A stretch of DNA of 64,000 bases from positions 21,159,207 to 21,223,206 of the forward strand of contig NC_064769.1 in assembly GCF_011397635.1 (NCBI RefSeq), read 5' to 3'. Position 1 is the first letter of the stretch; every line of letters begins with the position of its first letter. The notes below the pieces were generated by a model, which was given only the letters and a program-made list of their open reading frames with translations, searched no databases and was not told the origin of the DNA. The position numbers and the translations under genes are program-made. Positions 1 to 64,000 of the stretch are shown piece after piece. This DNA comes from Epinephelus fuscoguttatus. Its lineage: Eukaryota; Chordata; Actinopteri; Perciformes; Serranidae.

Positions 1-260
1 AGATGAGTCACAAAACTGAGAAGAGTCAAGGAAGTAACTAATACTTAGAACCACTAAGACCTGAATCTGTTGTAATCGCAGGATAGAGCCTTTTTCTTTA
101 GTGACATTATAACTACCAAGGTGATTAATTCATCGTCAGTCCAGTCACATTCTGTCACATCGCAGCTATACGACGTCATCCTTTGCCAGTCATGTACGTA
201 AATAAGCCCAAAAAGTGTGTATTCAGAATCTTTTTTCCGTCTTTTCCTCTGCCTTCACAG

Positions 261-338
261 ATTCAGCAGATGGCGGACAACTTCGCAGTGGACATTGACA
301 AACAGCTTGCAGTCAAGACCAAGGAGCTTTTAGGCTGA
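261..338 (+). CDS. mrrf: Mitochondrial ribosome-recycling factor, last coding exon (partial gene)
   Basis: Last coding exon of the factor that splits mitochondrial ribosomes after translation termination. A pyrimidine tract and CAG end at 260; the frame from 261 encodes 25 residues and stops with TGA at 336-338. The peptide contains QMADNFAVDID and ends LAVKTKELLG, which I recognise as the C-terminal helix end of vertebrate MRRF (human also ends AVKTKELLG). The exon enters in phase 0. The rest of the gene lies left of the window. In human, MRRF is at 9q33, well away from CD274/JAK2, so its position here marks a synteny junction. Recognition rests on a short peptide recalled from the family, not on an alignment. 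Confidence 0.85.
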   Translation: MQQMADNFAVDIDKQLAVKTKELLG

Positions 339-1060
339 CGGAGATAATTCAAGTGATTATTTTTGATACTGTATTATTTGGTTCTGGCCGGACCTACAGA
401 TGGACACACATAACAGAAACAATATGTCATTTTCTTGTATTTATAATAGATAGTGACTCAATCCTCTTGGAGAGGTAGGTTTTGAATCCCGTTCTCACAG
501 TCTGAAAGCTTCACACGGGCGAACGAGTCTCGGTCCCATTGCACATGTTTTGGCAGAAGCTGGGCTTTGGTTCCTGCCCACATCACTGGCAAAAATCTGC
601 TCCTCGCTGCTGGGTGATATCTGTGTTTAACCGTCAGCGCATAAACAGAAATTGGCACGGAAACAACAACAACAACAGCAACAGACTGCCAGTCACCTCC
701 CTCCTCCCTTGTTACTCTTCCTGTCTTCAAACAAACACCGAGCGAGGGACCAATGGACTTTTAATGGGATTTGCGGGCCTCCTCCTAATCAAACCCCTCG
801 CCACAAGGGCTGTCTGTTTATATAAAACAAGCGCACCCGTCTGAATGTAAACTGGCTGCGGGTTTTGTCTTGGTGGCAACAGTGGGAGAGAAAGGGAGAG
901 GGTTTGTTCCAGAGAGGCAGGATATGATTAGCATGTTGCCAAACATTTGTTTTACATTGATTCAGAGTCAAAGTTAAAAAAAAAATACACTTGAGTACAA
1001 AAAGCTTTTAATTTCTGCCCATGTTTAGGATTGATAATCTGGCTACTCTCGACAATAAAG
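339..1060 (+). other. mrrf 3' UTR and downstream sequence
   Basis: No coding exon is visible. The first AATAAA on the + strand that I noted after the mrrf stop is at 1054-1059, so the 3' UTR may extend about 720 bp; this is unproven. From about 640 the sequence is balanced in composition and free of simple repeats, unlike most of the window. Confidence 0.35.
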
Positions 1061-2060
1061 TCGGGAAAGTAACATTATTGATGGACTCCATTAAAGTGCT
1101 TTGTAGCGTGTGCGTCATCTTTCTTTCTTTTGTTTTCTTTTCTTTTTCTCCGCTGTAGTTTGAAGTTGCCCCCTCCTCCATTAGTCAGAGTGATAATGGA
1201 CTTTTCCTGTGTACAGACCTCCAGGCCCCGGCTGCTGGCACCACAATAGTCCATTAGGAAAAGAGACTTTTAATGTTGTGCACTTGGCCCCTTTTGTCTT
1301 TAAATAACAGCACTTTTAAAGCCACCAACAGGACAGGACAGTGTGAGTAGGTGTTCAAGGTGGATCAATTACAAGAAATGCATGAATTGGAAACCTACCC
1401 AGCGACACACACATGCCTCTCCCCTTCATCTATCCGCTGTTTACACCAGCTGGAGGCTCTCTGTACTATTATGTGGTCGTTGTCTTCATCTTTATCATGG
1501 TTTGTTTTGCTTCCTCTGCTACTGGTCGCAGGGCAGCTCACATGGCACACAGGTTTAATTTTAAAAGTTTGCCCACACACTTGCTCCTATAACCACCCAG
1601 TCATTTGATGATTACAGCGCTGCAACATCGCAAGCTAGTAATTAAATCTTGATCAAAATGTGGGGAGAAAATAAACAGCGGAACAGTGACCATGCAGATT
1701 CCACGATGGTGGTTATTTTGTCATCTTTGGTGTTAGCTGGTAGCAGCGCTAAGTTGCACGCTACAGATTGTGGCTTTATTACATTTGCCTTGGCCCTCTG
1801 TCCCCCCGAATGGCTTCACTTTAATGGCCTAAACAGACCAGAGTCGTTGGATAAACAAGAGTTTAGCAGAGGAGTGGCTGGGTCCGGACAGAGGAGGGGT
1901 GGGGTGGAAATGGCAGGTTTTTGTGGTGATTCTGGGTCCATATGTCAGCAATTTGAGGGCATTGTGTACCTTGGCCTAAAACAGAGGCTTCATGATCGAT
2001 GGAGGGGTGAAAATCTCCCAAGTCCCTGGCGCAGAACACAGGCAAGCACGAGGAAATTGC
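640..2060. other. Candidate conserved non-coding blocks (about 640-1340 and 1640-2060)
   Basis: Two long, unique-looking stretches without recognisable transposon sequence or splice-bounded coding potential. The first holds a near-inverted pair around AATGGACTTTTCC (1195-1208) and GTCCATTAGGAAAAG (1249-1263), and a similar ATGGACTTTTAATGG at 752-766. Open frames across the region (for example 1649-2152, 167 aa) have low-complexity composition and no family resemblance. Calling the blocks conserved regulatory DNA is inference from appearance only. Confidence 0.25.
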
Positions 2061-2394
2061 TTTCAGCTGATAGCTTCATTTCGGTTGACATTTATCAAGT
2101 GAATTACCCCTGTTCCTTTCAAATGTTTACTACTACTAGCACCGCCTTTTGACGTATGAGTGTGTGCGTGTGTGTATGTGTGTGTGTGTGACTGCATTTG
2201 TGTGCGAGTGAGAGAGCAATAGAGGTTTGTCTTTGTGGAAGTTCTGGTGTGTCCTTTGGCGATTCCTCACAAAAATATACAAGTCTAAATTAGTTCAGTA
2301 AACGTTCGATTTGATAGTCTGGCCTTTTATTTGTAGCGGGTGCGATAACCAGTTACACATTTTGCACTTGCAGCTGTAACTCACAACAAGCTCT

Positions 2395-3180
2395 TCATAA
2401 AGCTGTAGTTTTCAGAGATGTGGACTTGTTTCACATGACTTGGACTTCGGTCAGCTTCAAGTCACAAATTTCATTGGACTCGACAAAATCCAAAAAGACC
2501 TGCAACTCGATTTGGACTTAAACACCAATGACTTGTGAATTTACTTTGAGCCTTTTGACTTGAAAACACTTGATACCTTCTCCTCTGCCCAACGTTTAAA
2601 AAGTATGTTACTTAAAAAGTGTGCCACATCAACTAACTATTCCCACAAAGTCGACACTTAATTCACCAGTTGGTTTGAGCCAATCCAACAACATCCAGTG
2701 AAGTTGCAGGAGAGAAAAACTAATGTTTTGTTACTGAGCACTCGTTAAAAAAAATGCTATTAAAGATAAGTCCTTTTATGTACAAAAACTATGTGGTGGT
2801 CAACAACAATAATTCTAATAATAATAACAGTACATTGGATTTATATAGTGCTTTTCAGGATACTCAAAGACACTTTACAGAGAACAAGTAACAAATTGCA
2901 GTATGCAAATGTGTGGGGCGAAAATTACAGATGGAGATAACTTCCAACAAACTTCTTTTAAGAAATAAATTCAATTTTTAGAAAGCATTTATGATTTTAA
3001 TTAATTTGATATATCATTACTCTGTTGTTAAAATGGCATATTTGGTGAAGTATATATTATGACTTTTTAAGAACTCGAATCTCAAAGTTTAGGATTTGGA
3101 ACTTGACTCTGGACTTCTCTGTCTTCACTTGGGAATCAAGTGCAAAGACTTGAGACTTATTTTGGGACTTGCAAAACAAT
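2395..3180. repeat. Degenerate MITE-like repeat rich in GACTTGG/GACTTG words
   Basis: The stretch is dominated by variants of GACTTGGACTT on one side (2410-2580) and AACTTGACTCTGGACTT on the other (3090-3170), a style common in non-autonomous fish DNA elements. Inside it (about 2820-2890) is a fragment reading ATTTATATAGTGCTTTTC, which resembles LINE 3' ends elsewhere in this window. No coding region. Confidence 0.4.
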
Positions 3181-4229
3181 GAATTGGTTCAAATTGTGGT
3201 ATTTTTACTAAAAAGCATTAGTGCCTGATTCTTGCATGACAGAAATACAAACATGCTATTGCTTAACTGAACTTCAGGACATCAAGGAACATTACCAACA
3301 AATTAAAATCCATTTATCTCAAGAATTAAAGCAATACTACATAACTTTTGCTAATTTGCAGTGTAGATGACACTGGGATAATGTAAATGTTCAAATGTAA
3401 TGTAGCAGTAGCACATGAGAAGAGTCATACAGAAACATCTAAAGTTTGCTAACATCAGCCAACACACTGGTCACACCAGACCAGTGTACTAAACTCCTAA
3501 GTGTAAGCTCTTATGAAATCAAGTTTTCATTTGTAAGAGGAAGACTTTATCATTCCTTCTTCTAAAAGTTGCATAGTCTCACTTTAAATCATCAAAATGG
3601 ATCATTTTTAAAGCATGAGTGTTACTTACTGAATCCAATTTTATCCCTTTAGTCTTTTCAGAAAGCACAAATATCATCGTCAGCCACTGAGGAGTACAAT
3701 TTAAAGTCATATTGGAAAAAGAATGAAAATCCCTTGAGTGTCGCCCTCTATCTCAATCTCTCCATCTTCTCTTACTTCATTCTGCCCCTTTTCATGCAGA
3801 TTTCTGTGTTGCATTATTCATATCTTTTGAGAGATACCATGGTCTCATACTAGTTTCCTCAAAGACCTGCATTATACTGTATAGTCACTGTGTGTGTGTG
3901 AAAAAGGGAGAATGTATATACATGATTCCCCTCTGCTTTCTCTCATCCCTTTGTGCATCTGTGATTACACTGAGCATCAAGCCACGGTGCTCCTGCAGCA
4001 GCTGAACCGCTGAGGAGGCTGTGGAGCCCGGACGGTGACAGAGCCGACCACTTCAGCATAGACAGAATTGGTCAGATCCCCTCACCACACACACACACAC
4101 ACACACCTCTTATTCCCTCCTTCTCTCTCTCTCTCCTCTCTGTCTCTTCTCATCACCTCTGGAGTGTGGAGAGCGTCAGAGTGTGTGAAGCCACCCTGAA
4201 GATCTCATCAAGGATCCAATCAGCATCTG
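3181..4229. other. Gene-free stretch
   Basis: No gene recognised. Contains a short (AC)n run at about 4087-4107 followed by a pyrimidine-rich tract to about 4145. Confidence 0.5.
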
Positions 4230-5070
4230 AATATGAAATGCACTCTCTTGCGATGTGATGATGGGGGGGAAGACATTGAGAGAGCCTGTCTGGAGCGAGA
4301 AAAATCTCTGCATATGCAAATTGAAGAAATTTTTTTAAATGGATTTGATGTTCATGAGAGTATCTCTGACCCTTTCGGGGATGTAGTAACAGGCTCGCAG
4401 GAGAAGAATATGTGCAGATTAGCCTATTAATATTTATAGATGTAATTGGTTGAGCCGTGTGGCATGAGGTCTTGTTGTGCCTGGTGTAATGCAGACCACG
4501 TTTAGAGGCTAATCCAGGTGGGTGCTCTTACTGCCTCTAACAGGGAAATGGCCGGCCATTTTAGGAGGAAGCTGGATATCCTAATAATCAGGTAAACTAA
4601 TACCGGGCGGTGAGAGTGTTTCCTTCCGGAGCTCTTGGCACGTCAGTCATTCACAGAATTGCTCCTGTCTGGTCTGCTAGCCATTTTAACTCAATGGAAC
4701 GTGTGCTCTTTCCCCCCCACGTGCATTTAGAGAGGACCACACGGGCCCCTTTTGGATAGCCTCTGTACCCACGAGGAGGCTCCCCAACCATCGTAGGGAG
4801 CAACCAGACGCTCCTGCACACACACACCTCCTGCTTCTCAAATCTGAACAAAGCGTTCCTCAGTCTAAAGTGGTTAAACTGTCATTTCAAATCGTCTGGA
4901 CATCGTGATTACCGGCATGGGAGGAATTATATATTTAGCTTTATGTCCATCGCCATTTCCTCCCCCCGCCCTGATCTGAAGTGACTAGCCAGTAGTGCCC
5001 TCGATATTACTATCTCTGAGGAGTTTAAACCTTCCCCCAGGAGACAAGTGTAATCAAGGGCTGCCAGCAG
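4230..5070. other. Candidate conserved non-coding block
   Basis: A stretch of mixed composition without transposon hallmarks, containing AT-rich words such as ATTAGCCTATTAATATT near 4417 and the palindromic GGCCGGCC at 4549-4556. It ends in a purine-rich (GGGA)n tract at about 5070-5110. No open frame looks like a protein. Regulatory function is a guess from appearance. Confidence 0.25.
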
Positions 5071-5110
5071 GAGAGAGGGAGAAAGAGAAGGAGGGAAGGA
5101 GGGAGGGAGG

Positions 5111-6595
5111 ATGAGAGGTGTGGGGTGGGTGGTGTTGGAGGCCTGTAGTGATGGGATGGTGAAGGGAATGACAATGGACCCAATTTACAAATCTCTACAT
5201 CTCAGTTCTTAGAAAAATACTGAAGTACTCAGCCAAGTCTGATTTAAAAAAAAAAACTGTCTGGCATGACCTACTGGTAATTTTTTTTACATAGAATTGT
5301 GTCTGTATATCTGGATAATATTTCCAGAAAATAATATCCGCTCATTTTGTTGTTAAAAAATCTTTTTCGCATGTGCAAATTCTAAACTGTAACAGACACT
5401 TGTCTTTAACCAAACAATAGTAGGGAGACATTTTGGATGATTGTTACAACAGGTGAAAGGCAAAGTTGGTTAGAAGGCAAGAAATAAAACAATATTCAGC
5501 CCTTGCAAAAATCACTTTATCCTGTAATTGTCATCTTTTAAAGAGTTTCCAAAAGTGATGTTTTCTCACGGTAACATTTTTTTTTTAAGAAAGTGCTATT
5601 GCAGGAGGATTATTTCAACTCATTTCCAATAAAAATCTGAGTTAGTTTATTAAGACAGAATTAAGCAGACGGCTGCACTAGAATAAAGAAAAATGAGACT
5701 TTGCTCTAAGAGTGTGGGCTTTGTTTTGATATTTAGGGGCGACATATATGAAATAGAGGGTTTGGGAGTCCACTGCCAGAAAATCTGGGCATCACACACG
5801 TAATTTCCTGCATTCTGGGGATTTTTTTATGCATCAATTTGTGCCTTTTCTGCAACAATTTAAAGTGTACATGTCTTTAATTTATTCAGAGTAAAAGTCT
5901 ACTGTTAGGTTAATGTTTTTACTGGGTGGGACAAATGCACATGTTCTGAATATTGAGGGGGACGTGCCATTTGCACACCCGTCCCCCACCCCACCAGCGA
6001 AATATACGCCTATGCTTGATTCTTGAAAATTTTGTTTTAAGAAAATAAGACTTTCAGGGCTCAATGATTAACAAAATTTTTGAGATGTTTTCCATGCATA
6101 ACTGCTACAGTAAAATTCAGCTGCCGTGAGCTGTAGTTCAGCAAGACAAATCATACACTGAACAAATAAGGAGGGCTGGAAGTTGTTAATGCATGCATGT
6201 ATAAGTACAAAGACGTGCTGTTCTATTGGATTTGTTCAGTGTTAATATTTTTGCTAAATTCTTCCCATAATACACTTCTTAAAAAACATTGTCCCTCAGT
6301 AAATCCACAGCCCCCCTCCAGGATCTCATCCATCCTGAGGAGACTCATTCATCCTCAATAACGTCACCGCTTGCTCATAAATAAAAGTGACCGTTAGGAA
6401 AGCAGATGAACGCAGCCAACGGACTGGACAGGAAGCCAGTTAATCTGCAATCCAATCCGGCCCGAGCATAGTGAAACCCGGCTCAGCTTGGCTGACCGAA
6501 GCCTGGGAGGAAGGAAGTGAAGGACTCAGGAAACAGTGTTCAGAGCTTTCACCAGTCATATCCATCACAGTGCACGGTGATGGAAGCATGTGTGT

Positions 6596-6639
<44 letters not shown>

Positions 6640-7290
6640 GTTTCACCAGTCATATCCATCACAGGGCTCTGTCTCCAGGCCTGGGCAAGAGAGCTGGGGA
6701 GTCATTAGAGGGGCTGGGCTGCAGGCTGCAGCGCTGCACTTTAACTAAACATCTTTTCCATAAAATAAATGCTTCCAGGTTAGTGTGGGTCCCGTAGAAC
6801 CCAGGTCGCCTCGCTTTTGCTGCCACTCATCTGATCCCAATTACCAGACAGACTGGGTCAGAGCCAGCGGGGACTATGTGGATACAGACTGGAGTCTTGT
6901 GTTAGACTCCAGTGACAACCCAAGTGTGGCATCCTTTTGGCTTAAATCAACACATTGCTGCCCCACAACACTGCCTCCCCCCACACACCAGTACATCTGC
7001 ATTTAAAAGAATCTGTACTTTAACACATCTATAACCGCATGTTTTTTGTATGAGTGAGTGTTGGTGGGTTTTAGTTTTGTTTTCATGGTGAGCAAACCTG
7101 TGACTTACAGTATCTGTAACGGAAATGTAACCACAAAGGCACCTTGAAATCTAACAACACTGACTCATTTCAAGGCTTTTGCACATACAGTAAACAGTAA
7201 GTGCATTCATTAATTTATAGATCAAGAAACAGGAAAGACAGGTTTATGTATTTGCATGTCACTTTTCAGCAACAAGACATTTCAAAGTGC
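5111..7290. other. Gene-free stretch with a (GT)n run between direct repeats
   Basis: Nothing coding recognised. A (TG)n run at about 6597-6635 is flanked by two near-identical copies of TTTCACCAGTCATATCCATC (from 6548 and 6641). The open frames reported through the run are translations of the simple repeat. Confidence 0.5.
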
Positions 7291-7299
7291 TTTACGTAT

Positions 7300-7590
7300 A
7301 CACTGTACAAAAATTTAAATGCAACACTTTTGTTTTTGCTCCTGTTTTTCACAGATTTAAGGTGAAAATTTAAGACTTTTTTATGCACTTAATAGATATA
7401 TTTCTCTCATATTATGGTTGCAAATTTGTTAATATCTCTGTTAGTAAGCACATCTCCTTTTCCATAAGATAATCCATGCACCTGACAGGTGTGGCACATC
7501 AAGAGGCTGAATAAACAGCATTGTTACTACACAGGTGTGCCTTGGGTTGGTCACAGTAAAAGGCTACTCCAAAATGAGCAACCTGTGAAA
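7300..7590 (+). mobile_element. One end of a Tc1-like DNA transposon
   Basis: Begins near CACTGTACAAAAATTTAAATG and continues with CAACACTTTTGTTTTTGCTC and, later, CACCTGACAGGTGTGGCACA. I recognise this as the long terminal inverted repeat and adjacent region of a common fish Tc1/mariner element. The transposase frame and the second terminus are absent: a solo, decayed end. Confidence 0.6.
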
Positions 7591-7714
7591 AATGGTAGCA
7601 ATCTGTATTGGTTTGTCATGTCGTATTAAGTAGGGATGAGCGAGTACGCCATTACCTGTCTCTGTTCAGCTAACTAAATTATCTGTATCCCTACTGGAAT
7701 GGGCAGAGTTTTAA

Positions 7715-8460
7715 CCATAATAATACTTATAACTTTATTTGTAGAGCACTTTCCAATGTGCAGAAAATACAAAATAAAAGTGATACTAATAAAACATAAG
7801 CATACACATACACTTACACCAACATATACACTTAAACACATATATACCTGCAAATACACACACTCCCATACACACAATAAGTCACGATCAACTATCACGA
7901 AAGTTCAAACATCAGTTCTCAGACGAGATTTAAAGACGTGAACAGAGTCAGCCGATCTGATGCTCAGTGTGAGGCTGTTCCAAAGCCGAGGAGCAAGAAC
8001 TGAAAAGGCTCGATCACCCTTTGTCTTTAACCTGGACTCAGACTAGCAGACCTGAGGGGCCTGTTTGGGTGGTACGGTGTGGGAAGCTCAGATCATTGAG
8101 AGCCTTGTATGTGATTAAAAGAACTTGAAAATGGATTCTGAAAGAGACTGGAAGCCAAGATAGGTGTGATGTGTGAGGATGGTTTCGTTTTGGTCAAAGG
8201 TCTAGCTGCTGAATTTTGAATGATTTGGAGCTGGTGTATAGCTTGATTGCTCTGGCAGGTGAACAAGGCATTACAGTAATCAAGGCAGGAGGATACAAGC
8301 GCATGTACAACTTACCCTGCGTTCTTGAAGGACAGAATTGACCCACATTTGGAGATATTCCTCAGCTGGTAAAAACAAGACTGGATAATGTTGTTTACAT
8401 GTTGCTCCAGGGTCAAACTACTGTCCAGAATAACACCCAGATTTTTTTACACCTGATTTT
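7715..8460 (-). mobile_element. Diverged 3' end of an L2/CR1-type LINE, no open frame
   Basis: The left side (7725-7790) has the TTTATTTGTAGAGCACTTTC type of 3' end. Internal phrases such as GGCTGTTCCAAAGCCGAGG and AAGGCTCGATCACCCTTTG match, with many changes, the intact fragment at 11.6-12.0 kb, so it is probably an older copy of a related family lying in the same orientation. The frame is destroyed. Confidence 0.5.
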
Positions 8461-10600
8461 AGGTAGGTAGGACCTAACTAGCAGTTGATATTTTAAACCT
8501 GGAACCAATTTGGGTTGTTCAGCAGTTGTTATGTTTATTATTTATTAGAAAACTATTCACAGAACAATCTCAGGATTGAGGCTCAGATCATTTCAACCTA
8601 CATCAACCTACAGTAATATTAAGTCTTAGGACATGTCATATTGTCTTCGTCTTGTTTTACCTTTTCATGTCATAACAGTTATCAGCTGCTCAAATGGAAA
8701 ACTAGCATGTCTCGTGCACTTTTATGTCAAGGCTTATTATTTCATAATATAAAATGTCAGGTTGTATGAAATCTTCTTATTTCTTTTCCTTTCATGTCAG
8801 TTTATACACCTCCACTTTTACTTCTGTTGACTGTCCACAAACTATCTTATAAAATTTTTAAAAAGCATAATTACTCTGGTAAACGCTCAGTTACTGGATC
8901 ACATAATCATAGTTGTAACAAATTGCCTATTTATTTTGTTTGATAAAGGTGCTGACAGACTGAATGCACAATTATCACATGTTGCATCAGTCTATCAGCT
9001 CACACTATTTCACAAAAACCTGTTTGATTTTTATGGCTGCTTAAAAGCAGAAGTTAGACTAGAATCTAACAATGATTTAGTAGTGTACTAACATTCTCTA
9101 TAGTGAAAATTTTGAAACACAGAATGTGTGTAAGCCGGCACCTTTACTGTTTTAAAATGTGAGATTCCCCCTCCATCCAGCACATTCATTCCATTCACTC
9201 CAGTTGTGTTACATGTATGAGAGTAACCGGATCGTGGAAGAGAGGAAGAGTCGATCACGGTGATATATATGTGCTTGTGCATGCGTGTGTTTTTGTGTGG
9301 ACACAGCGTGCTTTTACATCCATACATTATTGAATAATTGTTTCCTGATGCTCTCCTCTTCCCCAGAATATTAATTACCAAATGATGAAACCTCCTCTTT
9401 GGTCTGGGGGGTTGAGGTTAAAGGAGGAAATGGGGGCCGTGCATGTAGAAGACCGTCCTTTTTGATGGGGTTAACTCTCATTTTGTGTGTGTGTGTGTGA
9501 GTGTGTGAGTGTGTGAGGAGGGGATCATAGGGATGTGGTAGAGCTTCAGCTATATTGTAGGGTTGAGTTTTAAGGGAGATACATTTTTCTCAGATTGAAT
9601 GGAAGATGAGAATATCTCAGACAACTGGACGAAGCTGTTGTATTTATGGCACAGAACTGATTATTGATTAATTTTTTTCTCTTTCCTGAAGAAAACTGTC
9701 TTTAAGCAGAAGATAAAAAAGCAAAACTGTAAAGCTGTGCTGCTGCTACAGTATTTTGGCCAAGACTCTCCTGTAAAAGACCTAGATGTGTGAGTATTCA
9801 GACAAGCAAACAAACATGCACACATATATCAACCTAGCTTGACTTATATTTCTTAATTTTGGAAATAAGACATAATAAGAAGCAACAAAATACACATTAG
9901 TGACTATAATAATAAGATAAAGCATAGACGGTGAAATGGAAGAACAGTTGTAAAAGAGAGACAAGGTATCCTCATAAGAACCTTCCTTGTTATCAAATAA
10001 ATATTGCCAGCAAAAAATGAACTTTTTTGTTTGTTTTCCCTCCAAATTATTTTCCCTGTGACCCTTTAACTCCACATATGTACACATAATTGCACAGATT
10101 CATAATCAGTTGGCATGAGAAAGCCTGCACAGCGCTTACACTGAGGCTGCATGTGAAGGAGGATGGCACCATCTAGTGAAATCATGATGTAGGCAAGGAG
10201 GGAAACTACACCATTTACTATTGTAATGGCTGAAATAAAGTGCTTAGAGATATTACGTATTAATGACAAAAAACAACTATAAACTACTCATTAATACTTA
10301 ATTAATACTCTGTGATTTACACCTGTTAAATGTAATGTCATTGTGTATCTTAGCTGGTCTTTGTAATCATGTGTAGTTACCCTTTTTGTGTTTTTATGGT
10401 TCATTTCTAGTATACATCAACATACCTTTTGCCTTTTCTTTGTAGTAATCTTAGTTGTGTTTTATACTGCTTGTTTTAGAGCTGTTTATTTTTATTCTTT
10501 ATCTTTGCTCTGTGTTGTCTGTCTGTAACTGCCTGTCTGCCTGTCTTGGCCAGGACACTGTTGAAAAGGAGATTTTTAGTCTCAAGAGGTTTTTCTGGTT
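8461..10600. other. Gene-free stretch
   Basis: AT-rich sequence with a short (GT)n run at about 9483-9515. I see no exon, RNA gene or named repeat. Confidence 0.5.
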
Positions 10601-10619
10601 AAATAAAGGTTACATGAAT

Positions 10620-11370
10620 AGATAAAAATGCAGTTTTATAATGTACCTGACATTTATCAATTGAAAGTGAGGCTGTTTAAACAGCCTTAGAGGAATACTT
10701 TTTCTTGCATGCCTCAGAAGAAAACTGCAAACATATTGATTTACTGATTGATCGGAGATCACATTTAACAAAAGCAAAACTAAATCAAAACTGCAAATTC
10801 CCATACAGCTTGTGCAATATAATCCAAGTTTCATTTTTCGAGTTTTATGCTCAGGACTTCCCAAACACATGCATTTAAAAAAAATAGATAAAAAAAAACC
10901 TTGGCTTTGAAGTAAGTTTCAGTTTCAGTTCACTTTCAAATTGTAACTTTTATTTTAGAGAAAACGTATGTGTTCAGGATTAACCAAGCATTCAACTGGA
11001 TAAATATGACTTGGATTATTCTGCACAGGTTATGTTAGTGGTGGCAAGAGGGTTCCAGGTCAGTGTCAGTGTGGGTTGTCTCCAGGTAGGCTACTCCGGC
11101 TTCCTCCTACAGTCCAAAGACATGCAGGTTAACTGGTGACTCTAAATTGTCCGTAGGTGTGACTGTGAGTGTGAATGGTTGTCTGTCTCCATGTGTCAGC
11201 CCTGTGATAGTCTGGTGACCTGTCCAGGGTGTACCCTGCCTCTTGCCCAGTTTGGATAGACTCCAGCCCCCACGACCCCCAACAGGATTGTGGTTGAGTG
11301 AGAGTTTGTAAACAGATGTTTTGATGCAGTTTTTCCTTGAATCAAAGCGTCCCCAATCAATGAGTAAATC
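10620..11370. mobile_element. Foldback MITE-like element, related to the one at 36.2-37.6 kb
   Basis: Left arm: TTTACTGATTGATCGG (about 10740-10755) through TATGCTCAGGACTTCCCAAA (10847-10866). Right arm: ATGTGTTCAGGATTAACCAA (10968-10987) through GTTTGTAAACAGATGTTTTG (11306-11325). The arms are imperfect inverted repeats. A SINE-like repeat at about 11045-11287 interrupts the right arm. The same arm sequences occur at 36,236-36,310 and 37,330-37,630. Confidence 0.5.
11045..11287 (+). repeat. SINE-like dispersed repeat
   Basis: Contains CTACAGTCCAAAGACATGCA, a CTAAATTGTCCGTAGG phrase, and ends CTCCAGCCCCCACGACCCCC. A second, longer copy lies in the opposite orientation at about 55,520-55,801. 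I recognise the phrases as a very common teleost interspersed repeat. It sits inside the foldback element above. Confidence 0.6.
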
Positions 11371-11432
11371 AGTATGTTGGCTTTTTTTTTGTGGAGGCGT
11401 GCGAGAACAGCAAAGTTTTCCTCACAAATTCA

Positions 11433-12020
11433 AAGTAAGTAAGTAAGTAAGTAAGTAAATTTTATTTATATAGCACTTCTCACAGAGAGGACTCACAAAG
11501 TGCTTCACAAGATAAAATACAAAAAATACAATAACAGAAACAATGCAAAATACACAAATACAAATAAAAAGTAAAGTGCAGCGAAATGCAGAGATGATAC
11601 AATGGACAATTAATGGAACGCAAGCCTAAACAGATGTGTTTTTAACTGCTTTTTAAAAATGTCCACGGAAGAGGCCGCTCTCAGCTCATGAGGTAGTGCG
11701 TTCCACCATTTCGATGCAACAGCCTTAAAGGCTCTATCACCTTTCGTCTTTAATCTTGTGTGAGGAACAGTAAGTAGGTGGCCTTCAGCGGACCGCAGTG
11801 ACCTGACAGGACAGTGAAAGAACACCAGATCCGTCAAGTATGCAGGTGCTTGACCATGGAGGGCTCTGTAAGTGATGGTTAGAATCTTGTGCTGGATCCT
11901 GAAATTAACAGGGAGCCAGTGCAGGGGTGCCAGGACTGGAGGGATGTGAGTGAACTTATGAGATCTGGACAGAAGCCTGGTGGCAGCGTTCTGGACTAGT
12001 TGTAAGTAACATGGCATGAC
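11433..12020 (-). mobile_element. 5'-truncated L2/CR1-type LINE with end of reverse transcriptase ORF
   Basis: The minus-strand frame 11,610-12,017 (135 aa) carries the hallmark C-terminal region of fish non-LTR reverse transcriptase ORFs: LQLVQNAATRLL, PVLAPLHWLPV, KTKGDRAFKAVASKWWNALP and LKTHLFRLAF. Downstream on the minus strand comes a short 3' UTR and a terminal (TTAC)n tail (about 11,433-11,457), typical of this LINE type. Everything 5' of the last ~400 bp of ORF is missing. The frame is still open, suggesting a fairly young insertion. Confidence 0.8.
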
Positions 12021-13340
12021 TGATATACAAATGTTACTTTAATCATTTTAATATCGAACACCATCTTTCAAAAAGGGGGCTGCACTGTAATAGAAAGAGA
12101 GCAGCAGCCTACAAAAGTTGAATTCCTGTTCCTTTGAATAGTTTCCAACAGTGACAAGTTTGCTGGAGAGAAAAGTATGTGAACTTCAAGAGATACTTGT
12201 CAAACCACTCTTGCATCACAAACTACTTCTCCCCAGTCCATCAGTGTATTCCCAACTGTCATCTTCTCCAAAATATCGCAACACCTTCGGTATTTCCCAT
12301 GATTCATATTTCTTACAGTAATCCACAAATCTACAGAATATACCATAACAGTACCAAGTTATTTTGCCTGAGATCACTAAGCCTGGGCATTTATGATGAT
12401 GTTACAATAGCTACCATTATTATAGCTCAGTATGCCTGTGTAAGGGGGTGGTGGGGGGATGGGGACATTTCTATTAAGTACACTAGCTCCACAATCTACA
12501 GGGACATAGCACACTGGAATATTTGAAATAAAATAATGTCATATTTTAACGGATGACTCTTTTATGAGACAGCTTCTGTTCCTATTCATGTAAATAACTG
12601 ATAACTCTTCCTGTATATACACTCATCTCCAGTCCACTTGACCAGACAGAAGTACAGACGGGGTACAGCTGACGGTGCAGGTTAAAGCATGTATTCACTA
12701 ACTCGCTGAGCAAAGCAGAAAATCTCAGGGTAAACAAAACAATACACATGCAGCTCCTGCAGCGTTAGTTCTCAAGTATTAGTAGGAGGAAGTTGTCCGT
12801 GAATAACCAGCATGCAACAGCTGATAGAGGCAAATCATGCACAAAACAAAGCATGAAAACATGATCATGTGATCATGTGTGGTTTTTCTTTTGTGTCTGA
12901 TGATTAGTTGTTTTTACAGTACAGGCACAGTCCCTAGTTAAAAGTTCAATTAGTAATACATGATATATTGCAGCACACCTGCAGAAAAATACTGCACTGT
13001 ATACTTATTTTTAATCAGTGACTTTTTAGGCATGAAAAGCAGTTGTTTTTTTACCGAGACATCGCTGCATTTCAGGCTGGAATATAGCAATGAAAAGCAC
13101 ATACTTTAAGGCAAAACATGATCTTTTCCTAACCATAACTAAGTGGTTTTGTGCCCAATTCTAACTACTATGTATCTGTTGTTTGCAGAAATGTTCAATG
13201 CCAACTGTTTTCTGGCAATTGAGTCGCCTTTTAGCTCTGTTTTGGGTCTCCACCAGCTCCTGAAGGAAATATATATCTTTTTAGCAGCTAAATGCTTCAC
13301 TTTGTTCATCAGTTAGCCGCTAACTTTGGACCTGGTAATG
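12021..13340. other. Gene-free stretch
   Basis: No exon recognised. 13,095-13,165 contains a variant of the dispersed CCTAACCATAACTAAGTGG repeat also seen near 15.0, 17.35 and 20.85 kb. Confidence 0.45.
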
Positions 13341-13556
13341 GATGGTAAATAGACCTGCACTTGTATAGTGCTTTTATAGCCATCCGACCACTTAAAGCGC
13401 CACATTCACCCATTCACACACACATTCATACACTGGTGGCTGAGGCTACCATCCAGGGTGCCACCTGCTACTTGGGAGCAATTCCGGGTTCAGTGCAAAC
13501 CGCTGATCTTCTGATTTGTGAATGACCTGCTCTACCTCTGAGCCACAGCCACCAAA
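13341..13556 (+). repeat. Dispersed SINE-like repeat, copy 1
   Basis: Starts near GCACTTGTATAGTGCTTTTA, has CACATTCACCCATTCACACA and ACACTGGTGGCTGAGGCTAC, and ends CTACCTCTGAGCCACAGCCA. A second copy at 31,661-31,965 shares these phrases. Both are non-coding. Confidence 0.6.
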
Positions 13557-14696
13557 TGTTATCTGTCTGCTGTCTGGTGCCAGGCAGGAAGTGTACAATG
13601 TGTTTATCAGTGCCTTTTACACTCAACACAGCTGCCTGCAGAGGCCCGAAACAAGGCCGTTAAGAGCAGTGAAACTCAAGTTGCAGGCTGCAAAACAATG
13701 AGCTGAAAGATGCTAAAATGCTCTGTATAAAAATGAGATGAACTGCAGAATTGGGTGATGATTCTCTGTGGATTAATCACTACAAACAAAACCTGTCAGC
13801 ATTTGACCCAGCGCTCTTATAAATATGTAGATAAGAGCAGCATTAAGGAACACAGTTACAGACGGCTTTCTGATGCAACCCGATTTCTTATGCAAAAAAA
13901 ACCCCCCACGTTGAGTTACTGACAGTTGTTCTCATTTCTCTGTACTGAGTAAAGCCTTCCTTTTTTCAACGTCTCTTAGAATATTCTCCCGTCGCTGTAA
14001 AGCATGTATGTAAATAAGGTTGCTGTTGACTGCACCTTTTTATGTGGCAACACAAAAATAACAGTGTGAAAATAAGAACTACGTCTTCTACAGTGCGCTG
14101 GTTTTTGCAGGTCACTGACTGTATGTTGTTTCCTGAATCCAGTTTGAGTTGGCAAATTACACATCACACAAAGATTTTGAAGAGTGAGAGAAAGGAAATA
14201 TCATGCTGATCACTGCTGACTACGGTGGAAAGACACACAATCCAGCGTTCAGTACAGGTTCCGGTCTAAACCTGAACAATCCAGTCACCAGAAGAAAATG
14301 TTGGCATTGTATAGTTCTCCAAAACAAGGATATGTTTCATTTGTACGTTTCATACGTATCATAATGTTACTTGAGTCAGGAACAGTCTTGTCATAGATTT
14401 AACCATTTATTGCAACAAATGGAAATACAGTTATTGCAGTGGAGGCTGGGGTGGTGGAGGTAAAGCTTCAGCAGCAGCAGTGGTGTATGGCAGCATTGGT
14501 GTAGCAGGGATCGGTGGGATGCCATATTTAAATGGATCGCCTTGTGTGGGAATGGGCTGTGATTGGTGTGCGTATGACTTCTGTGTCCTGCATGAACTAA
14601 CGCAAAGCTTCATTTATCAAGAGGAGGTGGAGGGGATGGTGGATGGCATTTCACTTAGGTAAGACTGCAGTAGACCACTGTTCAAGACCAACAAAT

Positions 14697-15003
14697 AACA
14701 GAAGCGGGTATTTTAAATGACATTTCTGGACATTTCCAGCCGTATTGGTTGCCACCAAACCAGGTACTTTTTAACGACACATTTCCAGCTGTGTTTGTGG
14801 CGACCAACCTGGGTATTTTAAGTCATGCCACAGACAGCAACAGACCACTGTTTGAGACCAACAGGAAAGAAGAAAGAAGAAAAGCAGGTCTTTTTAATGA
14901 CTCGTCAGGATTTTTCTAGCCGTGTTTGTTGCGACGAAACCAGGTATTTTTTGACGATGCATTTCCAGCCTTGTTTGTGGCAACCAAACCAGATACTTTA
15001 AGC
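14697..15003. repeat. Degenerate minisatellite-like tandem repeat
   Basis: Four diverged units each carry a phrase like CATTTCCAGCCGTATTGG, GTTGCCACCAAACCAGG and a TACTTT/TATTTT ending. Units sit at about 14,715, 14,775, 14,895 and 14,950, with a second alternating phrase (CAGACCACTG or AGACCACTG, then AGACCAACA). Immediately right (15,003-15,075) is a CCTAACCCTAACCAAGTGG repeat. Confidence 0.5.
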
Positions 15004-15075
15004 CAAAAACACGATCGTTTCCTAACCCTAACCAAGTGGCTTTCGCGCCTAAATCTAACCACACATTAACCACAG
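15003..15075. repeat. Dispersed CCTAACCCTAACCAAGTGG repeat
   Basis: A short repeat, also present at about 13,095-13,165, 17,350-17,420 and, inverted, 20,850-20,920. The CTAACC words are only two copies long, so this is an interspersed repeat and not telomeric DNA. Confidence 0.45.
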
Positions 15076-15812
15076 CATTGTCACAATGTAAAATTGAAAG
15101 CAAAAGTGTAAATAAATATGAAGTGTCCACATATCTGCTACAAATATATCCATAGTTTGCAGACACATACAATGCCAACATTCATTCTAGTTATTCAATA
15201 GACCTGAATGTTGTTGCAGTTGCTGGGGAGAGGCACTGCAACAGGATAAGCGTTGGTGAAGAATAGGTCAAATATGCATGAACCCACAGCACAACATGCT
15301 GACTGAATAAAAAGTCTTAATTACTCATACATTCGGAGAGATAAGACACTTTGATTACCAGAGAAAAGAGAACAGGCAGAAATAAAAAGTCAAGGCTTTT
15401 TTTATCAAATGTTACTGGAATCAACTCACTGTGCTGCCAGGAACACTCATTTCCCTTTTTACTAATAGCAGCATAGAAGCTGTTCCTGCTTTACTTGCAG
15501 TCTAACTAATAGACCCTAATAATGACCTTTCTTTTTCTCATGGACTGACACAGAACAGAAACAAAAACTATTGCAGTCGTTAATGAAGTATTTGAACTAT
15601 CAGATCTGTTGGAAACAGAGAGTTTGATGATGTTGCCGAAACTCCTTTCAGGAGTTTCAAGATAAGAGAAAACAAAGCTAAGGTGGATTACCGATTGTAC
15701 TGTGGAGTTTCTACACCCATTTCTACAAAAGGCTTATAAAAAATGATTCCTTGTAGTATTTTCAGTCAAAATAACAGAGCTGTCATGTAAAGAGTAGAGT
15801 AGAAAACTAGAA

Positions 15813-15818
15813 TTTATT
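15813..15818 (-). terminator. Candidate polyadenylation signal for CD274
   Basis: AATAAA on the minus strand, about 160 bp beyond the stop codon of the terminal NACHT-like exon. It would give a short 3' UTR. Other signals further downstream cannot be excluded. Confidence 0.45.
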
Positions 15819-15978
15819 ACATATCATACATATATGAATTCAACAGTCTTTGCAGCATATTTGGGCTTATACAAACTCATACAACATAGTCCATGTAAAA
15901 ACATATCAACGTCATAAAATGCTTGTTTAACATGTAACAAGTGCTTAATGTCTTTGTCGGTCACAAGTGTTTGTGCCC

Positions 15979-16468
15979 TCAGTACTTTGCAATTTGTGTT
16001 TGGAGCAGCAGCACCTGTTCTGTCTCAACTGCCCCCTTCAGTGTGGGGCAGTGTCCTGGGCAGGCCGTTACCAGCACCCTGCACTCTCCTTTCTCCATTA
16101 GAAACTTCCTCAAGGACTCGTCGAAATATTGGTTCCCTTCTTTGTACCCGTCCAACAGCAGCAGAGCCTCACTGCACCTGGTTAACACCGTCCTCAGCTC
16201 ATCCTCTGTTGATATCTTTTCAGTGAGAGAAAGCTGAGTCATTATTTCCTGATACAGGCTGCCCTTCACTTTGCTGCAGTCGACATAAAAGAGGAGTTGA
16301 AGGGTGCTGAGATCGAGGAGGTTCGAGAGGGCATGTGTGGACCCCTCAGTCCAAGAGGAGACCAGGATGTGGGCGTAAGTTGTCTTCCCGCTTTCTGGGG
16401 GCCCCTCAAGGAAGAGTGTCTCTCCAGCTTCTGGGAGTAAAGCTTGAAGATTCAGAGGCTGGCCCTTA
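15979..16468 (-). other. cd274: CD274 terminal exon: NACHT-like P-loop NTPase domain
   Basis: One 490-bp exon after a good acceptor (CTTGTTTTTCCAG). It encodes 162 residues plus a split codon. Visible motifs: Walker A GPPESGKTT; a beta-strand LLFYVDCS in the place where NLRs have a conserved second strand; Walker B ALLLLDGYKE; and RVLVTACPG in the sensor-1 position, where NLRs usually have TSRP. The extended Walker B reads DGYKE instead of the usual DGxDE, and the sensor Arg is Cys, so nucleotide binding looks more secure than hydrolysis. The frame stops after the core fold; no winged helix or LRRs follow. Family assignment is by motif and order, not by search. Confidence 0.75.
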
Positions 16469-19400
16469 CTGGAAAAACAAGCAGGATACGACTGTAAGCT
16501 TCACAGGCCCATATAACTATTAAAACATATCTATCAGCTGTGTCAACTGGATACGTTCACACACAACATTAAAATTCCTTGCGGGAAAATTTGCCTTGTA
16601 TATGGATGTCCAATCAGTGTTGATGGCAAATGCAGTCAACTGAAGCAATAAATTCCTCTGTGCATGCTACACTGACTGCTGAATCTGTTCTTTCTGCATC
16701 CAGCATCGTCATTTGACTTGGCAGTGACATATTTGGAGGCAAGGAAGAACTACTGTACAGGCTGGATTTCGCCTCTACATGGTGCTCAGAAATAGAACTT
16801 CCTTGTCTCTTTGCTTATATTGCAAACTAGCTACATTTCCAACAGCAAAAATAGCATCCTAAAATAAGAGTGCAGAGGATACAGCCAGCGGAAACTCTCC
16901 AGAATCTGAGTTGCTGAGAGCAAACACCAACTGGTGGTGCCTTTGCTCAAATTGCCCTCCAATGCCAATGAAAACGGAATCATTCTGCTGCAATCAATGT
17001 CAGCGTTTGCAATTTTTGTTGGATGCTGTCACTGATCCCAACCATGAGTGTTTGAGTTACAATGCATGAAAGATTAACTCCTCTCTTACACAGAGGTGTG
17101 TCAGGATCCAGAAAATAAATCAGAAAAGACCACCAAGATGCTGAGAGTGCACAGATGACCACTGAGGGAGTATTTCTGTCCACTAATGCTATGTTTTGGC
17201 CAACAAAGTAATAGCTATAGGCTAGCAGGCTAGTAATGGGCATCAGAAGCTTGCATCCTGGTATGTGTAGCCACTGGTGGCACTGCTCCACAAGGCAAGA
17301 TTTCTATTTCCTAGGATGGCGAAGGCATGACCCGCCCTACTTGTGCCTTTTATTGTTAACCTAACCCTAACCACTCTCACTCCTGTCCTTGTGCCTAAAC
17401 CTTATCAATTCAACCAATAAAGGAAGTGTGTAGTTGCCAATCAGAGGGAGAAAAGGGAGAGTTATGCCTTGGCCATCCTTGGAAAAAAACATTTTGCCTC
17501 AGCAAGCAAGGGAGCTCCACTTTCTCGGTCAACATAGAATGCTTCGCTTGACTACATTTACCATTAACACTGATTGTATATCAGTATATAAGATGGTCAC
17601 ATCAGCATTCATGACAATATCCATTTGTTTGGATGGAATCACGACTTTCTATAGTTTGGCTTGCAGAGGAAAAGTAAATCTGCCCAAACTTTTAATGTCC
17701 AGTTCAACTCTGGTGAATTCTGAATTGCACATTTATGCCACTGGCCAATATCAAGCCATCTTTGCAGCCTAACCCTGCTTCGCTGAAGCATTAACTGCTC
17801 AACAATAGGCGAATGGTTTGCAGACTCTCATATATGAGCATCTTTAAAAGCTGTGTGTACTTTTTTTCCTGCTATTGACCAAGCTAACGAGCTTGCTGAC
17901 TGACAGTTAAGTTTGTTAACTAACAGTTTGCAAGCTAGCTTGCTCATATATCAAAGAGAATGGGGGTAATTAAAACTTTTTTCAATAATTTGGAATAAAA
18001 AAAACCCAAATTGTTGCTGTTACTGTAAATAAGATCACAGAAGTCTGGCATCTGAACAATCAACATAGAAAATCTGTTTGTGTTTGTGACTCACTTGTTT
18101 TGCAACTTGTGGTGTAGCTCCTCCACACTGACAGCGTCGCAGTGCTGTTTCGCCTCTGTGCTGAAGGAATCGGAATAATGGGCTTTCAGAAACACCTCCA
18201 GATTTTTTTCCTCCACGCAGCCTGCAGACAAAAAAACAGACCAGATCATGACCATATCCGCGTCATTTCATGAAGAGGTAGCAAATGGTGTGAAAAATCC
18301 TGTAGATGTTTTCTTTCAGTCTTGCACAGAAGAGTGTCTGTTCGGTAATATTGGTGTGAAGTGCGTAGGTTTATAATTTTACAGTAAAAGGCATTTTTAG
18401 TATAATGCTGTTACAGAAAACTACAGATTCCTGGAACAAGTTGTCGCGCTAAATAAGTCTTCTCTGAGAAGCTTGTTGAAAACATTTAACTCTTAACTGG
18501 GTGTGGTAACGTCAGTATTGAACATTTAAAGGCAGTTTTCCACAAACATCCACAGGGGTTTTACTCAGTGCCACTGCAAATTAATTCTGTATAATCATTT
18601 TAGAACTGATTTACTGATTTCATGACTGACAGAGAATTAATTGGCCACTATTTTGTCTTTTTTCAAACAAAAAATATCAAACATTCACCAATTCAAGCAG
18701 CCAAATTGAGAGGACTTGCTGCTTTTTTATATTTTATGTGGAAGTTCACTGAATATCTTTGGGTTTTGGACTGCTGCTTGCAAAAAACAAGACATCTGTA
18801 GACATCATCTTGGGCTTAAGGAAAATGTGACGATGAAAAACTTGAGAGCCACTTACCCACATTAAAGATAGTTGTCTCCTCCGCAATGTCTTTATTTTTG
18901 TGAAGGTCTGATGGAAAAGAAGAGTGCCATTAGAAAAATGATACAAAGAAGAGTGTTATTGTCATTAATAAGTGAGTTATTTGATGTGTACACATACGAA
19001 TCTAAGATGTACTTTGTGCTGTGCAACTGTACAGAAAAGGGGATCTTTGCACTTCTGTATTCAAGAGAACAAGTGTTGAGTCCATGTAACATAATCAGCT
19101 TTCACACGATGCCGATACTTATCGTAATTCATGAAATAGCCGTATTTCAGCACCTTCGCTGAGCGTTTCACACGAATAACTTCAACCACAGGTCTCAATG
19201 CATTTACGTATGTTTTATGTTTTTGTAACTTGTAAGAAGTCATCTTAGTTTTAGCCCTTCTTGTGAAAGCACACTACGTGTTCGCTTGGTTGTGAGCAGC
19301 ACAGCCATCAGGAGCCATTAGCAGGGATTTTAGAATTTCCACTGTTAAACCACACATGCGAATGACTCATTACAATTTCATTATTTCTTTCATGGGTAAC

Positions 19401-22400
19401 TGCTAGTCAAGCAGCCAGGCAACTGGAGAATGGCTGATGTTGATCGGAGAGTGAATCATCACAGTGGAGGAAGAAATTATGATCCGCATTTTAGGATACC
19501 CCTGAATGTATAGTCTCAGTCTTATTCATGAGTGACAGAAACTGTAGGCGTCTTTTGTCTTGTGTCGAAATATCATGCAAATGCATCATTAGCAATTTGA
19601 CTAAAGATCATCTTGTTTGCAGCGAATCTACGGAGGCCCTAAAGGTCGCTGCTACTTTTGCACTACTTTTACATTACCTCAGTCGTGCCCAGCATAAGCG
19701 GGCACACCCTCTGTATTTTTGCAACTAGTGTTGAGACAAGTAGTGCAGGCTAGTTAAAGGGCCAGTGTGTAAAATGGGTTGAAAACAGTGACATCAGAGG
19801 TCAAATTCTAGATTGCAGGGCTCACTTGCTCACCCCTCCCGTCGGGTAAATGACGGTGGCCTCATAGGGACAAAAAGCCTTGCGCACGAGTTTTTCAGGA
19901 GTAGGTCTATCTAGCGACGAGGTGAATGTTTATTTAGAAATCTAAACCATGTTACGATATTGTAATGAATCCCTCACGAGCAGGAGACCAGAGGAACGTT
20001 CGGGAAAAAGGCCAGTTTATTTGAGCACTCCAACAACTCCGGTAACACTCCAGGGCGTAAAAGACTCCGTCCCAAACTCTGACTCTTCTAGCATAACAGA
20101 CACACTTCATACACACATACTCATTTACCATACTGAGTGGGCACCCCCTCCCCTCTCTGCTCCACCAATCTCCAGCCCGCACACTGACTGACAGCGTAGC
20201 CGGTAAACAGAGCTCAGCTTTTTAATTAGCCTAGCAATATCTCCGGACTATAGTAGTTGCAATGGACGACTTTGAACGCGATTTTGAAGAGTGTTCTTGT
20301 AGCGAACACAGACCCAGAGCCATACCTGTTTGAGCCGGAGCATACAGATGAGGAACTCCATGTGTTTGATGCTGTGCGGGCGAGAAGAGAGGCTGAATGC
20401 ACAGAATGGGATTTGGTGCTACTGCTACCATTGCTGGGGAGATATATCATCAGGAGGAAAAGCGCCGCAGAGAGTGCATCACAAGGAGTGAAGTTGCGTC
20501 TTCTTTTCCTCGCAGATGACGGTTCGGGTTCATTCTCTCCTGTTGCGTGGTAAGTGTGGTCCATTCGCAAACTTTATAACTAAAAAAACTTTTCACTACT
20601 CTCCATCGACAAACTACTAACACTCTCTGCTGTTTCCTCCTCCTTCCTTCCGCTGTCTTCATTGGTTCATTTATACACGCGAAACGCGTTCTCTGGCTGG
20701 CTGGATTGTCCGCTCGGTCTGCCGTACATACATGGTGGCGCAAGATGGCGACCACTCTAAAGCAAGGCCCTTGCTATATATATATATATATGTGGCCAGC
20801 CTTTTGTGTTACATCTGGACGCAGAAGCAGTTGGAAGCAAGAAGAGGTTGGCAGTTAGATTTAGGCAACAAAACTACTTGGTTATGGGTTAGGAAAAGAT
20901 TGTAGAAGTCACTAAAAAAAAAGCTGGCTTTGAGTGGTTTGTTGGTCTCGAACGCAGCCCCCCTTGATCAAACTCACCAAAATCACCTTTATATTTCTTC
21001 ACTGAGATGATATTGATTGTTTTGCGCTTGTTACGGGGAACTCGACTGAAAACATATTTTAAAAGGGGAATATTATAATAAAAGTTTGAGAGACACTACT
21101 CTACACTTTGGTATGGTTGTGACTGTGATTCCTGTCACTGCCATTGTGCCATGGCTTTGGTTATTATGGTAAGAAGCCTGTAAGGCATTCTTTTAATGGG
21201 TGTTACATTATTTGCACATGCACGTGTTGTGTGTTGCCAGTAAATTGTTCAGCTTTGTTTAGAGTGAAAGTGACCTACCTAGATGGTCAAACACCAAGTT
21301 CCTGGTACTGTGAGCGCTTACACCTATAGAAAGAAACATAGCCATTAATTTGGTGTTGATACAGCATGTGTGTGTGTGTGTGTGTGTGTGTGTTTATTTA
21401 AGTATGGATAGATGAAAAGGTGGAGGTTTGGCACTGTTTTCTTAATGTGACACTGAATGTTGTCTTTTAAATATCTAATATCAATCATGTATGTTATGTG
21501 CTATTGAAAGTACATGAATTAGTACATGTGATGGATCATGTGCGCGATTCTTTGTTTTCTTTATGGTGAACAACAAGACCTTTTTAGAAATTGGGACCTG
21601 ATTCCAGTTAAAAAATTCTGCCTGTAGGTTTCCAGCCCTGTAGCTGAAGTATCTTATCATGTTCACACATTCATATATAAAGAAACATGTAATAAACCTA
21701 CTATTGAAATGATAGAGGTGCTTGTTCAGGGGACTATACAAACAAGAAACGTGCTACACTAATAAAAACCACCCACGCATTTCCAAAACAGCTGCGCAAA
21801 TTCCCCTGCCACATAAACCAATACTAACACCATGGGTGTTTCCAAACTTGTTGGCTGGAACACGTCTCATCCAAATAGCAAAGTCATGGTCACATGTAAG
21901 CATGTATAGCAAATCACATGGTGGTGTAAACTTCCCTCGAGGAAAAATGGCAGACATTAAGGAGACAGATCTGATGTCTAAATTTTGTAATGTTTCAAAC
22001 ACTTCCTCTTTTCAGCAGCAGCGACTTGACTCAACATGTACGGATGTGTGTGTCAGAGCCTGCAGTGCCTTTCAGTTGAAATGACACAGTTGTTTACTGA
22101 CAGGGCACAAGTTCCTCTGGCCATCTGACAAAAAACAAAATAAGCACCACTAGGTTGCCATGGCTTTGACACAAGAAGGATATGCTTTAGATACTGACAA
22201 ATGAGTCACACACAAACTGAACAACTCTGTTCTGGTTGGGCATCAAAAAAGTTCAATTCTATTCTGGCCTAAATCACTAAAGTGTTTTGTAAAGGCTGTC
22301 ACAGGCATTGGCCGTCACAGTTAAAAATAAACCAGTGTGAATGCTTACAATGAGGAAATAATCAAGACTAAAAATAAATGAAAGTCCCATTCCATTTCCT

Positions 22401-25400
22401 GCAGATATTCTTTCAAGGCACATCCTAAAGGGAAATCCAGTCCTGCAGTGACCCCGCCTACTCTGCACATGTTGCCTGTTTTGCACAGTGCACACACTGC
22501 TGTCCTGCACACACTGCCTATCATGCACACACTGTCTTCAGGCTACAGCTTCAGTGTCACGTCGCTGTGTATTGTGCATTACGGCTTCATACATGAGTGC
22601 AAGAACAAATAATCCCAGCACCATTTGCACTCTGCATGGACATGAGAGTATTCCGATTTGTATAGTTTGTCTCCAATCTACACCTGCATTCTGTGTATGA
22701 CCGTGTTTGTTGTAAGCTACATGTTCTGAATTTGTGCTGTTCACATAAAGAATTGAGTGACTGGTTACCTTTTCGTCGTCGTCGGTACACAAGCACTGCA
22801 ACGATAATGACGACCATTACCACTCCTATGCTCAGTACGATGAACACAGCATCGGCCTTTACTGGCGGAACAGCAACAGATATTTCGTCTGTGAAAAGAG
22901 TGAGAAAAACTTGTAATTCAGCAATGACAGGGTTAGGACAAAAAAGTGCTGCCATGCTTTTAATGGTTGACCACTATGGAAATAACCAAATATACCGAAG
23001 ACAAACCATTGTGAACTTCCCCTTACTGATAATGAACTAAAATATGCAGATGTTAAAAAGTGACTCATACTTGTGTTATCTTTTTTTTATTAGCCGTGCA
23101 TGCAGACAGAGCCTCTTTTACTTTTCGTCTTTTTGTCGTATTTGCAGGCTGTTTTTATTTATTTAAAATAACCTGACAAACCTTATATTCCTAGCTTATC
23201 AGGTTCCAACATGCTGCATCCAAAGGAGCAAATAATCCTTTGCATACATGTAAGCAGAAACATCTGCAGCCTACATCAAACACACAACCCAGCCACACAT
23301 TTCCGCACAACACAAAATCTCTTGTAACAGAACTCCTACACACTTGTGAATCGAAGCTCAAACCCAAACACACCACCTACAACTTCACTGACACGCAAGT
23401 GAAATTTGTAACTTTGGAAAGACTGAGCTTGAAGGCTGCTATTTCTCATCTGTGTTAGTAATCACATTTGAAGTGGGTTGACAGCACATATCTCAGGAAA
23501 CAGCAGTTAGGTGATAAGTACACAAATGATTGTATTTCCTGTCGTCAGATAACAAGACCTCACCAAACTGAGAAGTGCAAGCTGATTTTTCTTGTGTATA
23601 AGTTAAAGTAGCACAAATTTGCTTCAGTTTTCTTACATCCATGGGAAAGTGTTTAACAGAGGTACCATGAGGGGGAAAAAAATGAAGAAGTACTGATGGA
23701 AGAAGTACTAAGATGATTTACTTAAAGGTCCAGTGTGCAGGATTTAATGGCATTTAGCGGAGAGCTTGCAGAACTGAAAATTCCCCTGTGTGCCAGGCAT
23801 GGAGGAGAACTACTGTGGTTGATGCAAAAACAAACACAAATGGCCCTATCTAGAGCCAGTGTTTGGTTTGTCTGTTCTAGGCTACTGTAGAACAACATGG
23901 TGGCTCAGTATGTAGATATAAACAGCTCATTCTAAGGGTGCTTTCACACCTGCCCTGTTTGGTTTGGTTCAGTTGAACTCAGGTTCATTTGCCCCCTAAG
24001 TGCAGTTCGTTTGGGCAGGTGAGAACACAGCAATCGCACTCAGATGCTAACCAAAACAACCAGACCTTCTTGAAGAGGTGGTCTTGATGTGGTTATAAAC
24101 ACACTGGTGCGGTTTGTTTGTGGTGAGAATGTGTTCTGACCTCAACCTGAACCAACTGCAGTCACATCACACACTGTTTGGGTTAAACATGAGCATGTTA
24201 CAGTCCTGGAGGATTATTAATGTGCACCTCCTCCTGTACTGCCTTAATATGCACATTCAGCGCCTCGTTTTCAAACTGTATGGTTTGACTAAAATGAACA
24301 ATGACAGCAATATAGTCCACGATGACCAGCGCTAACATCAACCTGCGTAGCTGTCCCTCCATTGTGACATTAGAAAGTGTCACATTTATCTTACAAGTGT
24401 ACTCTTCTTCAGCGTTTTGTTTACTTCCTGGATTTTTCCCACATGGAAATTCTGACCAATCAAGAGCAGCTTGCGCAAGCATTTGATCTGGTCTGCTTGT
24501 AAATGCTACCGTGAGAACACGAACCAACTCTAGGCAATTATGCAACTTTGGAATAAAATTAGTCCCTGCTCCTCTTCTTCTTTTTCTTCTACTTCTTCTT
24601 CTTCATAAGCTCTCCTGCTTTTTCTTTTGGTTACAGACATTTCTTTTTCGCTATTGTTGTAAATAAATATTACCCTTTTGTATACTCATCTTGTTTCCTA
24701 TGTTTGTTACAGCCTTTGAGCTGGCTTGTTACAATTATTTGTATGCATCATACAGATGATTATATTTTGTATGAATCTGTATCTGCAAAGTAACTTATCA
24801 AATAAATGCAGTGGAGTAAGAAGTAAAACATTTCCCTCTGACAAGCAAAGGATTTAAGAAGTGTAAAGTACCTCAGAATTCTACTTAAGCACTATACATG
24901 AGTCAATGTACTTGGTTACATTCCACCGCAGGACACATCATACTGATGACTGTTTGCTTGCTTTCTTTTGATTCCTTAATCTTTTGGAGGGGGAGCGGGT
25001 CATGGGGAGCTGACAGGAAATGACAGGGTAGTGACAGGGCATGACATTAAATTAAGTTCCCTGGCCAGACTTGACCTGGAGATGTTGCAAATAAATGGTC
25101 AATATATATATATATATATATTTTTTTTTTTTAAAAACTGTCTGCTTTCATTTTCTCTCCAGTTTAGTATTTTTTAAGTAGAAGGAAAGGAAATAAAAAC
25201 ATACCTGGAATATCAAATGTTGCAGAGTAGCCACCATTCATAAATGTACACGTGTAGTTGTTTTTGTCTGACGATTTGACGCGTATCTGACTGGTGACTT
25301 TAAAAAGCTGGTTAGGAGATGATTTGTCTGTGCTATTGGAAGTGATGCTCCGTCTGTGTCCATCCTGCCACCTAACAGGGGACCGCGGGTATCCCTCCGA

Positions 25401-26971
25401 CTGGCAGGTCAGCAGCACTTCGTCCCCCTCTTCAACCTTCTGAATGTGTTTAGTCACATTTTTATAAGGTGCTGGAGGAGAATCAGACAAGAAGAATATG
25501 CAATAAGTACCTTGTTTTAACTGCTGATTGAATGTTAAACTGCATGTCGTTGTCTCAGTGCCTGTGCTCTGTCTGCAATGCAATAAAGTCTAATGAGTCC
25601 TATCGAATCTGATCCATGAGAATCTCAGGATTATGATCAAGACATCTTGCATGATTAGAAGAAGATCTCGAGGAAAGTTTATATGAGCCAAAAGCATTTT
25701 TTAATATATTGAGTAATATTGGTGTTAGTTTCATTTTCACAATGACTGCTGCGCTGGCTGCCCAGAAATGACCACAGGCTATGGCCCATCCTTCCCAGAA
25801 CAAAGCCCCTGGAGTCTTCCCCTTTTAAAGACCTAATATATTATAGTGCTACACTGTCACAGACTCTTACCTGTAACAGACAAAGTTATGGTTTTATAAT
25901 CGGCTCCTTCTTTTGTCTGCACCAAACACTGGTAGTTGCCGGAGTCATTTATCCTGAGCTTGGAGATCTGTGAAGTGACAAAAGAAGACAGTAGTGTCTT
26001 GGTTTAAACTAAAAATCATGAATGAAAATCATAAATTCAGTTGCGTAGTCCCACTTTTGCTATCTCCAACACTTATTTCTAGCACATCTCTTTGTTTATT
26101 GTTGTGCTTTAGACAAACACTACTGTCTCTGTCTCTATTTGGCAGTGATACCTGAGTATCTGGTACTGTGAACACAGAGAATAATGGGGAGATAAATATG
26201 ATACTCTTGAGGTAAGCAGTGCAGTTTTTATGCCATCCTGTGTGTGGGGAATGTGAGCCTTGGTAATTCCTGACAGCATGAAAAGGAGCTGGCAAGGGTG
26301 CCCAGTAGCTAAGTAGGTAAAGCAGGCGCCCATGTACAAAGGCAATGGCCCTTTGCTGTGTGTCATCCCTTCTCTTTCATGCCTAAAACTGTCCTCTCCA
26401 GTAAAGGCAAAAAAAAATCGTAACAAAAAAAAAAAAAAGGGGGGTGAGGTAAGCGAGTAAGTTAACCACATCACTTCATAGGAAATTTGACAGGAAATAA
26501 CCCATAACAAATTCTATGTGAACCTGAAGACATCACTGCCAGTACTGACCTCTAACTTGGCCCAGCCGTCCTGCAGGTCATCAGTGAGAAGCCTGACTCG
26601 GCCCACATAGTCTGGATCCCGGGACGCCAGGTTCTCCCTCCAGTCGTCCATCCGGTAAACATCCCGAACCAAGCCGTTGCCGATCCAGTGCCAGGTCACC
26701 TTCAAGTCAGCAAGAGGACTTGATAGTTTGGGCTGAAACCTGCAGCCCATCACAACAGCTCCCCCGAAATCCGACTTGTACGTGGTTTGCTCTGCCTCAA
26801 CAGTGAACAACACTGCAGGGGGATAACACAGAGTAATATCAGGATTAACACAGTCATGACATGTGTCTGTTGTACATTTCACACCACATACCTGAAAGAG
26901 AGATTCTACCACATACCTGAGAGGGACGGCTGAAGCATGATCTGCAAAACTAGAATAAAGGCCCAGTCCAT
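15979..26971 (-). CDS. cd274: PD-L1 (CD274) orthologue with a C-terminal intracellular NACHT-like NTPase domain
   Basis: Eight coding exons: 26917-26971, 26550-26812, 25871-25967, 25205-25471, 22769-22888, 18857-18907, 18095-18221, 15979-16468. All have consensus AG/GT borders; phases chain without conflict (1470 nt, 489 aa plus stop). Order: signal peptide 1-18, IgV about 19-138 (Cys pair in VMGCRF and YQCLV), IgC about 139-227 (LLTCQSEGYP, NYTCTF), TM about 241-261, RRRRK, linker 268-335, P-loop domain 336-489. The GADYK motif in the last V strand is shared with mammalian PD-L1, where it contacts PD-1. N-glycosylation sequons include NVT, NST and NYT. Family role: T-cell inhibition through PD-1. 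The tail lacks mammalian PD-L1 tail motifs and carries Walker A GPPESGKTT (349-357) and Walker B LLLLDG (429-434). Orthology is supported by divergent plgrkt next door. The fusion is read from splice logic only; separate or alternative transcripts remain possible. Confidence 0.85.
18095..18221 (-). other. cd274: CD274 cytoplasmic linker exon (phase 1 to 2)
   Basis: Bounded by GTCTGCAG and GTGAGT. Encodes residues about 285-326 (GCVEEKNLEVFLKAHYSDSF and onward), predicted helical and immediately N-terminal to the P-loop domain. No family recognised. If the donor is not used, the frame hits TGA inside the GTGAGT itself, giving a tail ending HHKLQNK. Confidence 0.65.
18857..18907 (-). other. cd274: CD274 short cytoplasmic exon (51 bp, symmetric 1-1)
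   Basis: Bounded by TTCCATCAG and GTAAGT. Encodes LHKNKDIAEETTIFNV between the membrane and the linker exon. Because it is phase-symmetric it could be skipped without a frameshift. No known motif. Confidence 0.6.
19750..20780. mobile_element. Repeat unit carrying a broken gene fragment
   Basis: Starts near AAAGGGCCAGTGTGTAAAAT, a common teleost repeat edge, and ends near CAAGGCCCTTGCTATATA, next to a short (TA)n. It lies in an intron of CD274 on the opposite strand to the fragment it contains. Boundaries are approximate. Confidence 0.4.
20261..20549 (+). pseudogene. P2X7-ballast-like gene fragment, frameshifted
   Basis: A first-exon-like stretch opens MDDFERDFEECSC from ATG 20,261, then shifts frame, after which the other frame reads DPEPYLFEPEHTDEELH and ends near a GTAAGT donor at about 20,550. 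Acidic PEPYLFEPE-type openings followed by a cysteine-rich domain are common in dispersed fish genes annotated as P2X7-intracellular-domain-like. The cysteine-rich part is not seen here. With a frameshift and TE surroundings it is likely dead. Family call from memory, moderate at best. Confidence 0.35.
22769..22888 (-). other. cd274: CD274 transmembrane exon
   Basis: Encodes a short stalk, a hydrophobic segment of about 21 residues (AVFIVLSIGVVMVVIIVAVL) and a YRRRRK stop-transfer. Phase 1 to 1, bounded by TTTTCACAG and GTAACC. Intron retention here would add about 60 codons of unrelated tail before a stop. Confidence 0.8.
23723..24530. mobile_element. Two adjoining MITE-like repeats in the CD274 intron
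   Basis: 23,723-23,936 has AAAGGTCCAGTGTGCAGGAT, CCAGTGTTTGGTTTGTC and AGATATAAACAGCTCATTC, phrases of a very common teleost MITE (also around 36,300 and 37,210-37,318). It runs straight into a second repeat starting GGGTGCTTTCACACCTGCCC and extending to about 24,530. Neither codes. Confidence 0.55.
25205..25471 (-). other. cd274: CD274 IgC-type exon
   Basis: Phase 1-1, as usual for Ig domain exons. Contains DEVLLTCQSEGYP, a Trp in VRWQDG, a FKVTSQIRV strand and NNYTCTF; closely matches the layout of the PD-L1/PD-L2 membrane-proximal domain. Confidence 0.85.
25871..26812 (-). other. cd274: CD274 IgV domain, split over two exons
   Basis: Exon 26550-26812 runs from VLFTVEAEQTT to GWAKLE. Exon 25871-25967 supplies ISKLRINDSGNYQCLVQ, then GADYKTITLSV. 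The first Cys (VMGCRF) and second Cys (YQC) lie in different exons. Phase is 0 at the internal intron. Mammalian CD274 keeps the V domain in one exon as far as I recall. Confidence 0.8.
26296..26440 (+). repeat. tRNA-derived SINE copy 1 (diverged)
   Basis: Shares AAAGCAGGCGCC, CATGTACAA and the pyrimidine-rich 3' part with the copies at 27,529-27,718 and 62,527-62,720, and ends in a poly-A run. The promoter boxes are degraded. Confidence 0.55.
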
Positions 26972-27111
26972 TGACACCTAAGGAAGAGACAAAAAGGAGT
27001 TGCACTGATGTTAATATGTTTTTTTGTTCGTGTTACAGAGAAGCATGAGTCATTTTACTGGAGAAGGCCAGATGTGAATTCCACAGCCACAGCTAGCTCG
27101 ATTTAACTTAC

Positions 27112-27120
27112 TTCAACACT
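27112..27120 (-). other. Possible 9-nt microexon in the CD274 5' UTR
   Basis: On the minus strand TTTTTTTTCTGCAG is followed by nine bases and then a perfect GTAAGT. Both splice sites look strong, but they are so close together that use as an exon is uncertain. Confidence 0.2.
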
Positions 27121-27528
27121 CTGCAGAAAAAAAACACATGACTCTGAGACAAGAGAAACACATCATCGCATCAAAACATCACATGTAGGTGAGATATACA
27201 TTTTTATTTCCTAATTTCAGCATGACTCAGCTCTGCAAAACATTTTACTTCCCTCTTGGCTTATTCTTGATAAAGAACTAAAAATAGTACAAAAGATGCT
27301 ATTGGTTGTCCCTGTTGACTCTGGAGCTGTGTCAACACACACACACTCCCAAAGCAGATGTTTTTCTCAGAATAGATTTCATCCGACAGCAAATATGCTT
27401 CAGTAGAACATATTAAGTCAGACACACATGAAACACGTAGAAATCAGGGTGCACTTTTAGTAATCCTTTTAGAATGAAATTCTACCTACAAATCTAGTTT
27501 TAGTCACTTGCACCATATCACGCAGATC

Positions 27529-27718
27529 TTTTTTTTTAAAGATATTTTTTGGACCATTTTGCCTTTAATGGACAGAACAGGTAAGTGTGAAGGGGGGAGG
27601 GAGAGAGAGAGAGACAGACATGCAGCAAAGGGCCACAGGCTGGATTTGAACCCGGGCCGCTGCAGCAACAGCCTTGTACATGGGGCGCCTGCTCTACCAC
27701 TAAGCCACCGACGCCCCA
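27529..27718 (-). repeat. tRNA-derived SINE copy 2
   Basis: On the minus strand it reads GGCGTCGGTGGCTTAGTGGT followed by AGAGCAGGCGCC (tRNA-like A box) and CGGGTTCAAATCC (B box), then a non-tRNA body and a T/A-rich tail at the left. Lies upstream of the CD274 start codon, in the first intron. Confidence 0.75.
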
Positions 27719-27720
27719 TC

Positions 27721-29160
27721 ACACAGATCTAAATGCAAATAATCTGTGAGATGGAAATGACAAATGAAGCTCAGCGTAAGTTCAATCAGGAAGACCTTTC
27801 TCGTGCTCACCCTTTCACATTTTTCTCCATCCCAATCTCCACTACTCCCTCTAATCAGCTGTCTATGGGTGTTCACTCCTCTAGTTGTCCCATCACACTT
27901 TGCCACGATCTCACAGCCAATCAGGATGCCACTGCAAAATTTTAAATCTGCTCTCTCCTCTGCTGCTGTTAGCCATCATTTTAGGCAGAATCTTTGCACC
28001 CTCCTCCACCCCGGTCACCTCCAGCCATCGTATCCAGAGTCCAGGACAAGCTCTCAGAGATTCATTCCTCTACTCATCCAGATCATCGGCACTTCTCCAT
28101 CTTCCTCTCATCTCATCTTCACCACCTCTACCACCACCAGTGTCTAGACCCCAGGGGAGTTCCCTATTCAACTATGGATTTATCACTCTCCTTAAATCAC
28201 ACCATCTCTACGGGGTCTAATCGCCAAAGACTTTCCACATTCTTATTCATTCGTTCACATGTTGATAAATATTCTTTTACCATAAAAATGTGTCTCTCCT
28301 GATTGAGCTGCAGTTTGGCAGAACATTTATGCCTTTGAATGTGGGTGAGCTGCCATTGCTTCGAGGGAATTCTGCCCATTTTCAGAATTCATACATATTC
28401 TAACATACACATTATAGTCTAAGGCAGTCCAAAAAACTATTAGTAAACAGGTACAACTCTCTCCTGAATCCCAAAACCAGAGTGCTAAAACTCAAACTTG
28501 TGCTGTATCAAATACAAACTCTGGAGCTGCTTTACTGACAATGAATGGTGAAACGTGTTCTAGACGACACTGAGGGCACCCAGGGGAATGTTCTGAGTAC
28601 ACAGGAATATTTTCTGTTTCACAGCTGAGAACACTACAATAGAGTAAAACTCATTTGGGTACAAAAACAGAAACCAAACATTCTGTGGTGCATAAAATCA
28701 GGCTCCCATTCAATGTCTGGAGAGCAGCTCTGGAATTTGTACCCTGTGACCACACTTCTGTGGCTTGTGGCTCTTTGACAGAGAGCAGCTTATGTTCACA
28801 AATATTAATTGGAGTTTCTTCAGCCATGGAAATAACATATTGGAATTCTTAATTTAGTTAGTTTTAAGTTTGTTACAAAAGCCTGTTATGAGCATGTTTA
28901 CTATTGTTAAGATAACTGTACTGGTTGTCAGGCTACGCATTCAAACACTTGGCAAAACAGTGATATATTAACATAAAAACGTACATTTGTAAAACCACAT
29001 AAATTATACAAAATTAAAAGAAAAAGTAATTAAATGCTCACAAATAAACATCTACTTCCAACATTGATAGCATAGCCAATAAAAATAATTATAATAGGAA
29101 ACAGGTATAAAAGCTGTGTAAATGCTGCTGTTAACAGTCCGTGATAGCCCATTTTCTTAC
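27721..29160. other. CD274 first intron, part
   Basis: Mostly unique sequence. 28,434-28,640 carries a copy of a repeat (ACCAGAGTGCTAAAACTCAA) that recurs inverted at about 31,990-32,075 inside another MITE. Confidence 0.4.
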
Positions 29161-29260
29161 CTGGAGGTCATGCAACAGCTGGATATATTTTCATCTGGTG
29201 TTTCCTTCTTCCTTCGGCTCTGATCTGAGCGCTCTGCCTCTCCTCTACTGTTTATGACTG
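29161..29260 (-). promoter_or_regulatory. Probable CD274 5' UTR exon with an upstream ATG
   Basis: Ends with CCTCCAG and a GTAAGA donor; the right-hand limit is a guess because no TATA box is obvious. Joined to the exon at 26,917-26,977, an ATG at 29,171 opens a 12-codon frame in another phase that overlaps the true start and ends at TAG. Such an overlapping uORF could lower PD-L1 translation. A (CA)n run at about 29,291-29,319 lies just upstream. Confidence 0.45.
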
Positions 29261-29290
29261 TCCTTACCACATGCACACGCCCCCCCTCTC

Positions 29291-29319
<29 letters not shown>

Positions 29320-29321
<2 letters not shown>

Positions 29322-30760
29322 ACGTTTGCACTACAAATATTCTCTTATCTCACTCACCTAAACCTCTGCGAAGTTATGTTTTATCCTCAAATTTAGGAGT
29401 TCAGCTCAAGTTTGTCAGACTTTTTGACTCCAACAACCGAGGAAGATTCTGATTTTTTTTATCCCCATGTTGTTAATACTACGTGTGCTATAAAAACATA
29501 CTGTAAACGTCATTGCATCCTGCTATTTTACAACCCCTTACCGAGGAAACAGGTCTAGGCTACTACTTTTCTAATAACAAAGCAGCGCGTCATATCCCAG
29601 GAAGGGTTTCACAACATAACGAGGCTACAAGGAAGTATGAGTGCGCGCCGTTTACAGTAAGAAAGAAGTCCTGGGTGTCTTATCTGATAACTACAAGTTT
29701 ACAATACCTTAAACATTAACAAAAGCCTCATGTCTGCAGAGCGCCACCTTCAACCTGTAAACTTTATTGACAAGTGTTTGTTTGTTTGTGTGTCTGCTGC
29801 GCGTGCCAACAAATAATAAACAATAAGAGACGTTCAAGAGTTGTTTGATAATCAAATTGATCAGAGTCTGCGAGATGTGTTGGGTGGCGTCTGTGTGTTT
29901 TTTCCTCTCTTTCTGTTTCTGTCTCTGTGATCATCAGTTCCCTCGCGGGGGTCCCTGTGACGTCACGTGTACAGTACAGCAGTATGTTTGTAGACTTTAC
30001 AGTTTCCACTTTCACACGGCTCAGCTGTTTTACAGTTCAGTGAGATGTATTTATGTCATTTAGGCTACAGTAACCGCCAAAGCTTTGACAAATCAGTCCG
30101 GTAGAAGAAGTGTTTACATCCTGTATTTAAGTAAACGGTATCCATGTGGGCTATATGCAAAAAAGCTGCTACAAGTACTTAAAATGACACATGCATTTGA
30201 ATCAAAATGTACTTAAAGTGTCAAAAGTAAGTACTTATCATTCAGCAGAATGGCCCCAATCTATTACTGGATTATAATTACTCAGTGTTGGGAAGATTAT
30301 TTTTGAAATGTAGCAGTAACAGATTATTAGTTAGCCCTACAAAAATGTAATAATCATAAGTGCTATATCGTATGCAACTGTACGCACTGCCTACGATATA
30401 GCATTTATGATTACCATGACCTGGATAACCGAGAATCTTCAACAAAAAATGTATAAGTAATTTAACTGTTTTAATCACTGTATCAAAGTACTCTGATTAC
30501 ATTTGATTACTTTTTTTTTTTTTTTACCACTTTTCTAACTTATCTTGTATATTTGTATATTTTGCCAGATGTTTAATACTCTCTTGTTTTTAAAACTGAA
30601 CCCACGGAGTGACCCTGGCCTGGAAAACCCACTGGTTGTTCTGGTTGCTCTGGTTGTTACTGGCTGTGAACGTGAAATTGTTCTGTACCGTACATAGTGT
30701 TGCTTAATTTGAAACATTCTCTGGCACAAGAATTTCCTTCAGATTAAATAAAGCTCTGTT
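29320..30760. other. Intergenic, CD274 upstream region
   Basis: No exon seen. 30,000-30,015 reads on the minus strand GTGAAAGTGGAAACT, a partial match to an interferon-stimulated response element, about 0.8 kb upstream of the probable first exon. 30,360-30,415 holds an inverted repeat around GCTATATCGTA and TACGATATAGC. Confidence 0.3.
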
Positions 30761-30762
30761 AA

Positions 30763-31420
30763 ACTGAACTGAACTGAACTAAACTGAGCTCAACTGAACT
30801 GAACTGAACTGAACTGAACTGAATTGACTTGAACTGGGACGGTCATGGTGAAAATGGAGCTGAGCCAGAAGGCGAAGCTTTCGACTTACTGGTCCATCTA
30901 CATCCCCACCCTCGCCTATGGTCATGAGTTCTGGGTAGTGACTGAAAGAATGAGATTGTGGATACAAGAGGCCGATATCAGTTTCCTCCGTGGGGTGTCT
31001 GGGCTCAGCCTTACAGACAGGGTGAGGAGCTCAGACATCCCGAAGGAGAGTTGCTTCTCCTTCGTAGTAGTGAAAGGGTCAGTTGAGGTGGTTCGGGCAT
31101 CTAATCAGGATGCCTCCTGGGCGCCTCCCGTTGGAGGTGTTTCGGGCACGTCCCACTGATAGGAGGCCCCGGGGCAGAACCAGAACATGCTGGAGGGATT
31201 ACATATCTCATCTGGCCTGGGAACACCTTGGGGTCCCCCAGGAGGAGCTGGAAAGTGTTGCTGGGGAGAGGGACATCTGGGGTGCTTTGCTCGGTCTGCT
31301 GCCCCCGCGACTCAGCCCCAGATAAACAGATGAAAATGGATGGATGGATGGATGGATGGATGAATTGAATTGAATTGAACTGAACTGAACTGAATTGAGC
31401 AACAAATGTTTTAAGCTGGG
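30763..31420. repeat. (AACTG)n microsatellite interrupted by a LINE
   Basis: AACTG pentamers, with AATTG variants, run 30,763-30,838 and resume at about 31,363-31,398. The Rex3-like fragment sits between them. Confidence 0.7.
30839..31358 (+). mobile_element. Rex3-like (RTE clade) retrotransposon 3' fragment
   Basis: Two overlapping + frames together cover the end of a reverse transcriptase ORF: LSTYWSIYIPTLAYGHEFWV, FLRGVSGLSLTDRVRSSDI, then after a frameshift RWFGHLIRMPPGRLPLEVFR and RDYISHLAWEHLGVPQEELE to a stop. It ends in a (GGAT)n/(GATG)n tail at 31,336-31,358, the signature tail of Rex3. 5'-truncated and frameshifted, so inactive. Confidence 0.75.
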
Positions 31421-31618
31421 CAATGAAGCTGAAAAGCCCTAAACACATATGTGCATAAGTTTCTGCTGACCTGCATTATTCAGAAACATATACTAAAGAA
31501 GTAGCCTAATTCCTGCTTTGGGATGAGGAATGCGATTTAATTACATAACTCTGTTACATGTAACTAGTTCCTTCACAACACTGTAAGCCTACTGATGTGT
31601 AAACATGTAAGAGGTATG

Positions 31619-32166
31619 TTAAAGAGGAACACCACCTAAATTAAGAATTCCAGTATGTTTAAATGGTAAATGAACTGCACTTGTACAGCGCCCCTCTAGT
31701 CTTCTGACCACTCAAGCCACTTTTAACACCACATGTCACATTCACCCATTCACACACACACACTCACACACTGGTGGCTGAGGCTACCATACATGGTGCC
31801 ACCTGCCACCATTCACATACACTCACACGCCGATTGAACAGCCATCAGGAGCCATTTGGGGTTCAGTATCTTGCCCAAGGATGCTTCCACATGTGGACTG
31901 GAGGAGCCAGGGATTGAACTGGCAACTCGCTCATATGTACTCATATACTCAGATCGTTCCCCTGGCTGCTCTCAGTGTCATCTGTAACACCTTTTCTAAT
32001 TCATCATCTATGGAGCATACCCTATGACATCGCAATTTTGAGTTTTAGCACTCTGGTTTTTGGATTTGGGAGAGAGTTGTTAATGATAACTAATATTTTT
32101 TCACTGTCTTTGACCATCTGAATAATAGGTGTGAATTTTGAAAATGGGTGTAGTTCCCCTTTAAGG
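31619..32166. mobile_element. MITE with a SINE-like repeat inserted
   Basis: Imperfect terminal inverted repeats TTAAAGAGGAACACCACC (31,619) and GGTGTAGTTCCCCTTTAA (to about 32,165). A related fragment lies inverted at 28,434-28,510. The interval 31,661-31,965 is a second repeat inserted in it. Confidence 0.55.
31661..31965 (+). repeat. Dispersed SINE-like repeat, copy 2
   Basis: Shares GCACTTGTACAGCGC, CACATTCACCCATTCACACA and ACTGGTGGCTGAGGCTACCA with 13,341-13,556. Extends further than that copy, with TTGGGGTTCAGTATCTTGCC and AGCCAGGGATTGAACTGGCA. Confidence 0.6.
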
Positions 32167-32169
32167 TTG

Positions 32170-33345
32170 AAACTGGTTAAGGTGGAGTTGTAATGACTTT
32201 ATAGACTGTTGGGCAGATTAATCTGTACAAGTGCAGTGTATTTACAAACTAATGTTCTGTAGACTATATAAAATTTTATTCTGCTAAGTTATAATTAACC
32301 ATAGCTGGTGAATGAAAAAGTACTTTGAAAGTAGTGGAAAAGACTAAGTATTAAGTAGAAGAAAATGAAGATACTCAAGTGCAGTTACCACAAAATTGGA
32401 CACAGACACACACATAAGTACATGCTCTCAGTTTTTTCCACCCTTGACAAAGAAACACTGCTACTATTACCACTTGGCTGCCACTACAGTCTCGTAAATA
32501 AACTGGAATTTTCAGTTGGTGTTGATGTGTAAATGATGCTCCAACAACACAGAGATCCATGTCCACACAAATCAACACACATCATTTGGGAAAGCTGGCA
32601 AATTCTGACGCAACATATCTTTTACATAACATTTCCATCACCAATTATGGGCCAGGTGGAATTCCCATACTCAAGGCGACAGGCATCCAATGATTTCTGT
32701 CTGTCCCATGCACAGTATGACTGTATCAAATTTTTCTGTGGGATTCCCATCAACACTTATAAGCTCCCTCGTGTTGTACGTGGTCACACACAAAATTTGC
32801 AACATGGCAATTTTATAGTGGCTCAAGTCTGATGTTATCAATGTTTTTGCGACTAGGGAGTTTATTTTTGTGGCATTTCCACCGTTTTAAAAAACCCTTA
32901 GGAAATCTGAACTTGTAATGGTCTGTGCTACTCAGATTACTCTAAGATAAAGCAGGTAAAACACCTGAAGGAAAGGTTTGTGACAAAGATCTTGTGTAAA
33001 CAGGTTTGTTTTTTCCTGTGCCCTCCAGCAGTGGTTAATGTCTTATTAGATAAAGGCAGTGGTAAATCATTCAATAGGCCTATGTACAGTACCGTAGGGG
33101 GTGTACTGATAGGGTGTAACCAGGAAGTAAAAAAATATGCCATGAGTCTGGCTTTAAAGATTGTACTTAAATCTGAGTAAATGTGTAAAAAAAAATTTTC
33201 TTCAGTCAATTATGGTGTTAAAAATGGAAGAATAAATTAAAATGCAAGGCCTTCAACACAAATACTGTATTCTGTGGTGCTGTGGCCTGTATGTGCTGTT
33301 GAAGGAGTGTTCGTAGGATGATTCATGTATGTTTTGAATCTGAGG
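32170..33345. other. Gene-free intergenic stretch
   Basis: No exon or named repeat recognised. Confidence 0.45.
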
Positions 33346-33349
33346 AAAA

Positions 33350-34240
33350 TAAGACGTTACTTGCCCAGGAACATACAGTTTGGCCAGGAGTTCCCAAAGC
33401 TGTTGTAATGCGTTGATGACAAAAGATAGCTTGGCTTGATATGTATCACTGCAGCTTGAATATTTTCTCTTTGATAAATCCACCTTTTAAGTAAACCCAG
33501 TTGTGCAAGGTCTATCCATTCTTTCATTATCTATATCCACCCATCCTGTGCTGGGTGCTGGAGCCTATAACAGGTCAGCATTTACATAAAAGTCTTCCGG
33601 TTTAAAACTTTTTTGTCTGTAACAGCTACAGAGATTATTCGCCCAGAAAGGTGACATTTGGCCAGGAGTTCCCAAAACTGTTGTAATGCGTAGATGATCA
33701 AAGATAGCTTGGCTTGATATGCATCACTGCAGCATGAATATTTTCATTTTAAAAAGTCACGTCAGCACAAACGCAAAAGCAGCTTGGGGTGCTAACTTGG
33801 TATTTTCACAAGTATTAAGGACCCCAATAGTGCAAAGTCCATCCATTCTTTCTGTGCTGGGTGCAGTATTTAAATAAAATCTTTCAGTTTTAAATGTTTT
33901 TTTTTTTTGTCTTAAACAGCTATGGAGATGGAAAATCAGGCGTTATTTGTCCAGGAAGGTGACATTTGGACAGGAATTCCCAAAGCTATTGTGATGACAA
34001 AAGATAGCTTGGCTTGATATGTATCACTGCAACATGAAAATTTTCACTTTGACAAGTCATGTCAGAACAAATTAAAAGCAGGGATGGTAACTTTCCCACA
34101 AAGATATTGTAGTATATTCACACGTATGAAGGACCCCAGTTGTGTAAAGTCCATCTATATCCACTTACCACGTGCTGGGTGGTGGAGCCTATACCAGGTC
34201 TTACAGTTTTCAACTTTTTTTGTCTGTAACAGCTCAGATA
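33350..34240. repeat. Threefold degenerate tandem repeat, unit about 280-310 bp
   Basis: Three units begin near 33,379, 33,658 and 33,966, each with a GGCCAGGAGTTCCCAAA-like phrase, AAAGATAGCTTGGCTTGATA, TATCACTGCA, and later a GTGCTGGGTG phrase and GTCTGTAACAGCT. Unit length drifts and indels are frequent. Non-coding in all frames. Function unknown. Confidence 0.75.
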
Positions 34241-34373
34241 TATATTTTGCAAAATAATCTATGTATCCATCTAAACTATATATTTTAAAAACATTATTTA
34301 ATGTTAAATAACTCCTTATTATAAAGTAAGTGAAAAGATATTGTCTTTTCTTGGCAACCCCTTGGTCAAAACT

Positions 34374-34427
<54 letters not shown>
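34374..34427. repeat. (TATC)n microsatellite
   Basis: About 13 near-perfect tetranucleotide copies. Confidence 0.9.
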
Positions 34428-35089
34428 ACTTTAAAGTTAGTGAAAAGTTTTTTTTTGTTGACCTCTTCCCATGACCTAGGGGTCCGTTGAAATCCAAACT
34501 TTGAATCTGCATGGTTCTGAATTAATCTGCAGGAAGTCCTCCTGATTTTGTGACAAATACATGTGTGAACAAATGCAAAAAGAGCCACTGACTGTAAAAT
34601 AATTTATTACTGAATTAGACCATGGATAAGCCCCAAAACACCAGCAGAGGGAGTCATTTCTCATTTGACGACACTGGGACCATAGACTGCACATAGAAAG
34701 CAGTACCATTACACTATACTTTTTTTTTTTTTAACGCAAGCAGCATGCGTAAACTGTGTTCTCAACCTCTATGTTCTCAGACTAAATATTTAAGTCATTC
34801 AAAGCAGACACGTGTTGCTGAATTTCTTTAAATGAATGCCTTTGAATCATAAATGTGACTTGTCCCTGATGAAATATCACCATGATATGTGTTTTCCTAT
34901 ACATATACATATACAATTACTTATATTCGTGGTAGACTGTCATTATGGTTAAAATTTCCCCCTATAATATTATTTTTTAACATTTGGAATGCACCCTTCA
35001 TGTTTAGGATTGCGACACATGCTCTTCGTTTTATTTTGAAAGTCTAACCGGAAGTGCGCTGTTTATTTATACCAACTGATGACAGTACG

Positions 35090-35226
35090 ACAGACAGGAA
35101 GTCAGTTAGTTCTGAGGCGGTGTACACATTTTTGATTTCATGTCATGTCCTTGAAAGACCTGTCAGTACCGCTGTTGTGACGAGTATCATTTCATTATTT
35201 AGCTAACCGTCGTCAAAGTATATTAG
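35090..35226 (+). promoter_or_regulatory. plgrkt: Probable plgrkt 5' UTR exon
   Basis: Ends at ATATTAG before a GTATGT donor. The next acceptor (GTGTCTTTAG at 35,662) leads into 21 nt of leader and a Kozak-like GCCACCATGG start at 35,684. The left limit is not determined. Confidence 0.45.
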
Positions 35227-35683
35227 GTATGTAAAGCTTTCATTACAGTTAACCAAGCGACCACTCAAGGTGAAAACCTAAACCTGTCAGGTAAAGCATG
35301 GGGAGCTAGTTAGTGTAAGTTAGTAAAATTAGCACCTATCGTTAGTTAGCCAAATTAACTCACAGGTGAGCCCAACAAGCACGGGACCACACGTTATGTC
35401 GGCTAAAGTTTGCTAACGGTACGAACTGCTAGCACCTAGCAATAGCAACATTTGCACGTTAGACGGTGTTAGCATTAGGCTGAAGCAGTGAAATGAAGCA
35501 CGAGACAGTGACTGAGTGTAGCTGTCAACTGGCGGTTAAAGCTACAGTGCAGTTTAACACCGACATGTTGAAGCAAATAAATAAATACACATTTAACGTA
35601 TTTGTGCCTGTAAGTGTGGTAACGTTTGTCTGCAGCATAACTTTGAGTAACTGTGTCTTTAGGTCAACAGTAACAGCGCCACC

Positions 35684-38600
35684 ATGGGGGTTCTCATGTC
35701 CAGATCCATGGATGCAAACTTTAAAAAGCAGCAAGAATTCATGCTCCACAACTCACGGCTGCAGGTGAGTGAATGTGCACCCACTCTAAAAGATGTCATT
35801 TGCACTCGTGGCTTACGTCATGCACCTGCATCCATGTGGTACATGTCTCAAGTAGAACATGAAAGTCAATGTTATGGTCAAAGGTTTGCTCTTGGTCGAA
35901 TGTGGCTTGGAATGTATCTCATTTTTATGTTGCCTTGCACCAAAGCATCTGCCAGCTGACCAATATCTGAATGTCCAACATGTATGTTGTAGCCTACCAG
36001 TCAAGGCTGGATTATCCAGTGCAAAGCAGACAACTATCCGTGTTTACTGTGTGGCAAGGTGATGAATTCTAATTTTGTTTAGGAATATGATAGTATGCAA
36101 CACACTATTAAAGCACAGTATCTTCTGACACAGTGAGGACACTTCACCTGCAAAATTTACCAGTTAGACATGTTGTGTTACCTTGAATTCATGAAGAAAA
36201 CTTTGCATGCTTTTACTAAACACAGAAAATACTGATTTATTGATTGATCGGGCACCACTTTAACAACAATAAAATATATATCAAAACATCCATTAACAAA
36301 ATTCTTACAAAACTCAAGCCAGTGTTGTCCATTTTGGGCTAGTCTAGAACAGCATGACATCCGTGGGAGAGGACCTGCTCCATATGTAGATGTACACCAA
36401 TCAGCCAAAAACACTGACAGGTGAAGTGAATAACTTTAATTACTTTGTTCAAATGCATTGTTTTGCTGGGAAACATTTGGTTCTGGCATTCATGTGGATA
36501 CCACCTGACATGTTCCACCCACTCCAACACCATTGCAGACCAAGTAACTCCTCTCATGGCAACAGTACTCCCCAATGGCAGAAAAAAGCAGCATGCCGCA
36601 CCACAAAAACTGTTTAGAAATGGCCTGTGGAGTGTGACAAAAAGCTCAAGGTGTCGACCTGGCTTCTAAATTTCCCAGGTTCTAATCTGCCCAAGGATTC
36701 TTGTGATGTGCCAGTACCCCAGATGTACCCCTAATCCCAGGTGGGGCCTCCTTGGATCGGACTTGGCTCTGACGTGTCGCGGCATGGACACAGGATCTCT
36801 GGGAGTGTCCTGCGGTGCCTGGCACCAGTGTGTTGGTGGCAGATCCATTTAGTCCAGCAGGTAGTGAGGTGGGTTAATGGCACGTGCCACAGATGCTCAT
36901 TCAGATTGGGATCTAGGGAATTTGGAGGCCAGGCTGACACTTTGTCTTTGTCACATTCCTTGGGCCATTCCTGAGCGATTTTGGCAGTGTGGCCTGCTGC
37001 TTTTTTCTGGGCCACTGTCATTGGAGAGTACTGTTATCATGAGTGGGGGTACTTGGTCTGTAACAGTGTTTAAGTGGGTGGAACATGTCAGGTAGTATCC
37101 ACATGAATGCCAGAACCAAAGGTTTCCCAGCAGAACAATGCACTGGAACAAAATAATCAAAGTTATTCACTTCGCCTGTCAGTGGTTTTAATGTTTTGGC
37201 TGATGGGTGTAAATGGCTCATTCTAAAGAAAGAACAATGATTATAAACTAATGAAAACATATTATATACAATTTCTGCCAAACAGATGCCCCTAAATCCT
37301 ACACACCAGACCTTTAACTGGTAAAGTTTCTCATCTTTTGGATGCTTTTGTATCCAGTTGAATGCTCAGTACTTCCTAGACACATTGATTTTCACAAAAA
37401 AATCCCTTAGTGTTAGAGTTTAGCTTTGAAGAGGGCATAGTTTCACTTTCAGTTCTTTTTTACACAGTAAAGTTTTAGCAAAAATGCATGTGTTTGGGAA
37501 GTACTGAGCATACAACTGGATAAATGAGACTTGGCCTATACTACACAAGTTTTGTGAGAGTTTGTAAATGGATGTTTTGATATAGCTTTGCTGTTGTTAA
37601 ATGTGGTCCCCAGTTAGTTGCTATTATTAGTGTAGACATGTGAAAAAACACACAAACTTTCACAAATTTAAGGTAACACAGCATGACTGAATGATAGACA
37701 GATGGTCACTTTGCAGGTGAGGTATGACTTTAGGATGGGTCCTGCTCTACTGAACCTGTTTTAAAAAGCTTCTTGTGCTTAAATCTAGCTTTAAGATTTA
37801 ATTGATACTGTACTTGAACGTAATTACTACAGAGCCAGCCATGTGGAGTTTTGGCTGGGGTTTTTTTTCTCCTAGAAAACAGACTCAGGTCATTAATCTA
37901 GCCGTCACGTAAACCTATGCTTATCCTGGTGTTCTGTCTTTCTTTCTTGAATCACACAGTGTCAAAACCAGGGATGTAAGCCTTTTTTCGAATCGCAGCA
38001 TTTCCATTTAGAGACAACAGGTTTTATTGCACTCATTATTTCCATTAAACAAAGGATTGTTTTTTTTTTCTTCTCCTTTTTGGGGCCAATTTGTTGTGAT
38101 TCATTTATGCCTGTAAGCTGCTGAGCAGCAGGTGGGATGTGTGACTATCATAACACCAATGACATTATCCAACTTACACCCAAAAGGTTTGTTGTGTGTT
38201 TTGCTCCGTAATTTTCTCCTGCTCTCCCAGATGACAAATAGTATTCAATGATGGCAAAGGTTTGGCAATTGAGTTTCAGAGCGCCCTCATTTGGGTCCTA
38301 ACAATGACTCACGGGTAAATATTACGTGCACACGTAAGAATTGCTCTAGTGGATCTACATTGTTTAATTGACTTAACTTAATATAGATAGTTTCTCATTT
38401 ATGATTCATACTCAGAATCACTTTTGACTACAATTAATAAGACATTTATAATTTTACCATCATCTGTCTGTCTACTTGAAATCAATTAAAGGCATATGTG
38501 ACAGTATATTTTAATTTTTAATTAAAACATTTAACCTGTCCGATCTTGGCCGAACAAAACATACTCACATGTCAAAAAAAGAATCTTCAGGGTCGCTAAT

Positions 38601-41600
38601 GGTCAAATATGATGCTGTCTGTAACAGGAAATAATCTTTCTTTCATCTTCAGTAGTGAAATTGCATTTTTACATCACCACATTTAATAAGTAACATTGAC
38701 CCTGGCAATTTCGGAATATCTGTGAAGCAACGCTGTTGCCTCCCCATGCATTAAGGTGTCACAGATGATTGCCTGCCATTGTTTTCAAGTCACATCATGA
38801 AATCTAATTGATCCTTTTCCACACTGGCTTTGTGCGTGAACCACAGTGTCCATCTCAAACATTACGTTTGTGAGGGTGTATTTGTGTGATGCACGTCCTA
38901 AGGATAAATGGCAGCTGTGAAATGACGTCAATGACGTTTTTGTTCATATTCTGTTAAGGAGGGGTCTTGGCTGTTAATAATAGGGTTGTGCTTGCTTTTC
39001 CTTCACTGTCACTGAACTTGAGTGGGTCTGAATGTGAGAAAGAAAGGTGAGAGATAAGACCTCCCCACAAGGTTTTTGACTTGTTTTATTTCACTGTTTT
39101 TTTATTTTTTTATTGCCACTGCAATCGTCACCTAAAAAGATAACGCAAAGACCAATAATGATGTAAATGTTGCTTGTTTGGTCCTTAATTGTCCACTGCA
39201 GGACAATCTGTTACAATTTTAGTATTTTTTGATAATTCAAAGCAATTACAAATGATGCAAAATACTCCGGTCATTTGGAGATAATGGTATGATTGCCAGT
39301 AGCCATAATGTGTTTATGTGTGTCTGTGTATTATGAGGTGGGTTTCTCCCTCTTTCTCTCGTTTTCTGTTTCATCTTCCAGTATATATCATTTTCCAGGT
39401 ATTGTCCTTTCCAATTATTGTCCCACTCTGTGTACGCTTGTAGCCTTTAGAAAATGTCAGTGAATTTCCCGCTTACGTTTCAGCATTGCTTTCATCTCGT
39501 CACCTTCAGAGTGAGTTCATCTTGGCTCATTTCTTTCTTTCACTTTTCCTCCACTGCTGTTTCCAGTCACTGTCTCCTCTGCTGCTTGCCCAAACTTGCT
39601 CTCAAATGAACAGTCATCCCCATGTGATGTAGGTAAAGGTAACACTGGTGTTTGTCATTTTGGTTAGTAACTCACAGGGGGTGGGAATCACCAGAGGATC
39701 CACAATGCAATATTATCAAGATACTTAAGTCATATTATATTATTGCAATTACCAATATGTTGTGATATGCCAAGTATTGCAATACAATACATTGCGATTT
39801 ATTACCTTTTTTCAACTGTTAATTATGTTCCCAAAGGAAAAATTTGTCAACATCTGTTTTAACTGATAAGGTAAAGTTTTCAGTCTGTTCATCTCACCAC
39901 AGCCATTTTTTGGGGCAGGAAAATGTATCTAGTAGACTAAATAGCAATTGATTATAATACTTGGCACAGTGTGATGATACGATATTGCCACACAAAAATA
40001 TCGCGATACTATACTGTATCGATCACAGACAAACACTTGTCTTTATCTGGACACATTTTCCCCACAAATACAACATGCTAATGTTATTAGCACAAGCCTA
40101 TGGCATTTTACATTGTATAAATTAGCCTAGCAGCTAGCGCTCTTTTCCTCATATAAAACCGAGGACGACAGCAACATTTCACAATGGTAACGGTAGGTAA
40201 TTTTGCTCCATTACAACTCGCAAGGTTCACTGACATGTTGGCACTTGAGAAATACAAAGTCCCTTAAGTACTTTTTACGTAGATGACATGTTTAGAATAG
40301 CGACCCTCAATACTTGTCCAGTAGCAAAAGAAATATGTCTGTCACAAAAAAGTAACCTGTCATGTGCGGAAAGCGGCCACTTGGATTTTTAATCTTGTTT
40401 ACTTATTCTTTTATCTGATAGTTCCTGGTTAAATTAAATTTGCCGGTTGTAGTTTGTTTCAGAAACTTTCAACATTTAAGAAGTTTGTCTTCCTCTGTCA
40501 AGTGAATAAATGACATTGAATGGTATTTGGATGTTTACAGCATATGTGTTCACATCTGTGAGGTCGGAAGTGGATTTAGTGGCTGTGTGTGTTTGAGGTT
40601 TGGATGAGTTTGTTCCTGTTGGTGACTGTGAGTGTGGTGAAGTAGCAGATGCAGCAACAAACGAGGTCTGGCTGTTTTATGCTTTGATACAAGGAGAGTG
40701 GTAGGTGGGGTGCAACAGGGAGGGTGTTGAGTTTCTGGATGGTGGAGAGCTTTTGCTGGTGATTTTATGATTGATGTTTATGATTAGAGTGTTCATCAAA
40801 GCTGAGTTAAATGTCCAGAAGGATACCCACATATCTCAAAGTCAGTTCCATGTAGGGATGCAACAGTGTGAGATTTTCAGGAGATGATAACCATCTCAGA
40901 AAGTATCACAATTCAACAGTATCATGGTACTACAGAACTTTTTATTGTAATCAGTCAGAATGACCCTTAAAGGAATGAAAATTGAAGGGCTATTTTTTGG
41001 TAGAACAAACGTTTTATTGCTACAACTGAAACTTCAAATCATGTTGTTAATGGAAGTATGTGTAAAAAGTCTAAAATAAAGGGGAGATTTTTCAACAGTG
41101 TAGACAAGCAAATGTACACAGTATGATCACCGTTAACTTTTATGTCACGGTATACCTCAAAACCGGTACACCACTGCAACCTAATTCCATGTCAGTTGCA
41201 TCAGTACTGATGACGCTGAGGTTGTGGAGAGTGGAAGTTAAATACTGTAGTTGTTCTTTGAAGGCATTTGTGTGGGCCATTTGAAGTGAGAGTTGGCATT
41301 GTGGCTGAGAATAATGTGCTTTTACTGTGTTTATTGTCAATTAATAGTATTCTTTCTTAAGGGTTTACACATTAATTTATTGGCAGAACTTCAAAAAGTT
41401 AAAAGGCAGAGTCCTTGTGAATGACATACAACCAATGTAACCAGCAGCTACAACTGAAGCAAATAGTCGGTTTAATGATCACTAGATTGGGAAAAGGCTT
41501 GGGAGGTATGTTTTTTCTTACCTTCATACCCGCCTGACATTTCACTGGGGCATACAGTGTCTGACGTTATTTTTGTGAAACAAATAAACAACAAAAAAAA

Positions 41601-42152
41601 CCTATAATGCTGTGTTTCTAATATGCAATTAGCCAACTGAGAAAAGCCCTGCTGGGGTTAAATACGTATGGCTCTTAGAATAATAGATAAATAGGAAATA
41701 AGCACTCTCCCTGTTGGAAGAACTGATGATACTTGTTGGCACGGCAAATACCAACACCAGTGGACTAAAAAGAGATGATGTGTTGAATAAAATCATGTGG
41801 CTAATAAACTGCTTTTGTAGTTGGAATAAGTCATCTCAAAGTAAAGTTATGTGTGGCAATACTGCCAAACAGGGGCAGAAGTATTTTTCTGTTTTGCTAG
41901 TCCTGTACCATTATCCCCAACACTTGCAGTCGCCATCTCTCTCAGCTCAGCTGGCTGTTGCACCAGTAGAGACTGAGCTCTGTTGGTGCGTTTCATGTAC
42001 TACAATACATCGCCTTAATACAGCATCTCCTTATCAGTTTGATAGAAAGAGGGGCAACTGTATTTTTGGCAGTGTTCAAAGTCATACCATTATACTGCCC
42101 ATACCTATTAGAAAATCAGTCAGCTATTTTTATAATCAATTAATCGTTTCAG

Positions 42153-42190
<38 letters not shown>

Positions 42191-45100
42191 AGCAAAAAAT
42201 ATTGAAAAAATTACCAAGCATTCTGTGGTAAGCTTCTGGGGTAGCTGTTGCTCAGGAGGTAGCCAAAACTGTTAAAGGCAAAAGTTTCCTTGGCCTGATG
42301 TTTGGCCAGCACCTTGCATGGTGGCCTGCTGTCATTGTTGTGTGAATGGTGTGTGAATAATTCATATATCCTTATAGAGTAAAATGGGCAAAACAAGACA
42401 TTGGAAGCTGTCGCCTTGGACTCTTGTGATTGAGTGTTTTTTCTCTCTACTTTTAAAAAATTTACATTTCAGGGACCGATCAGTCGCAAATGAAAATAAT
42501 GATTAGTTTCAGCCCTAATAATAGCATTCCATTCACAAGCTTATCTATGACTAAAGAAGTCATTTTTGTAGTCTGTATGGTGCACTTAAATGCATCATCA
42601 AGCAGACCTTTCATTAGCCAGTGAGAGGGGTGCTATTTAACCAAGTAGCAAGACCATTTTCATCTAATTTGTATCTCATTTGGAATATTCTACACTCTTT
42701 AAAATAGCCATGTAAGCAAGTGATTTCATGATAGTTAATATAAAACCAGATATCCAGTATCTCTGGTCTACTTCCTGTTTCACAACCCACATGAGAGAAG
42801 GGATGACTTCACGAGAGGTGACGTCCCCATGTCCCTAGAAACTTCTCATTACACATTTCTCGCTCCTGAGGGATATAATTATGGGTTATTTCCCCTGTCT
42901 GTCCTTAGATAGGGGTCTAATTGATTTGTAATAACTCTTGACTCATCAACAACAATTGCTGCATTTGGTTTCTATTGAAACTTTATCACAGAGAGACATT
43001 CCTGTGATTTCCATTACCGCCTCCACCCAGAGTCTTTCTCTTGAATATGACACATCCACCCCGGCTTTAAAAAGTTTGTGGCCTCCTCTTTACAAGAGAG
43101 GGTAGCAGTTGTAGTCAGCTTTATTACAGTAATAAATTACAAATGTTTTTTCCAAGTTTCATGATGAACAAAGTGGCAAAATGTACATAGAAACTTCTCA
43201 CGTCAACACGAAAGTTCACACTCTTGTTCCCAGCTTATGACTGAGTGATATCTATGGATTGTTTTCCTGTAATGGTGTCACCTTAAATGTGTACACTATA
43301 TAAATGATGTTGGGCTGAAATGAACTAGTTAACTGCTTATTATTTATTGTTTAATCTAAATATTCTTTTGTTGAATAATTGTAGGCTGACACTGAAGTTA
43401 GTGTTGCTCTGGTTCCCTCATCAAAAAACCTATGGGATTTTTCCATTATATTTTCAATTATTGTACAAAACAAGCTCTGTGACAAACATCAATGATACAA
43501 ACTTGTTTCGTTAAGCAAGATAATCTTCACAAATGAACACCGCTTTTATGTTTACTGAAGCCTAAATACACCAGAAGTAAGAGGCTGACATTAGGCTATA
43601 AAGGAAGTACACCATGGTCGCGTGACTGTAACGCCGCCACCACAACAAGGCTGTAAAGCCATGTTTGGCACACTGACTGTAGTCTCATTTAGAAACTTGA
43701 AAATTCATGATTGGGGTATTTAGTGACGCATTTTATGTCACAAAATAAAGTCTCTTAAACTTGTGTTAACAACAGAACTTATTTCAAGCATTTAACCAAA
43801 AACCCATTCAAAAAAACACTGTCTTCGAGACGAGGGAACCGTGAGTGTTTAAATGCTAACTCATTACCGGGTTTTAGGACTCATTCCTGGAGCACTCTAT
43901 ACAATTGGACTTCTTTTTGTACTGAGTGGTGACGCTCCCCGCTGGCCATTAGAATGAATACAGGTTAAAATAACCTCCGTTTTGGCCTCTGTTTTCAGAC
44001 CCGCAGAGAACCCCTTGATCCCAACTTCATTTATTGCCAACTGCTGCGAGCAGACTCGCAGGAAGCTGTGATGTTTGTCCCACACAATTGTGTTCACATG
44101 CAACAAAATCATTTCAAATCGATATTTTCTATGTTTTGTGCTCATTAGTGGTGTTTCACTAAAATTAGCCTCTGATGTTCACAAATTTTGAATAACTCTC
44201 CACAATCAGTTTAACAGCATGCTTACAAACAAAGTTAGATTAGGTTTTAAGAGTTGATTGCTCTCGCGGAAGGGTCTTTAACTGTAGTCTTACCTGCCAG
44301 TGACGTCTCAGCCCAGTGATTGCAGCTTAAACCTCCTTAGCTGTTTTTCCTAATTTTACAACTTAGCTTTCCCTCTGCTACAGGCATTTATTAGACGCCA
44401 GTCACCCCACTTGACTTCCTTTACATGGTCACAGCAAGAAGAAAACGAGTTCTGTTATGTATTAACTGACAAAGGATTTGATTGGAGCTATTACAGTTTC
44501 TTTTATTAAAGATGCCCAGTGAAGTTGAGCTGGAAAAGAGCAGTAGAGGCAGCAGAATATAATCTACTATTCTGTAAAATCTACACTTGACTTTGGAATG
44601 CTGCAAACTTTGAGGGAAAAGCTTTGATATGAACCAAAAAAGTTACTATACAGAATATGTAAAACCACTTTTTATTGTAAAAATGTGAAATATATTAGTC
44701 ATTTAACTGATTGGCAGATTTCCATCAATGAAAAGCTAATAACTGGAAACAGTTCCTCATGCCTACTGTCAGGCCCTGAGGGAGTGATGACTGATGGGTC
44801 TTCCCCTCATTATCCTGCTCGACAAGTTAAGCACACTTAATGCTGGGAGTTGGTCTATAAGAAGCCAACTCCCTCATAAAGCATTACCAGATGAACTCTG
44901 ATTTGTTCATTCAGAGGCTCCTTCACCTTATATCCCAGTTTAAAATGGCTCGTTCTCCTCTGTTACCTACGTGTAGAGGTTTTGCAGTTTCTTGAAACGT
45001 CATGACTGGCTCAAATATCAACAGCAGCCCAAATTCTTAAAGAGTTCTTAAAGCTTTACAGTAAGTGTACTGTAATACTAACCATTAATGTGGGTATGTA

Positions 45101-46417
45101 ACATGTCTGAAGTGCATGTTTAGTAGTGTTTTGTCATATAATGCCCTCAACAATTATTTTCAGTGTTAAGTTGGGGCGGCAGTAGCTCAGCCCATAGGGA
45201 CCTGGGTTGGGAACCGGAGGGTCGCCTGTTAGAGTCCCCGTCCGGACCAAAATATGGAGCGTGGACTGGTGGCTGGAGAGGTGCCAGTTCACCTCCTGGG
45301 CACCGCCGAGGTGCCCTTGAGCAAGGCACCGAACCCCCCAACCACTCAGGGCAGCCCCCTCACTCTGACATCTCTCCATTTTGTGCATGTATAGGCCCTG
45401 TTTGTGCATGTGTGTGCACAAACAGTGCACCTGTGTGTAATTGACAAGCAAGAGTGAAAACATTGAATTTCCCCTCAGGGGATTAATAAAGTAAATAAAC
45501 TTAAACTTATTTGCTTGCAACTGTTACGCTAATTGGTGTTTTTTAAATTCATTTAATCAGTCATTGTGTTTGAGAAATGTTTTTATATGCAGGCCTCAAA
45601 TATAGATGTTGTTTCTACTAATCTCTTTTTTATTGTCATTGCACAGAGTACAGGCACTACGTCAATAAAAGTGCAGTCAAGCATCTAAACAGAAGAGCAA
45701 AAAACAGTGTGACGAGTTAAGTAGTGATATAAATATTAAATAGTAATAGTCATATCTTCCTATTATTTTTAATTATTATAATTAATAGTAAGATGAAGTA
45801 AGATGTAAGTAAGATGAATAGTAAGAGGAAGATTTGATTATGCTAGATTAGGGCTGTATGATATGAGGAAAATATGCAATAATGTTGAATATTGTGTTAA
45901 TGATACTACTTGTGATAAATAAATGTTAAAGTGCACTCAGTTCTGCCATTTTGTTGCTTTCTGTATACTACTAAGATACAATAAATTGCTCATAAAAATA
46001 AAAAATAAAGGAAAGGAAACTATTTCCATGCTCTTTATTACCAAATTAAACATTGAACAGAAAAGGCACCAATAAAAAATAAAAGTTTTCTACTGATATT
46101 CTTTCAAATAGTTCAAAAAAATTTCTAAATGCAATATTGCAGTCTTTTGCGACGTGTTTATTGTGGGAGTTGATATCATGATGACGATTTAAAAGAAAAA
46201 GAAAAAAGATATATTGTGCAGCCCTACACTAGACATATACAATATAAGCAGTCTGAACAGTACTGACAGTATGAGCATTGTGTAATGAAGAGCCTAACAT
46301 ACAGTATATAAACAGTATGAAATCTGCAGCAATTACAGAAGTCAGTACAGATATAAGAAGTACAGGTATAAAGTATGTGTGTGTATGTATGTATGTATAT
46401 ATATATATATATATATA

Positions 46418-46464
<47 letters not shown>

Positions 46465-49357
46465 GACTAAAAAATTTTTTTTGTATCTTTGCGTGTTCGG
46501 TGACTTAATGTCACGTTCTTGAAGTGGAAATAAAAGCTCATCTTTGACACATTCACTTTTTTAAGAATAAAGGCTTTTTATGTGAGAATGTCACTCAGCT
46601 CAGTAGCAGTCGTCATGCACGAAACGTATGTGTGTGCATGTGGATTTGAGTGAGAATTAAACAGGAAGCAGCAGACAAAAAGTTTCATCTGACTGAAGTT
46701 CATCAGCATGGACACAATGAGACTGGACTGAATGTCTCTTGCTCCTTTGACCCTGTCTTTGTCCCTCTGACTGCCTGCCTGTCGGCCACACAGCTTTGAT
46801 ATCCAAGTTTATACACTAATATTCAAACAAACATGTCATCCGTTAAATTTGGCGCTCTCTGCTAATTGGGACCAAATTATGTACTAAGTGAAACATTTTA
46901 CATTTGGAAAATCAACTTGTCAGTGCCCTCTGGTGGACAAACTGTGTACTGACGTCAGACCTTTTTTGGGGATTTGTGGTACTGATGTTATTTTCGTTTC
47001 TTTGATAAGGTGGTCCTGATTCTCTGATCGATAATGTTTTTATGTTATAAAGTTGTACATTGAGAGGCACTAGGCAGTTTCCATGTTTGATTTTAAAGGT
47101 CTGTTCTATGTCCTTTCTCTTGTGTGTGTCTGTGTGCGCAGATGGAGCGTCAGATCCTGATGCAGAACCAGATGAGAGAGAGACAGATGGCTATGCAGGT
47201 TGCCTGGTCCAGAGAGTTTCTCAAATACTTTGGTACTTTCTGTGCCGTGGCTACATTTGGACTTACTGTTGGGTGAGTATTGTAAACAACTGCTCCAAGA
47301 GGTCAGCTCAGGGGTATTTTATTTAACGTTAAAAAGACAGGTCAAGCCAAATCAAAAATACCTGTAGCCAATATCTGCAACATTCGGCAACTCACACCAA
47401 AACAATCCACATTGAGAAATCGCTCCACAGGTAAGAGGAAAAAGATGTATTTCTGATTTTGGGGTGAACTGTCCCTTTAAGACACACTCAGCGATGATCT
47501 CTTGTTTCTAACACACACTTAGAAACACCAGTAATAACGCACAGTGAGAGAACAACCTGTATCAGCTTGTATATGACAGCTGTGAGTCGCCACAGCGTCA
47601 GTGTTACATTAATCACGGTCTAGTAGCATTACTGGTGCAGCTCCATGTGTGAGGTATTGTATGTGTTCGAACACAGATGTCACATTGAGTTTAATTGTGT
47701 AGCAATTACAGTCCTACTAAAAATTACAAGCTATCTTGAGGTGGCGCTACAGCAGCATGACACATTGAAATGGCTGTAACGCGGTGATCATGAGTCTGAT
47801 TCACTTGACATTTTTCACAGTTTATTGTTTTACATTTACACAAATTACCTTCCAGAAAGGCAACATCATGGCTTCCTGTAATACTGTGTGTATTTCGTGC
47901 AAATTGATGACAAATCACATATAATTTTGTGGCCTAAAATAGAAGTATGCCTTACCCGAGTGCTTTTATTTACATTTTTATCACATTATCATAATGAAAA
48001 ATACTAAGATGTTCATTTCTTTGTCTCTATACTGTTCTTCAGTGCCATTAAAAGAAAGAAACCGGCCCTATTGGCTCCCATCGTCCCTCTTGGCTTCGTA
48101 CTGACCTACCAGATGGACAGCGCCTATGGAACACTTATTTATCGCATGAGAGGTAGGACTAAGTCATTATCATCATTACCACACATGAGCAAAGCTCTTA
48201 TGCTGGCCAGAAATAAACAAACATTATCTTTTTGATTTTCACATACTTGTAAAATCATGTTTTTGTAGTGAAATCACTGAAACATTAAGTCTTTTAAATC
48301 CTGACTAACAGACATGGACTTCTGTTTCAAAGACTGCAGCTTAAAACACAATACTGTAGGTTTTATTTTCATTATTGTCATAATCCAATACAGGATTGCA
48401 CAGTGAAGTGTAGCTGCAGCCCCCTCTGTGCTACACAAGATAATTTAACATTTACAGTAAGAAGTAGCAAAGTTTATGTTAAATTCATTTATGAGTGCAT
48501 TTACATGGACATGAATAACCTGTTTATGAGGCTTATCCCAGTTCTGATCATATTCAGAATATGGTGTTTACATTACCACAGAGAAATAGGTTTATTTTCA
48601 TTCCTCTCAAGCTTAGTCCAAAGATTCGCAATGTGATGAAACCTTTTTAGAACGTTGCAGAGAAGCGGTGTGAACTGACTGTCTGAGCTCAACTCAAGCC
48701 GGCTGATGGTGTCACCTGCAGCTCAGCTGGTCAAGTTGGCCACGGCTGGTTTTATAATGTAAAGCATGTCACTACCTGTTTCAACAGCCAATTAGCAGGT
48801 GCTTTGTCCTTACTCGAGGTAACATATTCGGGTTCCTCATAAGTGGGATAAGGTTTTATCCTGGTTTCTGAAAACTGGACATGGTGTTTTCATGCTCAGA
48901 CACATTAAAGGGATACTCCAAAAACCTTATCATAGACGGGGTTATTCATATCCATGTAAGTGCACTCTACTTCTATACAACATACACATAAGTAAAACTA
49001 TAACAGGTATACTTCAATTATAATGAACCTCACCTCCAATTCTCCGTTTGTTCTCTGCTGTCAGTTCTCACCTTGAAAGTCAGAAGCTGACTCCATAATA
49101 AATTAGGTGGATTTTTTAAAAAGAGAACATAACACAACTACTGCATGTGTGGGACAAAAATAATTGGTTTCACAGACATCCATTTGTCACAGTACAACAC
49201 ACTGTATTTTTTTCCCATTACACCCTCAGGTGAGGCTGAGGCTATCATGACATCCGAACATGACCGTCTGGACTTACCTCATGGGACTCCGACTTTCGAA
49301 AGCATAGAGAAAGCCCGCCGTGCTCGAAGCAGCCTCGCCTCCTTCCTGGAGAAATGA
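35684..49357 (+). CDS. plgrkt: Plasminogen receptor with a C-terminal lysine (Plg-RKT)
   Basis: Four coding exons: 35684-35764, 47142-47272, 48043-48152 and 49230-49357 (450 nt, 149 aa; human 147 aa). Consensus splice sites, phases 0, 2 and 1. Opens MGVLMSRSMDANFKKQQEFM, contains RERQMAMQVAWSREFLKYFG and FESIEKAR, all as in vertebrate PLGRKT. Two membrane helices at about 53-71 and 79-99 give the known two-pass topology with both ends outside. The chain ends LEK, so the C-terminal lysine that binds plasminogen kringles is kept. The family promotes plasminogen activation at the surface of macrophages and other cells. The start has a strong Kozak context. It lies head-to-head with CD274, about 6 kb apart, as in human. 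The first internal intron is 11.4 kb, filled with repeats. Confidence 0.95.
36180..37630. mobile_element. Nested transposon complex in plgrkt intron
   Basis: Outer layer: foldback arms at 36,236-36,310 and 37,330-37,630 (arm phrases ACAAAACATCCATT-like, inverted), related to 10.6-11.4 kb. Middle layer: a common MITE, one side at about 36,310-36,392 and the other at 37,212-37,318 (ending TCCTACACACCAGACCTTT). Inner layer: a Tc1-derived palindrome at 36,395-37,209. Confidence 0.6.
36395..37209. mobile_element. Palindromic Tc1-like element made of two inverted transposase fragments
   Basis: Flanked by TA at 36,393-36,394 and 37,210-37,211. Ends are inverted: CACCAATCAGCCAAAA on the left, CACCCATCAGCCAAAAC on the right (minus strand). 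Going inward, each arm jumps from the terminal repeat straight to the C-terminal coding part of a Tc1 transposase: left + strand around 36,460-36,690, right - strand 37,150 down to 36,731 (HTAKIAQEW, then WPPNS and EHLWHV). Both copies are decayed. Confidence 0.7.
37640..39640. other. plgrkt intron, no features recognised
   Basis: AT-rich intron sequence without exons or clear repeats. Confidence 0.45.
39690..40025. repeat. MITE-like repeat with ATATCGCGATAC end
   Basis: Left part has TATTGCAATTACCAATATGT, right part AATATCGCGATACTATACTG. Repeats with this pattern are common in teleosts. Confidence 0.4.
40853..41182. repeat. MITE-like repeat
   Basis: Begins TAGGGATGCAACAGTG and closes with CGGTATACCTCAAAACCGG and CACTGCAACCTA, weakly inverted ends. 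Non-coding. Confidence 0.35.
42110..42525. repeat. MITE-like repeat with a long poly-T
   Basis: TAATCGTTTCAGTG at about 42,141 and AATGATTAGTTTCAGCCCTA at 42,499-42,518 resemble ends of the common AGGGCTGCAACTAA hAT-type MITE. A T run occupies about 42,158-42,185; the 157-aa frame ending in poly-Phe is its translation. Confidence 0.4.
42530..45170. other. plgrkt intron, no gene recognised
   Basis: Intron sequence. 43,600-44,160 has the look of an old dispersed repeat but no clear ends. Confidence 0.4.
45172..45506 (+). repeat. tRNA-derived SINE, full-length looking
   Basis: Starts GGGGCGGCAGTAGCTCAGCC (tRNA-like A box) with a B-box-like GTTAGAGTCCCCG 50 bp on, a conserved central part including CACCGCCGAGGTGCCCTTGA, and a 3' end GGGGATTAATAAAGTAAAT. 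The 128-aa minus frame over it is a shadow. Confidence 0.75.
45849..46226. mobile_element. MITE with TAGGGCTG terminal inverted repeats
   Basis: Left end TAGGGCTGTATGATAT, right end ATATTGTGCAGCCCTA; about 14 of 16 terminal bases pair. AT-rich body, no ORF. Confidence 0.65.
46374..46464. repeat. Compound (GTAT)n(TA)n(TTA)n microsatellite
   Basis: Three simple repeats back to back in the plgrkt intron. Confidence 0.9.
48493..48967. mobile_element. MITE in last plgrkt intron
   Basis: Terminal inverted repeats GAGTGCATTTACATGGACAT (left) and, on the other strand, GAGTGCACTTACATGGATAT (right). Non-coding, 475 bp. Confidence 0.7.
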
Positions 49358-49649
49358 CGTGTTGGTTATTTGAGATAAAATCATAACCGTTCAGTCAATG
49401 CATTCACCTATTCTGCTTTTGCCTATTTGTCTCATACCAACTGCCTTTTTGACATTACTGCGTCTATGGTTTGCACTAATTCTATATCATGGACCTTGAG
49501 TCAAATTAGTCTCGATATGATGTTATGATGTTGTTATTTTTGTGAGTATTGTCATTAGAGGTGCATCCTCAGCCAAACACATAAACTTAAGCTAAACAAA
49601 ATACTTGAGTTAGTCAGGAATACACCTTCAGTACTGTGGTATATCATGA

Positions 49650-49655
49650 AATAAA
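49650..49655 (+). terminator. plgrkt: Candidate plgrkt polyadenylation signal
   Basis: AATAAA 293 bp beyond the stop codon. The MITE at 49,663 starts only 8 bp further on, so transcript cleavage would fall within the transposon end. Confidence 0.55.
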
Positions 49656-49662
49656 GACTGCA

Positions 49663-50722
49663 GCTGTGTCCCAAATCCAGACTTCATACCAATTCAAAAC
49701 AGTAGGTACTATATACTTTACCAAATTATGCCACCAGGGAATGATATAGTATGTATCTGCATCTTTGGAAAGCTACTGCCAAATCAAACCTCATAAAGAG
49801 ACATCACAATGTGTCATATTAGTGTTTAAACAAGTGAACAAAATACACACAGGAAATTTGTGGAGAGCACAACAGATATGTCAATTTAACAAAGTAAAGT
49901 GCATGCTTGATTTCTCTCTGTCACCCTCACTAGCCCCATCTACAAGCCAAAATGTATATATTAAAGAGTATTTTGTCTTGGAGTTACACTACAATGGGCT
50001 GAAAGTTGGGTTTTATTTTAAAAAAGATTAAATTAATTAATGAGAGAAAGTGGATTTTAAACTATAGAGTTTTTTTACTGACAGACATCAACAGAAAGAC
50101 AAAAAGACATTTAGTTAATCATTCTTTAGTCAGAAAGTGTCCCCTCACATTTTGGAGGATGGTGTTTGAGTCGCAAATTTAGACCTCTTCTTAACATGCA
50201 GCAAGCGAGTGAACCCTGGTGGATGGAGCCTGAAAATGTTCAGATATACTACATGTAACAACAACATACAGGGGCCCTATCAAGCCCTGATCAAGCCTCA
50301 GGAATGGCTTACTGTTGCTCTGAAATTAGTTTGCCGCTGCACAAAGCTTTGCAAATCTAGGACATCTTCCCTGGGAAAAACCTAAATAATCTGATGTCCA
50401 CTTGTTTGCATGGTGTTCAGTTATGAAGAGGTGTAAGTAGCGGAGCTTTTTAAGGTTTAGACAGGACATAATGTCCCTCAGCCAGCATTAAAAAAATTAA
50501 TATTTTGCTTACCACCACTAACAATTTATTTTAACCAGCTAATGCAGCTTTGCCTTCTTAACAAGTTTCATTGTGGGAGAATTGTGTGCATCCTTAGGAT
50601 GCTCAACAAGCAACCATGTCTAGTATGCATGCTGTCTGGTTTGACTTCATTTTGTTACTTGCTTACACCACATACTAAAATGCAGCTTAGCGTCAGTATA
50701 TAGCATGAAACTGGGACACAGC
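49663..50722. mobile_element. Long MITE or composite element with GCTGTGTCCCA ends
   Basis: GCTGTGTCCCA at 49,663 and its inverse TGGGACACAGC at 50,712-50,722. Just inside are ACTTCATACCAATTC and, inverted, GTTTGACTTCATTTTG-like phrases. No transposase frame. Confidence 0.5.
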
Positions 50723-52016
50723 GTACATCTAAACAAGTTGTGTTTATTCCTTTTAATCATGTTCATATTAAAAGCAGCATTAAGTGATTTTTGACCACTA
50801 GAGGGCAGAAAGAAGCCTCACATAACTCTCAAAGTGTCTGAGGTCATGGCGGACACATGGCTGATGTTTCAGCCAACAGTTGGCTATTGCACATTGGGCA
50901 GACACAAAACAACAAGGAAATCTCATCGGTGTATATTTTCTTGCAAGCTGACACGTGCAAATGCAATATTCATATTTTGCAGCTGTAGTTTGACTTATAA
51001 GCTCTGTGTTTTCCCTAATTTGATGCTTAGCTTTTGGGTTTTACATTAGTTATCTGATACGCCCTGCCAAGCAGGTTCACTCACTGTCAAAGCAATAATC
51101 AGTGATCAAAAGTTTATTATCAAATTTTAATTGGAAAGTCATTTGTCCTGACAGCAGAAGATTGTTATGACTTCAAACTGTATTACTGAAACTTTTGATC
51201 AGTTTAACTGAGAGAGTTAATTTGTTAAGGTTGAATTTGAGTGCTAAGGAGCTTTATAACAAAGGATTAGTTAGCATTGGTGCACCCATAAGTTTTATTT
51301 TTATCACCACATTTGTGTTTAGTGGATGTAAAATATTACAAGGTGCTGATATTTATGCAATGTGTATTTACCATAATTTTAACTCATGTTTGACATCATG
51401 GAAACTATATTTGAATAAATAAATAAATAAGAAATATTGCCAAGTCTTCGTCTTCTCCGATCACATTTTGTGAAATGATGCTAGTTTGATGCAAAGCTCC
51501 AAAGCCGATAACTTCTATAAACACAGCCACCTTTTCTATATAGTCGGACACAGCTTAATCTCTTCCCTGTGAAGTGTACAAGACGTCACACATGCCTTTA
51601 TATTGTTTGTCTCAAAATCATCTCAGCAACTAGTGTATGAGTAATGTGCACACTCACACTTCACATGAAAATATGCCCCTGATATTGTTACCATAAAGAG
51701 TAAGTACGTCATTGTCATCAATCTAAATGACGTGTGTGTGTGTGTAAGAGGGAGGGAGGGACGGAGGGAGGGGGTTGGGGTTAAACACAAAGGTTGATGA
51801 GTGGACCAGTGGCTACAGAGGGGAACAAAAAGAGGAAACCAAAGTCTGCTCTGCAACACAAGACAGAAAAATACGAGCATCTTCTACAACGTAACGGAAA
51901 GAAAAGTCAACAAGAAGGAAACTAACAGGATTTTAAACGATCAGATCTGAGGTGGAACCCAGCTTGACCCTCCTGTGCAGCGCAGAACAGCTCGTTCCGT
52001 CACTTTCAAGTGAAAA
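50723..52016. other. Intergenic plgrkt to rln
   Basis: No exon seen. A (GT)n-(GGGA)n purine-rich tract at about 51,731-51,780 lies 240 bp upstream of the relaxin start codon. The promoter itself was not resolved. Confidence 0.4.
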
Positions 52017-52989
52017 ATGCTGTGGAGATTGTCTCTCGCTGTGGCCGTGGTGTGCGTCGGTGGCATATGCAACTGTGTGAAGGCAGACGTGATGAGCAGG
52101 CTGATCATACCGAGGGACTACGGGGTGAAACTGTGCGGCAGAGAGTTCATCAGAGCAGTCATTTTCACCTGTGGTGGCTCCCGGTGGAAACGATCCACGG
52201 AGGGGGGCTTAGGTGAGTCAACATTACTGCTGTACTTTCATTCATTGCTTCATTTGTGTGATTGGACAAAATGCTGTGTTATACATGTTTCAGAACATAA
52301 AGACTATGTAGAAACATGTCCAAGATATAGTGTAAAAATGTATTTCTCATTAAGGTTAAGGATGATGAAGGGACGAGAGGGTGCACAGGCAAGGAGCTAT
52401 AATTGTTTTCTTCATTCCTACTTTAATTTCCACTGAGCACATTACTGTAGCTGGTGACTTATTACACATCAACAGGTTAGGCTGCCACAGGGTTTTAATA
52501 AACAGCTCCCCCCACATTTTAGTTGACTAACAAAGCCTCATATTTCAGCACCACAGTCAGCTCATGTTCATTGTTAATCAGACAAATTCTTTTTTTTTTT
52601 TTGCTATGACTAAAGGTGCATTTGACTCATTTCTTTCCCCAGATTCCTTCCAGTGGGGTTCCCTTAGTGACATTACAGCAGAAGACAACCAGCACACCTG
52701 GCAATCCAGCGCAGAGCTCACAGTAGATAACCCCTCTCAGCTCCATCCCAGCTCCTCTTACTCCCTGGCAGACCTCCTGGCTCTTTTCAGGGCTCGAGGA
52801 GACGGGCAGCAGCCGTCGCTGAGTGACTTTGCCTCGCTGAAGAAGCCTCAGCTGTCCACAGTTTCAGGCGAGCAAGCTACTGCCGACTGGCCCGTAGCGA
52901 GCAAGAAGAAGAGAAACTTTTCCCTGGGTGTGGCGGGGAAGTGCTGTAACCAGGGCTGCACTAAGAATGATATCGGACGCTTGTGCTGA
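52017..52989 (+). CDS. rln: Relaxin-family prepropeptide (RLN/RLN3-like)
   Basis: Two coding exons, 52017-52212 and 52643-52989 (543 nt, 180 aa), split by a phase-1 intron in the C-peptide as in all insulin/relaxin genes. Signal peptide about 1-23. B chain ends with CGREFIRAVIFTCGGSRW: Cys40, Cys52 and the receptor-binding RxxxRxxI cassette (Arg42, Arg46, Ile49). Cleavage sites RWKR and KKKR (153-156) bracket a C-peptide of roughly 93 residues. A chain ends KCCNQGCTKNDIGRLC, the CC-x3-C-x8-C pattern. Family role: secreted two-chain hormone acting on RXFP receptors. The position between plgrkt and jak2 corresponds to the human RLN1/RLN2/INSL6 cluster, so teleost rln is favoured over rln3 paralogues, although the B chain is RLN3-like. 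Only one relaxin gene is present here. Confidence 0.93.
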
Positions 52990-53205
52990 GGCAAGGGGGA
53001 AAAGGATTTGTGACATGAAGATGTTGTGATGGGCAGTAATGAACAGTGTATAAAGAAGTAGGAGGAGAGCAAGTTCACACCTGCTGTTCAACAGGCTCGA
53101 GTCAGCCGAATATTTTAATATATATTTTCTTTATTCTCCTCACTTGATATTTTCTTTAAAAAAAAAAAAACATGTCCTGTATGTTGCCCTTGAAGCACCG
53201 TTGAG

Positions 53206-53303
53206 AATAAATTTTAAATACTGTTAATATGAAATGTCGAGCAGTGTCATATGTTGTGTACAACGCTTGTGTATATGTGTGGACAGGATTTGGGAGCAAT
53301 AAA
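53206..53303 (+). terminator. rln: Two candidate rln polyadenylation signals
   Basis: AATAAA at 53,206-53,211 and 53,298-53,303, about 220 and 310 bp beyond the stop. Confidence 0.55.
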
Positions 53304-53309
53304 CAGCGT

Positions 53310-54639
53310 CCATATTGTCGCCTGCAGTCTGTCTGGTGAAACTACGTTCATACTCGCACGCGCCAATATCACACATTAGTGTCATTTAGGCTGCTGTGAA
53401 CTTATTGCCGGCCTCTGTTCACAGCATTACGCCTGTTGGATCATTTTCCGTCAAACACCCCGGGGACACTACAGCAAAAGAGTAGGTTTCCTTTTTTCTT
53501 TTAACCCTTTGTGACGTAGATAAAACAAATGAATTAAATACAGACAACCCCCTGCGTAAAAATGTTACACTATCACTAAACACAACTTATAAGCTGTTTG
53601 ACTGTGGGTACAATATGATGAAGCTTTATGTGACAAGTGAACCACATTGAGAATAAAAAAAGTACAAGTTTCATGACCATACTGTACTAAAATGTTTTGT
53701 TTATTAAAAGTATATACACACCTGGAATATACAGCACATCCATCTTTCAGTATTTACATCCATATTCGCATAAATGTATTAAAGGTACCACCAGGCTTTA
53801 TATCATTCACACTGCACCAAAATAAAATTGAAACAAATGGGAAAAAAACACCAGTTAAATCTGTTTAAACATCTTCTGTTTTTCCAAATGTCTTCTGAGG
53901 AAAAATGACACACAGAATAATCACATTTGCTTTTAAACACCACTGTACATATATCACAATAATGGCTGTTTGGGTGACAAAAACAACCCATTAGGCAGCA
54001 ACATTTTCTATCTTGGCATTATAGCAACTCGGCAGGAACTAACAGTCTCTCATTCACAACAGATTTGACATGACCAAAATATTTAGGCCGGCGTGATACT
54101 GCCCAGAGGTTAGAGCGTGGGAGCTTCAGAGACACTCTGTATGTTTTGTGGTGACACGCTCTTTACAGTGACTCATACTTGACGATGTGAGGACATCCGT
54201 CGTTTGACATTATGTGTCTCCCTCCCTTAATGTTGTAAATACAACACTGGATTTTTTTTTTTTTTTTTTGTATGTAAGAGGGAAAGATGCTCTTCCACAA
54301 ATTAGATTCTTTTCAAGTCTTTTCAAGGACTGACTGTCCTCTCACCAGTTAAGACCATGCAGCGAAAAGTGAAGCCAATGCAGAAGTGCCAAAAGCTGCA
54401 GTTCATCCACTTGAGGCTGGCTCCAAAACTGAGTCAGTCCCCACAGACACCCATGTTAGAATGCCCAACTTTACAACAGAAAAAACATAGAACACAGCTT
54501 ATTTCCCCCTTCATGACAACTGTACAGTGGTGATTTTTTTTTTTTAATATAACTCGCCGGTTTAAATCTTACTAAGGCACAAAGCTATGCTGCTTTGAGT
54601 GACAGGCTGTCTGCTTGGCGTATGACTCAGATCCACCCC
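53310..54639. other. Intergenic rln to jak2, left part
   Basis: No gene. Poly-T run at about 54,250-54,270. Confidence 0.45.
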
Positions 54640-55488
54640 TCGCTCCTCGTTACTTTAAAAAAGTAATTAGTTATAGTTACTAGTTACTTTCCCAAAAAAG
54701 TAACTGAGTTAGTAACAGGGTTACTGCACTGTAAAAATAATTAATTACCTGAAAAAGTAACTATAGCGTTACTATTTTTTATTAAATGCTCAAATATGTC
54801 AAATTGCTTGGGCAGCCCCTTTAATGGAACTGTAATGAAACTCAACATTGAATATGTTAAATGAATGAAACTGACACTTAATAGAATAAATCATTATTAT
54901 TAAATATTGTACACTTATCTACACTACACTCCATTGTGCGTGCGTGTGTGTGAGGGAGAGGGAGTGCGGCTGTGGAAACATCCTGCAGTCCGAGATACTA
55001 TCATGCGTTTGAATAAGTTATTAGACAGATATATAGAGAGAAAGGCGACGTTTAGAGAGCAAGCCCAAATAAGCAACTCCACTTTGGAAACAAGTCCAAA
55101 AAAAACGCAACCTGTGCCTACCAATATTTGTAAGCGACTTTACAAAAACACAAGCCCAAAGTCGCGGACCTGACAAACCTGCTTGTGAATACCCGCCCTA
55201 CTCTGCCTCTGATTGGTTTATGATGAAATGTTCCTCTCCCTAAGCCAATCATCATCACTTATGCTTCCCCCTCACCTGCCCTCACCAAAGAAGAAACACT
55301 TTAAAGCTCCGCTGAGAAGGAGCTGGTCTGAGTGAAAGCCGCTTCAGTGAACTAAGGTAAAGCCGAGTAACGGCGCATTTTATTGTGAGTAACCATAACG
55401 GCGTTATAACGGGGGAGACAGTAACTTTTTTGATTAGTCGTTACTGAAAAAAGTAGTGCCGTTAGTAACGCCGTTATTCCCATCACTG
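54640..55488. mobile_element. Non-autonomous hAT-like element
   Basis: Left portion repeats AGTTACTTT, AAAGTAACT and GTTACT words; right end reads GCCGTTAGTAACGCCGTTAT then TCCCATCACTG, the well-known terminal sequence of a teleost hAT-type repeat. The left terminus is degraded. The central 430 bp has no transposase-like frame. Confidence 0.55.
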
Positions 55489-55519
55489 TTTATTCATTAT
55501 CAGTATCTGCTCAACCTAC

Positions 55520-55801
55520 TAAAGGTTGCGGGGAACCCCAGCTGACACTGGATGTGAGGCAGGGTAGACCCTGGACAGGGTGCCAGATGATTGAAGGGCC
55601 AACACATCGAGACAGACAACCATTCACACTCACATTCACACCTACGGACAATTCAGAGTCGCCAATTAACCTAACCTGCCAGAGAAGCTGCAGAAAAGTG
55701 ATGCTGACATGAGGAGAACATGCAAACAAAGACCCAGGGTTAAACCTGGAACCCTCCTGCTGTGAGTCAGCAGTGCTAACCACTGCATCACTGTGCCAGC
55801 C
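55520..55801 (-). repeat. SINE-like dispersed repeat, second copy
   Basis: On the minus strand begins GGCACAGTGATGCAGTGGTT then AGCACTGCTGACTCACAGCA and GGAGGGTTCCAGGTTTAACC, and continues with the phrases of the copy at 11,045-11,287. Confidence 0.6.
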
Positions 55802-56029
55802 TATGTCTAAGGGTACCACAAGAGCTGTCTTGATAAGAGACAGTGAGGAGCTGATATTTACTTTGCCTATACTCAACTCTTTTTTGCACAGGCAGTTCAG
55901 TGATGACCTCGCAGTTGTGGTCCAAAATCCTAAGCCCTATTTCTCAGAAACCAAGACAAGAATGAGTAAAAATTCCTCAAAGGTGGCTTTGAGTATGGTC
56001 TTGACACCAAGCTCTTTCCCAAGTACAAC

Positions 56030-57305
56030 ACTCTAAAATGGGAATCCACAAACCAATGGGTGACATCATGGCGGCTACATCCTTTATTTTATACAGTCTG
56101 TGGTTGAAACTGGTGAGAGGAAATAACTTTCAGTCAGTAACATTTGGAACATAAAGGAAATTATCCCCTTGTGACAAATTGATCCACTTGTGGCCGACAC
56201 TGTAATGCATATCATAACACACACACACATATTCAACATATACACCAGCTGTTAAGACAACTTTAAATGGGTGGTGGCAAAATAATGACATGAACAAAAG
56301 TCAAGATTTAAATAAAGTTGTCACTTGTAACAACAAGCTGCAGAAAAAAAAAGCATCTCCCTTCATGACTTCTTTCTCCATCTTCAGAAAATATATTTGT
56401 ACATAAAGTATCCACAGGCAGCCTCCAACACTGAAAATCTCATACTATATTTATAGAAATATACAAATTACTAATTACAAAGGTGACATCGTAAGTTCAA
56501 AAACACTGTATGAGTCCATGATATGACACTATTAGACACCCACCTCAGTTATTGCTGTCTCTTTAATGTACTGGAATATTGGCAGGATGTATGAAATTAT
56601 ATAAACGAACAACAGTTGATACAAAGTCTGACCTCTGTTATGTGGAAAGATCTGGGTGCTTCTGCTGTTGCTTCATCAGCTCAGAGCACAGAATCATCCT
56701 CAATGTACAATGAATATCTGTAAGTCCACTGTAACTGCAGGAAGGTAACTCAAAAACACCGGTAGAAATTTCCCAATGGGTCCCCTTGTGGCAGAAGTAC
56801 AGCTGGTGCTTTACATTCATGGTCTGTCCTTTATCAGGCTTAAAACTATCCAGCAGTTCACTTCCAGTCCTTTATAAATGTTCAGCCACACATGAGTGGT
56901 GCCTTGAGGTTCAGGTGTGCAGTAAGATGGCTGTTTGGAACAGTCTCTTTGGTTTGACAAAAGAAATTGCTCATTTGACAGCGATTAAAGTACAAAATTC
57001 AAAGGACTGAGCATTAACAACATGCTACTTGTTGGTAATACATACATTTTTTGGTACAAATATTTATTTTAAGGCTTCAATATTCCACAGAAGTCCCTTG
57101 AAATAAAAAAAAAATTGTGGATTCTTAGAAAAGTATCATTTTTCCACTCCATGTCTATTGTCTAATTCTATTTGTAAAACAACATATACAAATAAAATAA
57201 TTTATCCCACCATGAAATGTTCTTAAAGGCATCTGATATATCTTCTGTTTGTTGTCTGAGTCAGATGTAGTGTAGTAATAAATCAGATAAATCGTAAATG
57301 CCATA
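56030..57305. other. Intergenic or jak2 3' UTR region
   Basis: No coding exon. 56,035-56,105 matches a common teleost repeat (AATGGGTGACATCATGGCGG). If jak2 uses a distal polyadenylation site, part of this could be 3' UTR. Confidence 0.35.
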
Positions 57306-57719
57306 TTAAAGGAGCACTACAGGATATAAACAGCTGATCTATCACTCAGAGGTTGTCTGCACAAAGCTCTCAATATGGAGGTGCCTTAGCTAGCGGTTAG
57401 CAGCTACTAGTGCTAATGGGGTAAACCTGAGGGGAACTGGAGGGTGGGCGCTACACTTTCGCCTCTACGCTGTCCTGACATTAGGGGTAACTTGCGTGTG
57501 AGTGCGGTGCTGAGCAGCAGTGATAAGCTAGCCAGTGGAATACACACGGACTACAATACATGCGAACTAATATGCATGGGGGTCGGACTGTCTACCACAA
57601 CAAAGAACAGAGAAGCTTGGATTCTCTGCTCAGCACATCATTACTCCACTGTATCTCTACAGAGCAAATAGTTGTTTGCTGCTATATTAAAACTCTAATA
57701 TCTTATAGAGCTCCTTTAA
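57306..57719. mobile_element. MITE with TTAAAGGAGC terminal inverted repeats
   Basis: TTAAAGGAGCAC at the left and GAGCTCCTTTAA at the right (10 of 12 terminal bases pair). 414 bp, non-coding. Confidence 0.7.
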
Positions 57720-57886
57720 GAAGTGGGTTAACTGCTGAGAAAGTGAATATGCCCGTTCATCATCCTTATTTGGGTAAATCTTAAATAGGCTGACAGACAT
57801 GCAGTTCACCAAAAGAAAAACTAAAATCAACTTCACTTTGGACTAGGGACTGTACGGCTGCAGTAAACCCAGACATCTCCAAGACA

Positions 57887-57892
57887 TTTATT
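57887..57892 (-). terminator. jak2: Candidate proximal jak2 polyadenylation signal
   Basis: AATAAA on the minus strand about 90 bp past the stop codon. A short 3' UTR would be unusual for jak2, so distal sites are possible. Confidence 0.3.
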
Positions 57893-57979
57893 GTTCTGTT
57901 AAGATCCGTGAGGACGGCCCCCCCCCCTCCCCCGGGGGAGTCAGCACCTAAAGGTCAAAGGTTCAGGGATCAATGCCGC

Positions 57980-63947
<5,968 letters not shown>

Positions 63948-64000
63948 TCAGAAAAATCTGCCAGATGTGAAGAGGTTCATTTGAGCTGCTAAAGGCGACT

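Follow-up and report, generated by a model that had tools for sequence, protein, structure and literature searches.

A predicted NACHT core in the cytoplasmic tail of PD-L1 of the grouper Epinephelus fuscoguttatus

The gene encoding PD-L1 (CD274) in the grouper Epinephelus fuscoguttatus very probably continues in frame, as judged from genomic DNA, into a long cytoplasmic tail that carries a NACHT core. The gene is located within a window of 64,000 nucleotides, which is the whole stretch of DNA analysed here. What the letters of the DNA themselves establish is the identity of CD274, the in-phase exons and a homology to NACHT with an intact Walker A. The complete proposal, that PD-L1 with a minimal NACHT core most like that of NLRC4 serves as a membrane-tethered scaffold for clustering and reverse signalling, we regard as an even bet. 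PD-L1 signalling backward into the cell that bears it is a long-standing question, and the mammalian tail offers no domain for it. A fish PD-L1 joined to an NLR-type NACHT would unite in a single polypeptide the checkpoint control of adaptive immunity and the inflammasome machinery of innate immunity, and suggests that fish PD-L1 may signal inward to its own cell besides outward to T cells.

The CD274 gene and its neighbourhood

The gene runs on the minus strand from 26971 to 15979. Rebuilding the chain from the sequence gave eight exons spliced in phase into a product of 489 amino acids, every intron being GT-AG and every phase in agreement. This reproduced exactly the eight-exon, 489-residue chain with 222 residues past RRRRK that an earlier note on this DNA had described; the eight exons of that note were right, and a candidate in-phase exon of 45 nucleotides (21323-21279), inclusion of which yields a product of 504 amino acids, had been overlooked. 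The predicted product consists of a signal peptide, PD-L1-type IgV and IgC domains, a transmembrane helix, the stretch RRRRK and the long tail. Exon 1 (26917-26971) encodes the start methionine and the signal peptide, exon 2 (26550-26812) most of IgV, exon 3 (25871-25967) the end of IgV with GADYK, and exon 4 (25205-25471) the IgC domain. Exon 5 (22769-22888) encodes the stalk, the transmembrane helix (Kyte-Doolittle 3.39) and the RRRRK stop-transfer signal. With YRRRRK coming after this single strong helix, a cytosolic position of the tail is expected.

Downstream of exon 5 we noticed, in order, the candidate 45-nucleotide cassette exon (21279-21323, GVSAHSTRNLVFDHL), which is in phase (1-1) and uncertain, a cytoplasmic linker exon of 51 nucleotides (18857-18907, phase 1-1), an exon of 127 nucleotides encoding a pre-NACHT segment (18095-18221, phase 1-2) and the last coding exon (15979-16468), which encodes the NACHT core, including Walker A, Walker B and the strand of sensor-1, and ends in the stop. 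With the 45-nucleotide exon included, the phases of the tail exons run 1-1, 1-1, 1-2 and 2-stop. An AATAAA polyadenylation-type hexamer lies about 160 nucleotides beyond the stop (15813-15818, minus strand). Within a CD274 intron there is also an open frame of 115 amino acids (20226-20573, minus strand), possibly repeat-derived, with no Pfam match.

Searching the ectodomain against PDB sequences, two-domain PD-L1 chains scored 101-103 bits and PD-L2 chains 85-86 bits among the best 60 of 197 matches; in the same set CD276, at about 65 bits per V-C pair, came first by total (132) only through the summing of two pairs. In the 1.05-Gb genome, where 150 of 219 candidates were scored, the only high-identity ectodomain match was on contig C18, at the locus of the window, and the next of the 51 matches in total were about 30% identical. 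The window also holds a JAK2 exon (62955-63257) and a relaxin/insulin-like ORF (52531-52986; Pfam E 6e-4, slightly below the cut-off), and JAK2 and the relaxin genes make up the neighbourhood of CD274 in mammals. The ectodomain scores, the single high-identity locus and the nearby JAK2 bear out the assignment of the gene, made in the earlier note, as an orthologue of PD-L1. The fish gene shares with mammalian PD-L1 the order IgV-IgC-transmembrane helix, the GADYK motif and the JAK2 neighbourhood, whereas the mammalian tail has about 30 residues and no domain where the fish tail has a NACHT core. By eye, the translation shows LFTV where the mature V domain begins, and further on GADYK; F19 and D122 are named as the PD-1 contact residues of PD-L1 by Kondo et al. 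2025 (PMC12151841).

Elsewhere in the genome, at about 8.93-9.49 Mb of contig C23, a dense cluster of Ig-V frames, about 30% identical to the V domain of PD-L1, accounts for 19 of the 51 ectodomain matches; this may be an expansion of a B7-like family or of some other family of Ig receptors. An open frame at 11610-12038 of the window (minus strand), which we take to resemble the C-terminal region of a reverse transcriptase ORF of the LINE type, gave only a sub-threshold Pfam match to a different family. An Rfam scan of the 64-kb window gave no match.

Predicted joining of the ectodomain and tail exons

To compare the linker exons with other possible exons of the region 22768-16468, candidates of 30-150 and 60-250 nucleotides were tried, using a simple score based on splice-site frequencies. 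Exons 18907-18857 and 18221-18095 were each the sole in-phase, stop-free candidate whose two splice sites were as strong or stronger. The parallel search for the 45-nucleotide exon returned two candidates, 21323-21279 itself and 18907-18857. Codon usage was scored with a model trained on NLR frames of the same genome and on the PD-L1 ectodomain exons, so that only the tail exons, not being part of the training set, provide a fair test. In the predicted frame the scores were +0.096 for 18907-18857, +0.248 for 18221-18095 and +0.169 for the last exon (16468-15979), which scored -0.042 and 0.022 in its other two sense frames. As a statistic the codon score is weak: exons 1 and 3, although among the training exons, came out slightly negative. 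The 45-nucleotide exon has good splice sites and a score of -0.172, and this negative value, though it covers only 14 codons, is why we hold the exon to be uncertain.

We also asked how often an open frame as long as that of the last exon is seen elsewhere in the window, covering positions up to 15900, 27100-51000 and 54500-58000. Only one other ORF (1646-2152) contains an equally long open frame (486 nucleotides), and the best of its 7 overlapping windows scored -0.118. An open frame by itself is therefore weak evidence, and it is homology that carries the case for the last exon.

The predicted in-frame fusion, as the earlier note had proposed it, gains support from the phases, the splice sites and the codon scores. 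It has to be weighed against an arrangement of two genes, in which PD-L1 would be short-tailed, stopping around exon 5 or 6, and NACHT would belong to another transcript that has its own first exon. Such an arrangement would fit the long introns (about 3.9 kb from 22769 to 18907 when the 45-nucleotide exon is skipped) and the further AATAAA hexamers present in CD274 introns. The methionines argue in the opposite direction. There is none in residues 253-417 of the 504-residue form: methionine 252 lies in the transmembrane helix and the next, 418, is past Walker A, so that a protein made separately and with its P-loop intact would have to start in an unseen first exon. In addition, the linker exons are the sole in-phase candidates with sites as strong, and long tails within a single gene have been published for 9 of 13 ray-finned fish (PMC12151841). 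We consider two genes very improbable.

The NACHT core: identity, motifs kept and parts missing

The last exon matched the Pfam NACHT family (PF05729) with E 1.6e-9 and 38.3 bits (curated cut-off 26.7), over positions 2-148 of the 167 of the profile. The whole tail matched with E 4.1e-9, again above the curated cut-off, and shuffled tails gave no NACHT match (0 of 6). When the tail was searched against PDB sequences, NLRC4 chains took the first five places (E 7e-5 to 6e-3) among 16 matches up to E 10, and their alignment runs through Walker A, the next helix and Walker B; the other 11 had E of at least 0.68, with no NLR among them. In the reverse search, an NLRC4 fragment run against the 1.05-Gb genome detected the NACHT exon as second of 4 matches with E up to 1 (E 0.0012; 6 candidates scored). 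The best match in that search was locus L001 on contig C2, which resembles NOD2. Aligning the tail by hhalign to an alignment of 9 NACHT proteins of the same genome gave a probability of 89.5 and a score of 39.4, the maximum in 40 shuffles being 8.4. An hmmsearch profile of the same 9 proteins failed to recognise the tail (E 0.53, third of 2001, behind 2 of 2000 shuffles), a failure that we read as narrowness of the profile, since it is dominated by close copies.

That failure would also fit a P-loop that came from a different NTPase family and matched NACHT as an artefact of the Walker motifs, as would the weak Pfam matches of the tail to nSTAND3, NPHP3_N, AAA_25 and AAA. However, all four families stay under their own cut-offs, while NACHT is above its cut-off over the profile span given above; the NLRC4 alignment passes from Walker A to Walker B, and the hhalign alignment spans the core. 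Descent from another family is thus highly unlikely, and the PF05729 match, NLRC4 as the nearest relative and hhalign together uphold the NACHT-like call that had been made from the letters alone.

In a genome-wide scan for NACHT, 98 of the 202 candidates were scored as matches, each with at least 93 bits, and the PD-L1 tail was not among the 98. Roughly 80 of them sit in open frames of more than 500 amino acids, and loci L002-L008 presumably belong to a large fish NLRC3-like expansion. Searching the genome with the tail gave, beyond its own two exons, one match (E 5.4) and no close paralogue. Relatives of the NACHT exon were confirmed in none of 47 pattern stretches of prokaryote genomes and in none of 13 stretches of viral contigs. 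A single-sequence AlphaFold (AF2) model of the 162 residues of the last exon, with a pLDDT of 42, was too poor to use.

Walker A, GPPESGKTT at residue 364 (numbering here is that of the 504-residue form), matches GxxxxGK[ST]. Walker B, LLLLDGYKE at residue 444, keeps the DG and the E of hhhhDGxDE and has K in place of the second acidic residue; in the PDB alignment the Walker B of NLRC4 reads LLDGYNE, and NAIP likewise has the pattern DGY[N/K]E. The sensor-1 arginine is replaced by cysteine, VTACP of the tail aligning to VTSRP of L001 (TSRP or TTRP in relatives). The frame stops right after the NACHT core, with no HD1, WHD, HD2 or LRR found; the N-terminal effectors CARD, PYD, BIR and FISNA were not found, and above cut-off Pfam shows only Ig domains before NACHT. 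The tail is like NLRC4 and NAIP in its nearest solved sequences, in the reverse genome search and in the DGY[N/K]E form of Walker B, and differs from them in ending after the core, lacking their CARD or BIR and the domains that follow.

NLRs depend on the WHD for their ADP-locked switch, and as the WHD is absent, the NACHT of the tail cannot work quite like theirs. The nucleotide-dependent switch suggested in the earlier note is, in its full NLR-style ADP-locked form, unsupported, given the missing HD1 and WHD and the altered sensor-1. With HD1, WHD and the effector domains absent, the core would be a scaffold or a partner in NBD-NBD contacts rather than an autonomous inflammasome.

We considered whether a truncated or pseudogenised NLR lies beside PD-L1. 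A tblastn of 7 NLR frames of the same genome against the window gave a best E of 0.45 outside the tail and only 0.99 for the tail itself; no other NLR match was convincing, and since this low-sensitivity search barely detects the tail, distant NLR remnants could be missed. An ITIM-like SLYQEI (412-417) and an ITSM-like TTYAHI (371-376) are probably coincidence; they lie inside the NACHT core and their number is, by our estimate, near chance expectation, so we did not count them as signalling motifs.

Long tails in other fish and a possible scaffold function

A long conserved PD-L1 tail, encoded by one late exon (exon 8), was described in the nine ray-finned fish mentioned above, bichir included, with strong conservation across ray-finned fish (Kondo et al. 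2025, PMC12151841); these authors note that the long tail had, in principle, been reported by Hu et al. 2023 (PMID 37486225). In the grouper, the NACHT exon is coding exon 8 when the 45-nucleotide exon is left out, which fits the exon-8 tail, and we are confident that the two are the same tail, with presumed identity at the level of residues. A tail of this kind is thus not special to the grouper. Kondo et al. did not find it in salmonids, indicating that it is dispensable in some fish. They point to charged residues and to hydrophobic patches in the tail and suggest an interaction with the membrane; their main text identifies no NACHT domain and contains none of the terms NACHT, NTPase, P-loop, Walker, ATPase, NLR and nucleotide-binding.

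Among the open-licence PubMed Central papers searched, by titles and starts of abstracts, we found no description of a NACHT domain in PD-L1. Two papers mention PD-L1, NACHT and teleost as unrelated terms in the text covered (PMC8875540 and PMC12562908), and in the text covered of a 2025 review of fish NLRs (PMC12436146) PD-L1 and Ig domain each occur 0 times. Hence, of the structure once thought to be undescribed, the long extension is in print and the NACHT identity apparently is not. This identity appears new to the searched literature, though an automatic Pfam label may exist in protein databases, and it would explain the nature of the published tail.

The combination of an Ig receptor and NACHT is already known from the sea cucumber. 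AjNLRC4 has Ig-like and Ig domains outside, two predicted transmembrane helices and a cytoplasmic NACHT, without LRR or CARD, and its authors knew of no earlier report of Ig and NACHT in one protein (Chen et al. 2021, PMC8699970). It dimerises upon infection, and its NACHT-bearing part binds beta-actin with a Kd of 5.87 uM (PMC8699970). Fish PD-L1 shares with it the extracellular Ig, the membrane passage, a cytoplasmic NACHT called NLRC4-like and the absence of LRR and CARD; AjNLRC4 differs in its two predicted helices and in being a microbe-binding phagocytic receptor. The comparison is one of domain layout.

Given the fusion and the NACHT identity, we see roughly equal chances for and against the following mechanism. 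The exons would be joined in one mRNA, and the small in-phase linker exons would hold the NACHT core directly beneath the membrane. Engagement of the receptor would cluster PD-L1 and so bring NACHT cores together, and nucleotide loading would favour their self-association or the binding of partners, candidates being cytoskeletal proteins such as actin, to which AjNLRC4 binds, or NLR proteins engaged by NBD contacts. The outcome in the PD-L1-bearing cell may be reverse signalling, internalisation or damping of the inflammasome, and PD-L1 would then be a checkpoint ligand and, at the same time, a clustering-dependent receptor for its own cell.

Alternatively, the tail may be of NACHT descent and no longer an enzyme or a switch, serving trafficking, membrane association or stability of PD-L1, roles of the kind that Kondo et al. 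put forward for long tails (PMC12151841). The lost sensor-1 arginine, the missing HD1 and WHD and the basic juxtamembrane residues are consistent with this, as are the hydrophobic patches and the membrane interaction described by Kondo et al. as observation and proposal respectively (PMC12151841). On the other hand, Walker A fits the consensus fully, the Walker B core LLLLDG is retained, and the long tail is strongly conserved over ray-finned fish (PMC12151841). We regard this alternative as a serious one that somewhat less probably applies than the scaffold mechanism.

A wider reading of the scaffold mechanism is speculative, and we think it unlikely: ancestral PD-L1 would have been a two-way receptor with an NLRC4-like NACHT, comparable to AjNLRC4, kept in many ray-finned fish, while tetrapods and salmonids would have kept only the ligand half. 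Once PD-L1 is engaged by PD-1 or BTLA, its NACHT cores would come together, and in the cell that carries PD-L1 this would either drive or quench responses of the NLR/inflammasome kind or of actin. We also observed that the small exons at 21279-21323 and 18857-18907, both symmetric (phase 1-1), could be skipped in frame, giving linkers of variable length between the transmembrane helix and NACHT.
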